From Roseobacter sp. MH60115 (GTDB taxonomy: Bacteria; Pseudomonadota; Alphaproteobacteria; Rhodobacterales; Rhodobacteraceae), in the NCBI RefSeq assembly GCF_015644665.1, contig NZ_JADOBQ010000003.1, positions 248,001-312,000 of the forward strand: a stretch of 64,000 nt of DNA, read 5' to 3'. This document shows positions 1 through 64,000 of the stretch, piece after piece (the stretch's first letter is position 1; every line of letters begins with the position of its first letter). The notes below the pieces were generated by a model that did no database searches, was not told the origin of the DNA, and saw only the letters and a program-made list of their open reading frames with translations. The position numbers and the translations under genes were made by a program.

Positions 1-160
1 CGAACAGAAACGCATAGCGTCCGGGCATGCCCAGCTTTGGTCCCAGCCAAAGTGCGAGCAGCCACAAGACCATCGTGCCCACGATCACAAGGCTGACCAG
101 CCGCCCCTTGGCGGCCAGCGCGCGCTCGCGCGCCTGCCTGTCCTGATCCTGCGCACTCAT
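1..160 (-). CDS. DUF5337-like small membrane protein, C-terminus cut by window edge
   Basis: The start codon lies at 158-160 and 53 codons are visible before the window ends. The visible protein has a charged N-terminus (MSAQDQDRQARERALAAKGR) followed by one strong membrane helix at about residues 21-40 and the start of a second hydrophobic stretch (RYAFLF). This pattern of a short Arg/Lys-rich head and two helices matches what I recall of the DUF5337 family, which in Rhodobacteraceae sits inside the nuo operon. It is 44 bases downstream of an HHH membrane protein and is probably co-transcribed with the nuo genes. Its function is unknown; a role in complex I assembly is only an inference from position. 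Confidence 0.7.
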   Translation of the reverse strand, partial: MSAQDQDRQARERALAAKGRLVSLVIVGTMVLWLLALWLGPKLGMPGRYAFLF

Positions 161-204
161 GAACGGTCTTGCCTTCCGTCTTTCGCTCTATCGTTTCGTC
201 GCGC

Positions 205-906
205 CTATTCGCCGCTGGCCAGTTTCTTGGCCTGTCCCACCCAGTCGTCCCGTTCGATCCGGCCTTTGAAGCGCAGACGCTCGTCAACCCAGGCGATGTC
301 ATCCTGCGTCAAGCTGGCCACCTGATCAAAATGCCAGATCCCGAGGCTGTTCAGCGTTTCTTCCAGCTTCGGGCCCACACCGCTGATCTTTTTCAGGTCA
401 TCCGCCCCACCCGCGCGGGGTGTATCGGACAAGGCTGCGGGGCGCTCCGCAGTTTCGGTCGCCGGTGCCGCCTTTTTCGCGACTTTCTTCACCGGCTTGG
501 CCACAGATTTGGCTTCCGGCTCCTTTTCGTACTTCCAATCCCCCTTGCGCGCGGACAGCTCTTCCTGACCCGGCAGGCGCTTGGACGGTTTGACCTTCGC
601 CTCCTCCGACGGGCTTGGTGCGACAGCCGGGGCAACCGGGGCGGCCTGAGCCGCGGGTTTTGTGGGGGCTGCCGCAGGCGCATCCGTTGCCTGAGTACGC
701 GGGGCGTTCGGCGCAGACAGCGGACGGCTCATGATCCAACTGATGACCCCGCCAAAGATGACAAAAACCAAGAGCCCGACAAAGGCGCCCTGCATGAAAC
801 TCCATCCGCCCAGAACCCACAGCAGAACGGCCGCCAAGACGCCCCCTGCCAGTGCCACAAGCCAACTCCCCAGAGCCATGCCGATCATTCCGTTATTGTT
901 GTCCAT
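205..906 (-). CDS. Membrane-anchored helix-hairpin-helix protein in nuo operon
   Basis: This 233-residue protein has two N-terminal membrane helices (about 8-30 and 36-58), a long Ala/Pro/Lys-rich linker, and a C-terminal helix-hairpin-helix module from about residue 168 (DDLKKISGVGPKLEETLNSLG onward is recognisable as GVGPKLE-type HHH). The same module ends the neighbouring NuoE, with shared landmarks DDLKKI-GVGPKLE, HFDQ, W-DE/DN, FKGR and D-WV-QA. The gene lies 70 bases after nuoE on the same strand. HHH folds of this kind usually mediate nucleic-acid or protein contacts; here a protein-interaction role around complex I is inferred. No enzyme motif is visible. Confidence 0.8.
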   Translation of the reverse strand: MDNNNGMIGMALGSWLVALAGGVLAAVLLWVLGGWSFMQGAFVGLLVFVIFGGVISWIMSRPLSAPNAPRTQATDAPAAAPTKPAAQAAPVAPAVAPSPSEEAKVKPSKRLPGQEELSARKGDWKYEKEPEAKSVAKPVKKVAKKAAPATETAERPAALSDTPRAGGADDLKKISGVGPKLEETLNSLGIWHFDQVASLTQDDIAWVDERLRFKGRIERDDWVGQAKKLASGE

Positions 907-976
907 CCCGGTACCTTTTTTTCCTGTTTTTCCCTGTCAGTCTCTCACATTATCGGATTTTAACAATTTTGGAAAT

Positions 977-2074
977 TCACGTGGATGCGCCCTCGGCGAG
1001 GCTGCGCGCCTGCGTGACCCAGTTGTCCCGCGTCACGCGGCCCTTGAAGCCCTCCAGGTTGTCATCCACCCAGGCCACTTCCGTCTCCGTCCAGGCAGCG
1101 ATCTGATCAAAGTGGTAAAAGCCCATGGTGTTCAGCAGCTTCTCCAGCTTCGGTCCGACCCCCTTGATTTTCTTCAGATCATCCGCGCCACTGTCCCGTG
1201 CGGCGGAAAGGGCTTGCGGCTTCTCACCCGGGCCCGGGTCTTCCTTTGACGGTGGCTTGGCCTTGGAGGTCTCAGTGGCCTGCTGTTCGGTCACGCCCGT
1301 CCTGTCCGCCGGAGCCCCTTCGGCCGGGCGCGCGTCTTTCGCGGGCTTACCGGATGTATTGGCCGGTTTGCCCTGCCACGGCATCAACAGCGGCACCTCT
1401 GTCCCGTCGATCCGCTTGACGGTGTCGCCGATGTCCACGGCCAGCTGTACGCTCGCATTGTACTGCGTCTTACCGCTGTCATGCTCTTTCAGCGATGTCA
1501 GCCCGTCCAACGGCTCTGCGGCATAGCGCCCGTTCTGCGGGCCCGGCACCGGCACCTTGCCTGCGGCCAGCTCATCAATGAGTTCGCCCATCCGCGCGGC
1601 GGTCAGATCTTCGTAGTAATCTTTGCCGATCTGCGCCATCGGCGCATTGGAGCAGGATCCAAGGCATTCCACCTCTTCCCAAGAAAAATTCCCATCTGCC
1701 GACAGTTCATGAGCATTCGGCGCGATCTTTTCCTTGCAGACAGCGACAAGATCTTCGGCCCCGCAGATCATGCAGGAGGTTGTCCCGCAGACCTGAATAT
1801 GTGCAATCTTACCAACAGGCTGCAGCTGAAACATAAAGTAGAATGTCGCCACTTCCAAAGCGCGAATATAGCTCAACCCCAGCATTGTCGCCACATGCTC
1901 GATGGCAGGACGGCTCAGCCATCCTTCCTGCTCCTGCGCCCGCCAGAGCAGCGGGATGATGGCCGAGGCCTGTCGCCCTTCGGGGTACTTCGTGATCTGG
2001 CCCTCCGCCCAGGCCTGATTATCAGACGTAAAGGCGAAGCTCTCGGGTTGGTCGGGGTGAAGGCGTCTCAGCAT
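977..2074 (-). CDS. nuoE: NADH-quinone oxidoreductase subunit E with C-terminal HHH extension
   Basis: NuoE belongs to the peripheral NADH-dehydrogenase arm of complex I and carries the [2Fe-2S] cluster N1a. Residues 1-190 form the thioredoxin-like NuoE domain with the four cluster ligands Cys96, Cys101, Cys137 and Cys141 (C-x4-C and C-x3-C). At 365 residues it is about twice the length of the minimal subunit: residues about 190-290 are a Pro/Ala/Lys-rich linker and about 295-362 are an HHH module of the GVGPKLE type. Long NuoE forms are known in Rhodobacter relatives. The ATG follows the TAA of the upstream gene directly, so translation is probably coupled. Confidence 0.95.
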
Positions 2075-2581
2075 TTAACTCTCAAGCTCATCTATGGCGA
2101 CGCAGATTGCGCGCGCGTCCTGAACACCGCGCGTTCCTTCGGCGGCGAAACGGGTGAAGTCATCATCGGAAATCGCGACCTGACACAGGGAAGTGGCAGC
2201 ACCATCCTCGACCAGGATCACGCCGTCGCGAACGTTCTCATACCCCTCCGAGTCGTCGATGAAATCGGTAAAGTCGCGTTTGCCGGAGGAGACGAAACCG
2301 GCATCGAGCACGTCGTAGGGGATGCAGGTGATACTGCTGCCGGTTGCGGGGGTGCCTTGGGCAAAGGCGGCAAAAACCTCGTCACCGACGTCAATCTTGC
2401 AAAAGCTTCCGCCGGTCTCCGTCTCAATGAACACGACATTGTCGCGGATCTTGACGTGGCCTATGGACGCGTCGATCAGTTCGGACATCGTTTCCGCCGA
2501 CGCCACCCCGCCGCTCAGACAGACTGCAGCGCTGGTCAGAACCGTCGTAACCCGTGATCCGGTTTTCGGACTGACGTTCAA
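2075..2581 (-). CDS. Secreted protein with internal duplication, within nuo operon
   Basis: I place the start at a TTG (2579-2581) that overlaps the nuoD stop as TTGA and is preceded by a clear GGGGAGG Shine-Dalgarno; this gives 168 residues with a signal peptide ending near VASA. The mature part consists of two similar modules of about 60 residues, each starting with an (L/F)ID-S-G segment, then V-(I/V)RD-V, two cysteines (SFCKI...TCIP and SLCQV...ICVA) and an F-FA/RFA turn. No known family is recognised. Position between nuoD and nuoE suggests a link to complex I biogenesis, but that is an inference; a periplasmic protein here is unexpected. Confidence 0.75.
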
Positions 2582-3804
2582 CGGTCGACCTCCCCGAAGA
2601 CCACGTCCATGGTTCCGATGATCGCCGCCACATCCGCCAGCTGGTGGCCGCGCGACATGTGGTCCATCGCCTGCAGGTGCAGGAAACCCGGCGCGCGCAG
2701 CTTGGCGCGGTAGGGTTTGTTGGTGCCATCGGCCACCAGATACACGCCGAATTCGCCCTTGGGGGCCTCGACGGCGCAATACACCTCGCCCTCAGGCACG
2801 TGGAAGCCTTCGGTGTAGAGTTTGAAGTGGTGGATCAGGCTTTCCATCGAGGTTTTCATGTCAGAGCGGCTCGGCGGGGTGATCTTGCCACGGGCGAGGA
2901 TGTCGCCCTGCCCGTCCGGCGCGCGCAGCTTTTCGATGGCCTGATGGATGATCGAGATCGACTGGCGCATCTCTTCCATGCGCACCAGATAGCGGTCATA
3001 GCAGTCGCCGTTCTTGCCGACGGGGATCTGGAAGTCGAACTCGTCGTAGCATTCATAAGGCTGCGCGCGGCGCAGGTCCCAGGCAAGGCCGGAGCCGCGC
3101 ACCATCACGCCGGAGAAGCCGTATTCCAGGATATCTTCCTCGGTGACAATGCAGATATCCGCGTTGCGCTGCTTGAAGATACGGTTCTCGGTCAGCAGCC
3201 CGTCGATATCGACCATAAAGCCGGTCATGAATTTCTTGGCCCAGGCCTCGATATCGTCGAGCAGCTCTGGCGTGAGGTCCTGATGCACGCCGCCGGGCCG
3301 GAAATAGGCCGCGTGCAGACGCGCGCCGCAGGCCCGCTCATAGAAGATCATCAGCTCTTCGCGTTCCTCGAAGCCCCAAAGCGGCGGGGTCAGCGCGCCC
3401 ACGTCCATCGCCTGCGTGGTGACGTTCAGCAGGTGGTTCAAGACGCGCCCGATCTCGCAGAAGAGCACGCGGATGAGGCTGGCGCGGCGCGGGACTTCGA
3501 CGCCCGTCAGCTTTTCGATGGCCAGACACCAGGCGTGCTCCTGGTTCATCGGCGCCACATAGTCGAGCCGGTCGAAATAGGGCAGGTTCTGCAGGTAGGT
3601 CCGGCTTTCCATCAGCTTTTCGGTGCCGCGGTGCAACAGGCCGATGTGCGGATCGCAGCGCTCGACGATCTCGCCGTCCAGCTCCAGCACCAGCCGCAGC
3701 ACGCCATGCGCGGCCGGGTGTTGCGGCCCGAAATTGATGTTGAAGTTGCGGATTTTCTGTTCGCCCGTGAGGGCGTCTTCGAAACCTTTGGTGCCGTCCA
3801 TCAT
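2578..3804 (-). CDS. nuoD: NADH-quinone oxidoreductase subunit D
   Basis: NuoD is the 49-kDa-type subunit that forms the quinone-binding cavity of complex I with NuoB. The 408-residue protein shows the family landmarks [13 protein letters not shown] near residue 27, [22 protein letters not shown], the [15 protein letters not shown] stretch, and the C-terminal [20 protein letters not shown] end. Length is normal for a separate (not NuoC-fused) NuoD. The first of two ATGs (3802-3804) overlaps the stop of a 43-codon reading frame by four bases, and the gene's own stop overlaps the TTG start of the next gene, so translation is coupled on both sides. Confidence 0.97.
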
Positions 3805-3932
3805 CGTGTTACCTCACCAGAAGTTAGTAGGATATTTCCTACCATGAAGTGTTTTTTAAAAAGAGGCATCGCCCCTGCAAGTAGTAAAACTGCCGCTGCT
3901 AGCTCCAGCACTTCCGTCAAAAACGGGATCAT
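3801..3932 (-). CDS. Possible 43-aa hydrophobic peptide between nuo genes
   Basis: A 43-codon frame starts at an ATG that overlaps the stop of the preceding 57-aa gene by one base (TGATG) and ends with a TGA that overlaps the nuoD ATG (ATGA). The peptide is hydrophobic at residues 5-22 ([16 protein letters not shown]) and then basic. Its codons are unusually AT-rich (TTT, AAA, CTA, ACT) compared with all neighbours, and it contains an imperfect palindrome at 3828-3843 (GTAGGATATTTCCTAC). The stop/start overlaps argue that ribosomes pass through it; the odd composition argues that it may be only a spacer. No family is recognised. Confidence 0.45.
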
Positions 3933-4105
3933 CAGCGCTTCTCCAGCTCTTGCAGCTTCAGACCCATCCACCACAGCAGAGCAATGGTGCCCAGTGGGAT
4001 CAGGCAGGCCACCGCCCAGTATTTGTTGATGCCGAAAAACGGCAGCAGCTTGATCATCGGGATCGCTGTCAGGGCCGAGAGGATCAGCCACCACATGCCG
4101 TCCAT
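3932..4105 (-). CDS. 57-aa two-helix membrane protein in nuo operon
   Basis: Reading on the minus strand from the ATG at 4103-4105 gives a 57-residue protein beginning [19 protein letters not shown] with two membrane helices (about residues 4-23 and 29-48) and a charged tail (KLQELEKR). The ATG shares one base with the nuoC stop codon (TAATG), so it is translationally coupled to nuoC. Small unassigned membrane genes between nuo genes are known in Rhodobacteraceae. No catalytic residues are visible; a structural or assembly role near complex I is inferred from position only. Confidence 0.7.
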   Translation of the reverse strand: MDGMWWLILSALTAIPMIKLLPFFGINKYWAVACLIPLGTIALLWWMGLKLQELEKR

Positions 4106-4710
4106 TACTTGGCCTCCTGCTTTTCATCTCCCGGCAGGATGTATTCCGCGCCCTCCCAAGGGCTCATGAAATCGAACTGCCGGTATTCCTGCACGAGGCT
4201 GACGGGTTCGTAGACCACGCGCTTTTGTGCCTCATCATAGCGGACTTCGGTGTAGCCAGTGGTCGGGAAATCCTTGCGCAGCGGGTAGCCGCGGAAGCCA
4301 TAATCCGTGAGGATGCGCCGCAGATCCGGGTGGCCGGAGAAGAGGATGCCGAACATGTCAAACACCTCACGCTCGAACCAGTTGGCCGAAGGATGCACCG
4401 AGATGATCGAAGGCACCATGGCATCCTCGCGGATGCTCACCCGCAGGCGGATGCGGTGGTTCTGGTACATCGACAGCAGGTGATAGACCACGTCGAACCG
4501 CTTGGCGCGGCCGGTGTAATCCACCGCCGTGATGTCCACCAGCGAGGAGAACTGACAGGTCGCGTCGGCCTTCAGAAATTCCACCAGGCCAGTAATGTTC
4601 GAGGGCGTCACGTCAAGGTTCAGCTCGCCATGGGTCACGTCCCAGGCCAGCACACAATCGGTGCGTTTGGCCTCGATATACGCGCCCAGTTCTTTCAATG
4701 CGTCAGACAT
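4105..4710 (-). CDS. nuoC: NADH-quinone oxidoreductase subunit C
   Basis: NuoC is the 30-kDa-type subunit of the complex I connecting module. The 201-residue protein shows the family signature around residues 110-160 ([20 protein letters not shown], then [19 protein letters not shown]). Length is standard for a stand-alone NuoC. A GAGGAGG ribosome site sits in the nine-base gap after the nuoB stop, overlapping that stop codon. Order nuoA-B-C is conserved. Confidence 0.97.
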
Positions 4711-4719
4711 GGGGCCTCC

Positions 4720-5609
<890 letters not shown>

Positions 5610-5915
5610 GGGTTGGCTCCTTTTGTCTGCTCTGACGCGCGACACGCCATGCTGCCCCGCAGCGATTGGGGCTGCAAAGGGTTTACGCCGCTCCTCCGGC
5701 AGGGTCAACAGATGCCGCCCCGGAAAACCCCTTGATTTGGTTGCATTCCGGCGAGCGGCGTTAGCGCTGTCATTGTGCGTATTTCCGCTCAAAAAGCCAG
5801 TGCAACCGGACATATGTGATCTGATGTCACACCCGGGGCGTAAACTGTTTCTACGATAGGGAAACAAGGCCGGACTGGCCTTGATCAAAAACGACCAACA
5901 TCAAAAGGACAGACC
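5610..5915. other. Divergent intergenic region nuoA / fasciclin gene
   Basis: This 306-base gap separates the divergent nuoA and fasciclin genes and holds no convincing reading frame. It contains the candidate nuo promoter and, close to the fasciclin gene, a perfect inverted repeat AAGGCC-GGACT-GGCCTT at 5866-5882 that could bind a dimeric regulator. Nothing else could be assigned. Confidence 0.6.
5680..5708 (-). promoter_or_regulatory. Candidate sigma-70 promoter of the nuo operon
   Basis: On the minus strand TTGACC (5703-5708) and TAAACC (5680-5685) are separated by exactly 17 bases, close to the housekeeping -35/-10 pattern. Transcription would start near 5673 and give a leader of about 65 bases before nuoA. 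The -10 box is imperfect, so this is a prediction. Confidence 0.45.
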
Positions 5916-6422
5916 ATGAACAGACGTTCCGCCCTCAAAGCGACCATCGCCGCTGGCGCTCTCGCTGCCCTCACCGCCTGTGCCCCCGCACAACAGGGCA
6001 GCGACATCGTCGATATCGCCGCCGCAAATGGCAACTTCAACACGCTGGTCGCCGCCGTTCAGGCCGCAGGTCTGGAAGACACGCTGCGCAGCCCCGGCCC
6101 CTTCACGGTCTTTGCACCCACGGATGCGGCCTTTGCCGCGCTGCCTGCAGGCACGGTTGAGAGCCTGCTGCTGCCGGAGAACAAGGATCAATTGGTCAGC
6201 ATCCTGACCTACCACGTGCTGCCCGGCGCCGTGCAGTCCGGTGATGTGCTGGGCTCGGTGACCAATGTGGCAACCGTGCAGGGTCAGACCGTGCGCGTCG
6301 ATGGCACGGGTGGCAAATTCGCGGCAGCGGTGCGGGTGAACGATGCCAATGTGACAACGGCAGACATCCTTGCCACCAACGGCGTGATCCACGTCATCGA
6401 CAAGGTGCTGCTGCCGCAATAA
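5916..6422 (+). CDS. Fasciclin (FAS1) domain lipoprotein
   Basis: The 168-residue protein starts with a lipoprotein signal (NRRSALK..., lipobox LTAC with Cys22) followed by one FAS1 domain covering about residues 30-167. The domain landmarks are present: the FNTLVAAV start, [16 protein letters not shown] (H1 region), the YHVLPG segment, and the closing [13 protein letters not shown] (H2 region). Such single-FAS1 proteins are exported, probably cell-surface or periplasmic adhesion or binding proteins; a specific ligand is not known. The twin arginine near the start could also allow Tat export. AAGGACA lies before the ATG, and a strong terminator follows the gene, so it appears monocistronic. 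Confidence 0.92.
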
Positions 6423-6448
6423 TCCGGGCGCAGCCCCGCAGACCTTGA

Positions 6449-6477
6449 AACCCGCCATATGCATCTGGCGGGTTTTC
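6449..6477 (+). terminator. Rho-independent terminator after fasciclin gene
   Basis: A perfect nine-base stem AACCCGCCA / TGGCGGGTT with an eight-base loop is followed by TTT, directly downstream of the fasciclin stop codon. Confidence 0.85.
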
Positions 6478-6619
6478 CTGTATCGATGCGGCTTTGCCGG
6501 GACAAACCAGCCTTCATGCACAAGGCGAGGCATCGACCACTAACGGCCCAGAACGCACCTTTTTTGATTGATGTCCGTTTGGCGTGGAGTATGGTCATTT
6601 TCAAGCTCTGACCCTGTCC

Positions 6620-7429
6620 ATGGAATGCATATCTCCGGTGAACGAAATTGCTTGTGCGGGACCTGAAACCGCCACCGATACGGTGAACATCTACCATAGT
6701 CGCGCCGACAACGTGGGAGACAGGATGTGCGGCCCCGCGCAGTTTTTCTGGCCGGACCGCGTTACCAATGTCACCTTCGCCTATGAGCTTACGGCCCCCG
6801 AGAACGCGATTGTGGGCGGCGGCCAGGTTTTTGGCCAAACCAACGACTTATCCAGGAAGTGGGTGGAGAACCCAACCGGCGCCCTGGTGGCCTGGGGCGT
6901 TGCCGTGCCGCAGAAAGGCAAGGATGACGCCCTTGTGCGAGACGTCTCTTCCAGATTTGGCTTGTTCGGCACCCGGAATTTCGAATGGCATGACGAGCTG
7001 GCCTTCGTGCCCTGTGCAAGCTGCATGTCACCGGCCTTCGACAACGCCCCGGCGCCGACACATGAATTCGTCATGTATATACATCAGAAAAAGACGCCTG
7101 CATTGACCGAGCGGGATGGTGTGCCGTTCATGACCAACAAGAACCAGGAGATGAAAGCGGTTGTGGACTTTCTTGCATCGGGCGAAACGGTTGTGACAAG
7201 CTCATACCATGGCGTCTACTGGGCACAATTGCTTGGCCGTAAAGTCGTTTGCGTGCCCTACAGCCAAAAGTTTTCAACACTTCAGCACAAGCCGTTCCTT
7301 GCGAAGGAGGCGGCATGGACATCGGCGCTCGGGCTTGCAAGCCGGACAGAGCCGCTGTTGGATGAATACAGAGAAATCAACAGGAAGTTTGCCGTGAAGG
7401 TTGCGGAACTGCTGGACCTGGATGGATAG
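6620..7429 (+). CDS. Polysaccharide pyruvyl transferase-like protein
   Basis: The protein has the layout of the polysaccharide pyruvyl transferase family: an N-terminal NIYHSRADNVGDRMCGPAQFF segment with the N-x-GD motif, a GGGQVFG loop, and a C-terminal VVTSSYHGVYWAQLLGRKVVCVPY segment corresponding to the family's S-x-x-HG/HA nucleotide-side motif. Such enzymes transfer pyruvate (from PEP) to surface polysaccharides, but related folds do other chemistry. The ATG at 6620 gives 269 residues; a GTG at 6584 would add 12. A weak promoter-like pair (TTGATG, 16 bases, TATGGT at 6568-6595) would fit the later start. It overlaps the next gene by eight bases. Substrate unknown. Confidence 0.7.
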   Translation: MECISPVNEIACAGPETATDTVNIYHSRADNVGDRMCGPAQFFWPDRVTNVTFAYELTAPENAIVGGGQVFGQTNDLSRKWVENPTGALVAWGVAVPQKGKDDALVRDVSSRFGLFGTRNFEWHDELAFVPCASCMSPAFDNAPAPTHEFVMYIHQKKTPALTERDGVPFMTNKNQEMKAVVDFLASGETVVTSSYHGVYWAQLLGRKVVCVPYSQKFSTLQHKPFLAKEAAWTSALGLASRTEPLLDEYREINRKFAVKVAELLDLDG

Positions 7430-8990
7430 TCTGATCGCCCCAAAGAATGTGCTGGTACATATAGGACCGCACCAGACCGGCTCCGCGGCGATCCGGAACA
7501 GCCTGACATCCATGGTCGAGGAGTTGGAGAGCGCGGACGCATTCTACCTGCACTCACCTGATACCCGCGCATCGGCCCTGGACCTGGCAAACGAACGATT
7601 TGAGCAGGCAGAAGCCGGGCTTACCGGTATCTGCAAGACCATTGGTCGCCTGCTGCAAAAGAACGTCATATTGAGCCATGAAGACTTCAGTGGAGAACTC
7701 ATCGGACGGTCGAACAACCGCGCGGTCTACCCGACACTGACCAAAAACCTGCGGATTCTGCACAGAAGCCTGCGCCCTCACGCGGTCACATTCGTCTTTT
7801 TCCGGCGCAATGAGGCGGATTGGCTCAAGAGCTGCTATCAGCAGCACCGGAAGTATCGCGCCAGATTTGACAGCTTCGAGGCGTTTTCAGAGCGCTTTGG
7901 CGCGGGGTTGTCCTGGCCCGCCATTCTGGAAAAACCCAAAGACGTGTTTGGGGAAAATCTCGTCGTGCTGGATTGCGAAGGGGATCCCCGATCAGAGGTG
8001 ATGAAACTGATCGGCGTGCTGTCGCGCGAGGCGCTGCCGGACACCGACACTCTGTTGTTCGAGGATCAGAACCCATCACCACATGCCGACCGGATCGCGC
8101 AGCGTGAGAGGACGAATGAGATTGCTGACTCCCACCCTGGCGCCGTTTCAGATTCTCTCCTCGCCGACGACACACCGCCTGCGTCCGACGCGTGGTGTTC
8201 GGCATGGCCCCCGAGCAAGAGCGACACGGTGTCTTGCACCCTGCCCGCTCTGTTACGGCGCACCAATGCCCGTGTGCGGACACAAGACGCAGAGGACATC
8301 CTGCCGCCGGTCACTGTCGATCTGGAGCAGCTTGCACAGGAACACCTGCCGCGCGACGTCGAGATGCCCAACCTGCGCCGCGTGGATATTCGCCATCAAT
8401 CCACCCTGCTGGACTATCGCCTGCGCGGCAAATCCCGTCTGCACCACTTGACCAGCCTGGTCATCAGCTATCTGCGCCGGGATACGCCGCATACCGAAAA
8501 GGCCCGCACGCTCTTTCACCGGATCTGGCGGGAACAAGGATCAGTGCTGGTCAAGGAAATGTCCGTGCGGTGGCTGATTTCGACCCTGCAGACCTTCCTC
8601 GACCACGGCGAAAACGAAGCGCAAAGATCCATCGGCATGGCCGGCTACTTCTATGGAAACATGATGAAAATCTACGAAGGAGAGCGCGCCATCGAAGGTC
8701 TGGAGCAGGATGCGACCTACGCACAGGTCAAGCCGAACACCAAAAACCACTTCAAGGGCTTGGACAGGTACACTGTCGGCGGCACCGATCTCATGCTGAA
8801 TACCAATGCATTGGCCCTGGAAATCGCCCTGCGCGACGAGGTGGCCGGTCTGGTGCTGCAGGAGTTCCTGTTGCGCGTCAAGACGTCGGAAAATGTATTC
8901 TCCCGCCACGACAGAACGCGCCGGGACAAAGGTATTTCGATCTCAGGGTTCAAAGATGCCTGGACGTTTTTTGAGCCTTGGGAAGATTGA
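7422..8990 (+). CDS. Sulfotransferase-like N-terminus joined to unknown C-terminal domain
   Basis: The start at ATG 7422 overlaps the upstream gene and gives 522 residues. The first approximately 220 residues resemble sulfotransferase-family proteins: VLVHIGPHQTGSAAIRNSL matches the HIGxxKTGT-type PAPS-binding loop (with Gln-Thr-Gly-Ser), and FVFFRRNEADWLKSCYQQ resembles the 3'-phosphate-binding arginine region. A low-complexity joint (about 230-290) leads to a helical C-terminal region (about 310-520) rich in charged and aromatic residues that I do not recognise. Coupled with the pyruvyl-transferase-like gene, it probably modifies a surface glycan, but this is inference. The protein could be a natural fusion. 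Confidence 0.6.
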   Translation: MDSLIAPKNVLVHIGPHQTGSAAIRNSLTSMVEELESADAFYLHSPDTRASALDLANERFEQAEAGLTGICKTIGRLLQKNVILSHEDFSGELIGRSNNRAVYPTLTKNLRILHRSLRPHAVTFVFFRRNEADWLKSCYQQHRKYRARFDSFEAFSERFGAGLSWPAILEKPKDVFGENLVVLDCEGDPRSEVMKLIGVLSREALPDTDTLLFEDQNPSPHADRIAQRERTNEIADSHPGAVSDSLLADDTPPASDAWCSAWPPSKSDTVSCTLPALLRRTNARVRTQDAEDILPPVTVDLEQLAQEHLPRDVEMPNLRRVDIRHQSTLLDYRLRGKSRLHHLTSLVISYLRRDTPHTEKARTLFHRIWREQGSVLVKEMSVRWLISTLQTFLDHGENEAQRSIGMAGYFYGNMMKIYEGERAIEGLEQDATYAQVKPNTKNHFKGLDRYTVGGTDLMLNTNALALEIALRDEVAGLVLQEFLLRVKTSENVFSRHDRTRRDKGISISGFKDAWTFFEPWED

Positions 8991-9108
8991 GCGGAACGGG
9001 CCGGTCTGACCCTCCGAGAGCGAGGGCTGGGAGCAGGTGTCAATTTGCATCCGAACTCTCCGGTGGACAGTCGCATCTCTTGCGTCAGGCACAGCGGAGT
9101 TTTGAGGT

Positions 9109-9891
9109 TCAGTCCACCCAATCCGGCTTGCGCTTGTCGAAAAACGCACCGATGCCCTCGGCGGCCTCCTCGGTCTCCCACCGCGCGGCCAGCGCTGCAA
9201 TCGTGTGATCCACCACTGCACCGTCGATGCGCGGCCCCAGATCGCGGGCCAGTTCCTTGGCCGCCGCCACGGCCCCCGGCGCGCAGGAGAGATAGGGGGC
9301 CACTTCCGCTTCAACCGCATCGGCCAGCGCATCGGCAGGCACCGCGCGCGCCAGAATACCCAAGTCGACTGCCTCGGCCGCACCAAAAATCCGCGCCGAC
9401 ATGAAGACACGCCGGGCGCGACCCTCTCCCATCCGCGCCAACACGTAAGGGCCGATGGTCGCGGGGATGATGCCCAACCGGGTTTCCGTGAAACCGAACT
9501 TGGCGCTGTCGACCGCAATAGCCACATCACAGACGCAGGCCATGCCGACCCCGCCGCCAAAGGCATTGCCCTGTACCGCGCCGATCAGCGGTTTCGGCAA
9601 GGCGTTGAGCGCCCCCAGCATCGTCGCCAGCTTGCGCGCCTCCGCCGATCGCGTTTCCGCATCCATTTCCCGCTGTGCGGCCATCCACGCGAGGTCGCCG
9701 CCTGCGCAGAAACTCTTGCCCGCCCCGGTCACCACCACCACCCGCACGGCGTCATCCGCGCCCAGATCGGCGGCCGCCTGCGTCAGATCCGCCAGCATCT
9801 GCGCCGACATCGCGTTGTGCTTCTCGGGCCGGTTCAACGTCAGCGTCGCCACGCCGCGCGCATCTGTCTCAATCGTCAGGGTCTCAAACAT
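9109..9891 (-). CDS. liuC: Enoyl-CoA hydratase family, probable methylglutaconyl-CoA hydratase
   Basis: A 260-residue crotonase-family protein with the oxyanion-hole segment FCAGGDLAWM (about residue 61) and NAFGGGVGMACVCDVAIA (about 108), then FGFTETRLGIIPATIGPYV with the catalytic glutamate region. The family has many specificities; the neighbours (HMG-CoA lyase, both methylcrotonyl-CoA carboxylase subunits, isovaleryl-CoA dehydrogenase) point to hydration of 3-methylglutaconyl-CoA to HMG-CoA in leucine degradation. It starts with a GGAG site and overlaps the upstream membrane gene by eight bases. Last gene of the cluster. Confidence 0.85.
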   Translation of the reverse strand: MFETLTIETDARGVATLTLNRPEKHNAMSAQMLADLTQAAADLGADDAVRVVVVTGAGKSFCAGGDLAWMAAQREMDAETRSAEARKLATMLGALNALPKPLIGAVQGNAFGGGVGMACVCDVAIAVDSAKFGFTETRLGIIPATIGPYVLARMGEGRARRVFMSARIFGAAEAVDLGILARAVPADALADAVEAEVAPYLSCAPGAVAAAKELARDLGPRIDGAVVDHTIAALAARWETEEAAEGIGAFFDKRKPDWVD

Positions 9892-10399
9892 GCAAGCTCT
9901 CCAATCCCGGCACGGCGCGGCCTGCGCGTACCCAATCTTCGTATATCCAGACCATGCGGTCCACGAACCATACTTTCGGCAGCGCCGTCAGGATCATCCC
10001 AAACACCGCCCCTTCCCACCAAAGCGCATAGAGGCCCCAGATCATGATCCCCGCGCCCGGCAGGCTCAGCGCGCTCAATACAGCCGCAACCCGCCGGTGA
10101 TGCCCCGCAATCTCGCTGCGGTGCGCAAGAAAGATACGCTCTCCCAGCACGCCCCTGCTGGCCCAGCTGTCGAGACGTTGGGGCGGCGGAAAAGCCCGCG
10201 GGTTGATCCAGATCCAAAGCAGCGCCAGCAGGATGGGGACCAGTGCCCAGACCCCCAGCCAGACCCGGCTCCAGATCGCCATTACCAGCAATGGCAGAGC
10301 GGTCAGCATCCGCGTCCAGACCGACCACGGGTTCGCATGGCGCAGCCAAACCGCGTCATCCATGGTCATCAGCCGTTCCGCACCCCTGAAAATATCCAT
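9884..10399 (-). CDS. Membrane protein, resembles DUF6653
   Basis: A 171-residue protein with about four hydrophobic segments (around 29-65 in two helices, and 105-145 in two). Landmarks are WLRHANPWSVWTRMLTALPLL near the N-terminus and WINPRAFPPP after the second helix. I associate this pattern with the uncharacterised family DUF6653, with moderate certainty. It sits between HMG-CoA lyase and the crotonase gene, so it is likely co-transcribed with the leucine genes, but no functional link is known. An internal ATG ten codons in (10369) is an alternative start. Confidence 0.7.
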   Translation of the reverse strand: MDIFRGAERLMTMDDAVWLRHANPWSVWTRMLTALPLLVMAIWSRVWLGVWALVPILLALLWIWINPRAFPPPQRLDSWASRGVLGERIFLAHRSEIAGHHRRVAAVLSALSLPGAGIMIWGLYALWWEGAVFGMILTALPKVWFVDRMVWIYEDWVRAGRAVPGLESLHV

Positions 10400-10410
10400 A
10401 GCCTTGGCCG

Positions 10411-11268
10411 TCAGCCGTCGCGCATGGCGCGCGCCATCTCTGCCGCCTCCTTGATCACCTCGAGGTCGAGGCCTGTGTCATAGCCCAGTGCGGCCAGATG
10501 TTCCGCCACCGCTTCGGTCGCCACGTTGCCTGCCGCGCCCGGTGCATAGGGGCATCCGCCCAGGCCGCCAACCGCTGCATCAAAGACCCGCACGCCGAGG
10601 CTGAGCGAGGTGTCGATGTTCTCGATCGCCCGGCCATTTGTGTCGTGGTAGTGCCCCGCAAGCCGCCCCACCGGCACCACATCGCGCACCGCCAGCAACA
10701 TGCGCGCGATGCTGTCAGGCGTGCCTGCCCCGATGGTGTCGCCGAGGCTGATCTCGTAGCATCCCAGGGCGAACAGGCGGTCGGCAACCTCAGCCACGGC
10801 AGCAGGGGCCACGGCCCCGTCATAGGGGCATTCGACCACGCAGGAAACATAGCCGCGCACCGGCAGATCGATGTGGCGCGCCTCTTCGAGGATCGGCTCG
10901 AACCGGGCGATGCTCTCGGCAATACTTGCGTTGATATTGGCTTTGGAAAACCCCTCCGAGGCGGAAGCGAAGACAGCAATCTCATCGACACCCGCCGCCT
11001 TGGCATCCTCGAACCCGCGCGGATTTGGCGTGAGTGCGGCGTAGCGCACGCCCTCGGCACGGCTGATCCCGGCCATGACGTCCGCTGAGCCCGCCATCTG
11101 CGGCACCCATTTGGGAGAGACAAAGCTCGCCACCTCGATCCGGGAGAACCCGGCTCGGCTGAGGCAATCGACAAGCGCCACCTTTTCGGCCACGGGGATA
11201 TCCCGCTTTTCATTCTGCAGCCCGTCACGCGGGCCGACCTCGAAAATCTCGCAAGGCCCCAAGCTCAT
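10411..11268 (-). CDS. mvaB: Hydroxymethylglutaryl-CoA lyase
   Basis: Cleaves HMG-CoA to acetyl-CoA and acetoacetate, the last step of leucine degradation. The 285-residue TIM-barrel protein has the GPRDGLQNE metal/substrate motif (residues 12-20), the HYHDTNG metal-binding motif (206-212) and the catalytic loop GGLGGCPYAPGAAGN with Cys239. A GGGGAGG site precedes the ATG. It lies in the leucine catabolic cluster between a GST gene and a membrane gene. Confidence 0.96.
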   Translation of the reverse strand: MSLGPCEIFEVGPRDGLQNEKRDIPVAEKVALVDCLSRAGFSRIEVASFVSPKWVPQMAGSADVMAGISRAEGVRYAALTPNPRGFEDAKAAGVDEIAVFASASEGFSKANINASIAESIARFEPILEEARHIDLPVRGYVSCVVECPYDGAVAPAAVAEVADRLFALGCYEISLGDTIGAGTPDSIARMLLAVRDVVPVGRLAGHYHDTNGRAIENIDTSLSLGVRVFDAAVGGLGGCPYAPGAAGNVATEAVAEHLAALGYDTGLDLEVIKEAAEMARAMRDG

Positions 11269-11295
11269 AATTCATCCTCCCCGGTATGGTCTGGC

Positions 11296-11961
11296 CTAGT
11301 CTACAGGCCAGGGCGCGTAAAAGTCTTGCGCATAAATCCCGTCATCCGCTGGCAGCGACTCCTTGAACCCCTCACGCGCCGTGATCCGCGCATACCACGC
11401 AGCCGTCGCCGGAAAGTCATCCAGCTTTGCGAAATGCCGCGCCATGTAGACCGCCTGCCCCACCGAGATATCGACCGCCGTGAAACCCGAGCTCAGCAGG
11501 TGGTCGAGGGGTCCGTCCTCGGTGCTCAACCCTGCCTCGATTGCCGCGTAGCATTTGCGCACGCGCGCGGCCTCCAGCTTCATCACGATGGGACTGCGCA
11601 TGTGGTCTTCGTAGAGCGCCACGTGCTGCTGCGTGAGCGCCGCTGTATGCTGGCTCAGCGTTTCCGAGAAATGCAGCCAGATAAGCCATGTCATCCGCTC
11701 AGGGGTGCCCGGCATCCGGCCCAGACCGTCGGGGCTGAACCGCTCGCAGAGGTATTCGGTGATGGCCCCCGTCTCGAACATGCAGTCACCGTCGATTTCC
11801 AGCGCCGGCACCCGGCCCGCAGGCGACAGGTTCAGGAACGCCGGGCTGCGCAGGGTGCGATCAAACGGGTAGCTCTGTAACTGGAACGGCACTTCCAGTT
11901 CGTGCAGAAGCCAGAGCGTGCGCATGGACCGGGTCTGCGGACAGTGATGCAGGGTGATCAT
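11296..11961 (-). CDS. Glutathione S-transferase family protein
   Basis: A 221-residue GST-fold protein: residues 1-78 are the thioredoxin-like half with the glutathione-contact segments HHCPQTRSMR, GRVPALEIDG (cis-Pro loop) and FETGAITEYLCE; the rest is the helical half. The ATG overlaps the mccA stop by four bases (ATGA), so it is translated with the carboxylase. The substrate cannot be read from sequence; within a CoA-ester operon it might detoxify reactive acyl-CoA intermediates such as methylcrotonyl-CoA, which is inference. Confidence 0.88.
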   Translation of the reverse strand: MITLHHCPQTRSMRTLWLLHELEVPFQLQSYPFDRTLRSPAFLNLSPAGRVPALEIDGDCMFETGAITEYLCERFSPDGLGRMPGTPERMTWLIWLHFSETLSQHTAALTQQHVALYEDHMRSPIVMKLEAARVRKCYAAIEAGLSTEDGPLDHLLSSGFTAVDISVGQAVYMARHFAKLDDFPATAAWYARITAREGFKESLPADDGIYAQDFYAPWPVD

Positions 11962-13898
11962 GTGCTCTCTTCCGCCTCCAGCCGGATGAGCGCGGCGCCC
12001 GCTTCGACCTGAGCGCCGGCGCTGGCCAGCACCTCGGCCACCACGCCGTCGCGGGCCGCCAGCAGCGCGTGCTCCATCTTCATCGCCTCCAGCACGGCCA
12101 GGCGGTCGCCTGCGCTGACGCTCTGGCCGACGGATGCATCGATGGCCTTCACGAGGCCCGGCATCGGCGCTTCGATGAGATTGCCATCGCCTGCCGCCCC
12201 GCCCGCCTGATCCAGTGGATCGATGTGGGTAAAGACAAGCCCATAGTGGTCGAAAACTGTGATGTCATTCCCTGCAACTGCCACCTGCGGTGCGACATGT
12301 CCGTCGAGTACCCACCGCCCGCTGCTGCGCTGCGCCGTGACCTGCGCGCCTGCCACGTCCCAGCGTTGCAGATCAGCGGACACCACCTCTACCGAAAGCG
12401 TCTGGACCTCGTCCTGCCAGAGCAGTTGAACGCTGCGCCGAAGGGGGGCCCACAGCGTGAAACCGGCTCCGGGACCGGGGTCGGTCAGGCCAAGAGCGGC
12501 CATACCCGCCAGCGCCAGATGCCGCGCCTGTGCCTGTGGTGTTTTGGTCAACGCGTCAATATCGCGCGCGATGAGACCGGTGTCGACATTGCCCTTGCCA
12601 AAGCCTGCGTGCCCGGCGAGTGCTCCGAGAAAAGCGAGGTTGGTCACCGTGCCCGCCACCTCGCATCCCGCCAGCCCCTGCCGCAGGCGCGCAAGCGCCA
12701 CCGCGCGGTTCGGTCCATGCACGATGACTTTGGCAATCATCGGATCGTAAAACGGGCTGATGGTGTCCCCGGCGCGCACGCCACTATCGGCGCGCACCAT
12801 ATCGGGGAAGTGCAGGTGGCTCAGCGTGCCCGTGGCGGGCAGGAAGCCTGCGGGCACGTCCTCGGCGTAGAGCCGCGCTTCGAATGCATGTCCGTTGATC
12901 GACAGTTGGTCTTGCGCGGTCGGCAGGCCTTCGCCTGCGGCCACCCGCAGCTGCCACTCCACGAGATCGACGCCCGTGATCGCTTCCGTTACGGGGTGTT
13001 CCACCTGCAGGCGGGTGTTCATCTCCATGAAGAAGAAGCCATCGGGGCTGAGCCCGCCCGACCCGTCCACGATAAACTCCACGGTCCCGGCGCCACTGTA
13101 GCCGATGGCCTCTGCGGCGCGCACTGCCGCCTCTCCCATGGCGCTGCGCATTTCCCCGGTCATGCCGGGTGCGGGGGCCTCTTCGATCACCTTCTGGTGG
13201 CGGCGCTGCAGGGAGCAATCGCGTTCAAAGAAATGCACCGCGCGGGTGCCATCGCCAAAGACCTGCACTTCGATGTGACGTGGTTGGGTCACGAACTTCT
13301 CCACCAACACGTCCGGATTGCCAAAGGCGGTCTGTGCCTCGGACCGGGCAGAAGCGAGCGCGGCGGCGAAATCACCTGCCGTCTCGACGAGCCGCATGCC
13401 CTTGCCACCGCCGCCGGCCACGGCCTTGATCAACACCGGGTAGCCGATCTTTTCAGCCTCCCGCGCCAGCAAGGCGTCGTCCTGATCCGCTCCGTGATAG
13501 CCCGGCACCACCGGCACGCCAGCCTCGATCATCAGCGCCTTGGCCGCATCCTTGAGGCCCATGGCGCGGATCGCAGAGGCGGAGGGGCCGATGAAGACCA
13601 GGCCCGCGGCTTCGACGGCCTCGACGAAATCCGGGTTCTCGCTGAGAAAGCCGTACCCGGGGTGAATGGCCTGCGCGCCACAATCCAGCGCCGCCTGAAC
13701 GATCTTCTCACCGCGCAGGTAGCTTTCCGCCGGGGGGGCGTTCCCGATGTGCACGGCAGTATCGGCCATCGCGACATGTTTTGCCCTGGCATCCGCCTCG
13801 GAATAGACCGCAACGCAGCGCACGCCCATGGCCTGCGCCGTTTCCATGACCCGGCAGGCGATCTCGCCCCGGTTGGCGATCAGGATCGTGTCAAACAT
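11958..13898 (-). CDS. mccA: Methylcrotonyl-CoA carboxylase, biotin-carboxylase/carrier subunit
   Basis: The 646-residue alpha subunit carboxylates biotin with ATP and bicarbonate and carries the biotin arm. The N-terminal biotin carboxylase domain shows LIANRGEIACRV, the ATP-grasp loop GGGGKGMR, the ERDCSLQRRHQK segment and MNTRLQVEHPVTE. The C-terminal biotinyl domain contains EAMKMEH with biotin-acceptor Lys607. The ATG at 13896-13898 with GGAGAAGG upstream was chosen over a longer in-frame extension. The beta subunit is 153 bases upstream. Size fits MccA; alternative propionyl-CoA carboxylase identity is made unlikely by the leucine-gene context. Confidence 0.94.
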   Translation of the reverse strand: MFDTILIANRGEIACRVMETAQAMGVRCVAVYSEADARAKHVAMADTAVHIGNAPPAESYLRGEKIVQAALDCGAQAIHPGYGFLSENPDFVEAVEAAGLVFIGPSASAIRAMGLKDAAKALMIEAGVPVVPGYHGADQDDALLAREAEKIGYPVLIKAVAGGGGKGMRLVETAGDFAAALASARSEAQTAFGNPDVLVEKFVTQPRHIEVQVFGDGTRAVHFFERDCSLQRRHQKVIEEAPAPGMTGEMRSAMGEAAVRAAEAIGYSGAGTVEFIVDGSGGLSPDGFFFMEMNTRLQVEHPVTEAITGVDLVEWQLRVAAGEGLPTAQDQLSINGHAFEARLYAEDVPAGFLPATGTLSHLHFPDMVRADSGVRAGDTISPFYDPMIAKVIVHGPNRAVALARLRQGLAGCEVAGTVTNLAFLGALAGHAGFGKGNVDTGLIARDIDALTKTPQAQARHLALAGMAALGLTDPGPGAGFTLWAPLRRSVQLLWQDEVQTLSVEVVSADLQRWDVAGAQVTAQRSSGRWVLDGHVAPQVAVAGNDITVFDHYGLVFTHIDPLDQAGGAAGDGNLIEAPMPGLVKAIDASVGQSVSAGDRLAVLEAMKMEHALLAARDGVVAEVLASAGAQVEAGAALIRLEAEEST

Positions 13899-14051
13899 CT
13901 GCCTTCTCCAAATCTGATCCGTGACCCCGTGCAGGGCCCCACGCAGTGGCGGCAGTGCGTGAAACGCCCCCTGATGGGTTTCTGCGTGCGGTCTCGCCGT
14001 TCTGACGCGCAGCACCTGCGGATGTGCATTGTCTATCTGTCATCTGTCACC

Positions 14052-15656
14052 TCACATCCGGAAGACGCCAAACCGCGTCTCCTCTATCGGGGCGTTGAGC
14101 GCTGCGGACAGCGACAGAAACAGCACGTCCCGCGATGCGCGCGGGTCAATAACGCCGTCATCCCAAAGACGTGCCGAAGCGTAAAGCGGATGGCTCTGGC
14201 GCTCGAACATGTCGATGGTGGGTTGCTTGAACGCAGCCTCCTCTTCCGCGGACCAACTCTCACCCGCGCGCTCGATCGCATCCCGCTTGACGGTGGCCAG
14301 AACGCCCGCCGCCTGCGGCCCGCCCATGACCGAAATCCGTGAATTGGGCCAGGTCCACATGAAGCGCGGCGAATAAGCCCGTCCGGCCATCCCGTAATTG
14401 CCCGCGCCAAAAGAACCGCCCACCAGCATGGTGATCTTGGGCACATTGGTTGAGGCCACAGCCGTGACCATCTTGGCCCCGTGACGCGCGATGCCTTCGT
14501 TCTCGTATTTGCGTCCCACCATGAAACCGGTGATATTCTGCAGGAAAACCAGCGGGATACGACGCTGTGAGCAGAGTTCGACAAAATGCGCACCCTTTTG
14601 CGCAGACTCGGAAAATAGCACGCCATTGTTGGCCACGATTCCGATGGGGCAGCCTTTGAGATGCGCAAATCCGGTGACCAGCGTCTCGCCGAAACGCGGT
14701 TTGAACTCATCAAAGCGCGAGCCATCCACAAGCCGGGCGATCACCTCGCGGATGTCGTAGGGGGTGCGCAGGTCGGCGGGCACCACGCCCAGGATTTCCT
14801 CGGGGTCATAGGCGGGCTCTTCCGGGTTTTCCCACTGCACGGTTGCGGGTTTTGTCCGGTTCAGCGACACCACGGCCCGCCGCGCCAGCGCCAAAGCGTG
14901 GACGTCATCCTCGGCGAGATAGTCGGCCACCCCGCTGAGCCGCGTGTGCACATCACCGCCGCCAAGGTCTTCGGCGCTGACGACCTCGCCCGTGGCCGCC
15001 TTTACCAGCGGCGGGCCTGCCAGAAAGATCGTGCCCTGATCGCGCACGATGATCGTCACATCGGACATCGCCGGGACATAAGCGCCGCCCGCCGTGCAGG
15101 ACCCCATGACCACGGCGATCTGCGGGATACCCAGCGCCGACATCCGCGCCTGATTGTAAAAGATACGGCCAAAGTGATCGCGGTCGGGGAAGACCTCATC
15201 CTGATTGGGCAGGTTCGCGCCGCCGCTGTCGACCAGATAGATGCAGGGCAGACGATTTTCCTGCGCGATCTCCTGCGCCCGCAGATGCTTTTTCACGGTC
15301 ATCGGGTAGTAGGTGCCGCCTTTCACCGTGGCGTCATTGCAGACCACCATGACCTCCTGGCCCTGCACCTGACCAACGCCCGCGATCACACCCGCACAAG
15401 GCGCCGCACCGTCATAAAGCCCATGCGCGGCGGTCGCACCGACCTCCAGAAACGGGCTGCCGGGGTCAAGCAGGTTCGCCACCCGTTCACGCGGCAGCAT
15501 CTTGCCCCGGCTTACGTGGCGCGCGCGGGATCGCTCCCCACCGCCCAATGCGGCCGCCCCGGCCGCCTCGGCGATCTCCGCCAAGGCCGCCAGATGGGCG
15601 GACCGATTGGCCTGAAAACTCTCCGAGGCAGGCAAAGCCTGTGATATCAGTTTCAT
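14052..15656 (-). CDS. mccB: Methylcrotonyl-CoA carboxylase, carboxyltransferase subunit
   Basis: The 534-residue beta subunit transfers carboxyl from biotin to 3-methylcrotonyl-CoA. It consists of the two crotonase-like carboxyltransferase halves, with landmarks [41 protein letters not shown], and [25 protein letters not shown] in the second half; this last type of sequence is characteristic of MccB rather than PccB. The chosen ATG has a strong GAAGGAGGT site. A 153-base gap to mccA holds no gene. Confidence 0.95.
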
Positions 15657-15696
15657 GGAACCTCCTTCATCGCAGGGCAGCACCTGCGCGGTCTCT

Positions 15697-16014
15697 TCAT
15701 GTCTGGGGCACGCCGGGCTGCGGCACCCCATCGACCAGATCCAGCAATCGCCCGAACCGGTCCACAGGGTAGTCGAACCGCTGCCCCGCCCGGACGCACC
15801 GGACGATGATCCACACCCCCTCGCCCGTGCCCGGCAGACCGGTGCAGTCGGTCAGACGTGCCGTAGCCCCGGCCTCCTCCAGATAGCGTTGCGCGTAGGT
15901 ATTGATCACATCGGTTTCCGAAATGGTGACGGCGATCCACCCAAGCCGGAACGCCCAAATCGCGACGGCGACCACCAAAAGCGCCAGAGGGGTAAACCAT
16001 AGCCATCGCGGCAT
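15697..16014 (-). CDS. Small membrane-anchored protein in leucine cluster
   Basis: Starting at the ATG at 16012-16014 gives 105 residues: one N-terminal membrane helix (about 5-22) and a soluble domain of about 80 residues with two cysteines (LTDCTGLPG and IIVRCVRAG) that could form a disulfide. It ends 40 bases before mccB. No family is recognised. An in-frame upstream extension to 16062 exists but adds no convincing signal. A role with the carboxylase is not evident; an exported, disulfide-bonded domain is what the sequence suggests. Confidence 0.65.
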
Positions 16015-16139
16015 CAGCGCCAGAGGCCAGAGCGCTGCGGTGCAGCCTCTGCCGTGCCGCATTTGCGGTCCATCAGAGCCGGTTGAAGCGCGGCCCTTCG
16101 CACCTGCGGCAATTTTGCACAGGCTCTCTTCACACTCTC

Positions 16140-16153
16140 TTGATCTGCATCAA
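16140..16153 (+). promoter_or_regulatory. FNR/FnrL-type box upstream of ompW
   Basis: TTGATCTGCATCAA is a perfect match to the TTGAT-N4-ATCAA consensus of Crp/Fnr-family oxygen regulators. Its centre is 68 bases before the ompW ATG, a spacing compatible with activation near -41.5. It lies between the divergent ompW and a leucine-cluster gene, so it could also affect the latter. Confidence 0.75.
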
Positions 16154-16214
16154 TGCCCGCGTTCCGGGTCCGGCGCATCAGGGGCGAGAACTCAAAAACG
16201 GAAAGAGAAAGATC

Positions 16215-16817
16215 ATGAAGATCACCATCAAAACCCTCCTCCTGACCAGCGCGCTCGCGTTTGTCACAGGCCCCGCGCTTGCCCAGTCCCAAGGTGATCT
16301 GACCTTCGGCATCGGTATCGGCAGCGTGAACCCCAAATCCGGCAACGGCACCGTCGCAGGCGTTGAGGCGGATATCGCCAGCGACGAGGCGATCACGCTG
16401 ACCCTGGAATACTTCATCCGCGATAACATCGGCATCGAATTGCTCGCAGCGACCCCGTTCGAGCATGACATCAGCCTGCCTGGCGTCGGCAATGCGAGCA
16501 CCAAGCACCTGCCGCCCACCCTGTCGGTGAACTACCACTTCACCAATGCCAGCCCGTGGAAGCCCTACGTCGGCATTGGCGTCAACTACACAACCTTCTT
16601 CGAGGAAGACTTCGGAGCTGCCAACCTCGAGCTTGACGATTCCTTCGGCCTCTCCGCGCAGGTCGGCGTTGACTACAAGGTCAGCGAGTCGGGATGGATC
16701 CGGGCAAATGTGCGGTGGTTCGACATCGATACGGATGTCAGCTTGAACGGCGCGGATATCGGCGAAGCCGAAATCGACCCCTTCCTCTTTGGCGTGGCCT
16801 ACGTGCACAAGTTCTGA
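16215..16817 (+). CDS. ompW: OmpW family outer membrane protein
   Basis: The 200-residue protein has a signal peptide cleaved after ALA (about residue 23) and an eight-strand beta-barrel pattern: alternating hydrophobic strands, the NYHF segment, PYVGIGVNYTTFF, and a C-terminal aromatic residue (YVHKF) typical of outer membrane proteins inserted by the BAM machinery. OmpW barrels form a narrow hydrophobic channel for small molecules. In enterobacteria ompW is controlled by FNR, and a perfect FNR-type site lies upstream here. It interrupts the leucine gene cluster on the opposite strand. Confidence 0.92.
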   Translation: MKITIKTLLLTSALAFVTGPALAQSQGDLTFGIGIGSVNPKSGNGTVAGVEADIASDEAITLTLEYFIRDNIGIELLAATPFEHDISLPGVGNASTKHLPPTLSVNYHFTNASPWKPYVGIGVNYTTFFEEDFGAANLELDDSFGLSAQVGVDYKVSESGWIRANVRWFDIDTDVSLNGADIGEAEIDPFLFGVAYVHKF

Positions 16818-16863
16818 AGCAAGAAAGGTGCTGGTGTGGGTTGATCCGGTTTCCCCCATCGGG

Positions 16864-18027
16864 TCAGCCCATCGCCGCCATCAACTCACGACCCACGAGC
16901 ATCCGCCGGATCTCTGACGTCCCTGCGCCAATCTCCATCAGCTTGGCATCCCGGAAGAGCCGCGCCACGGGGCTGTCGTTCAGGAACCCCGCGCCACCCA
17001 TGGCCTGCACGGCCTGATGCGCCTGTTTCATCGCCTCCTCCGAGGCATAGAGACAACAGGCCGCCGCGTCCTGACGGGTCACATCACCCCGGTCGCAGGC
17101 CTTGGCGACCTCATAGACATAGGCGCGCGCGGAATTCATCGCGGTATACATGTCGGCGATCTTGCCCTGCATCAGCTGGAAATTCCCGATGGGCTGGCCG
17201 AATTGCTTGCGCTCGGAGAGATACGGCATGATCGCATCGAGACAGGCGGCCATGATGCCCGTGCCGATGCCCGCCAGCACCACGCGCTCATAGTCGAGCC
17301 CGGACATCAGCACCCGTACGCCCTTGCCCTCTTCGCCGAGCACATTCTCGAAGGGCACCTCGACGTCCTCAAAGATCAACTCGGCGGTGTTTGACCCACG
17401 CATCCCCAGCTTGTCGAAATGCGGAGAGGTCGAAAAACCCACCATCTCCTTTTCGATGAGAAATGCAGTGATGCCCTTGCTGCCCGCCTCCGGGTCGGTC
17501 TTGGCATAGACCACCAGCGTATCCGCGTCCGGGCCGTTGGTGATCCAGTATTTGGTGCCGTTCAGCCGGTAGTGATCGTTACGCTTCTCGGCGCGCAGTT
17601 TCATCGACACAACGTCCGATCCCGCGCCTGCTTCGGACATTGCCAACGCGCCCACATGGGTTCCGGCAATCAGCCCCGGCAGGTATTTTTCCTTCTGCTC
17701 CTGCGTGCCGTTCAGCTTGATCTGGTTCACGCAGAGGTTGGAATGCGCGCCATAAGACAGTGACACAGAGGCGCTTGCGCGGGCGATTTCCTCGATGGCC
17801 ACGGTATGGGCCAGATAGGACATGCCCGCCCCGCCAAATGCTTCATCCACGGTGATGCCCAGCAGGCCCAGCTCACCCATTTCCGGCCAAAGCTCTGGGG
17901 GAAAAGCGTTTTTCTCGTCGATATCCGCCGCCATCGGTTTGACGCGGTCCTGCGCCCAGCGGTGCACCATGTCGCGCAGCGCGTTGACATCCTCGCCCAG
18001 ATCGAAAGCCATGGTTGCCGTGAACAT
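16864..18027 (-). CDS. ivd: Isovaleryl-CoA dehydrogenase
   Basis: An acyl-CoA dehydrogenase of 387 residues that oxidises isovaleryl-CoA to 3-methylcrotonyl-CoA with FAD, passing electrons to ETF. Visible are the FAD/substrate segments [14 protein letters not shown] and [17 protein letters not shown], and the catalytic base Glu247 in [11 protein letters not shown], the position characteristic of isovaleryl-CoA dehydrogenases (others use a later glutamate). The C-terminus has [22 protein letters not shown] and GTSEIRR. The ATG 18025-18027 starts a protein of the usual length; frame extension upstream is not needed. Confidence 0.95.
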
Positions 18028-18067
18028 CGCGCCGCCCTCCCGCCAGATTTTATTGAACACGCGTTCA

Positions 18068-18096
18068 TAAATGACACACGCCCTCTGATTGGTCAA
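18068..18096 (-). promoter_or_regulatory. Possible promoter of the leucine cluster
   Basis: On the minus strand TTGACC (18091-18096) is followed after 17 bases by CATTTA, about 45 bases before the ivd start. The -35 is good but the -10 is poor, so this is tentative. No clear LiuR-type operator was recognised. Confidence 0.3.
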
Positions 18097-18119
18097 GATA
18101 ACATGCCGCCCGGCGCGTG

Positions 18120-19328
18120 TTACTCGGCCGCTGTCGACTGCGTCTGGTAGACCGCGCCAACCTCTGCGCGGATGATCCGCGCAATCAAATCGCAGTCTTC
18201 CAGCGAGAACGTCAGGGGCACGCGCATGTCCACGATGCCCGCCAGTACCCGGTCGGAATCGGGCATCTGCGGTGTTTCGGCATAGCGCCAGCTGTCGTAG
18301 CGGCTGGTGAAGCCCAAAGGCTCCGGCGCGCCGAACCACTTCAGCTCCACCCCGCGCTCCGCGCAGCGGGCCAGAACCCGCCGCACATCATCGGCGGCCC
18401 AGTCGAGCAGCAGGAACTGGATGGAGGACCCGACAATCGTTTCTTCTTCAGGCCGGTCAATAACGGTCAGCCCCGGCGTGCCGCGCAGCCCGGCCTCCAA
18501 CCGGTGATACCGATCGTTCCACCGGGCACATTGTGTTGCCAGATCAGCCACCTGCGGCCGCAGAATCGCCGCGCGCAGGTTGTCCATCCGGCCCGAGATG
18601 TTCGGCGTTTCATAGCGGATGGTCGCAAAAGCCTCTTTCGGCGGGGCCGCCAGATGGCGTTCATAGAGCATATAGGAGCCGGACAACATCACCGCGCGGG
18701 CGGCCACCTCTGGATCATCGGTCACCAGAAACCCGCCCTCGCCGGAATTGACGTGTTTATACGTCTGGCAGGAATAGCAGCCGACCAGCCCGTGCCGCCC
18801 TGACGGAACCCCGTTCCATGCCGCACCCATCGTATGCGCGCAATCCTCGATCACCTTGATGCCCGCTGCGTCGCAGATCGCCATCAGCGCATCCATGTCG
18901 CAGATATGACCGCGCATGTGGCTGAGCAACAGCACCTTGGCCTGCCCCGCCTTAGCCCGCAGATCATCTAGATCAATGGTCAGGGCTTCGGTCACGCCGA
19001 CAAACACCGGCGTGGCCCCTAAGGCGGCGACGGCCCCCGGCACCGGGGCCAGCGTGAAGGCATTCGACAGCACCGGATCGCCGGGCTGCACGCCCAGCGC
19101 GCGCAGGGCCGTGGCCATGGCATACCCGCCCGAGGCAACGGCCAGACAGTATTTGGCACCGACGGCTGCGGCGAATTCCTGCTCCAACAGGGCCGTTTCG
19201 CTGATCTCTTCGGCGGAGGTGTTGTAGCGGTGCAGCCGACCATGGCGCAGCACCGTGAGCGCCGCCTCAATACCGGCTTCGGGAATGGGCTCCTGCTGGG
19301 TGAAGCTGCCCTTGAAAATCTCTGTCAT
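18120..19328 (-). CDS. DegT/DnrJ/EryC1/StrS family PLP aminotransferase
   Basis: A 402-residue fold-type I PLP enzyme. The pattern [24 protein letters not shown] (PLP-ring aspartate region) and [17 protein letters not shown] with the probable PLP-binding Lys191 matches the DegT family, which aminates keto-sugars for surface glycans or antibiotics. The last visible residues are normal for the family. No nucleotide-sugar modifying gene is adjacent except glmU/glmS on the other strand, so the substrate is open. It is 48 bases downstream of the phosphatase gene and could share its transcript. Confidence 0.85.
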
Positions 19329-19376
19329 CTGACACCCCTTGGTTGATTGCAGCTTTGCCGATGGCCCCGGCCCCGG

Positions 19377-20042
19377 TCAAGCCAGCAGACGGTCCACCAT
19401 CTGCGGCAGATCGGCGTAGTCCGCCAGCAGGCCTTCCGGTTCCAATGCCGCCATATCGCCGCCCGCCGGGCCAAAGGTGACCAACACACAAGGCACCTGC
19501 GCCGCCCGCGCCGTGTTCCTGTCCGTATCGGAATCGCCAATGAGCACGCTACGCCCAGGGGCCCCGCCCGCTCGCCGCACCGCCTCATGCAGCGGCTCCG
19601 GGTCCGGCTTGCGCACCGGCAGCGTATCGGCCCCCACAAGCGAGGCAAAGGCATCCCGCACCCCCAGCTTTTGCAGCAGAACATCGGCAAGACGCTCTGG
19701 TTTGTTGGTGCAGATGCCCACGCCGTAGCCGCCGGTTTTCAAGCGCTCAACCGCCTCCATCGCCCGCGGGTAGATCTGCGTATGCACGTCAATGGCGGCA
19801 CCATAGGCGTCCAGCAACAGCGGGTAGTAGTGATCAATCGTCGGCTCCATCTCCGCCCGGCCCAGACGCGTGAGCCCCGCGCGCAGCATCGCCCGCCCGC
19901 CCCGCAGGGCCGTGCCCGCATCGGCGCCAGGGTCCAGCACATCACCTTCGCCCATGTCACGAAAGCAATGATTGGCCGCTGCAATCAGGTCCCCGCTGGT
20001 GTCCGCCAGCGTCCCATCCAGATCGAAAATAACCGTTTTCAT
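19377..20042 (-). CDS. gph: HAD-family phosphoglycolate phosphatase
   Basis: A 221-residue haloacid dehalogenase-type phosphatase. Motif I is FDLDGTLADT at residues 6-15 (nucleophile Asp7, acid Asp9), motif II is GICTNKP, motif III includes the lysine of PVRKPDPEPL, and motif IV is IGDSDTDRNTA. The cap is helical, as in phosphoglycolate phosphatases that remove 2-phosphoglycolate formed during DNA repair or photorespiration. Other small phosphate esters are possible. It is divergent from glmU. Confidence 0.85.
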   Translation of the reverse strand: MKTVIFDLDGTLADTSGDLIAAANHCFRDMGEGDVLDPGADAGTALRGGRAMLRAGLTRLGRAEMEPTIDHYYPLLLDAYGAAIDVHTQIYPRAMEAVERLKTGGYGVGICTNKPERLADVLLQKLGVRDAFASLVGADTLPVRKPDPEPLHEAVRRAGGAPGRSVLIGDSDTDRNTARAAQVPCVLVTFGPAGGDMAALEPEGLLADYADLPQMVDRLLA

Positions 20043-20122
20043 GCCCGTTCCCCGCCCTGTTCCTGGGCGAAAGCCCGCCCAAACATGTTGCAAGCCGCAA
20101 CCTTCTTTGATGTTTGCGTGGC

Positions 20123-20150
20123 TTGCGCCGCTGTGCCAGACGGATAAACA
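20123..20150 (+). promoter_or_regulatory. Possible glmU-glmS promoter
   Basis: TTGCGC (20123-20128) and TAAACA (20145-20150) are 16 bases apart, ending 30 bases before the glmU ATG. This is the best pair in the 138-base divergent gap, but both boxes are imperfect. Confidence 0.3.
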
Positions 20151-20180
20151 GGGCCACAGCAGAACACAAAGAGAAACGAC

Positions 20181-21536
20181 ATGAAAACCGCTTTGGTCAT
20201 CCTTGCCGCAGGCAAAGGGACACGGATGAACTCGGACCTGCCCAAGGTCCTCCACCCGCTTGCAGGTGCGCCGCTTTTGATCCATGCGATGCACGCGGGC
20301 GCGCGACTGGTGCCCGAAAAAACCGTCATTGTCGCGGGGCATGGTGCTGACCGGGTGCGGCGTGCCGCACTCAGCCACGATGCATCCGTCGAAATCGTGT
20401 TGCAGTCTGAACAGTTGGGGACCGCACATGCCGTGGATCAGGCACGCGCAGTACTCGAAGGCTTCGACGGTGATGTTGTGGTACTCTTTGGCGACACTCC
20501 TTTTTTGCAGGCGGAAACCCTCGAGCGCATGCTCGCCGCAAGGGCAGAGCACGACATCGTTGTGCTCGGATTTGACATTGCCGAAGTGCAACCGCGGTAC
20601 GGGCGCCTGATCATGCAGGGTGACCGGCTGGAGCGTATAGTCGAGTACAAGGATGCCACCGAAGAGGAGCGCGCCATTCGCTTTACCAACAGCGGGTTAC
20701 TGCGATGCGATGCGCAACTCCTCTTCGAACTGATTGCGGAAGTGGGCAATGACAATGCGTCGGGTGAATACTATCTGACGGAGGTTGTGGCGCTGGCCAA
20801 CGCGCGGGGCCTCTCAGTGACAGCGGTCAAATGCGATGAAACCGAAACGCTTGGCATCGACAGCCGCACCGATCTGGCAGCCGCCGAAGCCGGGTATCAG
20901 ACCCGCGCGCGGACCAAAGCGTTGACAGACGGCGTCACCCTGCCCGCGCCTGACACGGTACATTTCGCCTTTGACACGGTGATCGGGCGCGACACGGTCA
21001 TTGAACCGAATGTCGTCTTTGGTCCCGGTGTCACCGTGGAGTCCGGCGCGACCATCCGGGCGTTTTCGCATCTCGAAGGGTGTCATGTGGCGCGGGGTGC
21101 GGTTGTCGGGCCATACGCCCGGCTGCGCCCTGGTGCCGAGCTCAGCGAGAACGTGCGGGTCGGCAATTTCGTCGAGATCAAGAACGCGCAGATCGGCGAA
21201 GGCACCAAGGTCAATCACCTCAGCTATATCGGGGATGCCACGCTTGGGACGCAAACCAACGTCGGCGCGGGCACCATCACCTGCAACTATGACGGCGTTC
21301 TGAAACACCGGACCGAAATCGGCGATAACGCCTTCATCGGCTCCAACACCATGCTGGTGGCCCCGGTGTCGATCGGAGACCGCGCCATGACGGGCAGCGG
21401 ATCGGTCATCACCTCGGACGTCGAGGCCGATGCCCTGGCCATCGCCCGCGCGCCGCAGGTCGAGAAACCCGGCATGGCAACGAAATTGTTTGATATTTTA
21501 AAGGCCAAGAAGGCCAAACTGCAAAGAGGCAGCTGA
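20181..21536 (+). CDS. glmU: Bifunctional GlmU: glucosamine-1-P acetyltransferase / GlcNAc-1-P uridyltransferase
   Basis: Makes UDP-GlcNAc for peptidoglycan and LPS. The N-terminal nucleotidyltransferase (about 1-230) has LAAGKGTRMNSDLPKVLHP and the GTAHAV segment; the C-terminal half is a left-handed beta-helix of hexapeptide repeats (about 250-430), with GNFVEIKNAQIGEGTKVNHLSYIGDA and NYDGVLKHRTEIGD that form the acetyl-CoA site. Length of 451 residues is standard. It is followed after two bases by glmS, giving the whole branch from fructose-6-phosphate apart from GlmM. Confidence 0.97.
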   Translation: MKTALVILAAGKGTRMNSDLPKVLHPLAGAPLLIHAMHAGARLVPEKTVIVAGHGADRVRRAALSHDASVEIVLQSEQLGTAHAVDQARAVLEGFDGDVVVLFGDTPFLQAETLERMLAARAEHDIVVLGFDIAEVQPRYGRLIMQGDRLERIVEYKDATEEERAIRFTNSGLLRCDAQLLFELIAEVGNDNASGEYYLTEVVALANARGLSVTAVKCDETETLGIDSRTDLAAAEAGYQTRARTKALTDGVTLPAPDTVHFAFDTVIGRDTVIEPNVVFGPGVTVESGATIRAFSHLEGCHVARGAVVGPYARLRPGAELSENVRVGNFVEIKNAQIGEGTKVNHLSYIGDATLGTQTNVGAGTITCNYDGVLKHRTEIGDNAFIGSNTMLVAPVSIGDRAMTGSGSVITSDVEADALAIARAPQVEKPGMATKLFDILKAKKAKLQRGS

Positions 21537-21538
21537 AA

Positions 21539-23359
21539 ATGTGTGGAATTGTAGGTGTTCTGGGCAGCCATGAAGTGGCACCCATTCTGGTTGAAGCGCT
21601 GAAACGGCTTGAATATCGCGGCTATGACAGCGCCGGGATTGCCACCGTCGAGAACGGGCTTCTCGACCGCCGCCGCGCCGTCGGCAAACTGGTCAATCTG
21701 TCGGATCTGCTGGTGCATGAGCCACTGACCGGCAAATCGGGCATTGGCCATACCCGCTGGGCAACCCATGGCGCGCCGACCGTCGTCAATGCGCATCCCC
21801 ATCAGGCGGGGCGCGTGGCGGTGGTGCACAATGGGATCATAGAAAATTTCCGTGAACTGCGGGCGGAACTGGCCGAGCACGGTGTGGAGTTCCTCACCCA
21901 GACGGATACCGAAACCATCGCCCTGATGACTGAGCACTATATGACACAAGGCGCAGGCCCCGTTGAGGCGGCGGGCAAGACGCTGGACCGTCTGACCGGT
22001 GCCTTTGCGCTTGCCTTCCTGTTCTCGGGCGAGGACGACCTGATCGTGGCGGCGCGGAAAGGCTCGCCGCTGGCCATCGGGCATGGCGAGGGTGAGATGT
22101 TCGTGGGCTCGGATGCGATTGCGCTGGCCCCGCTCACCGACCGTATCAGCTACCTCGAAGAAGGCGACCGCGCCGTTGTCACCCGCACGGGTGTCGAAAT
22201 TCGCGATGCGCAGGGCGCGCTGGCGAACCGCGAGGTCAAGACCGTGAAAATCGGCGACACGCGGATCGACAAGGCGGGCCACAAACACTTCATGGCCAAG
22301 GAAATCGCCGAACAGCCGACCGTTATGGGCCAGGCGCTCGGGAACTATCTTGATGCCAACGGCGAGATCATCCTGCCCGACCCGGGCATGGATTTTTCCA
22401 AGGTGGACCGGCTGACCATGGTGGCCTGCGGCACCGCCTATTATGCCTGCCTGACGGCCAAATACTGGTTCGAGCAGATCGCCCGCCTGCCGGTTGATGT
22501 CGATGTCGCCTCCGAGTTCCGCTACCGCGAACCGCCCGTGCCCGCGCGCACCACCGCGCTTTTTGTCAGCCAGTCCGGAGAAACCGCCGACACGCTGGCG
22601 GCCCTGCGCTATTGCGAGGGCAAGGCAGAGCGCATCGTTTCCGTGGTGAACGTGCCCGAAAGCTCCATCGCGCGGGAAAGCGATCTGGTGCTGCCGATCC
22701 ATGCCGGGGTCGAGGTCGGTGTGGCCTCCACCAAGGCGTTCAGCTGTCAGCTTGCGGTACTGCTCATCCTGGCGCTCAAGGCGGCGCGGGATCGCGGTGA
22801 AATCGATGCCGAGACGCTGGCCGACCACCTGTCATCCCTGCGCGGCATGCCCAATGTGCTCTCCATTGCGCTTGAGGCAAACGAGGCCATGCAGAAAGCC
22901 GCGCTCAACCTCGCCGAGGCGCGCGATGTGCTTTTCCTGGGCCGGGGCCTGATGTACCCGCTGGCTCTCGAAGGGGCACTGAAACTCAAGGAAATCAGCT
23001 ACATACACGCGGAGGCCTATGCCTCCGGCGAATTGAAACACGGGCCCATCGCCCTGGTCGATCAATATGTGCCGGTGGTTGTGATGGCCCCGCGGGATGC
23101 GCTTTTTGACAAGACCGTCAGCAACATGCAGGAGGTGATCGCCCGCAAAGGCCGCGTGATCCTTGTCTCTGACCGGCAGGGGATCGAAGAAGCCGGTGAC
23201 GGCACCTTTGCCACCATCGAACTGCCCACGGTGCCCGACATCATGACGCCGATCCTCTATGCGATCCCTGCGCAGCTGCTCGCCTATCATACGGCTGTGG
23301 CCAAGGGCACGGATGTGGATCAGCCACGCAACCTTGCAAAATCCGTGACGGTGGAATGA
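21539..23359 (+). CDS. glmS: Glutamine-fructose-6-phosphate aminotransferase
   Basis: Converts fructose-6-phosphate and glutamine to glucosamine-6-phosphate. Residues 1-220 are the class II glutamine amidotransferase domain with the N-terminal nucleophile Cys2 (MCGIVGVLG), HTRWATHG and HNGIIENF; two SIS isomerase domains follow, with FVSQSGETADTL and VASTKAFSCQ, ending in the conserved LAKSVTVE. The 606-residue length is normal. It starts two bases after the glmU stop; no glmS ribozyme is expected or seen. Confidence 0.97.
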   Translation: MCGIVGVLGSHEVAPILVEALKRLEYRGYDSAGIATVENGLLDRRRAVGKLVNLSDLLVHEPLTGKSGIGHTRWATHGAPTVVNAHPHQAGRVAVVHNGIIENFRELRAELAEHGVEFLTQTDTETIALMTEHYMTQGAGPVEAAGKTLDRLTGAFALAFLFSGEDDLIVAARKGSPLAIGHGEGEMFVGSDAIALAPLTDRISYLEEGDRAVVTRTGVEIRDAQGALANREVKTVKIGDTRIDKAGHKHFMAKEIAEQPTVMGQALGNYLDANGEIILPDPGMDFSKVDRLTMVACGTAYYACLTAKYWFEQIARLPVDVDVASEFRYREPPVPARTTALFVSQSGETADTLAALRYCEGKAERIVSVVNVPESSIARESDLVLPIHAGVEVGVASTKAFSCQLAVLLILALKAARDRGEIDAETLADHLSSLRGMPNVLSIALEANEAMQKAALNLAEARDVLFLGRGLMYPLALEGALKLKEISYIHAEAYASGELKHGPIALVDQYVPVVVMAPRDALFDKTVSNMQEVIARKGRVILVSDRQGIEEAGDGTFATIELPTVPDIMTPILYAIPAQLLAYHTAVAKGTDVDQPRNLAKSVTVE

Positions 23360-23362
23360 GCC

Positions 23363-23917
23363 ATGGCCAAGCAATTTGATGACCTGAGCGATGTGCTGAT
23401 CCGCTTCATCGAAGCGCAGCATCTGTTTTTCGTAGGCTCTGCGGCGGCAGAGGGAAGGGTCAATATTTCGCCCAAAGGCATGGATAGCCTGCGGGTGCTG
23501 GGCCCCAACCGCATCGTCTGGCGCAATCTCACCGGTTCGGGCAACGAAACCGCCGGGCATCTGGCGCAAATCAACCGAATGACCCTGATGTGGTGCGGTT
23601 TCGAGGCCAAGCCGATGATCCTGCGCTGCTATGGCAGTGCCAGAACCCTGCACCCGCGGGATGCGGAGTTTGACGCGCTGAATGCGCTGTTTCCGGCCTC
23701 TCAGGGCGCGCGGCAGATTTACGATGTTGCGGTTGATCTGGTGCAAACCAGCTGCGGCTATGCCGTGCCCTTCATGGACTACGCGGGCGAGCGTGACGTG
23801 CTCGGGAAATGGGCCGAAGATCGCGGGGCCGATGGGATCCGAGAGTATTGGGAAACGCGCAACCAATCTACCATCGACGGGGCGCCGACGCATATTCTAG
23901 GCCGTCACGCCGACTGA
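23363..23917 (+). CDS. Pyridoxamine 5'-phosphate oxidase family flavin-barrel protein
   Basis: A 184-residue split-barrel protein of the PNPOx-like family, with landmarks LFFVGSAAAEGRVNISPKGMDSLRVL, the WRNLTGSGNETAGHL segment and a later CGYAVPFMDY. Relatives bind FMN or F420/haem and act on small redox substrates, but true PNPOx is longer and this one cannot be assigned a substrate. Only three bases separate it from glmS, so it is probably co-transcribed with glmU-glmS without an obvious metabolic link. Confidence 0.85.
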   Translation: MAKQFDDLSDVLIRFIEAQHLFFVGSAAAEGRVNISPKGMDSLRVLGPNRIVWRNLTGSGNETAGHLAQINRMTLMWCGFEAKPMILRCYGSARTLHPRDAEFDALNALFPASQGARQIYDVAVDLVQTSCGYAVPFMDYAGERDVLGKWAEDRGADGIREYWETRNQSTIDGAPTHILGRHAD

Positions 23918-23919
23918 CC

Positions 23920-24405
23920 TTACGAACTGACGTCCACGGTGACGAGATCGGCAAGGCCGACCTCTAGCGCCCGCATGGCGGACAGCGACATGCGGCTGCC
24001 CGCGGTCGCAGGCCCGTCAATGGGGATCAGCGTGACAGCGACGGATTTCCCGGTTGCCGGGTTTCTCACCCGCCCAGCCGATTGCGCGCTCACCAGCGGC
24101 GTTTTCAGCCAAAAACCCGGTTCAGAGGGCGTGCCGAGGGAGGCCACGGTCTGCCCCAACGCCCGGCCCGCTCCGCGCGACCGGGTGGCAGCCACGCGCT
24201 CCTCGGCGGTCGACTGATCCAGCGCCTCGGCGGTCTGCGCCGACCCGGTTGGGATGGCCTGCGTCTGCTGAGGTGCAGAGACGGTAGGTTCCGTTCTGAG
24301 ATCCCCCCCACCCAACGCCAGATTGAGCTGGTTCAACGGCGCACAGGCCGACAGGCTCACCACAGCGGCAAGGGCGGTCAGGCGAAGTGAAAGACTATGG
24401 GACAT
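23920..24405 (-). CDS. Hypothetical lipoprotein
   Basis: The 161-residue protein has a lipoprotein signal peptide with lipobox LSAC (Cys21), a Gln/Thr/Ala-rich linker, and a C-terminal domain with TPSEPGFWLKTPLV, LIPIDGP and GSRMSLSAMRALEV. Similar roseobacter proteins exist and have sometimes been mislabelled as a dehydratase; nothing enzymatic is visible here. It converges on the flavin-barrel gene, two bases apart, and is divergent from moaA. Confidence 0.7.
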   Translation of the reverse strand: MSHSLSLRLTALAAVVSLSACAPLNQLNLALGGGDLRTEPTVSAPQQTQAIPTGSAQTAEALDQSTAEERVAATRSRGAGRALGQTVASLGTPSEPGFWLKTPLVSAQSAGRVRNPATGKSVAVTLIPIDGPATAGSRMSLSAMRALEVGLADLVTVDVSS

Positions 24406-24424
24406 ACCCCCTCTAAACCACAGC

Positions 24425-24445
24425 CGCCATTTAGCATCAATGGCG
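24425..24445. promoter_or_regulatory. Inverted repeat in lipoprotein/moaA intergenic region
   Basis: CGCCATT and AATGGCG (7 bases each, 7-base spacer) form a perfect inverted repeat in the 84-base gap between two divergent genes. It could be an operator for either; no regulator is assigned. Confidence 0.35.
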
Positions 24446-24489
24446 TTAACCTCTTGCTGCGCCTGCCCGGGAGGATTACCTATTAACAT

Positions 24490-25497
24490 ATGACAGCTCC
24501 ATTGATTGATCCCTTTGCCCGCGCCATCACCTACCTTCGGGTGTCCGTCACCGACCGGTGTGACTTCCGATGTGTCTATTGCATGTCCGAGAACATGACC
24601 TTCCTGCCGAAAAAGGAACTGCTGACACTGGAAGAGCTTGACCGCCTTTGTTCTACCTTCGTGGGCCTTGGTGTCGAGAAGCTGCGGATCACCGGGGGCG
24701 AGCCCCTGGTGCGCAAGGGTATTCTGACCTTTTTCCAGAGCATGTCGCGACATCTGGAGGCGGGCACGCTGAAAGAGCTGACGCTGACCACGAACGGCAG
24801 CCAGTTGGAACGTTTTGCAACGGATCTTTACGCGGCTGGCGTGCGCCGGGTGAACGTCTCTCTCGATACGCTGGACGAAACCAAGTTTGCCGAAATCACC
24901 CGCTGGGGCCGTCTGCCGCAGGTGTTGCGCGGGATCGATGCGGCCCAGGCCGCCGGGCTGCGTGTCAAACTGAACGCGGTCGCCCTGAAAGGGTTCAACG
25001 AGGAAGAACTGCCTTATATCACTGAATGGTGCGCCAAACGCGATATTGACCTGACGTGGATTGAGGTCATGCCCATGGGCGACATCGGCAACGAGGACCG
25101 GCTCGGGCAATACTGGTCTTTGAAAGATGTGCGTGCACGCTACGCGGAACACTACACCGTGACCGATCTGGCAGAGCGCACAGGCGGGCCCGCGCGCTAT
25201 GTGCGGCTGGAGGAAACCGGGCAGAAAATCGGCTTCATCACCCCGCTCAGCCATAATTTCTGCGAAAGCTGCAACCGGGTGCGGATCACTTGCACCGGTG
25301 AGATTTTCATGTGCCTGGGGCAGGAAGACGCGGCAGATCTGCGCGCGCCCCTGCGTGCCCATCCGGAGGACGACGGCCCGCTGGAGGACGCGATCCGCGC
25401 GGCGATTGCACTCAAACCCAAGGGCCATGATTTTGACTATTCGCGCCAGCGGCTGGATGGGCAGATGCCACGCCACATGAGCCATACAGGCGGCTGA
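24490..25497 (+). CDS. moaA: GTP 3',8-cyclase MoaA
   Basis: A radical-SAM enzyme that with MoaC converts GTP to cyclic pyranopterin monophosphate in molybdopterin synthesis. The SAM cluster ligands are Cys24, Cys28 and Cys31 ([12 protein letters not shown]); the second [4Fe-4S] cluster uses Cys258, Cys261 and Cys275 (FCESCNRVR...FMC). TGGEPL, and the C-terminal Gly-Gly needed for activity, are present. GGAGG is 15 bases before the ATG, an unusually long spacing; the ATG fits homologues. Downstream waaA begins eight bases after the stop. Confidence 0.97.
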
Positions 25498-25505
25498 ATA
25501 CGTCC

Positions 25506-26804
25506 ATGCGCGCGCCGCCGCTCTTTCATCTGTACGTGGCGGCGACGGTGCTGCTGGCCCCCTTTGCCGCCTGGGCTGAAATCCGCAAGTTGCGCGGGCA
25601 AGGCGTCACCGCCCTGCGCGCCCATGAGAAAATGGGGCACGCGAGCCAGCCGCGCTCGGGCAGCGGGCCGCTGATCTGGTTTCACGCGGCCTCCGTTGGT
25701 GAAAGCCTCTCTGTCCTGGCCCTGATCACCCGGATGGGGGAACTGCTGCCGCGCGCGCATTTCCTGATCACCTCCGGCACGCCGACCTCCGCCAAACTTG
25801 TGGCCGAGCGCATGCCCCCCCGCACCGTGCATCAGTTTGCGCCGCTGGACGCGAAGGGGCCGCTCAGCCGGTTTCTGGGGCACTGGCGCCCGGATGCAGC
25901 GGTTTTTGTCGAAAGCGAGCTTTGGCCCCGCATGCTGCGCATGACACACGAACGGGGTACCGCCATGGCGCTGGTGAACGCACGGCTGAGCGCGAAATCC
26001 CGCGCCGCCTGGGCACGCCATCCGGAGCTTGCCGCCTATATCCTGGAAGTATTTGACCTGATCCTGACGCAGAATGACGAAATGGCACAGGCGATGGTGG
26101 ATATGCACGCGCCCGTGGACCGGGTCGCGCGTGGCACCAACCTCAAATCCCTCTCCGCGCCGCTGCCAACGGACCCGGCGGTGCTGGCGCAGGCGCGTGC
26201 CGCGCTCAAAGGCAGACCGGTCTGGGTTGCCGCCTCCACCCACCCCGGCGAAGAAGAGATCGTGCTGGCGGCACACAAGGCCCTGCTGGCCGATCATCCC
26301 GACCTCATGCTGATCCTTGTGCCGCGTCATCCTGATCGCAGCGACGCGGTGATCGACCTGATCCGGCAGAGCGACCTCAGCTTTGCGGTGCGTTCACAGG
26401 AGGCCTGGCCCCGCGCGGGCGAAGCCGTCTATCTCGCCGACACGTTGGGAGAGCTGGGCAATTGGTATGCCCTGACCGATATGGTGTTTCTGGGCGGCTC
26501 GCTGCGGCCCATCGGCGGACACAACCCCTTTGAGGTTGTCGAGGCCGGGGCCGCCGTGCTCTCCGGGCCGCATGTGACAAACTTCGCGGAAACCTTCGCC
26601 GATATGGAAAACGCGGGCGCAGTAAAGATCGTCTCTGACGCTGGCGCGCTGGCCCAGGAGGTCGATACCCTGTTGCAGGATCACACCGCGCGGGCGAAGG
26701 CCTTGCAGGCCGCAGCGACGGTTGTAAAAGGCAAGTCCGAGGCGCTTGGCAGCATTGCCGCCCGCCTTGTCCATATGCTCAAGCTGGAGGATACCCCCGG
26801 ATGA
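25506..26804 (+). CDS. waaA: 3-deoxy-D-manno-octulosonic acid transferase
   Basis: WaaA adds Kdo to lipid A precursor at the inner membrane. The 432-residue GT-B protein starts with a membrane-anchor helix (about 6-25), then WFHAASVGESLSVLALI with the catalytic Glu region of family GT30, FVESELWPRML, AASTHPGEEEIVL and the C-terminal FLGGSLRPIGGHNPFEV donor-binding motif. The gene overlaps the following glycosyltransferase by four bases (ATGA), as an LPS-core pair. Confidence 0.95.
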   Translation: MRAPPLFHLYVAATVLLAPFAAWAEIRKLRGQGVTALRAHEKMGHASQPRSGSGPLIWFHAASVGESLSVLALITRMGELLPRAHFLITSGTPTSAKLVAERMPPRTVHQFAPLDAKGPLSRFLGHWRPDAAVFVESELWPRMLRMTHERGTAMALVNARLSAKSRAAWARHPELAAYILEVFDLILTQNDEMAQAMVDMHAPVDRVARGTNLKSLSAPLPTDPAVLAQARAALKGRPVWVAASTHPGEEEIVLAAHKALLADHPDLMLILVPRHPDRSDAVIDLIRQSDLSFAVRSQEAWPRAGEAVYLADTLGELGNWYALTDMVFLGGSLRPIGGHNPFEVVEAGAAVLSGPHVTNFAETFADMENAGAVKIVSDAGALAQEVDTLLQDHTARAKALQAAATVVKGKSEALGSIAARLVHMLKLEDTPG

Positions 26805-27868
26805 CGCCGCCCGCCGCCCTGCCCCTGCGCGACATCGAGGTGATTGCCCCGAATTTCAAACGCCGCCACTCCGGCGTCACCTCCACGGTGATCCGTCTGG
26901 TCCCCCTGCAGGCACGGGACATTGCGATCACCGCCTCGGCCCCCGATCTGCCTCCCGACGTGCCCAACATCGCCCCCACCCGCCTGCTGTCGCTGCCCCG
27001 GTCCGGCCCTTCCGGCACGCGGGTTTGGCATGCCCGCCGCAACGTGGAAATGGTGGCGGGTCTGGCGCTGAAATACCTCGGGGCAAAGCGTCTGAAACTG
27101 CTCTTCACCTCGGCGGCGCAGCGGCGTCACACCGGCTTCACGCGCTGGCTCATCCGGCAGATGGACGATGTGATCGCGACCTCCGCCAAATCCGCCAGCT
27201 ATCTTGAACGCCCGGCCACCGTGATCCGGCATGGCGTGGATTGTGAGCAATTCGCCCCCGTGGCGGACCGTGCCGCTTTGCGCCGGTCACTGGACCTGCC
27301 CGAAGAGGGCCCGCTGATCGGCTGTTTCGGGCGTATCCGCCACCAAAAGGGCAATGACCTCTTTGTCACCGCCATGGTGGAGGTCTTCAAGACCCATCCG
27401 CAAGGCAAGGCTTTGATCATGGGCCGGGCCACGGCGGAGCATCAGGATTTCCTCAAGTCCCTCAAGGAGGAAGTTGCGACTGCTGGTCTGACGGAGCGCA
27501 TCCTCTTCCGCGACGAAGTGCCGATTGCCGATCTTGCACGGCACTTTCAGGCACTTGACCTCTATGTTGCGCCACAGCGCTGGGAGGGTTTTGGCTTGAC
27601 CCCGCTTGAGGCCATGTCCTGTGGGGCACCGGTTGTCGCAACAAAGGTCGGCGCCTTCGAGGAGCTGATCGTCGAAGGGGAAACCGGCTATCTGGTCGAC
27701 ATCGAAGACGCCGCGGCCATTGCCGAGCGTGTCAGCCGCATGCTGTCCGATCCCCAAACATTGGATACCATGTCGAAGGCAGCGCGGCAGAACGTGCTGG
27801 ACCATTTCCGGATCGAGCAGGAAGCCGCCGCCATTATCGCGGTGTATCGCGCCCTGCTCGCCGCCTGA
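26801..27868 (+). CDS. Glycosyltransferase family 4, LPS core (LpcC-like)
   Basis: A 355-residue retaining GT-B enzyme. The C-terminal donor half shows GCFGRIRHQKGNDLFV, APQRWEGFGLTPLEAMSCGAPVVATKVGAF, with the EGFGLTPLE motif typical of GT4; the N-terminal half has KRRHSGVTSTV. Rhizobial LpcC, a mannosyltransferase acting on Kdo2-lipid IVA, shows this layout and genome position beside waaA. The exact sugar is inferred. The start overlaps waaA (ATGA). Confidence 0.85.
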   Translation: MTPPAALPLRDIEVIAPNFKRRHSGVTSTVIRLVPLQARDIAITASAPDLPPDVPNIAPTRLLSLPRSGPSGTRVWHARRNVEMVAGLALKYLGAKRLKLLFTSAAQRRHTGFTRWLIRQMDDVIATSAKSASYLERPATVIRHGVDCEQFAPVADRAALRRSLDLPEEGPLIGCFGRIRHQKGNDLFVTAMVEVFKTHPQGKALIMGRATAEHQDFLKSLKEEVATAGLTERILFRDEVPIADLARHFQALDLYVAPQRWEGFGLTPLEAMSCGAPVVATKVGAFEELIVEGETGYLVDIEDAAAIAERVSRMLSDPQTLDTMSKAARQNVLDHFRIEQEAAAIIAVYRALLAA

Positions 27869-27890
27869 TTCATCGCCGAGCCGCTGGCGT

Positions 27891-29057
27891 TTAGCGCGCT
27901 GCGGGCAGACGCTGTTCCACAATCTCCGCCCACCAGCTACAGCCAGCCGGGATGGCGTCGTCGTTGAAGTTGTACTCCGGGTGGTGTACCGCCGCGCTGT
28001 CGCCATTGCCCACAAGAATATAGGCGCCGGGGCGTTCTTCGAGCATGAAGGCAAAATCCTCGCCCCCCATAACCAGCGGCGCATCTTCACAGGCCCCTGA
28101 GACGGAGGCCGCGACCTGTGCTGCGAATTCCGTCTGCTCGGGGTGGTTGACCATCACCGGGTAGTTGCGCGTGTAGTCCACCCGCGCCTCTGCGCCGAAG
28201 CTTTCGGCCACACCTTTGGCCACCTTTTTCAGGCGCATCTCCGCAAGGTCACGCATGCCATCCGACAACGTGCGCACGGTGCCTTTGAGGGTCACGCGCT
28301 GCGGGATGACGTTAAAGGCCTTGGAGGAGGTCTCGAAGGAGGTGACGGAGACAACGATCTGATCCACCGGGTCGGCGTTGCGGCTGGCAATGGTCTGTGC
28401 GGCGATGACGATGTGGCTGGCCACCACGGTGGTGTCGATGGTCTCATGCGGTTTGGCGGCGTGACCACCCAGGCCCTCGACCTCGATCTCGAAAATATCC
28501 GTGGCCGCGAAAAACGCACCGGGGCGAATGGCAAAGCTGCCCAGCGGGCGGCCCGGCCAATTGTGCATGCCGTAAACTTCCTGAATGCCAAACCGTTCCA
28601 TCATCCCATCGTCGCACATTTCGCGCCCGCCAGCGCCGCCCTCTTCGGCAGGTTGAAAGATCACCACCGCGATGCCATCGAAATTGCGCGTCTCCGCCAG
28701 ATATTTCGCCGCCCCCAACAGCATCGCCGTATGCCCGTCGTGCCCGCAGGCGTGCATGGAACCGGGCGTCTTGGAGGCGTAGTCGACACCCGTCTGCTCC
28801 AGTATCGGCAGCGCGTCCATATCCGCGCGCAGCCCGATGACTTTGCCCGAAGTGTCCGATTTGCCCTTGATCACCCCGACGACACCGGTGCGCCCGATCC
28901 CTGGGACAACCTCGTCGCAGCCGAATGCGGCGAGCTTTTCCGCCACCAGGGCCGAGGTGCGATGGGTGTCGAAAAGCAGCTCCGGATGCGCATGCAGATC
29001 ACGTCGCCATTCGGTGATCTCATCGTGCAATTCGGCAAAACGGTTTTTCACGGGCAT
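27891..29057 (-). CDS. M20 family amidohydrolase (hippurate hydrolase-like)
   Basis: A 388-residue metallo-amidohydrolase of the M20D group, which removes acyl groups from N-acyl amino acids. Metal-ligand positions are visible: Cys104 and His106 in HACGHDGHTAM, Glu138/Glu139 in FQPAEEGGAGG, and a later HHPEYNFNDD near the C-terminus. The dimerisation lid lies between. It is 185 bases downstream of an FAD oxidase gene; with the ABC transporter upstream it may handle acylated amino acids or peptides. GGAG precedes the ATG. Confidence 0.9.
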   Translation of the reverse strand: MPVKNRFAELHDEITEWRRDLHAHPELLFDTHRTSALVAEKLAAFGCDEVVPGIGRTGVVGVIKGKSDTSGKVIGLRADMDALPILEQTGVDYASKTPGSMHACGHDGHTAMLLGAAKYLAETRNFDGIAVVIFQPAEEGGAGGREMCDDGMMERFGIQEVYGMHNWPGRPLGSFAIRPGAFFAATDIFEIEVEGLGGHAAKPHETIDTTVVASHIVIAAQTIASRNADPVDQIVVSVTSFETSSKAFNVIPQRVTLKGTVRTLSDGMRDLAEMRLKKVAKGVAESFGAEARVDYTRNYPVMVNHPEQTEFAAQVAASVSGACEDAPLVMGGEDFAFMLEERPGAYILVGNGDSAAVHHPEYNFNDDAIPAGCSWWAEIVEQRLPAAR

Positions 29058-29242
29058 GGTGGGATTCTCTCCTTGAGGTGGTGTGGGCCGTCCGGGCTGA
29101 CGTCGCTGTGGTTTTGCTCTGCGCCTGACGCGGGTACATCTGTCTGCACCGGGAACTGTGAATGATTCTGGCCCCTTGGCGCCATCTTACCCCTCTGCTC
29201 GGCAGCTTCAACCAGAAGGTGAATACACCCGCGCAAGCAGCG

Positions 29243-30589
29243 TCACAGCGCCGGTCCGAGCCGCATCGACGTGCCATCGGTGAAGCGGTTGAACCGGAAA
29301 CGGGTCAGGTCGTGGCCCGTCGGGTTGCCCATCACCATATCTGCCAGAATGCGGCCCATGGCGGGGCCGATGCCGAAGCCATGGCCGCTCATCCCCGTGC
29401 CCAGCGTCAGGCCCGGCAGTGCGGAAACGCGGTCCACGACGGGCACGACATCGGGCATCGTATCGATCATCCCCGCCCAGGCGTGCGAGATATCGAACTG
29501 AGGAAGCTGAGGAAAGAGCGTCGCAAATTTGCGCTTCAGATCGCGGACCTTCGCGGTGTTTGGCTGGGGGTTCAGCACCCGCTGGTTCTCGAAAGGGCTT
29601 GGCGCGTCACCGGACCAGCGGCGCGCTGTGCCCCAGGCATCCGGATACCCTTTGGGCGCCGTCGGCAGGAAACGGGTGCCAAAGGGATCGGCCCGCAATT
29701 GGGTGAGGAATTTCGGCAGGGCGCGCAAGGCATCCCACCCGAGGAACAGCTCGTGGAACCCGCCGGGGGCCAGCGTGTAACCGCCATCCGCGCGGTGACG
29801 GAAGGCAATCCGGTTATCCGCCACACCGCCCGCTGCCACGGCGGGCAGGTCGGTCGTTTTTGCAACCGTCGCCCGCACGGAGAGCTGTGGCAGGGCGACG
29901 CCGTGGTTGCGCAGGAAGAGCGATGACCAGGCGCCCCCCGCCAGAACCACCTCCGACGTGGCGATGCGTCCGGCTTCGGTGACAACGCCTGCCACACGTC
30001 CCGCCGCCAGATCGAGGCATCGCACAGCGCAGCCCTCGCGGATCTGCGCGCCCGCCCGCGCGGCAATTTCCGCAAGCGCCGGTACGGCGACCCATGGTTC
30101 CGCGCGCATGTCGGAGGCCGTATGCAGGGCCCCTGCGTAGGATTTGCCAGTGCCGGGCAGCAATGCGCGGGTCTCGGCGGCGGTGAGCAGGCGTGTGTCG
30201 ACACCCTGCGCCTGCGCAACCGGCAGCCAGTCGGCGTAGCGCGCCATCTGCGCGTCATTGTCGGCCAGATAGGTCACGCCGCCCTGGGTCAGACCGATAT
30301 CACGATTGGTCTGCGTGGCGAGGTTGCGCCAGTGCTGATTGGCCTCCACCATGATGGGCAGCTCATCCGGATCGCGGCCCTGCTGGCGGATCCAGCCCCA
30401 GTTGCGGCTGGATTGTTCCCCTGCGATCCGGCCCTTTTCGAGCAGGACGACCGATTGGCCGGCCCGGGCCAGAAAGAGTGCGGTGCAGACACCGATGACG
30501 CCACCGCCGATCACCACCACATCCGCCTCTGCGGGCAGCGGGTCAGAGAAACGAACAGATGTCTGTTCAGAGATTGGAAAGGGCGTCAC
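29243..30589 (-). CDS. FAD-dependent amine/amino-acid oxidoreductase (DAO family), GTG start
   Basis: A 448-residue flavoprotein with the N-terminal dinucleotide-binding motif VVVIGGGVIGVCTALFLARAG (Gly-rich at about residues 27-32), EQSSRNWGWIRQQGRD, and a C-terminal GTGMSGHGFGIGPAMG that closes the FAD site. This is the DAO family, which oxidises D-amino acids, glycine derivatives or secondary amines; the product is uncertain. The start codon is GTG (30587-30589). It lies between two M20 hydrolases, so it may oxidise an amino acid released by them. Confidence 0.85.
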   Translation of the reverse strand: MTPFPISEQTSVRFSDPLPAEADVVVIGGGVIGVCTALFLARAGQSVVLLEKGRIAGEQSSRNWGWIRQQGRDPDELPIMVEANQHWRNLATQTNRDIGLTQGGVTYLADNDAQMARYADWLPVAQAQGVDTRLLTAAETRALLPGTGKSYAGALHTASDMRAEPWVAVPALAEIAARAGAQIREGCAVRCLDLAAGRVAGVVTEAGRIATSEVVLAGGAWSSLFLRNHGVALPQLSVRATVAKTTDLPAVAAGGVADNRIAFRHRADGGYTLAPGGFHELFLGWDALRALPKFLTQLRADPFGTRFLPTAPKGYPDAWGTARRWSGDAPSPFENQRVLNPQPNTAKVRDLKRKFATLFPQLPQFDISHAWAGMIDTMPDVVPVVDRVSALPGLTLGTGMSGHGFGIGPAMGRILADMVMGNPTGHDLTRFRFNRFTDGTSMRLGPAL

Positions 30590-30615
30590 CGAGGGTGATC
30601 CCCGTGGGGCGATCC

Positions 30616-30642
30616 GGGTGGCCTGAAGCCCACCCTACCTGC
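30616..30642 (+). repeat. REP-like sequence, single copy
   Basis: This 27-base segment between argE-like and oxidase genes differs by one base from the REP unit beside the RAYT at 44.6 kb. It forms an imperfect hairpin (GGTGG...CCACC) with the GTAG tetranucleotide on the 3' side in this orientation. Confidence 0.8.
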
Positions 30643-30677
30643 CGGGATGAACGGTCGTGGCCTTGAATGCCCGCGCA

Positions 30678-31841
30678 TCATTGCCGCAGGCGGTCGACAA
30701 GGCGCTGCATGAAATCATGGCCTGCCTCGAAATCGGCGACCGAGATGAACTCATTGGGTTGATGCGCCTGCGCAATATCACCGGGACCGCAGATCACCGC
30801 GGAATACCCCGCCTCCTGAAACTGCCCAGCCTCGGTCCCGTAGCTGACCACATTGCTGGCGTTGTCGCCGGTGACCCCGCGCACAAAGTTCTCTGCCGCG
30901 CCATCCTGTTCCGGTTGCAAGGCGGGCACGTCGAACCGCGGTGAAATCTCGATCCGTGTCTCCGGTACGATCGCCTGCATCTCGGCTTCGACCTCGGCCA
31001 CGCGCGCCCGGTAGCGGGCTTCCCATGCGCGTTTGTCCTCACCCGGCACCACGCGGAAATCCATGGCAAAATGGCAATCCTTGGCCGTGATATTATGCGC
31101 GGTGCCGCCCGAAATCATGCCCACATGCACGGTGGTGAAAGGGGGATCGAACATGGCCGCCAAACCCTCAGGCTCTGCCGCCTGATTGATGGCATTCATC
31201 TGGTTGGCCCAGTCGATCAGTTTCGCCCCGAACATGATCGCGTTCACGCCGCGATCGAGCAGAGAACTATGGACCTCGAACCCCTGCACATGGGTGTCAA
31301 AGCCGGTGCCGCCCTTGTGCCCCGTCACCGCGCGCATCGAGGAGGGTTCACCGACGATCACCGACGCGCCCTTGGGCAGCACCGGCTGCATCGCCGCAAT
31401 CATCGGCGGCGCACCGGTGCAGCCGATCTCTTCATCAAAGCTCAGGGCAATCTGCAAGGGACGTTTGATCCCTGCGTGATGCGCCTCGACCATGGCCCAG
31501 AGCGCCAGCGCGTCAAAGCCTTTCATGTCGCAGGTGCCGCGCCCGAAATAGCGACCATCCTTCTGCACCACATCAAACGGGTCCGTGTCCCAGGGCTGAC
31601 CGTCCACCGGCACCACATCCGTGTGACCGGAAAGGACAACGGCCCCCTCTTCCCAAGGGCCTACATGGGCAAAAAGGGCGGCCTTGGGCTGATCCGGGTC
31701 GGTGTAGCGGTGGGCGGAAATGCCATGGCCGGAAAGGTATTCCTCGACCCAGTCGATCAGGGGCAGATTGCTGTCCCGGCTGACCGTAGGAAAACGGACG
31801 AGCTGTGTCATCAACGCCAGCGGGCTCAGCCTTTCAGTCAT
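30678..31841 (-). CDS. argE: ArgE-like acetylornithine deacetylase (M20 family)
   Basis: A 387-residue M20A-type metallohydrolase. Ligands are visible as His73 (SGHTDVVPVDG), Asp105 (GTCDMKGFD) and Glu137/138 (FDEEIGCTG), with HNITAKDCHFAMDFR in the lid. Closest by pattern to acetylornithine deacetylase, which yields ornithine and acetate. Translation is coupled to the fused ABC ATPase upstream (eight-base overlap), so a catabolic role on imported N-acyl amino acids is as likely as arginine synthesis; the symbol is therefore tentative. Confidence 0.82.
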   Translation of the reverse strand: MTERLSPLALMTQLVRFPTVSRDSNLPLIDWVEEYLSGHGISAHRYTDPDQPKAALFAHVGPWEEGAVVLSGHTDVVPVDGQPWDTDPFDVVQKDGRYFGRGTCDMKGFDALALWAMVEAHHAGIKRPLQIALSFDEEIGCTGAPPMIAAMQPVLPKGASVIVGEPSSMRAVTGHKGGTGFDTHVQGFEVHSSLLDRGVNAIMFGAKLIDWANQMNAINQAAEPEGLAAMFDPPFTTVHVGMISGGTAHNITAKDCHFAMDFRVVPGEDKRAWEARYRARVAEVEAEMQAIVPETRIEISPRFDVPALQPEQDGAAENFVRGVTGDNASNVVSYGTEAGQFQEAGYSAVICGPGDIAQAHQPNEFISVADFEAGHDFMQRLVDRLRQ

Positions 31842-33771
31842 AAAGGCGGCGTCCGCTCAGGCCTTCGGGGGCATCCTGCCCTTCGCGCAGCTTGTTTTCG
31901 GTGCGCATCAGCGCGTCACTGCGCGTGTACCCGCCCCAGTCGCCCTGCAGCACAAAATGGCCGGGCTCGACCTCGTCATACCGCGAGGGTTCAGGCACGT
32001 AGTCAGCGGCATGGATAGGAGAAGGGATCGGTTTGAAATTCAGGTCGCGCTCATCCTTGCGCTGGCGGGGATCGGCGATGGGCACGGCCTTCATCAGCGC
32101 CTGGGTATAGGGGTGCTGCGGGTTTTCAAAGAGCCGCGCACGCGACCCCAGTTCCACGATCCGGCCCAGATACATCACGCCGACCTGATGGCTCACCCGC
32201 TCCACCACGGCCATGTCGTGGCTGATGAAGAGGAAGGACAGGCCCAACTCCGCCTGCAGTTCCAGCATCAGGTTCAGCACCTGCGCCTGTACGGAGACGT
32301 CCAGCGCCGAGACCGCTTCGTCGGCGATGATCAGCTTGGGGTTCAGCGCCAGCGCCCGGGCGATGGCCACGCGCTGACGTTGGCCGCCGGAGAGTTCATG
32401 CGGAAAGCGGCGCATGAAGCTGCGCGGCAGTTCCACCCGGTCAAAGAGCATTGCAACCCGGTCCTGTACCGCCTGCCCCTTGAGCGTGCCGTAGTTGTGG
32501 ATCGGCTCTGCCACCTGATCGGAGAGCTGCATCTGCGGGTTCAGCGAGGCAAAGGGATCCTGAAAGATCATCTGCATATCGAGCCGCGCCTTGCGCAGCC
32601 GGGTCTGGTCCAGCGCCATGATATCTACGCCATCGAGGTTGATCTCGCCCGAGAGCGGATCGACCAGCCGCAGGATCGACCGGCCAGCCGTCGATTTGCC
32701 GCAGCCGCTTTCGCCCACGAGGCTGAGGGTCTGGCCCTTGTTCAGCGTGAAGGAGAGGTCTTCGACGGCATGCACATTGGCCACCGTGCGGCGGAAAAAG
32801 CCGCCCTTGACCGGGAACCGCGTGGTCAGGTTCCTGACGCTCAGCAGGACCTCATCCGTGCCCTTGATCGGCTTGATCTCGTCGCCTTGCGTGCCGAGCA
32901 GCTTCATCGGTTCGGGATAGGCCTTGCCGCGCATCTCACCCAGTTTCGGCACCGCCGCCAGCAGCGCCTTGGTATAGGGATGCTGCGGGTTTTCGAAAAT
33001 CTCGGCAACCGGCCCTTCCTCGACCTTGTTGCCGCGGAACATGACCACCACACGGTCAGCCATCTGCGCCACCACGGCCATGTCGTGGGTGATGAACATC
33101 ACCGCCGTGCCGGTCTCGCGCTTGAGCCGGTCCATCAGGGCCAGGATTTCCGCCTGAATGGTCACATCAAGCGCCGTTGTCGGCTCATCCGCGATCAGCA
33201 GGCGGGGTTTGCAGGCGAGCGCCATGGCGATGACCACGCGCTGGCGCATGCCGCCCGACAGTTCATGCGGGTATTGGTCGAGCCGCCGTTCGGGCTCGGG
33301 GATGCGCACCTCGCGCAGCAGCTCCAACGCCCGTGCGCGCGCCTCGGATTTGCCCATCTTCTTGTGCAGACGCAGCCCTTCGGTCAGCTGTCGCCCGACG
33401 GTGAACACCGGGTTCAGCGCCGTCATCGGCTCCTGAAAGATCATGCCGATCTCATTGCCGCGAATCGAGCGCATCATCTCGGGATCGGTTTTGGCAAGAT
33501 CCACATCATCCGCGCCGGGCCGGTCAAAAAGCAGCTGCCCGCCGGTGATCTCACCGCCGCCGAACTCCACCAATCGCATCAGGGACAGCGAGGAAACGGA
33601 CTTGCCCGACCCGCTTTCGCCCACCACGCAGACGGTCTCGCCGGGATTGATGTCAAAGGAGACATCCTCCACGCCCACCACCGGGCCATCCTTGGTCTGA
33701 AACTCAACGCGCAACCCCTTGAGCTGCGCAATCGGCTGCAGCGCGGTACCTTGTTGATCCTGATCCAGCAT
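31834..33771 (-). CDS. Fused dipeptide/oligopeptide ABC transporter ATPase (DppD-DppF type)
   Basis: About 645 residues with two full nucleotide-binding domains. The first has Walker A GESGSGKS, signature [12 protein letters not shown] and Walker [13 protein letters not shown]; the second has [20 protein letters not shown] and [12 protein letters not shown]. Each is followed by the C-terminal region typical of oligopeptide transporters. It supplies ATP hydrolysis for the permeases encoded divergently at 35.9-37.9 kb. The ATG at 33769-33771 has a GGGG site; an ATG six codons earlier (33789) is the alternative. Confidence 0.93.
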
Positions 33772-34046
33772 TCCCGCCCCTATTTTCATCTTTGCGAGAC
33801 GCTAAGGCCATCCAGCAGGCAGTGTCAAACCCGTCCGGCACAGTTGCCACAAAGTCATCCATGACAAGGGTTGCTTTTTCCACAAAAGATGCTTCGATAT
33901 GCGCATGCACCCGGGAGCCGGCTCAAAAACTGCGTCTTTCCGCAACGTTAGGCCAGTGCATTTGCATTGCTCCCGGTCAGCACCATTGCGCCCACGCGGA
34001 AATCGAGGCGCACATCGGCATTCACGTGTCCAACATGGAGTATAAA

Positions 34047-35777
34047 ATGAAAATCAGAACCCTATTGATGGGGGCAATCGCAACAACCGCCGTCGCACCT
34101 GCCGTCTATGCGGACGGCCACGCAGGCGAGCGCGGTCGCGATGGTCAACTCAACATCATCTACTGGCAGGCGCCCTCGACGCTGAACCCGTTTCTGTCGG
34201 GCGGCACCAAGGAGAACGAAGCGGCCAGTCTTGTTCTGGAATCACTCGCGCGGTTCAACGAGAACGGAGAGATGGTCCCCTGGCTGGCAGAGGACATCCC
34301 CACGGTCGAAAATGGCGGCGTTTCCGAAGACCTGACCTCGATCACCTGGACGCTGAAGGAAGGCGTGGAATGGTCGGATGGCACGGCGCTGACAGCGGAA
34401 GATCTGATCTTTACACATGAGTACTGCACCCACCCCGAGGGCGGATGCGCCGGGGTAAGCTATTTTGACGGCATCACCTCTGTCGAAGCCGAGGGCGAGC
34501 GCGGCGTCAAAATCTCCTTTGCTGCGCCCAAGCCCTTCCCCTACACGGCTTTTGTCGGCGCGGAATCTCCGATCCTGCAAAAAGCGCAGTTTCAGGAGTG
34601 CCTCGGCGCACGGGCGCCTGAATGCACCGCCGCCAATTTCGGCCCCATCGGCACCGGCCCCTTCGTGGTCAGCGAATTCCGTCCCAATGACGTGATCACC
34701 TACGTGGCCAACGAGAATTTCCGCGAGGAAGGCAAGCCCGCCTTCGCCACCGTCACCTTCAAAGGCGGCGGCGATGCAGCAGCGGCCGCGCGCTCAGTTC
34801 TGGAAACGGGCGAGTTTGACTACGCCTGGAACCTGCAACTGGCGCCTGACGTCCTGACCCGCATGGAAGAGGTGGGCAAGGGCACAGTTGTCGCAGCCTA
34901 CGGCACATCCGTGGAACGTCTGCACCTGAACCAGACCAACGCGGACCCCAACCTCGGCCCGGACAAGCGATCGGTCTTCATGGGGGGCGACAACGCCCAC
35001 CCGTTCCTGACCGATCCGGCGGTGGGCAAGGCCCTCTCTATGGCCATTGACCGCGCGCTGATCGTCGAGGTTGGCTACGGCGCCGGTGGCCAGCCCACCT
35101 GCAACGTTCTGCCCGCGCCCGAGCTCTATGCCTCTACCGCCAATGACGACTGCCTCGTGCAGGACATCGAAGGCGCCAAGGCAATCCTCGACGAAGCGGG
35201 CTGGGTCGACAGCAACGGCAACGGCACACGTGACAAGGACGGCATCGAGCTCTCGGTGCTCTATCAGACCTCCACCAACGCTGTGCGTCAGGACACGCAG
35301 GCGCTGATCAAGGACTGGTGGAGCCAGATCGGCGTCGGCGCGGAACTGCGCAACGTGGACGCCTCGGTCTTCTTTGGCGGTGATCCGGGCTCGCCCGATA
35401 CCTTCCAGAAGTTCTATGCAGACATCGAGATGTACACCAACAACTTCGCCGGTGTGGATCCCGAGGCCTATATGGCCAACTGGCTCTGCTCGGACATCCC
35501 GACCCCTGCAACACAGTGGCAAGGCTCCAACATCCAGCGTTTCTGCGATCCCGAATATGACGCGCTGGTCGAGAAGATGTCGATGACCGCCAACCTCGAA
35601 GAGCGTGGCGCACTGGCCAAGCAGATGAACGATATGATCATGCAAAGCTACTCGATCATCCCGCTTGTGCACCGTGGTAACCCCTCGGCACACGCCAATA
35701 CCCTGGGCGGCGTGAAAATGTCCGACTGGGACAGCGAGTTGTGGAACATCGCGGACTGGTATCGCATCAAGAATTGA
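34047..35777 (+). CDS. ABC transporter substrate-binding protein, peptide type (SBP family 5)
   Basis: The 576-residue periplasmic protein has a signal peptide ending VYA (Ala22/Asp23) and the family-5 fold: IIYWQAPSTLNPFLSGG at the start of the mature protein, VEWSDGTALTAEDLIFTHEY, GTGPFVVSEF, and a C-terminal QMNDMIMQSYSIIPLVHRG segment. Family members bind dipeptides, oligopeptides, opines or similar. The ATG has GGAG seven bases upstream; frame extension to 33792 is not supported. First gene of the transporter operon; a hairpin follows it. Confidence 0.94.
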   Translation: MKIRTLLMGAIATTAVAPAVYADGHAGERGRDGQLNIIYWQAPSTLNPFLSGGTKENEAASLVLESLARFNENGEMVPWLAEDIPTVENGGVSEDLTSITWTLKEGVEWSDGTALTAEDLIFTHEYCTHPEGGCAGVSYFDGITSVEAEGERGVKISFAAPKPFPYTAFVGAESPILQKAQFQECLGARAPECTAANFGPIGTGPFVVSEFRPNDVITYVANENFREEGKPAFATVTFKGGGDAAAAARSVLETGEFDYAWNLQLAPDVLTRMEEVGKGTVVAAYGTSVERLHLNQTNADPNLGPDKRSVFMGGDNAHPFLTDPAVGKALSMAIDRALIVEVGYGAGGQPTCNVLPAPELYASTANDDCLVQDIEGAKAILDEAGWVDSNGNGTRDKDGIELSVLYQTSTNAVRQDTQALIKDWWSQIGVGAELRNVDASVFFGGDPGSPDTFQKFYADIEMYTNNFAGVDPEAYMANWLCSDIPTPATQWQGSNIQRFCDPEYDALVEKMSMTANLEERGALAKQMNDMIMQSYSIIPLVHRGNPSAHANTLGGVKMSDWDSELWNIADWYRIKN

Positions 35778-35788
35778 TGCAAATACCG

Positions 35789-35814
35789 GCGGGCGGGGCC
35801 CTGTCCCCGCCCGC
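35789..35814 (+). terminator. Intercistronic GC hairpin between binding protein and permease
   Basis: A perfect ten-base stem GCGGGCGGGG / CCCCGCCCGC with loop CCCTGT lies 12 bases after the binding-protein stop and before the permease. There is no T-tract, so it is more likely an mRNA-stabilising or partial attenuation hairpin than a full terminator, as often found where the binding protein must be made in excess. Confidence 0.65.
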
Positions 35815-35878
35815 ACAACACCGGCGCACCGTCGCCCATTCCAACAAAAATAAGACTACCGCATAAAGGCGTAGCTCC

Positions 35879-36916
35879 ATGCTCACATATACGATCCGCA
35901 GATTGGTGCTGTCGCTGCCAACGCTGCTGTTCATCAGTCTGGTGATCTTCCTGCTGCTGCAACTGGCGCCGGGTGATCCGATGGCCCAGGTGCCCCTCAC
36001 CGTTCCCCCCGAAGTCAAACAGAAGATGCGCGAAGCCCTGGGCCTCGGTGCGCCCATCCACGTGCAATACTGGAAGTGGCTGGTGCAATTCTTCTGGATT
36101 GAGCCGCAGGTCTTCATTGACTGGCTGACCCGTGACAGCTTTCTGCTGGGGTGGCTGCCCGACACCAACCTCTACAATGGTCAGCTGCGCGTGATCTCCT
36201 GGCAGACCCGCTCGCCGGTGATGGACATCGTGATGCAGCGCATGCCGCAAACGCTCTGGGTCGTGGGCATGTCCTATATCGTGGGCATCCTGATCGCCCT
36301 GCCGATCGGTATCTACTCCGCGTACAAGCAATATTCACTCTTCGATCAAGCGGGCACTTTCGTATCGATGATCGGCTTCTCGATCCCGCCCTTCTTCTCC
36401 GGCGTGCTGGTGATCGTGATCTTCTCAGTCAATCTCGGCTGGTTTCCGTCGATCTATGACACCACCCATGTGGTCACCGACTGGGCCAGTTTCAAAGTCC
36501 AGTTCAACCAGATGATCATGCCGGTCATGGTGCTGGCGCTGCAGACCACCGCCCAGATCAGCCGCTTCATGCGCGCATCGATGCTCGACAACCTCAACCA
36601 GGACTACGTGCGCACCGCCCGCGCCAAGGGGCTGAAAGAAAGCGTCGTTGTGCTGGTCCACGTGCTACGCAACTCAATGATCCCGATCATCACCGTGATC
36701 GCCCTCGGCATCCCGTCGATCTTCGGCGGCGCCATCATCACCGAGACGCTCTTCAAGGTGAACGGCATCGGGCAACTGTTGCTGACGGCCCTCTTTGCCA
36801 ATGACCTGCCGATGGTGATGACGCTGACGTTCATCTTCGCCATCCTGATCGTGCTCTTCAACCTGATTGCGGACGTGCTCTACGGCATTCTGGATCCGAG
36901 GATTCGCTATGACTGA
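35879..36916 (+). CDS. ABC transporter permease, DppB type
   Basis: A 345-residue inner membrane permease. It has an N-terminal helix (YTIRRLVLSLPTLLFISLVIF), an insert loop of about 90 residues, five further helices, and the EAA-like cytoplasmic loop QDYVRTARAKGLKESVVVLVHVLRNSMIPIIT that contacts the ATPase. It pairs with the next permease, which starts inside its last codons. Confidence 0.94.
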   Translation: MLTYTIRRLVLSLPTLLFISLVIFLLLQLAPGDPMAQVPLTVPPEVKQKMREALGLGAPIHVQYWKWLVQFFWIEPQVFIDWLTRDSFLLGWLPDTNLYNGQLRVISWQTRSPVMDIVMQRMPQTLWVVGMSYIVGILIALPIGIYSAYKQYSLFDQAGTFVSMIGFSIPPFFSGVLVIVIFSVNLGWFPSIYDTTHVVTDWASFKVQFNQMIMPVMVLALQTTAQISRFMRASMLDNLNQDYVRTARAKGLKESVVVLVHVLRNSMIPIITVIALGIPSIFGGAIITETLFKVNGIGQLLLTALFANDLPMVMTLTFIFAILIVLFNLIADVLYGILDPRIRYD

Positions 36917-37901
36917 TCAAAATGTGAATGCCGCAGCCGCCGAGATTGAACTCTACGGCGCGCTCAAGGACAAAGAGCCGCCCAAGGAACCGCGCAGCCA
37001 GTGGCGCGATGTCTGGGACCAGTTCCGCAAGCACAAGGGCGCGCTCATCGGGGGCGGGTTCCTGCTCTTCATCACGCTGGCTGTTCTGATCGGGCCGCTG
37101 ATCTGGCAGGTCGATGCCAAGCAGCTCGACATCCGCAACAAGGACATGCGCCCGCTCTACACCCTGCTCTGGGACGGGGATGCGCGCACCAGTTGGGCCA
37201 AACCCCTGGGCTCCGACAACCTCGGCCGCGATATCCTTGCAACACTGATCGCCGGCGGGCGGGCGTCGATGGCCGTGGGCTGGACGGCAATGATCCTGGC
37301 GCTTTTCATCGGCACGGCGGTGGGCGTTTCTGCCGGGTATTTCCGGCGGCTCGACGGACCACTCATGCGCCTGACGGATCTGTTTCTGTCCCTGCCCATC
37401 CTGCCGCTCCTGCTGGTCGCCGTAACCCTCTTCCGCCAGCCGCTCAGGGCAAGTTTCGGGCCCGAAACGGGCATGTTCATCCTCATTGTCGGCGTCATTG
37501 GCATCACCTCCTGGATGCAGACCGCGCGCATCGTCCGTGGCGAAATACTGGCGCTGAAGGAACGCGAATTCATCCTCGCCGCCCGTTCCATCGGCACCAC
37601 GCCGTTCAAGATCATCCGGCGACACCTGCTGCCCAACGTGGTTTCCCCCATCATGGTCTCCGCCACGCTGGGACTGGCCACAGCCATCATCACCGAAAGC
37701 GCGCTGAGCTTTCTGGGTGTCGGTTTCCCATCGGATTTCCCCACCTGGGGCAAGCTGCTGTCGGACGCGGTGCCGCGCATGGAGGAATTCCCCGAACGCG
37801 TGATGCTGCCCGGCATTCTGATCTCGCTGACGGTGCTCTCGGTGAACTATCTCGGTGACGGGCTGAGAGATGCTTTGGACCCCCGGATCCGCGGTCGATA
37901 G
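36909..37901 (+). CDS. ABC transporter permease, DppC type
   Basis: A 330-residue permease with an N-terminal cytoplasmic tail, an oligopeptide-permease N-domain helix (about 47-70), and five to six helices. The coupling loop KEREFILAARSIGTTPFKIIRRHLLPNVVSP (about 218-248) matches the DppC family. The ATG at 36909 overlaps the preceding stop by eight bases. The gene ends within a 13-base perfect inverted repeat that spans its stop codon. Confidence 0.94.
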   Translation: MTDQNVNAAAAEIELYGALKDKEPPKEPRSQWRDVWDQFRKHKGALIGGGFLLFITLAVLIGPLIWQVDAKQLDIRNKDMRPLYTLLWDGDARTSWAKPLGSDNLGRDILATLIAGGRASMAVGWTAMILALFIGTAVGVSAGYFRRLDGPLMRLTDLFLSLPILPLLLVAVTLFRQPLRASFGPETGMFILIVGVIGITSWMQTARIVRGEILALKEREFILAARSIGTTPFKIIRRHLLPNVVSPIMVSATLGLATAIITESALSFLGVGFPSDFPTWGKLLSDAVPRMEEFPERVMLPGILISLTVLSVNYLGDGLRDALDPRIRGR

Positions 37902-37913
37902 ACCGCGGATCCG
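37884..37913. terminator. Inverted repeat across stop codon of DppC-type permease
   Basis: CGGATCCGCGGTC and GACCGCGGATCCG form a perfect 13-base stem with a four-base GATA loop that contains part of the TAG stop. There is no T-run, so it may act as a strong 3' end stabiliser or Rho-associated terminator. Confidence 0.55.
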
Positions 37914-37987
37914 CGTGCGGACAGAGCGCAAATCCGCAGGATTTTTGCGGAGTCCGGCACCCCGTCTCAATTCCGGGTACCAGACAT

Positions 37988-38036
37988 GGGACGGCGGGCG
38001 GGGCGTCTTTCGCGCAAGCAGAAAGAGCGCCGTCCC
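37988..38036. repeat. Long inverted repeat in 37.9-38.1 kb gap
   Basis: GGGACGGCG (37988-37996) and CGCCGTCCC (38028-38036) are perfect complements, and an inner TCTTTC/GAAAGA pair extends the structure around a nine-base loop, with an unpaired G-rich bulge on the left arm. A stable hairpin in RNA from either strand is expected. Confidence 0.55.
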
Positions 38037-38073
38037 GCTGTCCTATAAATACTGAACCGGGTGCTGGACCGCA

Positions 38074-38090
38074 GGTTCGCGGCGCGAACC
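38074..38090. repeat. Short inverted repeat
   Basis: GGTTCGC and GCGAACC with a three-base loop (GGC) form a tight palindrome between the convergent permease and DUF3422 genes. Confidence 0.45.
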
Positions 38091-38104
38091 CACTAGTCCA
38101 CACT

Positions 38105-38132
38105 GGTCGACTTTTCTGCGAAAAGATCGACC
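38105..38132 (-). terminator. Hairpin at end of DUF3422 gene
   Basis: GGTCGA...TCGACC with inner TTTT/AAAA pairing around a five-base loop lies directly at the DUF3422 stop codon. Strong stem, no T-tract on the minus strand; probable 3' end of that transcript. Confidence 0.45.
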
Positions 38133-39415
38133 TATTCCACACTCTTCCTGAGCCGCCGGACCAACCACCAAACCAGTAACACCACCGGCACGGTCGCCAG
38201 CGCCGTCAGCATCCCCTTGCTCATCCCCGTGGCCTGCGTCAGCGGATAAAGCAGGTACCCCACCAACGACACGGCATAATAACTGATCGCCACGACAGAC
38301 AACCCCTCGACCGTGCGCTGCAAGCGCAACTGCAGATCGGACCGCTTGTCCATGCTCTCCAGGAGCGTCTGGTTCTGGGCCGACCGCTCCACATCCACCC
38401 GTGTCCTGAGCAGGTTCGACGCCCGGATCGACCGGCTCGACATGGCCTCCAGCCGCGCCTCCGCCGAATGCACCGTGCGCATCGCCGGTGCATAGCGCCG
38501 CATCATGAACTCGCCAAACTGCTGCCGCCCCTGAAACCGCTCTTCGCGCAACGCCGCGATCCTCTGGTCCACCAGCGCCTCATAAGCCCCCGTCGCCCCG
38601 AACCGAAACGACGACCGTGCCGACAACGTCTCCAGCTCCGCCGAAATGCTGAGCAGATCGTGCAACGTCTCCTCCGCAGACGCACGCTCATCACTCATCG
38701 TGCCCATCAGCCCCGTCAGCTTGGTATCAAGCTCGTTCAACCCCGGCTGCAATGCCCGCACCCGCGCAAACCCCAGCATCGACATGGTCTTATAGGTCTC
38801 GATCTCGCACAGACGCTGCACAATCCGGCCAATGCGCCGCGCGCCGGTCTGCGCCCCGGCAAAAACCGCAAAGCGTAAATGGCCGTTCAAATCGATCCTG
38901 AAATCCCCGGCCATGATCGCCGCACCGTCCAGCACCTCCGACGCCGCCAGGCTCTCCGAAACAAACCACTCATCCAACGAACCGGTCACAGCCGCATCCT
39001 CCGCAGGCCTCGGCACGATGTTGAGCAGGATGGACGTCATCCGCTGGCCCGGCGCGTTCTCTAGCCAGTCCGACGGAAAGACATCGAATTCAGCCGGATC
39101 AAATGGCCGCGCCACGACCCCGTCGGAAAAGGCGGTATAGGTCACGAACTCCGTGTGCTGCTCCCACTTCAGCCAGTATTTCCCGATCTGACCATAATAG
39201 TGTGTCGCCCCCGGTTGCGGATGCGGCGCACCATGCCGATCCAGCAGCGCCGTCAGATGCGCCAGATCCTGCGCACGGTCCCGGCTCACCGCGTCCTCAG
39301 GCTGCTTAATCGCAACATAGGCCGCGGAGCAAGGCGCTTTCATCGATGGAAAAGGCCGCGCGTGCAGCTCGTTCGCCAGTTTGTAACGCAAGGGATGATC
39401 AGAAATCGATGACAT
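38132..39415 (-). CDS. DUF3422 family membrane-anchored protein
   Basis: A 427-residue protein: a soluble N-terminal region starting with the family landmark RYKLANELHARPFPS, HYYGQIGKYWLKWEQHTEFVTY and PFDPAEFDVFP, a long helical and probably coiled-coil middle (about 215-360), and two C-terminal membrane helices (about 370-390 and 398-418) followed by a basic tail. This matches DUF3422 (uncharacterised). The ATG 39413-39415 has GGAG eight bases upstream; an upstream GTG/ATG would add eight residues. Function unknown; the tail-anchored layout suggests a membrane-tethered sensor or scaffold. Confidence 0.88.
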   Translation of the reverse strand: MSSISDHPLRYKLANELHARPFPSMKAPCSAAYVAIKQPEDAVSRDRAQDLAHLTALLDRHGAPHPQPGATHYYGQIGKYWLKWEQHTEFVTYTAFSDGVVARPFDPAEFDVFPSDWLENAPGQRMTSILLNIVPRPAEDAAVTGSLDEWFVSESLAASEVLDGAAIMAGDFRIDLNGHLRFAVFAGAQTGARRIGRIVQRLCEIETYKTMSMLGFARVRALQPGLNELDTKLTGLMGTMSDERASAEETLHDLLSISAELETLSARSSFRFGATGAYEALVDQRIAALREERFQGRQQFGEFMMRRYAPAMRTVHSAEARLEAMSSRSIRASNLLRTRVDVERSAQNQTLLESMDKRSDLQLRLQRTVEGLSVVAISYYAVSLVGYLLYPLTQATGMSKGMLTALATVPVVLLVWWLVRRLRKSVE

Positions 39416-39600
39416 GGTTCGCTCCAGTTTCACCCTCAAGGCTTAATGCTCGAACACTTGATGTCAAATCATTTTATGAATATTTTTCAAGGCGTTAACC
39501 GAGTACAATCGTATACAGAGATGAGCATCGGAAGCAATTGGCCAAGCCATAGCCCGCAAAAGCCACCAACACTCTCTCCAACACGACACCATCCAATCCG

Positions 39601-39627
39601 ACAGGTAGGGTGGGCCTTGGGCCACCT
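39601..39627 (-). repeat. Diverged REP-like sequence
   Basis: Twenty-three of 27 bases match the REP unit next to the RAYT, including GTAGGGTGGGC and GGCCACC arms. It lies just before the transhydrogenase terminator, in the gap after pntB. Confidence 0.7.
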
Positions 39628-39635
39628 TTCCCATA

Positions 39636-39665
39636 AAAAACGCCGCCCCTCGGGACGGCGTTTTT
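39636..39665 (-). terminator. Rho-independent terminator of pntAB
   Basis: AAAAACGCCG and CGGCGTTTTT flank a CCC/GGG extension; on the minus strand the hairpin is followed by a T-run, 20 bases after the pntB stop. It is nearly symmetric and may also act on the plus strand. Confidence 0.9.
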
Positions 39666-39684
39666 CAGTATATTTCACCTCTGC

Positions 39685-41181
39685 TCAGTCGATCATCGGC
39701 AACAGTTTATCGAGCGATGCTTTGGCATCACCGTAGAACATCCGCGTATTCTCCTTGAAGAACAGCGGGTTCTCGATCCCCGAATACCCGGTGCCCTGTC
39801 CGCGTTTGGACACAAACACCTGCTTGGCCTTCCAGCACTCCAGCACCGGCATCCCCGCAATGGGTGAGTTCGGATCATCCTGCGCCGCCGGGTTCACGAT
39901 GTCATTGGAGCCGATCACGATGGCCACATCCGTCTCCGGAAAGTCCTCGTTGATCTCGTCCATTTCCATCACGATGTCATAAGGCACCTTGGCCTCGGCC
40001 AGCAGCACGTTCATGTGTCCGGGCAGACGCCCCGCCACGGGGTGAATGGCAAAGCGCACGTTCTTGCCCTTGGCGCGCAGCTTCTTGACCAGCTCGCTGA
40101 CCGCCTGCTGCGCCTGCGCCACGGCCATCCCGTAGCCGGGGATGATGATGACACTGTCGGCTTCATTCAACGCCGTGGCCACGCCGTCCGCTTCGATGGC
40201 CACCTGCTCGCCTTCCACGGCCATCTGCTCGCCCGCCGGGCCGCCAAAGCCCCCGAGGATCACCGACACAAAGGAGCGGTTCATTGCCTTGCACATGATA
40301 TAGCTCAGGATCGCACCGGAGGAGCCCACCAGAGCGCCCACAACGATCAACAGGTCGTTGCCCAGCGAGAAACCAATCGCCGCCGCCGCCCAGCCGGAAT
40401 AGCTGTTCAACATCGACACAACGACCGGCATATCCGCCCCGCCGATCCCCATGATCAGATGGTACCCGATGAAGAGCGCCAGCAGCGTCAGCAAGACCAA
40501 TGTCCAGCTGCCCGCCCCGCTCAGATACATGATCGTAAAGAGCAACGACAGCACCGCAGCGCCCGCGTTCAGCAAGTGTCCACCGGGCAGCTTGTTGGCG
40601 GATGTATCCACCTTGCCCGCAAGCTTGCCATAGGCGATCACGGACCCAGTAAAGGTCACCGCTCCGATCCAGATGCCCAGCACCAATTCAATGCGCAAGA
40701 TGTTGATCTCTACGGAGGTCTTCTTGGCAATCAGCTGACCGAAGGACGACAGCCCCTCATAGATGTCCTTGGGCAGACCAACGGCCGTGTAACCATCTGC
40801 AGCCACCGCGCCCAGCACACCGCCGTTTTCAACAAAGAGCGCGCTCATATTGTTGATCATGATGTCCGCGTTGAAACCGACGAAGACCGCTGCAAGCCCC
40901 ACAAGGCTGTGCATGATTGCCACCAACTCCGGCATCTGCGTCATCTGCACCTTGGTGGCCAGTTGGTAACCGACTGCGGCCCCCAGACCGATCAGGATGA
41001 TCGAGACACCAGACAGCCCCCAACCGGGCCCAATTAACGTGGCCAGAACCGCAATCGCCATACCGGCAATCCCGTACCAGACCGCGCGTTTCGCACTTTC
41101 CTGCCCGCTCAATCCGCCCAGGCTGAGGATGAAGAGAACTGCCGCGACCGCATAGGCCGCAATCGTAAATCCGTATTCCAT
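39685..41181 (-). CDS. pntB: NAD(P) transhydrogenase subunit beta
   Basis: PntB with PntA couples proton entry to NADPH formation from NADH. The 498-residue protein starts with an array of about eight to nine membrane helices (residues 1-265) and ends with a soluble NADP(H)-binding domain (about 310-498) marked by [13 protein letters not shown] and [44 protein letters not shown]. Length is standard. It follows pntA by 14 bases and is closed by a strong terminator. Confidence 0.96.
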
Positions 41182-41195
41182 TGTCCCCTAACCCC

Positions 41196-42770
41196 TTACG
41201 ATTTCTGGAACATGGCGAGCATGCGCCGTGTCACGAGGAAGCCGCCAAATATGTTGATCGACGCCATGAAGACCGCAAGCGCGGCCAGCAGCGTGATCAG
41301 CATCGAGCTTGATCCGATCTGGATGAGCGCGCCCAGAATGATGATCGACGAGATCGCATTCGTGACCGCCATCAGCGGCGTGTGCAGGCTGTGCGCCACG
41401 CCCCAGATCACCTGGAAGCCGATAAAGACCGACAGGATGAAAACGATGAAATGCTGCATGAAGCTCGCCGGGGCCACCAGACCCACGGCCAGCACCAGCG
41501 CGCCGCCCACGGCCAACAGACCCACCTGATTGCGCGTCTGCGTCTTGAATTCTGCAAGCTCCTTGGCGCGCTTCTCTTCCGCTGTCAGCTCCTTGGGCGC
41601 TTCTTTCTTTGGGGCTGCTGCAATCGCGGCCACCTTGGGCGGCGGCGGCGGGAAGGTGACCTCCTTGGCATGCGCAATCGTCGCACCGCGGATCACGTCG
41701 TCTTCCATGTTGTGATCGATCACGCCGTCTTTTTCCGGCGTCAAATCCGTCATCAGATGCCGAATGTTGGTGGCATAAAGGTTCGACGCCTGCGTGCCCA
41801 TCCGGCTGGGGAAATCGGTATAACCGATGATGGTCACGCCATTGTCGGTCACGATCTTCTCATCCGCAACGGTCAGCTTGCAGTTGCCGCCCTTCTCCGC
41901 CGCCAGATCGACAATAACCGACCCCGGCTTCATGGAGGCCACCATGTCTTCGGTCCAGAGCTCCGGCGCCTCGCGGTTCGGGATCAGCGCTGTGGTGATC
42001 ACAATATCGACCTCGGGGGCCAGTTCTCGGAACTTGGCCAGCTGCGCCTCGCGGAACTCCGGCGAAGACACGGAGGCATAACCGCCCGAGGCGGAGCCAT
42101 CCTGCTGCTCTTCCTCGAAATCGAGATAGACAAATTCGGCGCCCATGGATTCAACCTGCTCGGCCACCTCTGGCCGCACATCAAAGGCCAGCGTAATCGC
42201 GCCAAGGCTGGTCGAGGTGCCAATAGCCGCCAGACCGGCCACACCGGCGCCGACCACCAGAACCTTGGCCGGGGGCACCTTGCCCGCTGCCGTGATCTGA
42301 CCGGTGAAGAAGCGGCCAAAATTATTGCCCGCCTCGATCACCGCGCGGTAGCCCGCGATATTGGCCATGGAGCTGAGCGCATCCATCTTCTGGGCGCGGC
42401 TGATGCGTGGGATCATCTCCATCGCGATCACGGTCGCACCCTTCTTGGCGGCCTGCTTCATCTTGGCTTCATCCGCCACCGGGCTGAAGAAGGAAATCAG
42501 CGTCTGATCCGCGCGCAGCCGCTTCATCTCCGCATCGTCGGGCACCCGCACCTTGGCCACCACATCCGCAGCCTTCCACAGCGCCGCCGCCGTTTTGGCA
42601 ACCTCGACGCCTGCCTCCTTGTAATCGGCATCAGCAAATCCGGCCTTCGCCCCAGCGCCTGTCTCGATGATGCACTCATGACCCAATTTCTGAAGCTGGG
42701 CGGCGCTCTCGGGCGTCATGGCCACCCGTGCTTCGCCATCAAAAATCTCTTTTGGTGTCCCGATCTTCAA
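41196..42770 (-). CDS. pntA: NAD(P) transhydrogenase subunit alpha, TTG start
   Basis: A 524-residue PntA containing both the NAD(H)-binding domain (KIGTPKEIFDGEARVAMTPE start, VLVVGAGVAGLAAIGTSTSLGA Rossmann motif) and the C-terminal membrane part with about four helices (about 430-520), equivalent to fused PntAA and PntAB of other alphaproteobacteria. Reading further upstream adds 29 residues with no homology character; I place the start at a TTG (42768-42770), which has GGGGGAG six bases upstream and gives the normal N-terminus MKIGTPKE. Confidence 0.95.
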   Translation of the reverse strand: MKIGTPKEIFDGEARVAMTPESAAQLQKLGHECIIETGAGAKAGFADADYKEAGVEVAKTAAALWKAADVVAKVRVPDDAEMKRLRADQTLISFFSPVADEAKMKQAAKKGATVIAMEMIPRISRAQKMDALSSMANIAGYRAVIEAGNNFGRFFTGQITAAGKVPPAKVLVVGAGVAGLAAIGTSTSLGAITLAFDVRPEVAEQVESMGAEFVYLDFEEEQQDGSASGGYASVSSPEFREAQLAKFRELAPEVDIVITTALIPNREAPELWTEDMVASMKPGSVIVDLAAEKGGNCKLTVADEKIVTDNGVTIIGYTDFPSRMGTQASNLYATNIRHLMTDLTPEKDGVIDHNMEDDVIRGATIAHAKEVTFPPPPPKVAAIAAAPKKEAPKELTAEEKRAKELAEFKTQTRNQVGLLAVGGALVLAVGLVAPASFMQHFIVFILSVFIGFQVIWGVAHSLHTPLMAVTNAISSIIILGALIQIGSSSMLITLLAALAVFMASINIFGGFLVTRRMLAMFQKS

Positions 42771-42896
42771 CTGAAGCTCCCCCGTTCTGGTCCGTTTCGG
42801 CGCGCGATCTCGCGCAAAGGTAATTTGTCCACTACCGCGCGCTGCGGCGAGGTACAAGCACTTGGCCCCGAGGGTCGCGCAATAAATGCAAAGAAA

Positions 42897-43346
42897 TCAG
42901 AGCCACCTGCGCACTTTTTGCTCATATCGCGCAAAGTCGGCCCGAAAGACACGGCGCATCCGGTTCTCTTCCGGCACGATGAAGCGCCTCTCCAGCACCC
43001 AGACGAGAATGGGTACGAGGGCCAGGGCCAGCACGGCGTCCCACCAGAGGCAAAGCCCTGCGAGGATCAGCACATCAGCCAGATAAATGGGATTGCGCGA
43101 GCGGCCAAAGACACCGGACTGGATCAGGCTGTCCGGGGTTTCATGGGGGATGATCGTGGTTTTGTGACGCCGGAACTCCATCACCGCCAGCAAGGTCAGC
43201 ACGATGCCCGCACCGACAAAAAGACCGGCCAGCAGCAGGGTGACGGGATGCGCAAGGCTCAGATCGAAGGAGACATACTGGCTCTGGAGCCAGGCCAGCA
43301 CCGCGAAGCCGACCAGCCAGACTGGCGGCACATCAAACCATTTCAT
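42897..43346 (-). CDS. Isoprenylcysteine carboxyl methyltransferase-like membrane protein
   Basis: A 149-residue protein with four hydrophobic segments and the C-terminal signature FGRSRNPIYLADVLILAGL ... FIVPEENRMRRVFRADFARYEQKVRRWL, typical of the ICMT/phospholipid methyltransferase superfamily that uses SAM at the membrane. Bacterial members often act on lipids or unknown substrates. The ATG overlaps the glyoxalase-like gene's stop by four bases (ATGA). Confidence 0.85.
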   Translation of the reverse strand: MKWFDVPPVWLVGFAVLAWLQSQYVSFDLSLAHPVTLLLAGLFVGAGIVLTLLAVMEFRRHKTTIIPHETPDSLIQSGVFGRSRNPIYLADVLILAGLCLWWDAVLALALVPILVWVLERRFIVPEENRMRRVFRADFARYEQKVRRWL

Positions 43347-43723
43347 ACTTTCGCTTCGACCTCTTGCGGCTGCCAAAGCTCGATCGGGTTGCCTTCCGGA
43401 TCGTAGACCCGCGCAAAACGCCCGTTAGGCAGTTCTTCGGGGTGCATGTCCACCTCTTCGCCTGCATCGCGCAATTGGGCAACCATCGCATCGAGATCAT
43501 CGACGCGGAAATTCAACATCCACTGTTTTTCCGAATTGCCGAAGTATGTCGTGTCCTTGGCAAAGGGCGCAAAAACGGTAGGCCCCTGATCTTGCGTCCA
43601 GACCGGCGTTTCGTAGTCCTTGGGCACTTCGGAAATTCCGAAATGCCGCGCATACCATGCCGCCAGACTTTCGGGATTTTCCGCACGAAAAAAGAAGCCA
43701 CCAAACCCTGTAATGCGCTGCAT
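43343..43723 (-). CDS. VOC (glyoxalase/bleomycin resistance) family protein
   Basis: A 126-residue two-module beta-alpha-beta protein: an N-terminal FFFRAENPESLAAWYARHFGI and C-terminal RVYDPEGNPIELWQP with the metal-binding Glu of the VOC fold. The start ATG at 43723 is preceded by GGAGG; an in-frame TTG four codons earlier is weaker. Substrate cannot be assigned. Co-translated with the methyltransferase-like gene. Confidence 0.88.
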   Translation of the reverse strand: MQRITGFGGFFFRAENPESLAAWYARHFGISEVPKDYETPVWTQDQGPTVFAPFAKDTTYFGNSEKQWMLNFRVDDLDAMVAQLRDAGEEVDMHPEELPNGRFARVYDPEGNPIELWQPQEVEAKV

Positions 43724-43852
43724 GAGCCCCTCCAATCACATTGGACAGAAACAGATTACGCCGATGCTGCGTCCAAGACAATCACCCGCTGCCCTTGTGC
43801 TGCCCCGTGCCGCAGCTAAGCTGATCAGAGGTGGCACAAGGAAAGAGACAGG

Positions 43853-44605
43853 ATGACGCTTGCAGGGAAACACGCATTGGTCACGGGCGGTGGTACAGGG
43901 ATCGGTCTGGCGATCGCCAAGATGTTGGCGGCAGAAGGATGTCAAGTCACGATCACCGGCAGACGGCAGGCGGTTCTGGACCAGGTGGCTGGTGACGGGA
44001 TTTTCGGCATGGTCATGGATGTGCGGGACGAGGCCCAGGTGGTGGAGACCGTCGGCGTCGCAGTCGAGGCGCGTGGACCGGTACAAATATGCGTGGCCAA
44101 CGCCGGCATCGCCGAAGGCCGCGCCCTGCATAAAACCGATCTGGCATTCTGGCGCGATATGATGTCCACCAATCTCGACGGTGCCTTCCTGACCATCCGG
44201 GAAGCTCTGGCGTCCATGCGCACGACAGACTGGGGCCGGGTGATTGCGGTGTCCTCGATTGCGGGGCTGCGCGGATTGCAGGGGGCGTCCTGCTACACGG
44301 CGTCGAAACACGGGATGATAGGTCTCATTCGCGCGCTAAGCGAGGACTACTTGGGCAAACCCATCACGTTCAACGCCCTGTGCCCCGCCTATGTGGACAC
44401 GCCGATCATCGCACGGAACACCTTGTCTATCGCGAAACGCGCAAGCGTGAGTGAAGACAAGGCGCGCGCCATGATGATCTCCGCCAACCGCCATAACCGG
44501 TTGATTTCCCCGGAGGAAGTGGCCGTCGCAGCGCGCTGGCTGGTATCGCCGGGATCGGAAAGCGTCAACGGACAAGCCATCGAAATCGCCGGCGGGCAAA
44601 TGTAG
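43853..44605 (+). CDS. Short-chain dehydrogenase/reductase
   Basis: A 250-residue classical SDR. The cofactor motif TGGGTGIGLA is at residues 11-20, NAG at about 83-85, and the catalytic SSIAG...YTASKHG (Ser-Tyr-Lys) around 138-158; a 3-hydroxybutyrate dehydrogenase-like sequence LCPAYVDTPI follows. It probably reduces or oxidises a 3-hydroxyacyl substrate, but SDR specificity is not readable. The stop codon is three bases before a REP pair. Confidence 0.9.
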   Translation: MTLAGKHALVTGGGTGIGLAIAKMLAAEGCQVTITGRRQAVLDQVAGDGIFGMVMDVRDEAQVVETVGVAVEARGPVQICVANAGIAEGRALHKTDLAFWRDMMSTNLDGAFLTIREALASMRTTDWGRVIAVSSIAGLRGLQGASCYTASKHGMIGLIRALSEDYLGKPITFNALCPAYVDTPIIARNTLSIAKRASVSEDKARAMMISANRHNRLISPEEVAVAARWLVSPGSESVNGQAIEIAGGQM

Positions 44606-44607
44606 CC

Positions 44608-44682
44608 GGGTGGCCTAAAGCCCACCCTACCTGCCTATCTCAACCGGTGCGCCCAGCAGGTAGGGTGGGCTTTAGGCCACCC
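44608..44682. repeat. Inverted REP pair (BIME) beside RAYT gene
   Basis: Two perfect 27-base copies in opposite orientation (44608-44634 and 44656-44682) are separated by 21 bases. Each has the GTAG tetranucleotide followed by an imperfect hairpin (GGTGGGC-TTTA-GGCCACC), the hallmark of REP elements. The pair lies 42 bases upstream of the RAYT ATG and may form a large cruciform or terminate the SDR transcript. Confidence 0.9.
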
Positions 44683-44724
44683 TTGTTTGGGATTTCTTAA
44701 CCATAGGGTTGATACGCTTGCCTT

Positions 44725-45273
44725 ATGTCCAAATACATCCGATCCCAGACACCCGGCGGCACGTATTTCTTCACCGCGCGCCTAGCAAACAGCCGCAGCA
44801 CCTTGCTGACGGATGAGGTCGATTTACTGCGGCGCTGTGTGCGAGAGACCATCACCCGCTACCCCTTCGCAATCGACGCAATCGTGATCCTGCCTGCGGC
44901 GATCCATACCCTCTGGACGCTGCCGGAAGGCGATGCGAATTTCAGCACAAGGTGGAGTTTCCTGAAATCGCAATTCTCCCGCGCGCTTCCGGACCCGTCT
45001 GCGCGCACAAAAACGCAATGCGACCGCAGGGAAAAGGGCATATGGCAACGCCGCTTCTGGGAACATCGCATCCGCTCTGCACATGATCTTGCCTTGCACC
45101 GCACGCTCATCCACACGGCGCCGGTTCAGGCCGGCCTCGTGGACCGGCCATCCGACTGGACCTGGACATCATTGCACCGGGATTTGGCAACGTCAGATGT
45201 AACGGCAAACGCGCCGCCGCCCGTGCGCTTCAGCACAATGGGCCTGAAGACAATCGCGCCCGCTGATGCCTAA
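44725..45273 (+). CDS. REP-associated tyrosine transposase (RAYT) family, catalytic motifs altered
   Basis: The 182-residue Y1-transposase-like protein has the family layout: GGTYFFTARL near the N-terminus, VILPxxIHTLWTLPEGDANFSTRWS, IWQRRFWEHRIR, and HxAPVQAGLVDRPSDWTWTSL. RAYTs bind REP sequences and can cleave them. Here the HUH motif is Ala59-Ile60-His61 instead of His-x-His (Ala58 also replaces the usual Asp), and the position of the catalytic Tyr is Leu128, with Ala132 replacing the usual Asn. The frame is intact and conserved elsewhere, suggesting a domesticated REP-binding protein rather than debris. It overlaps the convergent amidotransferase by four bases; no clear ribosome site. 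Confidence 0.85.
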   Translation: MSKYIRSQTPGGTYFFTARLANSRSTLLTDEVDLLRRCVRETITRYPFAIDAIVILPAAIHTLWTLPEGDANFSTRWSFLKSQFSRALPDPSARTKTQCDRREKGIWQRRFWEHRIRSAHDLALHRTLIHTAPVQAGLVDRPSDWTWTSLHRDLATSDVTANAPPPVRFSTMGLKTIAPADA

Positions 45274-46046
45274 GCGACCTGAGCGGGCGTGAGCTTGCGT
45301 CCATTTGACCACGCACGCGCTGCACGGCCAAAGGCCGAGAACAGCGGCTGCGACACCGGATCTTTCGCGGCTTCATACTCAGGGTGCCACTGAACCGCCA
45401 GGGTGAACCCCGGAGCATCCTTGATGAAAATCGCCTCCGGCGTGTTGTCCGGTGCAACTCCGTCGACAACCACCCGCGGTCCGGCCACCTTGATCCCTTG
45501 CCCGTGCAGAGTATTGGTAACCACCTCCTGCGCCCCCATCAAACGATGAAAGACGCCACCCTCGGTAAAGGACACGGTATGTCGGTTCTCGAACTTTTCC
45601 TGCAGGGTCCCGTCAGGCGGCATGCGGTGGTTCATACGTCCCGGCAAATCCCTGATCTCGGGGTGCAGAGAGCCGCCCATCGCCACGTTCACTTCTTGAA
45701 ACCCGCGACAAATGCCCAAGAACGGCTGACCACGTTCAACGCAGGCCCGCACCAGCGGCAAGGCAATCGCATCCCGCGCGCGGTCAAAATCGCCATGCGC
45801 CTCCGTTGCCTCTTCTCCATACTCCTCGGGATGCACATTCGGGCGCCCACCGGTCAACAGAAAACCGTCGCATGTCTCCAGCAGGTCATTGATGGACACA
45901 TATTCAGGGTCAGATGGGATGATCATCGGGACGCAGTCCGAGACGACGGAGACCGCGTCCGAATTCATCTTGCCACCCGCATGCACAGGGTATTCGTCAT
46001 TGATCAGGTACTGATTGCAAATGATGCCAATGACAGGCCGCGCCAT
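45270..46046 (-). CDS. Gamma-glutamyl-gamma-aminobutyrate hydrolase-like (peptidase C26)
   Basis: A 258-residue class I glutamine-amidotransferase-fold hydrolase. The catalytic triad is visible as Cys113 (FLGICRGFQEVN) with His221 and Glu223 (QWHPEYEA). This is the PuuD-like group that releases GABA or other amines from gamma-glutamyl conjugates in polyamine degradation; other gamma-glutamyl substrates are possible. It converges with and overlaps the RAYT gene. No other polyamine genes are close. Confidence 0.88.
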   Translation of the reverse strand: MARPVIGIICNQYLINDEYPVHAGGKMNSDAVSVVSDCVPMIIPSDPEYVSINDLLETCDGFLLTGGRPNVHPEEYGEEATEAHGDFDRARDAIALPLVRACVERGQPFLGICRGFQEVNVAMGGSLHPEIRDLPGRMNHRMPPDGTLQEKFENRHTVSFTEGGVFHRLMGAQEVVTNTLHGQGIKVAGPRVVVDGVAPDNTPEAIFIKDAPGFTLAVQWHPEYEAAKDPVSQPLFSAFGRAARAWSNGRKLTPAQVA

Positions 46047-46145
46047 GGATATTCCCTTCGGTTCACTTCCCGCAGATATAGCTTTGCACGGCGCAGGTTA
46101 ACAGTCCATGACCGCGCAGAAACCTGTGCAGAATTGCAAAATGCT

Positions 46146-46571
46146 TCAACTTTCAGCACTCAGCCCCGCCGCATCAATACCCGCAAGCCCCGCAATCACA
46201 TCATTATCCGATGTATCACCGGTCACGCCGACGGCACCAATCACCACGCCCTTCTTGTCGCGCAACAGGATGCCTCCCGGGACCGGGATGACCTTGCCGC
46301 CATAGGCGCCGTTCACACAGGTCATGAAGTAAGCCTGTTGTTCCGCCCGCGCCATTTGCGCCGAGCCCGGAATACCCAACATGACCGACCCGTAGGCCTT
46401 GCCAAAGGCAATCTCGAACCGCCCGGGTGCGGCACCATCCTCACGCTCAAACGCCTGCACATGACCACCGGCGTCCAGCACCACAGCGGACAGCGGCTTC
46501 AAGTCCAGTTCACGCCCCTTCTCAAAAGTCTTGCGGATGATGGTACGGGCTTTTCTCAGGCTGATGGTCAT
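46146..46571 (-). CDS. glcG: GlcG/HbpS family protein
   Basis: A 141-residue single-domain protein of the GlcG/HbpS family, with ISLRKARTIIRKTFEKGRE, LSAVVLDAGGHVQAFEREDGA, GKAYGSVMLG, and a C-terminal GGILLRDKKGVVIGAVGVTGDTSDNDV landmark. Some members bind haem or cobalamin; in Escherichia coli glcG lies next to malate synthase glcB in the glycolate operon, and here it also follows glcB, 86 bases downstream. The symbol rests on this pairing. GAGGAG precedes the ATG. Confidence 0.8.
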   Translation of the reverse strand: MTISLRKARTIIRKTFEKGRELDLKPLSAVVLDAGGHVQAFEREDGAAPGRFEIAFGKAYGSVMLGIPGSAQMARAEQQAYFMTCVNGAYGGKVIPVPGGILLRDKKGVVIGAVGVTGDTSDNDVIAGLAGIDAAGLSAES

Positions 46572-46657
46572 GACGGCTCCTCATTTCATTGTTCAAAAAA
46601 TATGCTGGCGCGCGCACGAAACGCGCGTAGAGACGGGCTATGGGGTCACCGGCGGCC

Positions 46658-48799
46658 TCAGGCGCTTGCCTTCAATTCCAAACGTCGCGCATGCAGCACC
46701 GGCTCCGTATAGCCTGACGGCTGAACCCGCCCCTTGAACACCAGATCACACGCCGCCTGAAAGGCGATCCCGTCAAAACCCGGTGCCATCGGACGGTAGA
46801 GCGGATCATCCGCATTCTGCCCGTCCACCACAGCAGCCATCTTGCGCATCACCGCCATCACCTGCTGGGCATCCACAACACCGTGGTGCAGCCAGTTGGC
46901 AATATGCTGCGCCGAAATCCGGCAGGTGGCGCGGTCTTCCATCAGGCCCACATCGTTCATGTCCGGTACCTTGGAACAGCCCACGCCCTGATCGACCCAG
47001 CGCACGACATAGCCCAGAATGCCCTGCGCGTTGTTCTCCACTTCACGAGTCTTCTGATCATCGCTCCACTTCTGATACTCGGCCAGCGGGATGTTCAGCA
47101 CCGTATCCACATAGGCGCGCCGTCCGCCCGCTTTCAGCTTCTCCTGCGCCGCAAAGACATCAACCTTGTGATAGTGCAGCGCATGCAGGGTCGCGGCCGT
47201 CGGGCTCGGGACCCAGGCGCAGTTGGCGCCGGACTTGGGGTGTTCGATCTTCTGCTCCAACATCGCCGCCATCAGGTCGGGCATCGCCCACATGCCCTTG
47301 CCGATCTGCGCCTTCCCGCTCAGCCCGCATTCCAGACCGATATCCACGTTCTGGTTCTCATAGGCGCCGATCCAGGCCTTGCGCTTGATGAAATCCTTAC
47401 GGCTGAACGGCCCCGCCTCCATCGATGTGTGGATTTCGTCACCCGTCCGGTCGAGAAAACCGGTGTTGATAAAGGCAACCCGCGATTTCGCCGCGCGGAT
47501 GCATTCCTTGAGATTGACGGAGGTGCGCCGCTCCTCATCCATGATCCCCAGCTTCACCGTATATTGCGGCAGCCCCAGGATCTCCTCGACCCGCGTAAAC
47601 GTCCGGTCGGCAAAGGCCACTTCTTCGGGCCCATGCATCTTGGGTTTGACCACATAGACCGAGCCCGTCAGCGAATTCCCCCCATCCCTTTGCAGATCAT
47701 GCATCGCGATCAGCGTGGTGATCATCGCATCCATCACGCCTTCGAAAACCTCACTGCCGTCCTTGTCCAGAATAGCAGGGTTCGTCATCAGATGGCCGAC
47801 ATTGCGCACCAGCATCAGCGCCCGCCCTTTGAGCGTAACCTCTGCCCCATCCGGCCCGGTAAACACCCGGTCCGGATGCAGGGCGCGGGTCACCTGCCGG
47901 CCACCTTTCTCGAAGGTGTCCTGCAGATCGCCCTTCATCAGGCCCAACCAATTGGCATAGGCAACGACCTTGTCCTCGGCATCGACACAGGCAACTGAAT
48001 CCTCACAATCCATGATCGCAGAGACCGCACTCTCCATCTGCACATCCGCAAGCCCCGCCTGGTCCCGGCTGCCGATCGCATGTGTCCGGTCGAAGACCAG
48101 CACCACATGCAGGCCGTTGTTCCGCAGAACCACACTGTCCGGTGCCTTCGGGTGGCCGGTGTAGCCGATGAACTTCTCGGGCTTCATCAACGGCTGATCG
48201 TCGATCAGCAGAGCGCCATTGTGAACGTAGTAGCGCCGCGCATCGGCGTGACTGGTTTTCTCAACCGGAAACGCTTCATCCAGGAACACGCGCGCCCGGG
48301 CAACGACGCGCGCGCCGCGGCCCTGATCGTAGCCGCCTTTTGGTGGGGCGCTGCCCATGGCATCCGTGCCATAGAACCCATCATAGAGGCTCCCCCACCG
48401 GGCATTGGCCGCATTGAGGGCATAGCGCGCATTGGTGATCGGCACCACCAATTGCGGGCCGGGCACACGCGCGATCTCGTCATCGACATTTGCCGTGTCG
48501 ATCTCGAAAGCGTCGCCTTCTTCAACCAGATAGCCAATCTCACGCAGGAAAGCGCAATAGGCCTCGTGGTCATGCGGGCTGCCACGCCGCGCCACATGCC
48601 AGGCATCGATATTGGCCTGAATGTCCGCGCGCAGACCCAAAAGCTTGCGGTTCTCGGGAGCCGTCTCATGCACCAGGTCGGAAAATCCCGACCAGAATGC
48701 TGCTGCATCCACCCCCGTGCCGGGCAGTGCCTGCTCTTCGAGAAATGCGACAAGTGTGTCCGCGACGCTCAGGTCACCTTTTTGCTGAAAACCGGCCAT
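46658..48799 (-). CDS. glcB: Malate synthase G
   Basis: The 713-residue monomeric enzyme condenses glyoxylate and acetyl-CoA to malate. It shows the TIM-barrel landmarks [78 protein letters not shown] and the C-terminal [38 protein letters not shown] with the probable catalytic aspartate. Length is standard for isoform G, not A. Start has a GAGGAG site. The upstream gap holds a promoter flanked by two perfect inverted repeats. Confidence 0.97.
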
Positions 48800-48823
48800 G
48801 CGTTACACTCCTCGCTCTTGATA

Positions 48824-48841
48824 TTCTGGCATATGCCAGAA
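48824..48841. promoter_or_regulatory. Palindrome TTCTGGCATATGCCAGAA, probable operator at glcB start site
   Basis: An 18-base perfect palindrome placed just downstream of the predicted -10 box, covering the expected transcription start, 25 bases before the glcB ATG. This position suits a repressor. The regulator is unknown. Confidence 0.65.
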
Positions 48842-48870
48842 GGTGTAAGAGGAATGTTTCCGATAGGCAA
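48842..48870 (-). promoter_or_regulatory. Candidate glcB promoter
   Basis: On the minus strand TTGCCT (48865-48870) and TACACC (48842-48847) are 17 bases apart, 43 bases upstream of the glcB start codon. Inverted repeats flank it on both sides, which supports the assignment. Confidence 0.5.
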
Positions 48871-48875
48871 CAAAG

Positions 48876-48896
48876 TTGGTAATGTTATTTTACCAA
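48876..48896. promoter_or_regulatory. Inverted repeat TTGGTAA-N7-TTACCAA upstream of glcB
   Basis: A perfect 7+7 base inverted repeat with a seven-base spacer abuts the -35 box and the stop codon of the DUF2256 gene. Spacing suits an activator or a second operator; the half-site TGGTAA resembles GntR-type sites but the spacer is long. Confidence 0.6.
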
Positions 48897-49046
48897 TCAA
48901 TGCCCCGCGCCGCTGGACCGGGCGCGACGACAGCGATCAGAGCAGTAGCGCACCTCTGCCCAGACCTTTTCCCATTTCTTACGCCACGCAAAGGGTCGCC
49001 CACAGACCACGCAGGTCTTTTGCGACAGATCTCCCTTGCGCCGCAT
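48897..49046 (-). CDS. DUF2256 small zinc-ribbon-like protein
   Basis: The ATG at 49044-49046 opens a 49-residue basic protein: [19 protein letters not shown], then [19 protein letters not shown] and a short tail. The four cysteines (12, 15, 35, 39; C-x2-C and C-x3-C) could bind zinc, and the [28 protein letters not shown] pattern is the DUF2256 signature. The protein is too short for gene finders with a length cut-off. Function unknown. It starts five bases after the small membrane gene upstream. Confidence 0.88.
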
Positions 49047-49051
49047 AAACG

Positions 49052-49222
49052 TCAGACCACCAGGTGCAGCGCCTGAACGGCAGCAGCCACTTCGTCACCG
49101 CTCATCAACCAGACGAAGATGGCAATCACGATCACCGCCAGAAACAACCCGCCCCACAGACCCCAAATGGCCGGTTTATGGCGTTTCTTCTGGCGTTCGA
49201 TGTTTGTGTCAGGCGCTGACAT
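49052..49222 (-). CDS. 56-aa single-helix membrane protein
   Basis: A 56-residue protein with a basic N-terminus ([11 protein letters not shown]), one membrane helix (about residues 19-40, [20 protein letters not shown]) and a short acidic/hydrophobic tail. A GGAGA ribosome site precedes the ATG at 49220-49222. It is followed five bases later by the DUF2256 gene, so they are probably co-transcribed. No family is recognised. Confidence 0.65.
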
Positions 49223-49324
49223 GGTCTCTCCTTTTCACGGCTGCGCAAGCCGACTTGCGACTTGCTTCTCATCCTCCTAACGTTTGCGCTGTCTGTTCCG
49301 TTCCATGAAAGATGAAGGTGACCC

Positions 49325-51874
49325 ATGCGAGACGCTGCCCCGCAAACCATCTATCTGAGCGACTACAAGCCATTCGGGTTTGAGGTCACCTCCGTTTCCC
49401 TGACTTTTGACCTCGATCCAACCGCAACCCGCGTGAAAAGCCGTATCGCCTTTGTACCAAAGCCCGACGCCGGGGGGCGCATGTTCCTGCACGGTGAAAA
49501 GCTCAAGCTGATATCTGCCCAGATAGACGGGGCCCCTGTCACGCCGGACCTGAGTGACGAAGGTCTGACCTGCGCCGTTCCGGATGCACCTTTCATCTGG
49601 GAAGCCGAGGTCGAAATCGATCCGCAGAACAACCTTGCGCTGGAAGGGCTCTACATGTCGAACGGCATGTATTGCACGCAATGTGAGGCTGAAGGGTTTC
49701 GCAAGATCACCTACTACCCCGACCGCCCGGACGTGATGAGTGTCTTCACCGTCCGTATCAACGGCCCCCATCCGGTGCTGTTGAGCAACGGCAATCCGGT
49801 CAGCGCCGCTGACGGTCACGCCGAATGGCACGATCCCTGGCCCAAGCCTGCCTATCTCTTTGCCCTCGTTGCGGGCGAGTTGGTGGCCCACCCCGGCAGC
49901 TTCACGACCAGGTCGGGCCGCACCGTCGATCTCAATCTCTACGTCCGTCCCGGAGACGAGGGCAAATGCGCCTTTGGCATGCAGGCGCTCAAGGACAGCA
50001 TGAAGTGGGACGAAGACGTCTATGGGCGCGAATACGATCTGGACATCTTCAACATCGTGGCCGTGGACGATTTCAACATGGGCGCGATGGAGAACAAGGG
50101 GCTGAACATCTTCAACTCCGCCGCCGTGCTGGCCTCGCCGGAAACCTCAACAGATACCAATTTCGAGCGGATCGAGGCGATCATCGCGCATGAGTATTTC
50201 CACAACTGGACCGGAAACCGCATCACCTGTCGCGACTGGTTCCAGCTCTGCCTGAAAGAAGGCCTGACTGTCTTTCGCGACAGCCAGTTCACCTCGGACA
50301 TGCGCTCTGCCGCGGTGAAACGCATATCAGACGTGATTGAACTGCGCGGACGGCAGTTTCCAGAGGATCAGGGGCCACTGTCGCATCCGGTTCGGCCTGA
50401 AAGCTTTCAGGAGATCAACAACTTCTACACGGCCACCGTTTACGACAAAGGCGCCGAGGTCATCGGTATGCTGCGCCGCCTGGTGGGCGCCGATGCCTAT
50501 GCCAATGCACTGGACCTCTATTTCAACCGCCACGACGGTCAGGCCTGCACCATCGAAGACTGGCTAAAGGTATTCGAGGATGCCACGGGCCGCGACTTGA
50601 CGCAGTTCAAACGCTGGTACAGCCAGGCGGGTACGCCGCGCGTGACTGTCAAGGATGCCTGGTATGCAGGGAATTACATCCTGAGCTTCACGCAGAATTT
50701 GAAGCCGTCGGCGACCACGCCCGACCCGCAACCGCAGGTGATCCCGATTGTGACCGGACTGCTGTCGCCATCGGGTGAAGAGCTGGTGCCCAGTCAGGTG
50801 CTGGAGCTGACGGAGGCGACGCAGTCCTTCACCTTCGAAGGGCTGCCGGAACGGCCCGTCCCGTCTGTCCTGCGCGGATTTTCCGCGCCGGTGGTGCTGG
50901 AAAGCGAGCTGTCGGAGGATCATGCGGCCTTCCTGCTGGCCCATGACACCGACCCGTTCAACCGGTGGGAGGCCGGACGCGGATTGGCCAGGGCCAGCCT
51001 GCTGGCGATGATCCGCAGCGGCAGCGACCCGGACCCTAAGTACCTGGATGGCATTCGGGCGGTCCTTGGGGATGCAGAGCTCGACCCGGCCTATCGCGCG
51101 CTGATGCTGAGCCTGCCCAGCCAATCCGATCTGGCAACCGCGCTGCACGACGCGGGCGAGACCCCCGATCCGGCGGCAATCTGGACCGCCTCCGAGGCGA
51201 TGCGCGAGGCGCAGGCGCAGCACCTCGCGGATCTGCTGCCAGGGCTCTATGCAGACCATCAGATCACGGAAAGCTTTGCGCCTGATGCGTCCCAATCCGG
51301 ACGCCGCAGTCTCGCCAATGCAACGCTCTCTCTGCTGGGCCGCCTGGAAGGCCCTGAACGCGCGCAGGCACAGTTCGATACCGCTGACAATATGACCCAG
51401 CAGCTTGCGGGCCTTGCCGTGCTGTTGCGCCAGAAGGCTGGCAAGAGCGCCCTTCAATCCTTTGAAACGCAATGGAAAGAAGACAGGCTGGTGATGGACA
51501 AATGGTTCGGACTGCAGGTGATGCAGGCCGAACCGGACGCCGTGGCATCGACCGCCGCCGCGCTGACTGGCCACGCGGATTTCAACTGGAAAAACCCCAA
51601 TCGGTTCCGCGCCGTTCTGGGCGCGCTTGCCACGCATCACGCCGGGTTCCACCACGCCAGCGGCGCCGGGTACCGGCTGCTGGCGGATTGGCTGATCAAG
51701 CTGGATCCGCTCAACCCGCAGACGACCGCGCGCATGTGTTCCGCCTTCCAGACGTGGAAACGCTATGACGCGGACCGTCGGGCGCTGATGGCAGCCGAAC
51801 TTGATCGCATCCTCGCCCTGCCCGACCTCTCCCGCGACACCACCGAAATGCTGACCCGAATTCGAGGATCCTGA
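49325..51874 (+). CDS. pepN: Aminopeptidase N
   Basis: An 849-residue M1 zinc aminopeptidase. The zinc site is HEYFH (His289, Glu290, His293) with the third ligand Glu312 in LCLKEGLTVFRD, and the substrate motif GAMENKGLN lies at about residues 255-263. N-terminal beta-saddle and C-terminal helical repeat parts are present and of normal length, with no signal peptide, so it is cytoplasmic and acts on peptides. AAGGTGA precedes the ATG. An SDR gene follows three bases later. Confidence 0.96.
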   Translation: MRDAAPQTIYLSDYKPFGFEVTSVSLTFDLDPTATRVKSRIAFVPKPDAGGRMFLHGEKLKLISAQIDGAPVTPDLSDEGLTCAVPDAPFIWEAEVEIDPQNNLALEGLYMSNGMYCTQCEAEGFRKITYYPDRPDVMSVFTVRINGPHPVLLSNGNPVSAADGHAEWHDPWPKPAYLFALVAGELVAHPGSFTTRSGRTVDLNLYVRPGDEGKCAFGMQALKDSMKWDEDVYGREYDLDIFNIVAVDDFNMGAMENKGLNIFNSAAVLASPETSTDTNFERIEAIIAHEYFHNWTGNRITCRDWFQLCLKEGLTVFRDSQFTSDMRSAAVKRISDVIELRGRQFPEDQGPLSHPVRPESFQEINNFYTATVYDKGAEVIGMLRRLVGADAYANALDLYFNRHDGQACTIEDWLKVFEDATGRDLTQFKRWYSQAGTPRVTVKDAWYAGNYILSFTQNLKPSATTPDPQPQVIPIVTGLLSPSGEELVPSQVLELTEATQSFTFEGLPERPVPSVLRGFSAPVVLESELSEDHAAFLLAHDTDPFNRWEAGRGLARASLLAMIRSGSDPDPKYLDGIRAVLGDAELDPAYRALMLSLPSQSDLATALHDAGETPDPAAIWTASEAMREAQAQHLADLLPGLYADHQITESFAPDASQSGRRSLANATLSLLGRLEGPERAQAQFDTADNMTQQLAGLAVLLRQKAGKSALQSFETQWKEDRLVMDKWFGLQVMQAEPDAVASTAAALTGHADFNWKNPNRFRAVLGALATHHAGFHHASGAGYRLLADWLIKLDPLNPQTTARMCSAFQTWKRYDADRRALMAAELDRILALPDLSRDTTEMLTRIRGS

Positions 51875-51877
51875 CCC

Positions 51878-52618
51878 ATGAAACCTGTCCTGCTCATCAC
51901 CGGTGGCTCTGCCGGCATCGGCGCTGCCTGCGCACGTATTGCTGCTGAAAAAGGCTATGATCTGGCGCTGAACTTCCGCACCGATACCACCGGGGCCGAC
52001 GCCGTCGCCGCAGAGTGCCGCGCGGCAGGTGCCAAGGTCATTCTGTGCCCGGGTGACGTGTCCGACCCCGAGGCCATCGCGGCTGTCTATGCCAAGGTTG
52101 ATGCCGAATTCGGTCGTCTCGACGCGCTGATCAACAACGCCGGTGTGGTCGATCAGACGGCCAAGCTGACCGACATGGATCACGCCCGGCTGAGACGGAT
52201 GTTCGACATCAATGTGATCGGCGCGATGCTGGTCGCCAAGGAGGCGGTGCTGCGGATGCAGGCGCAGGGCGACGGCGGTGTGATCGTGAACATCTCCTCC
52301 GCCGCCGCACGTCTGGGGTCGGGCAACCAATATGTGGATTACGCCGCCTCCAAGGCCGCAATTGACTGCTTTACCAAAGGCTTGTCGGACGAAGTTGCCG
52401 CAGACAACATCCGCGTCATGGCCATCCGCCCCGGGTTGATCGAAACGGAACTGCACGCCAAGGGCGGCGAGCCGGGCCGCGCGGACCGGCTGGCGCATAT
52501 GGTGCCGATGAAGCGCAAGGGCTCCGCCGAAGAAGTGGCCCAGGCAGCCGTCTGGCTGCTCACGGATGAGGCCAGCTATGTGACCGGATCGACGCTGGAC
52601 GTCACGGGTGGCCGCTGA
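51878..52618 (+). CDS. Short-chain dehydrogenase/reductase
   Basis: A 246-residue classical SDR with TGGSAGIGAACARIA at the N-terminus, NNAGVVD, and the catalytic SSAAARLGSGNQYVDYAASK (Ser, Tyr, Lys). It ends SYVTGSTLDVTGGR. Relatives include glucose dehydrogenase and 3-ketoacyl reductase types; substrate unassigned. It starts three bases after pepN and overlaps the next gene by 11 bases. Confidence 0.9.
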   Translation: MKPVLLITGGSAGIGAACARIAAEKGYDLALNFRTDTTGADAVAAECRAAGAKVILCPGDVSDPEAIAAVYAKVDAEFGRLDALINNAGVVDQTAKLTDMDHARLRRMFDINVIGAMLVAKEAVLRMQAQGDGGVIVNISSAAARLGSGNQYVDYAASKAAIDCFTKGLSDEVAADNIRVMAIRPGLIETELHAKGGEPGRADRLAHMVPMKRKGSAEEVAQAAVWLLTDEASYVTGSTLDVTGGR

Positions 52619-53045
52619 GCCGTTCAGCTACCAACGCCAGGGCCGCAATCGGGCAACGCTCTGGGCGGTTCTTGGGGTCTGGACCGTTTTGCTGCTCGCC
52701 ATCCTCTGGATCGAGGCCGCGCCCTGGCTGATGGGGATCGTGGCGCTTTTTACCCTGCCCGCGCTCTGGGAGCTTTACGCCAACCCCGCCGCCGGGCTGA
52801 CCATGGACACGGAGGGCATCTACTGGTCCACCGGCAGGCGAGAGGCCGCGCTGCGCTGGTCAGAAGTGGATCACATGCGGCTCAACACCCGTCTCGATTT
52901 TTCGGTCCGGGCAACGGCGGTACTGACCTCGGGGCGCAAAATCCGCCTGCCTTATGAATGCACGCCACCTCACCAGCGTTTCGAGGACGCGCTGCACAGG
53001 CTAGGCATCCGAACCGAACGGCACCATTTTTCGCTGATCGGCTGA
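52608..53045 (+). CDS. Membrane protein with PH-like C-terminal domain, GTG start
   Basis: A 145-residue protein starting at GTG 52608 inside the SDR gene's end. Two helices (about 18-36 and 38-58) are followed by a beta-rich domain (about 65-130: LTMDTEGIYWSTGRREAALRWSEVDHMRL ...) resembling bacterial PH-like modules that sit next to transmembrane hairpins. No catalytic residues. It converges on the transglycosylase gene with a one-base gap. Confidence 0.7.
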   Translation: MAAEPFSYQRQGRNRATLWAVLGVWTVLLLAILWIEAAPWLMGIVALFTLPALWELYANPAAGLTMDTEGIYWSTGRREAALRWSEVDHMRLNTRLDFSVRATAVLTSGRKIRLPYECTPPHQRFEDALHRLGIRTERHHFSLIG

Positions 53046-53046
53046 C

Positions 53047-53709
53047 CTAGCGGTCTTCTCCGCGGGTTTGACGGGTTCTTCGGCGCTCGGCCCGAACCGG
53101 TTGTGGCGGCGCGGCACAATAGGGCTGCTCCTTGACCCAGGCGGCGATGTCGCGGCGTTTGGACGGCACCCGCATCGGGCCCCAATCAGCGGCCACGCCG
53201 CGCCATTTGGTGTCCCGACCCGCGATCACCCCGTCGCGCGGCACCGTCACCGCCATGATGCGGATGGCGCAGCTGAGATTGTCACCGCCATCCTTCAGCG
53301 CCTCGCCACTGCCTGCACGACACTCATAGCCGCGCGCAGTCGCCGGCGCGATCTGCAACAGCCCGTACCACTTGCCGCCGCCCCCCACGGCCCAGGGTTT
53401 GTAGGTGCTTTCATGTTTCGCAAGCGCCGACATGAACCCGACCCAGAAAGCCTCGCGCCCGGGGATGCCCGCCATTTCATAGTAGGGGCACCAGTCGGCG
53501 ATGTCCGCAGGCACCATATTCACCAGCGGCTGGCCGTGGCTTTGCAAAGCGCGCAGGGCGGCGGCATTCCACAGGCTGTGGTTTTCCATATGGCTCCACC
53601 GCATGCGCGGCAGGGGCTCGCGCGGCTCTGCTGCCGGGGCGGCCTGTGCAAAGACCGGGCTCATCGGCAGGGACATCAGGCCCGCGACAAAGGTCAGAAT
53701 GAGTTTCAT
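53047..53709 (-). CDS. Lytic transglycosylase SLT-domain protein
   Basis: A 220-residue exported protein: signal peptide cleaved near VFA-QA (about residue 21), then an SLT-type lysozyme fold with catalytic Glu100 in SALAKHESTYKPWAVGGGGKWYGLLQIAPATARGYEC. Two cysteines near CPYYEM and GYECRAG may form a disulfide. The Arg-rich C-terminus is unusual. It cleaves peptidoglycan glycan strands in the periplasm. The ATG at 53707-53709 starts the signal peptide. Confidence 0.88.
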   Translation of the reverse strand: MKLILTFVAGLMSLPMSPVFAQAAPAAEPREPLPRMRWSHMENHSLWNAAALRALQSHGQPLVNMVPADIADWCPYYEMAGIPGREAFWVGFMSALAKHESTYKPWAVGGGGKWYGLLQIAPATARGYECRAGSGEALKDGGDNLSCAIRIMAVTVPRDGVIAGRDTKWRGVAADWGPMRVPSKRRDIAAWVKEQPYCAAPPQPVRAERRRTRQTRGEDR

Positions 53710-53951
53710 TCCGTCTCTATGCGACGAGATCGGCCCGGGGTGCAAGCGTTCCGCTTGTGCACAATCGAAGCCGGTCGCAATTCCGCTCACCCCAGCGGGA
53801 GGCGGGCGAAATCATCGTTACCAGATGATGAACAACGGCAGCCCATTGTCCCTGCTGGCGGGTGCAATCAACGAGATATCTCCGTGCCGCTGCCATGTTT
53901 CAGCCCCAATGCCCCGGCATCCTTTCCTCTGTACCAAGTTGGAAATGTTAA

Positions 53952-55214
53952 ATGTCTTTGTTGTCTCACTACGCCAAAGCCGCTTTGGCCCGTTTGCGTC
54001 GACTTCCGCCAGGATCTGCGGATCGGTCGGTCCCTGCGGGACGACCGCGATCTGCCCAACCGGAAAGCGCTCTCATGATCGCCTGTCCGAACCCCACCGA
54101 AGAGGAAAACGCCCGCGACAGCCATCAGCTGCGCGGCCAGTTTCTGGCCCGTCAGGACCGGTGGATGGAATTGGCCGACGACATTCGCACTGCGGAAACC
54201 GAGCGGCGCGCGACCCCCGGGGCCATGCCGGTGGCCGATCTGCTGAGCTTTGGCGCCCGGGCGGATGTGGTGCTGGCGGTGGAGCATGCGCTCTTTGACG
54301 GGCGGCCTGCGCAGAGCGCTCCTTTGCTGAGCGGCATCGAAGCGCTGGAGAGCATGCTCAAAGAGGCCGACAACGACATGATCCTCTGCACGATTGTGGC
54401 CCAGGCCCATATGGACATCGCCTGGGCGTGGCGCGGCACCGGGTGGGACAGCCAGTTGCCACAGCGCAACCGCGACGCTTTCAGGGCACATTTCGACCGC
54501 GCACGCGACATCCTGATGCCCTTTGATGTGCGCGAGATCGAATCCCCCGCGCTGGCCACGGCGAAATCCGCGCTGCACGGTGCGGGGCGCAGCACCACGG
54601 ATGATCTGGTGCGCGACTGTGAACGGTTGATCGACCTGGATCCGCGCAACCCCGGCTCCATGCGTGCCCTTGGCAACTATCTCAGCCCGCGCTGGTTCGG
54701 CACCCACGCCCGGCTCGAACTGGAAGCGCGCCGCACCGCGGCCCGGACCCAGTCAACCTGGGGCGCAGGGGGCTATACCTGGGTCATGTTCGATGCGCTG
54801 TCGGGCGACGATACGGCCTGTGCAGAGCTCGATCTGGAGTTTTTCATCGAAGGGCTGCACGACATTCTGGACCGCAAGCCGCATCAATATACGGTCAACC
54901 TGCTTGCCGCCTATTGCGCCAACACCATCGGCAGCAATTTCACCGGTTCCGATCCCGCCGACCAGGCGCGCTCGCAAATCGCCGCCTGCGCGGACTGGAT
55001 CGTGCGCGAGCACATGACCGAATTGCACCCGCTGACCTGGGCCCATGCCGCAGCCGGGTTCAACAACAATCTGCGGGTGCATTCCCCGCGCGGTTTTGCC
55101 GCTGCAGGTCGCGCCGAGGCTTTGCGCATCATCGCGGATCTCTTTCGCCGCGAGATTGCGCAGGGCAATCGCGTCGTGTTCACCGCAAATGGTCCCGTGA
55201 CAGAACCTGCTTGA
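53952..55214 (+). CDS. Hypothetical helical protein (420 aa)
   Basis: No family recognised. The protein is Ala/Leu/Asp-rich and helical, with motifs LLSFGARADVVLAVEHALFDG, AQAHMDIAWAWRGTGWDSQLP, NPGSMRALGNYLSPRWFG and TYGGY-like GAGGYTWVMFDAL; this resembles TPR-like helical repeat proteins but no clear repeat unit was delineated. No signal peptide or membrane helix, so probably cytoplasmic. The next gene starts 20 bases after its stop and may function with it. An internal ATG at 54075 (MIACPNPTE) is an alternative start. Confidence 0.65.
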   Translation: MSLLSHYAKAALARLRRLPPGSADRSVPAGRPRSAQPESALMIACPNPTEEENARDSHQLRGQFLARQDRWMELADDIRTAETERRATPGAMPVADLLSFGARADVVLAVEHALFDGRPAQSAPLLSGIEALESMLKEADNDMILCTIVAQAHMDIAWAWRGTGWDSQLPQRNRDAFRAHFDRARDILMPFDVREIESPALATAKSALHGAGRSTTDDLVRDCERLIDLDPRNPGSMRALGNYLSPRWFGTHARLELEARRTAARTQSTWGAGGYTWVMFDALSGDDTACAELDLEFFIEGLHDILDRKPHQYTVNLLAAYCANTIGSNFTGSDPADQARSQIAACADWIVREHMTELHPLTWAHAAAGFNNNLRVHSPRGFAAAGRAEALRIIADLFRREIAQGNRVVFTANGPVTEPA

Positions 55215-55234
55215 TCCGGAGGAGAGAAAACATC

Positions 55235-55720
55235 ATGGGCACGATACCCGCAGACGCCACCCATTGGGACAGCGGAGACTGGATCGACTGGCATCGCCAT
55301 GTCGCGGCGCCGCCGAGTGATGTGTGCGCTGCGCCTTCCGAAGACACCACCGCCCGGCTGCACATGCTGCACATGCGCCTGCTCCAATCCGCGCGGGCCT
55401 ACTTCGAGCTGACGGGCACCCATCTGCCGGTGTACGACGGCATCGCACGGCTGCATGCAGCCATCGCCTTTGACCTGCCACTGCAGGGGCCGCTCTGCTG
55501 CGATGGCAGCGCCGACCCGGCACAGGTGATCGCCCTCGTGCCGCACGGGCCCCATAACATCGTCAGCGTTGACCTCTCCGCCCCGTTCTGTTGCCTGATT
55601 GTCGTACGGATCAAGGACAACTTTACCAGCGAAGCCCGCATACTGTCGCACCACGCCCTGCCTGAGAGCGGCGAAGGCAGCATTGACCTCTGCTGGCGCG
55701 ACCTGCCGCGCCCCCGCTGA
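55235..55720 (+). CDS. Hypothetical protein (161 aa)
   Basis: Not recognised. A 161-residue cytoplasmic-looking protein with a histidine-rich start (HWDSGDWIDWHRHVAAPP), a helix LHMLHMRLLQSARAYFELTG, and a C-terminal beta-rich region (VSVDLSAPFCCLIVVRIKDNF). A strong CGGAGGAG site precedes the ATG at 55235. It likely forms an operon with the preceding 420-residue unknown and precedes gatB. Confidence 0.7.
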   Translation: MGTIPADATHWDSGDWIDWHRHVAAPPSDVCAAPSEDTTARLHMLHMRLLQSARAYFELTGTHLPVYDGIARLHAAIAFDLPLQGPLCCDGSADPAQVIALVPHGPHNIVSVDLSAPFCCLIVVRIKDNFTSEARILSHHALPESGEGSIDLCWRDLPRPR

Positions 55721-55804
55721 CAGCATCGAACCGGGGGCTTGCAGCACTGCGCATGCTGGCCTAAACCCGGTCCGGTACCGAGACCTGCCGCATGAGGGAC
55801 CACG

Positions 55805-57316
55805 ATGCTGGATCTGACCTACGACACCCCCAAACCAAAAGTCATTTCCGGCGCGAAACACGACTGGGAACTGGTCATCGGCATGGAGGTGCACGCGCAG
55901 GTCACGTCCAAGGCGAAACTCTTTTCCGCTGCCTCCACCAGGTTCGGGGCGGAGCCCAACAGCAATGTGTCCTTCGTCGATGCGGCCATGCCGGGTATGC
56001 TGCCCACGATCAATGAATATTGCGTCGAACAGGCGGTGCGCACCGGGCTGGGGCTGAAGGCGGAGATCCATCTGGAGAGCGCCTTCGACCGCAAGAACTA
56101 CTTCTACCCCGACCTGCCGCAGGGTTATCAGATTTCGCAGCTCTACCACCCCATCGTGGGCGAAGGAGAGGTGCTGGTGGAAATGGGCGACGGCACCGCA
56201 CGGCTGGTCCGCGTGGAACGCATCCACTTGGAACAGGACGCAGGCAAATCGATCCACGACATGGACCCCAATATGTCCTTTGTTGACCTCAACCGCACGG
56301 GCGTGGCGCTGATGGAAATCGTCAGCCGCCCCGACATCCGGGGCCCCGAAGAGGCCGCCGCCTACCTGGGCAAGCTGCGTCAGATCCTGCGCTATCTCGG
56401 CACCTGCAACGGTGACATGCAATCAGGGGCGATGCGCGCGGATGTGAACGTGTCGATCTGCCTGCCCGGTCAGTATGAAAAATATCAGGCGACGCAGGAT
56501 TTCTCACACCTTGGCACCCGCTGCGAGATCAAGAACATGAACTCCATGCGCTTCATCCAGCAGGCCATCGAAATCGAAGCCAAGCGCCAGATTTCCATCG
56601 TCGAAGCGGGCGGCGAAGTCGATCAGGAAACGCGGCTGTTTGACCCCGACAAGATGGAAACACGCTCCATGCGGTCCAAGGAAGAGGCGCATGACTACCG
56701 CTATTTCCCGGACCCCGACCTGCTGCCTCTGGTGATCGAACAGGCCTGGGTCGATGAGATCGGCGCAAATCTGCCGGAACTGCCGGACGCCAAGAAGGCG
56801 CGGTTCATCGGCGACTTCGGCCTCTCAGACTATGACGCGTCGGTGCTGACCGCTGATCTCGATTCCGCGGGCTATTTTGAGGCTGTGGCCGCAGGCCGTG
56901 ACGGCAAGATGGCCGCCAACTGGGTGATCAATGAGCTGTTCGGGCGCCTCAAGAAGGACGACAAGGACATCACCGACAGCCCCGTGAGCCCCGCGCAACT
57001 GGGCGGCGTGATCGACCTCATCGCGTCCGACGCGATTTCGGGTAAAATCGCCAAGGATCTCTTTGAAATCGTCTACACCGAGGGCGGCGACCCGGCCGAG
57101 ATCGTCGAGGCGCGTGGCATGAAGCAGGTGACCGACACCGGTGCCATCGAGGCCGCCGTGGACGAAATCATCGCGGCCAACCCCGACCAGGTTGCCAAGG
57201 CGCAGGAAAATCCCAAGCTGGCCGGCTGGTTCGTGGGACAGGTGATGAAAGCCACGGGCGGCAAGGCCAATCCCAAGGCCGTCAACCAATTGGTGGCGCA
57301 GAAACTGAAGGGCTGA
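55805..57316 (+). CDS. gatB: Aspartyl/glutamyl-tRNA amidotransferase subunit B
   Basis: GatB activates Glu-tRNA(Gln)/Asp-tRNA(Asn) for amidation with GatA/GatC. The 503-residue protein has the kinase-like cradle ([52 protein letters not shown]) and C-terminal YqeY-type tail domain ending QLVAQKLKG. Length is standard. gatA and gatC are not adjacent. Confidence 0.97.
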
Positions 57317-57452
57317 TCGCGACCGACAAACTGCGCGAAGGCAACGCAATACACTTGAAAATCTACGGTAACATGGGTGCCCCGCCGACAATCAATTGGC
57401 GGCGATGCACCGACTTGATATAAAACAGATCACAACGCGGGAGACCGGCCAA

Positions 57453-57911
57453 ATGCCACAGTATCAGTACCGGGTGATCAGCGCCCCAAACCGGGGCGTG
57501 AAGGCCAAGGGGATCAAATCTGCGGAGGACCGGTTTTCCCATGCGCTGGAAGAGGTGATGAACCAGATGGCCGCCGACGGCTGGGAGTATCAGCGCGCTG
57601 AAACCCTGCCCTCGGTTGAACGCTCCGGCCTGGCCTCGACCACCACAAACTGGCGCAACGTGCTGGTCTTCCGCAAACCGCTGGAAGAGGCGTTACCCGC
57701 CCCCGCCAGCACCGTCATGCCGATCTCGGAAGAGCGCACCGAACCGCCACTCGCTACGCCTCAGACACCTCAAGACGACGCCTCGCAAAGTGCGGGCGCC
57801 AGCCGGATGCTCAGCGACAATGGCGTTGAGGAAGCCAGTGAAGTCTCTGGCATGACCAGCTCTCTGAAAAAACTGGCAGCCGTCAGAAAAGAAGAAAAAT
57901 CAGACAGCTGA
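57453..57911 (+). CDS. DUF4177-like protein
   Basis: A 152-residue protein. Residues 1-75 form the small domain YQYRVISAPNRGVKAKGIKSAEDRFSHAL ... NQMAADGWEYQRAETLPS ... WRNVLVFRKP that I associate with DUF4177; the rest is low-complexity and acidic. The ATG at 57453 was preferred over an earlier start because the domain begins at once. Divergent from a terminator-free region; converges with bolA. Confidence 0.75.
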   Translation: MPQYQYRVISAPNRGVKAKGIKSAEDRFSHALEEVMNQMAADGWEYQRAETLPSVERSGLASTTTNWRNVLVFRKPLEEALPAPASTVMPISEERTEPPLATPQTPQDDASQSAGASRMLSDNGVEEASEVSGMTSSLKKLAAVRKEEKSDS

Positions 57912-57920
57912 CCGGCGGGC

Positions 57921-58178
57921 TTAAACATCTGCGTCAATCGCCAGGGCGTGGATTTCCGAAATCAGCTGCGGCCCGAGCGCTGCGTGGATCGCCCGGTGGC
58001 GCGCCACCCGGGTCATGCCCTTGAACTGGCGCGCCCGGATCGCCACGTTGAAATGGCTTTCACCGCCCTCCGGGTAACCGGCATGGCCGCGATGGCTTTC
58101 GCTGTCATCGACAACTTCCAACATGTGGGGCGCAAAAGCTTCGCGCAACCGATCTTCAATCTCTTGTCGTTTCGACAT
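57921..58178 (-). CDS. bolA: BolA family protein
   Basis: An 85-residue BolA-type protein (KRQEIEDRLREAFAPHMLEVVDDS..., ESHFNVAIRARQFKGMTRVARHRAIHAAL). BolA proteins bind [2Fe-2S] with monothiol glutaredoxins and influence iron regulation and cell shape. Histidines in the conserved H-R/H-I region are present. It is divergent from the J-domain gene and converges with the DUF4177-like gene. Confidence 0.92.
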   Translation of the reverse strand: MSKRQEIEDRLREAFAPHMLEVVDDSESHRGHAGYPEGGESHFNVAIRARQFKGMTRVARHRAIHAALGPQLISEIHALAIDADV

Positions 58179-58252
58179 TTTTTTGCCCAGACCCCTTCAC
58201 TCTTTCCGTGTGCAGTCTAAACTAAGCGGCCTCGACTCGTATAGGTGCCAAT

Positions 58253-58879
58253 ATGCCAAAACAAGATCCCTTTGGATTCGATATGTCCGTCTCTTCTTCC
58301 AAGAAGAAAAACCCACGTGGTCGGCGTGGCATGTCCGGTGCCTCCGAGACCTCGACACGCGTTTGCGATCACGAGGGATGCAACGAACCGGGCAAGTATC
58401 GCGCACCAAAAGCGCCGGACGTTCTGGATGATTTCTTCTGGTTCTGTCAGGCGCATGTGCGCGAGTATAACCTGAAGTGGAACTTCTTTGACGGCACCAC
58501 CGAGGCAGAGCTCAACGCCCAGATGTCAAAGGATAAAGTCTGGGAGCGGGCAACCAAACCGCTGGGCGACCCGGAGGCGCGCGCCTGGGCGCGGCTGGGC
58601 ATCGAAGACCCGCATCAGGTGTTGGGCGCGAATGCCACGCAGAACCCGGGACGCGGTGCGCAGGCGGGCCGCCGCCTGCCCCCCACCGAGCGACGGGCGC
58701 TTGAAATCCTCGAGGCCAAAGACACTTGGACCAAGCCGGAAGTGCGCAAAGCCTACAAGGCGCTGATCAAGGTCCTGCACCCGGATATGAACGGCGGTGA
58801 CCGCAGCCAGGAAGAACAGCTTCAGGAAGTTGTCTGGGCCTGGGATCAGATCAAGGGCAGCCGCAACTTCAAGGATTGA
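58253..58879 (+). CDS. J-domain (DnaJ-like) protein with zinc-binding N-terminal motif
   Basis: A 208-residue protein with the J domain at the C-terminus (about 145-200) carrying HPD at 176-178 (LIKVLHPDMNGGD), which stimulates Hsp70 ATPase. The N-terminal half has a probable zinc site (Cys38-x4-Cys43 and Cys65-x2-His68) within CDHEGCNEPGKYRAPK and WFCQAHVREYN. Putting the J domain last is typical of this alphaproteobacterial group. It precedes cobS with a terminator-like hairpin between. Confidence 0.88.
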   Translation: MPKQDPFGFDMSVSSSKKKNPRGRRGMSGASETSTRVCDHEGCNEPGKYRAPKAPDVLDDFFWFCQAHVREYNLKWNFFDGTTEAELNAQMSKDKVWERATKPLGDPEARAWARLGIEDPHQVLGANATQNPGRGAQAGRRLPPTERRALEILEAKDTWTKPEVRKAYKALIKVLHPDMNGGDRSQEEQLQEVVWAWDQIKGSRNFKD

Positions 58880-58954
58880 TGGCACCATCACTTTCGCCCA
58901 ACTGGACCGCCCCTTCCCCTTGCACCTGCGCAATATATGTTGCACCAGATGATC

Positions 58955-58976
58955 CGGGCCTGCGCGGCCCGCTTTT
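58955..58976 (+). terminator. Hairpin with T-tract after J-domain gene
   Basis: CGGGCC / GGCCCG with a five-base loop followed by CTTTT, in the 124-base gap before cobS. Short stem, probably terminator or attenuator. Confidence 0.55.
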
Positions 58977-59003
58977 CGCATTTTTGTAAAGGGGTATGAC
59001 CTC

Positions 59004-59990
59004 ATGGCCGACGGCGCACTGGACATCAACACAAAGCCCACCGAAGAGATCCACGTCCGCGACGTCTTTGGCATTGATACGGACATGGTGGTCAAGGGCT
59101 TTGCAGACCGCAGCGACCGCGTGCCGGATCTGGACACGACCTATAAGTTCGACCCCGACACGACGCTGGCGATCCTGGCAGGTTTTGCGCATAACCGCCG
59201 CGTGATGATCCAGGGCTACCACGGCACGGGTAAGTCCACGCATATCGAACAGGTTGCCGCGCGCCTCAACTGGCCCGCCGTTCGGGTGAACCTCGACAGC
59301 CACATCAGCCGGATCGACCTGATCGGTAAGGATGCGATCAAGTTGAAAGACGGCAAGCAAGTCACTGATTTTCAGGAAGGTATCCTCCCTTGGGCTCTGC
59401 GCAATCCGACCGCGATTGTCTTTGACGAATATGATGCGGGCCGGGCGGATGTGATGTTCGTGATCCAGCGGGTGCTGGAGGTGGACGGCAAGCTGACGCT
59501 GCTTGACCAGAACCAGGTGATCACCCCTCATCCCTTCTTCCGCATCTTTGCAACGGCCAACACCGTGGGCCTTGGGGATACTACCGGCCTCTATCACGGT
59601 ACCCAGCAGATCAACCAGGGTCAGATGGACCGCTGGTCACTGGTCGCGACGCTGAACTATCTCAGCATCGATGCCGAAACCGCGATTGTTCTCAGCAAGA
59701 ACCCGCATTACAACACCGAAAAGGGCCGCAAGATCGTCAAGCAGATGGTCACCGTGGCGGACCTGACGCGCACCGCCTTCATGAACGGCGATCTGTCGAC
59801 CGTGATGTCGCCGCGGACGGTGATTGCCTGGGCGCAGAACGCTGAAATTTTCCGCAATGTGGGCTATGCGTTCCGCCTCAGCTTCCTCAACAAATGTGAC
59901 GAGCTGGAGCGGCAAACCGTCGCGGAATTCTACCAGCGGCTCTTTGACGAAGAGCTGCCGGAGAGCGCGGCCAGCGTCAGTCTGGGGTGA
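59004..59990 (+). CDS. cobS: Cobaltochelatase subunit CobS (AAA+ ATPase)
   Basis: With CobT and CobN it inserts cobalt into hydrogenobyrinic acid diamide in aerobic cobalamin synthesis. The 328-residue AAA+ protein has Walker [10 protein letters not shown] (Lys77), Walker B VFDEYD (Asp141-Glu142), and [11 protein letters not shown] as a later helical part. CobS forms a ring with CobT. An unrelated-looking racemase-fold gene stands between it and cobT. A reasonable AAAGGGG site precedes the ATG. Confidence 0.95.
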
Positions 59991-60012
59991 TCTGCATGCG
60001 GGGATCAGAACC

Positions 60013-60720
60013 ATGCACCTGGGGCTGATCGGAGGCATCGGCCCCGCCGCGACCGTCGTTTATTACCAACGGCTGACCTCCCTTGTGCGATCTAGGGGGC
60101 ATCGGCTGGAGCTGACGATTGTACATGCGGATGTGGATGAATTGGTTCGCAACAACCTTGGCGATCTGCGGCAGGAACAGGCACAGGCCTATGCGCGACT
60201 GATTGATCAGTTGAAGGCGGCGGGCGCCGATTGTGCGGCGATCACCTCTTTGGGCGGGCATTTCTGTTTCGCCGAGACCGAAGCCCTCTCCTCCCTGCCT
60301 CTGATCAGCGGCGTGACCCCTCTTGATGCTTATTTTGCAGAGCAAGGTGTCAAGAGGATTGGGCTTTTGGGCACCGAAGTTGTCATGCGCACCAAGCTCT
60401 ACGGGCAGTTGAGCCGGACACACGCCGTGGCGCCCGACGGCAACATGGAAGAGGTCGGCACCGCCTACCGGAACATGGCCGTGCGCGGCGACTGCGCCGA
60501 AGAGGATCGCGCGCTGTTCTTCGAGGCCGGGCGCCGGATGGTTGCGGATCAGGGTGCCGATGCCGTGGTTCTGGCCGGGACGGATCTGAACCTTGCATTT
60601 GACGGGCACGATCCGGGGTATAAAGTGATTGATGCGCTGGATGTGCATGTTGCGCTCCTGGCCGATCTGGCCACGGGCAAGGCGGCCCTGCCGCACCCAA
60701 CGAGAGGCACCCAAGGATGA
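60013..60720 (+). CDS. Aspartate/glutamate racemase-fold protein lacking catalytic cysteines
   Basis: A 235-residue protein with the family's start [19 protein letters not shown]. In true PLP-independent racemases the two catalytic cysteines occur as CNT-x-H and GCTE. Here the first site reads Ser79-Leu-Gly-Gly-His83 and the second Ala-Gly189-Thr-Asp191, so neither cysteine is present. It is therefore unlikely to be a conventional racemase; a changed function or a hydrolase-like role is possible. It starts 22 bases after cobS and overlaps cobT by four bases, so it is part of the same operon. Confidence 0.8.
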
Positions 60721-62594
60721 GCAAACCGTCAGACAATCCGGCAGACGCGTTCAAAAAGGCGCTGTCCGAGGCCACCAAGGTGATGGCGCATGATCCGGAA
60801 TTGACGGTGTCCTATTCCGTGGACCCGGCAGGCCTGTCGGGGGACGCCATGCGCCTGCCGCAGGTCAGCCGCCGGATGACACGGGACGAGGTGATGCTGG
60901 CACGGGGCACGGCGGATGCGCTGGCGCTGAACCGGCGCTATCACAACGGTCAGACCCATGCGAAGTATCAGCCGCAGGGGGACATGGCGCGCGATTTGTA
61001 CGAAGCGATGGAGACCGCCCGCTGCGAGGCGATGGGCGCGCGCGACATGCCCGGCACGGCGGGCAACATCGATGCCAAGATTGCCCATGAGGCGATGCGC
61101 AAGGGCTATGATCAGGTCACGCAGGCAGCGGATGCGCCGCTGGCGACGGCGGCGGGATATCTGATCCGCCATCTTGCGACGGGCCGTGACCTGCCGACGG
61201 GTGCGCAGAACGTGATGGAGCTCTGGCGCGGGTTCATCGAGGATCAATGCGGCGGGACGCTGGACAATCTCGATGAGACGCTGAGCGACCAGTCTGCCTT
61301 TGCAAAGTTTGCCCGCCAGATGATTTCCGATCTGGGGTATGGCGATCAGCTGGGCGACGATCCCGACCAGATCGACGAGGATCAGGAAGACGAGGCCGAG
61401 GAAGGTTCCGAGGACGACAGCGAGCCTGACAGCACCGGACAGGACGATCAGGACGAAGAGGAAGCGGAGGGGTCGCCCGAGCAGAGCCAGGAAGAGCAGC
61501 AGGACGCCAGCCAGGCCCAGGTTTCCATGGATGACATGGCCGATCAGGAAATGGGCGACGAGGCGGAGATGCCGGAGGGCGAGGCCCCGATGGAGCCACC
61601 TGCCCCGCCCCCTGCCTCGGACGCGGACCCGAATTACCTTGTGTATTTGAACGATCATGATGAAGAGATCGGGGCGGAAGAGCTTGCCGAGCCCGTGGAG
61701 CTGGAGCGGCTGCGGGCCTATCTCGATCAGCAGTTGGAGCCCTTGAAAGGCGCCGTGAGCCGATTGGCCAACAAACTCCAGCGCCGTCTGCAAGCGCAAC
61801 AGAACCGGTCCTGGGAATTCGATCTGGAAGAAGGCATGCTGGATGCCGGGCGGTTGGCGCGGGTGGTGGCCAACCCGACGACGCCCTTGTCCTTCAAGGT
61901 CGAGAAGGACACCGAGTTCCGGGATACGGTTGTGACCCTGCTGCTGGACAACTCCGGCTCCATGCGGGGGCGGCCGATTTCGATTGCGGCGATCTGTGCC
62001 GATGTGCTGGCGCGCACGCTGGAACGCTGCAACGTGAAGGTCGAAATCCTGGGCTTTACCACGCGGGCGTGGAAAGGCGGACAGGCACGCGAGGCCTGGC
62101 TCAACGACGGGCGCCCACAGCAACCGGGGCGGCTCAACGATCTGCGCCACATCATCTATAAATCCGCAGACGCGCCCTGGCGGCGGACAAGGCCCAATCT
62201 GGGGCTGATGATGAAAGAGGGGCTGCTGAAAGAGAATATCGACGGTGAGGCGCTGGAATGGGCGCACCGCCGGATGCTGATGCGGCATGAGGCGCGCAAG
62301 ATCCTGATGGTCATCTCCGATGGCGCGCCGGTGGATGACAGCACCCTGTCGGTGAATCCGGCGAATTATCTAGAGAAACACCTGCGCGATGTGATTGCCA
62401 TGGTGGAGAAACGCCGGGCGGTGGAATTGCTGGCCATCGGCATCGGGCATGATGTGACGCGGTATTATGATCGCGCCGTCACGATCACGGATGTGGATCA
62501 GCTGGCGGGGGCCATGACCGAGCAGTTGGCGGCCCTTTTTGACAGCGATCCCCGGGCGCGGGCGCGTGTTATGGGGATAAAGCGCGCAAGCTGA
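60717..62594 (+). CDS. cobT: Cobaltochelatase subunit CobT
   Basis: A 625-residue partner of CobS. An N-terminal helical part is followed by a long acidic stretch (about 215-300, Glu/Asp/Gln-rich), then a VWA metal-ion-dependent adhesion-type domain with the MIDAS motif [10 protein letters not shown] beginning at Asp411, and [14 protein letters not shown] later. The start ATG overlaps the racemase-like stop (ATGA). The acidic region and VWA domain are normal for CobT. Confidence 0.95.
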
Positions 62595-62642
62595 TCCCGG
62601 CCCTCCGGGGGGCATATTGATCGGAACAATGAAAGGGTGTCC

Positions 62643-64000
62643 ATGTTTCAGAGCTTTGAAGTCACCGCAAGGCCCGAGCAGGGGCCGCCCCGGCTGAAGG
62701 CCCTGAGGGAGATGATTGCAGGCGAGGGGCTCGATGGGTTTCTGGTGCCGCGCGCAGATGCGCATCAGGGCGAATACGTCGCTGCGCGTGATGAGCGGCT
62801 GGCCTGGTTGACCGGGTTCACTGGCTCTGCCGGGTTTTGCGCGGCACTGGCGGAGGTGGCCGGGGTGTTCATCGATGGGCGCTACCGGACGCAGGTCAAG
62901 GCGCAGGTGGCGGAGGTGTTCACGCCGGTGCCCTGGCCCGAGACGTCGCTGGGTGCGTGGCTACCGGAGCAGCTGCCAGAGGGGGGTTTGGTCGGGTTTG
63001 ACCCCTGGTTGCACAGCGCCGGGCAGATCGAGATCCTGCGCAAGGCGCTGCAGGATACCGGCGTGGAGATGCGGGCCTGCAACAATCTCGTGGATCGCAT
63101 CTGGTCGGATCAGCCCGAGGCGCCTTTGGGCGCGGTCAAGGTGCATCCGCTTGAGTTTGCCGGGGAAAGCCATGATCAGAAGCGCGCCCGGCTGGCCGAA
63201 GAGCTGCGCGAGGATGGGCATAAGGCGGCGGTGATCACGCTGCCGGATTCGCTGTGCTGGCTGCTCAATGTGCGTGGGTCGGATATTCCACGCAACCCTG
63301 TGGCGCAGGGGTTTGCCATCCTGCACGACACGGGCGCGGTGGATTTGTTCATGGCGACAGAGAAGCTCACGGATGTGCGCGACCATCTGGGCCCGGATGT
63401 GACGCAGCACGCACCAAGCGATCTGACGGCGGCGGTGGATGCGCTCGACGGGCAGATCCGTGTGGATCGCGGGACCCTGCCCTTTGCGCTGGCGGAAATT
63501 CTGGGAGACCGTGCGGTCTTTGACGGGGACCCCTGCGCCCTGCCCAAGGCACGCAAAAATGAGGCCGAGATCGAGGGGGCTGCCGCGGCCCATTTGCGTG
63601 ATGGTGCGGCGGTGGTGGAACTGCTGGCCTGGCTCGATGCGCACCCCGCCGGCAGTCTGCGCGAAACCCAGGTGGTGACCAAGCTGGAAGGCTTGCGCCG
63701 CACGGATAACGCGCTGCAGGACATCAGCTTCGAGACCATCGCCGGCAGTGGACCGAACGGGGCCATCATGCACTACCGCGTGACGGAAGAGACCGACAAC
63801 GTGCTGGAAGACGGTCAGCTGATCGTGCTGGACAGCGGCGGGCAATATCTGGACGGCACCACGGATATCACGCGGACCATCGCCATTGGTGCCCCGCCTG
63901 AGGAGGCCTGCGCGGCTTTCACCCGCGTCCTACAGGGAATGATCGCGATGAGCCGGCTGCGCTGGCCCGTCGGGCTGGCCGGGCGCGATATCGAGGCCAT
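62643..64000 (+). CDS. Xaa-Pro aminopeptidase (aminopeptidase P), C-terminus cut by window edge
   Basis: An open frame runs 452 codons from ATG 62643 to the window end without a stop. The N-terminal creatinase-like domains (MFQSFEVTARPEQ..., GFLVPRADAHQGEYVAARDERLAWLTGFTGSAG, DGRYRTQVKAQV) are followed by the start of the pita-bread catalytic domain, with SGPNGAIMHYR and LDSGGQYLDGTTDITRTIAIG supplying the two metal-ligand aspartates. The remaining His/Glu ligands lie beyond the window. It acts on peptides with proline in position two. Confidence 0.92.
   Translation, partial: MFQSFEVTARPEQGPPRLKALREMIAGEGLDGFLVPRADAHQGEYVAARDERLAWLTGFTGSAGFCAALAEVAGVFIDGRYRTQVKAQVAEVFTPVPWPETSLGAWLPEQLPEGGLVGFDPWLHSAGQIEILRKALQDTGVEMRACNNLVDRIWSDQPEAPLGAVKVHPLEFAGESHDQKRARLAEELREDGHKAAVITLPDSLCWLLNVRGSDIPRNPVAQGFAILHDTGAVDLFMATEKLTDVRDHLGPDVTQHAPSDLTAAVDALDGQIRVDRGTLPFALAEILGDRAVFDGDPCALPKARKNEAEIEGAAAAHLRDGAAVVELLAWLDAHPAGSLRETQVVTKLEGLRRTDNALQDISFETIAGSGPNGAIMHYRVTEETDNVLEDGQLIVLDSGGQYLDGTTDITRTIAIGAPPEEACAAFTRVLQGMIAMSRLRWPVGLAGRDIEA

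Follow-up and report, generated by a model that had tools for sequence, protein, structure and literature searches.

The locus and its RAYT-derived gene

The window, a 64,000-nucleotide stretch of DNA from Roseobacter sp. MH60115, carries on its forward strand an open reading frame of 182 amino acids (44725-45273, ATG start) that is derived from a REP-associated tyrosine transposase (RAYT). Its conserved upstream neighbour is a short-chain dehydrogenase gene (SDR; PF00106; 43853-44605, forward strand), and its conserved downstream neighbour is a convergent gene of the Peptidase C26 or glutamine amidotransferase type (GATase; PF07722; 45270-46046, reverse strand), which overlaps the RAYT stop by 4 nt. 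Two REP units lie between the SDR and RAYT genes. The left arm (44608-44634, reverse strand) begins 3 nt past the SDR stop codon, and the right arm (44656-44682, forward strand) contains GTAG at 44660-44663 followed by the hairpin. A single REP hairpin consists of GTAG and GGGTGGGCTTTAGGCCACCC and is imperfect because of one internal G-G mismatch, while the two arms of the pair are perfectly inverted copies of each other over 27 bp, separated by a spacer of 21 nt. The pair ends 42 nt before the RAYT ATG, and the coordinates therefore bear out the initial annotation, which had described a perfectly inverted REP pair 42 bases upstream of the gene. Two further cores of the same family are found in the window at 39609-39626 (forward strand) and 30617-30634 (reverse strand), and these sites are matched on both flanks in the genus genomes G014 and G004, respectively. 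In addition, a TTAACC-like motif is visible by eye about 20-40 nt before the RAYT start at many dead and some live loci (in the window, within 44683-44724), and is possibly a promoter element.

The NCBIfam profile NF047646 (REP_Tyr_transpos) matches the ORF with an E-value of 2.5e-45 and a score of 153.9 bits (cut-off 80), and Pfam gave no match up to E 1. An AlphaFold model (mean pLDDT 83.6) has its best PDB match in E. coli TnpAREP (4er8; TM 0.79), and family profile and fold agree in placing the protein among the RAYT/TnpAREP proteins. The sequence alignment with 4er8 (E 2.6e-33), which is ungapped up to residue 87, pairs the first HUH histidine with A59, the second with H61, Y115 with L128 and N119 with A132. 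Residues 59-61 read A-I-H, which leaves the HUH motif with only its second histidine. The first is replaced by Ala59 (44899-44901), the catalytic tyrosine by Leu128 (45106-45108), and the asparagine of the Y---NP context, the third metal ligand, by Ala132 (45118-45120). In TnpAREP the two histidines and N119 are the metal ligands, according to passages of PMC6006769. The earlier reading of the His-x-His motif as Ala59-Ile60-His61 and of the tyrosine position as Leu128 is confirmed by the sequence and by the 4er8 alignment, and the asparagine has to be added to the losses. Tyrosines occur only at positions 4, 14 and 46 of the ORF, hence no substitute lies close to the old site; the alignment and these positions rule out a relocation of the catalytic residues, an outcome that the initial annotation had named as contrary to its view. 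A mobile IS200/IS605 transposase is likewise ruled out, since the window's genome has one RAYT copy at a fixed locus, the active site is lost, and the IS200-type family PF01797 has no match in that genome.

A clade of RAYTs with eroded active sites

Active sites were classed at four positions (first His, second His, Tyr, Asn) in 131 distinct homologues and the query, and 85 of these 132 sequences have the state HHYN. In a maximum-likelihood tree of 131 rows, whose bootstrap had not quite converged and whose inner branches are only moderately supported, 35 sequences including the query form one clade (support 100/98). Asparagine is missing in all 35 members (34 Ala, 1 Ser), the first histidine and the tyrosine are both lost in 30, and the second histidine is kept in 34. 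The frames of all 35 are open. The remaining five members are intermediates (HHYA, n=2; HHFA, n=2; HHLA, n=1), and because they are nested within subclade 2 and do not branch off basally, tyrosine and first histidine were probably lost repeatedly after a shared loss of asparagine. The most likely order of decay is asparagine first, followed more than once independently by tyrosine and first histidine. The half-dead ORFs L040, L300, L295, L301 and L296 form a graded series of HHY-A, HHF-A and HHL-A beside fully dead sisters and are useful natural mutants. The sole member in which the second histidine is also replaced (L008 in G016; Gln) belongs to a genome that still holds 49 REPs.

The loss of the first histidine, tyrosine and asparagine in all ten further gene-bearing genomes of the genus and in other genera rules out sequencing error or strain-specific decay. 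As to whether the altered residues would be conserved across relatives, the same alterations are present in open frames in the genus and beyond, and the frameshifts or random decay that would have spoken against domestication were not found in close relatives. As judged from sequence, the dead RAYT is a clade-wide state and not one decaying gene, and it is more widely spread than the sequence of a single window could show. Outside the clade, altered RAYTs occur singly (e.g. L076, L305, L313) and form no group. A survey of 394 genomes of the family gave 125 that match the dead-clade profile; 30 loci were read, so these matches are not a count of dead RAYTs.

The clade occupies two fixed chromosomal loci, with a single exception among its members (34/35). 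Each of the 20 members of subclade 1 adjoins the SDR and/or the C26/GATase gene (17 adjoin both), and HbpS-like and malate synthase genes are often next in line. In subclade 2, within the flanking sequence retrieved, 14 of 15 members share the neighbours of L036, namely FabA, ketoacyl synthase, a radical-SAM/UPF0004 protein and a glycosyltransferase-like protein (a weak match, slightly under Pfam's cut-off); L299 has none of these FabA-locus neighbours. Since the outgroups (Tateyamaria, L014, L297) carry the dead gene at the same locus as the genus, the simplest view is that catalysis was lost before the genus arose.

Among the 18 other genus genomes searched, ten carry the dead gene. In the eight of the 19 genus genomes that have no RAYT, SDR and GATase still lie close together, and a search between the two genes at E 1e-5 found no trace of a RAYT; the dead RAYT is therefore dispensable. 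A second RAYT above the NF047646 cut-off was found in none of the 19 genomes, where only the dead locus matches, which rules out a second, live RAYT in the genus at that cut-off. PF01797 matches occur in only four of the 19 genomes (ten in G004, one short match in G014), thus IS200-type proteins do not account for the REPs of six other REP-rich genomes. The GATase tree by itself leaves the deep genus branches unresolved.

REP populations

REP cores were counted in the genus with the pattern GGTGGGCN{3,6}GGCCACC and with the reversed pattern as a control. Eight genomes are rich in cores, with 78 in the window's genome (G000), 69 in G002, 68 in G015, 76 in G011, 62 in G006, 68 in G014, 49 in G016 and 83 in G004. 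The other genomes with the dead gene have 2 (G005), 3 (G007) and 7 (G013), and the eight genus genomes without a RAYT have 0-2. The control gives 0-2 across the genus and 1 in the window's genome; a population of 78 there is more than chance, and it accompanies the GTAG-tagged REPs beside the gene (44608-44682). In the eight genomes with 49-83 REPs the dead RAYT is the only RAYT found, and among the 11 gene-bearing genus genomes these eight are exactly those with a REP pair directly upstream of the RAYT. With a broader Y/R pattern, applied to 13 genomes, the REP-poor counts are at or near control (e.g. G013 9 vs 12, G005 10 vs 5). One lone real REP pair is seen in G005 (G005:C12:379312-379381), which is otherwise REP-poor and carries the dead RAYT.

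The REPs of subclade 2 are different, near-perfect palindromes (GTAAGGTGGGTCTTGACCCACC and kin). G238, in which the only RAYT found is L296 (G238:C16:69500-69964; HHLA, with Tyr and Asn lost and HxH kept), contains 150 palindromic REPs (GRTGGRTYNNRAYCCAYC; control 0), and G156, in which the only RAYT is of the HHFA type, contains 18 (control 0). G358 and G368 have 93 and 52 REPs and were not counted as dead-only genomes, because a live RAYT is also present in both. Five further subclade-2 genomes have 0-10 palindromic REPs. In G358, which carries an HHFA RAYT and a live one, near-identical REPs stand about 136 nt apart on contig C7 (e.g. 77940/78076, 198326/198463, 204422/204558) and look like a recently amplified element.

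Conservation and placement of REP sites

Both flanks of the 54 REP sites of the window's genome are shared with a REP site in G014 for 32 sites and in G004 for 31, which mostly rejects the idea that REPs still jump freely within the genus; sharing of one flank adds 2 sites in G014 and 8 in G004. The 22 sites without two-flank sharing in G014 comprise 14 that could not be bracketed and eight that could, of which six are stem variants, another is interrupted by an insertion and the last is missing; the checkable apparent absences are mostly the stem variant GGCGG..CCGCC at the same place. Six of the 54 sites match neither G014 nor G004, and three of these (A8, A29 and A35) are stem variants in G014. 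Lineage-specific gain or loss is possible for some sites. Relaxed matching brackets 40 of the 54 sites in G014, 38 of them with a REP, and 35 of 36 bracketed sites in G004 have one, although most G014 and all G004 flanks were fetched for holding a REP and retention is over-estimated there; in synteny-only regions of G014 a REP is present at six of eight bracketed sites. At site A23 the orthologous REP of G014 (L238, contig C7) is split by an insertion of about 235 bp.

The stems have changed on both sides together. Between G000 and G014, the third stem pair shows a two-sided change in 9 of 51 REPs, a one-sided wobble in two and a broken pair in none; the second pair is broken in one REP, and the loops differ in 28 of 51. 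In G004, 44 REPs show no stem change, in a set that was itself chosen by stem pattern. Where brackets of less than 700 nt were available, intact REPs were found at 0/8 sites in G013, at 0/9 in G005 and at 0/4 in G008, which has no RAYT; by eye, remnants are present at three of the G013 sites (A25, A26, A45). Because of these empty sites and remnants, and because G013 groups with the REP-bearing G004 and G016 (97.1/97; likewise in the RAYT tree), G013 very probably lost REPs that its sister species kept.

By crude ORF calling, the 54 sites of the window's genome lie between tandem (28), convergent (17) or divergent (5) genes or within ORFs (4). The tandem sites have a median position of 8.5 nt past the stop codon, and for 25 of 28 the distance to the stop is shorter than that to the following start, as it is for 13 of 17 in G014 and 21 of 26 in G004. 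Such a position, at the 3' ends of genes, is compatible with action on transcript ends and with action on single-stranded DNA. In all tabulated inverted pairs the tags face inward. Core spacings within the pairs of G000, G014 and G004 form clusters at 18-22 nt and at 36-39 nt, and a few measure 56-57 nt, as if set in steps of about 18.5 nt. The orientation of single REPs relative to transcription shows no clear bias in raw counts from the three genomes (18 same, 26 opposite).

GTAG-contact residues and possible REP binding

E. coli TnpAREP contacts GTAG through W94, Q95, E100, H101 and R104, as set out in a part of PMC6006769, and these residues map to W107, Q108, E113, H114 and R117, all present in the window ORF. 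In the clade, W107 is conserved in 35/35 members, Q108 in 34/35, E113 in 31/35, H114 in 34/35 and R117 in 29/35. The stretch WQRRFWEH together with R117 is intact in 12/12 REP-rich genomes vs 1/8 REP-poor ones (Fisher 1.0e-4), and the five named contacts alone in 12/12 vs 3/8, where REP-rich means at least 18 REPs and REP-poor at most 10, the cut was set after the data had been seen, two REP patterns were used, and the genomes are related and not independent. The comparison covers 20 of the 24 REP-counted clade genomes; the other four, G209 (0 REPs), G262 (5), G416 (2) and G263 (1), belong to subclade 1 and were counted by the subclade-2 pattern only. In addition to the clade member, a live RAYT is present in G358, G368 and G067. 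Among the REP-poor members of the genus, a named contact is changed in G005 and G007, and a neighbouring residue in G013 (R110H); in G234 the contact stretch is also changed outside the five named residues. Furthermore, an automatic search found a tagged hairpin within 160 nt upstream in 17 of 26 members with intact contacts vs 2 of 9 with altered ones (p = 0.05), and in 48 of 700 random windows. At least one REP pair that can be seen by eye (L006) escaped the detector, and the resulting table is thus conservative; it shows no tagged hairpin for 9/26 members with intact contacts (including L291, L034, L035, L038 and L010) and for 7/9 with altered ones. The conservation of the GTAG contacts and their link with REP abundance suggest that the protein binds REPs, and the tie between REPs and protein is supported by association.

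A counterpoint to a REP-reading protein is that G005, G007 and G013 retain the dead gene and have hardly any REPs of the core family. Moreover, E. coli REPINs also occur in genomes without a RAYT, according to part of PMC8049555, hence REPs need not depend on the RAYT protein. The dead RAYT could on these grounds have a host role unrelated to REPs, with another ligand or partner, and the REPs could be passive survivors. The gene is kept not only in the REP-poor genomes but also in subclade-1 relatives without a detected tagged hairpin upstream, and in G013, where the bracketed sites are empty, it remains an open frame with pN 0.19 and pS 0.73 against G016. We regard such a role as unlikely, though as the most serious of the alternatives, given that the REPs of the genus persist at orthologous sites with two-sided stem changes, that they are at or near control level in gene-free genomes, and that the GTAG-contact stretch is altered in the three REP-poor members named above.

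Selection on the dead gene

Nei-Gojobori estimates give the RAYT a dN/dS of 0.07-0.19 in eight genus genome pairs with computable dS, several of them close to saturation and one more pair saturated; this is far under 1, in line with the check that the initial annotation had proposed. The same pairs give 0.06-0.21 for the SDR gene and 0.01-0.06 for the GATase gene. Clade entropy rises at the catalytic positions 59 (from 0 to 2.73 bits) and 128 (from 0 to 1.74 bits), and most of the GTAG-contact stretch stays near invariant. Positions 4, 23, 52, 103, 135 and 148, among others, have also loosened, so that the change is not confined to catalytic sites.

A slowly dying gene, in which catalysis was lost ancestrally and the present constraint is the fading echo of a drifting sequence, would fit the absence of the RAYT from eight genus genomes with the neighbours in place, a RAYT dN above that of GATase and HbpS in 9/9 pairs compared, and the scattered active-site changes in homologues outside the clade. 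It is nevertheless improbable, because all 35 frames of the clade are open, the dN/dS range is similar to that of the SDR gene, and 20 positions are invariant across 21 members that reach down to 49% identity to the query. Loss of catalysis together with purifying selection is well supported by these comparisons. The initial annotation had proposed domestication as a REP-binding regulator. Its first element, domestication without cleavage, is well supported, since relatives share the alterations in open frames, no residues have relocated and dN/dS is well below 1; REP binding is upheld in part, by the contact conservation and the link with REP abundance, and is set against several genomes that have the dead gene and few REPs of the searched types; the regulatory role would follow only by extension.

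Continued cutting or joining of REP DNA through other residues of the protein might be imagined from His61 being kept in 34/35 members and from REP populations that lie in genomes where no other RAYT was found and that something must have spread. It is very improbable, because no tyrosine follows residue 46, the nucleophile and two of three metal ligands are gone, neither cleavage nor transfer was seen when the tyrosine of three TnpAREP enzymes was mutated to phenylalanine in experiments reported in part of PMC8266576, and recent spreading need not be invoked when most comparable REP sites are shared and old. There is a remote chance of an altered chemistry that uses the alanine at the old asparagine position and the kept His61.

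A probable non-cutting binder of REP hairpins

The probable explanation is that the gene descends from a RAYT by vertical inheritance and has been kept as a non-cutting binder of GTAG-tagged REP hairpins, after HUH-tyrosine cleavage was abandoned and all cutting residues but one were lost. The dead protein would have retained the recognition of hairpin and GTAG, and the REPs that lie about 8 nt after stop codons would present its target in single-stranded DNA or at transcript 3' ends. The REP pair before the RAYT gene may feed back on RAYT expression, and the protein may similarly affect other REP-adjacent genes. REP binding and any regulatory role are inferred.

More tentatively, the clade of mostly marine alphaproteobacteria might possess a cutting-free RAYT-REP network, in which the dead RAYT would serve specifically to read several dozen conserved post-stop hairpins. 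Selection would hold these hairpins in place, as stem compensation and the decay in G013 alongside a change in its otherwise invariant WQRRFWEH may indicate, and the REP population would have outlived the loss of the cutter or even been built after it. Should the RAYT of the genus ancestor already have been dead, the REPs shared by G000 and G004 would come from an older live enzyme, from a since lost enzyme acting in trans, or from the dead RAYT without cutting.

Relation to known systems

E. coli TnpAREP (4er8, group 2) cleaves and transfers REP DNA, as described in part of PMC8266576, whereas the window protein, with first histidine, tyrosine and asparagine replaced, should not. The two are alike in fold, in sequence and in the GTAG-contact stretch, and in both the partners are GTAG-tagged imperfect hairpins, REPs form inverted pairs and the gene is a single chromosomal copy. 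Bertels and colleagues reportedly described in 2017 live RAYTs that are 'domesticated' and passed on vertically, together with REPIN populations that persist. Such live RAYTs, as treated in sections of PMC8049555, resemble the present case in vertical inheritance, in the persistence of REPs with the gene and in fewer REPs without it. They are held there to replicate REPINs at a low rate, whereas subclade 1 has lost the active site throughout, and the REP sites that allow a comparison are mostly shared and old. The IS608 and ISDra2 TnpA proteins (IS200/IS605 family) share the HUH-Y1 fold family and hairpin recognition (TM about 0.45); they are mobile, have element ends and an intact active site, in contrast to the window gene, for which no mobility was seen. 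TldR proteins descended from nuclease-dead TnpB. These RNA-guided regulators follow a like logic, that of a transposon nuclease that no longer catalyses and persists as a binder (PMC13418256, in part). They belong to an unrelated family and use a guide RNA instead of a hairpin, and function is shown for TldR and would be only presumed here.

HUH and tyrosine are conserved in the RAYTs aligned in the portions concerned of PMC2817692 and PMC3733652, and the classification outlined in part of PMC6006769 kept 722 of 924 sequences and set aside those without both motifs as suggesting non-functional proteins. No title or abstract opening that deals with catalytically dead RAYTs came up in searches of the open-access PMC literature. 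The exact function of RAYTs is stated to be unknown in a passage of PMC8049555, and the dead clade addresses the unsettled question of how RAYTs benefit the host and why REPs persist. A long-lived lineage that keeps protein and repeats without cutting separates a benefit of binding to the host from self-copying. Furthermore, the HHYA, HHFA, HHLA and dead forms, together with gene-free relatives, provide natural mutants for each step, which makes the question directly testable.
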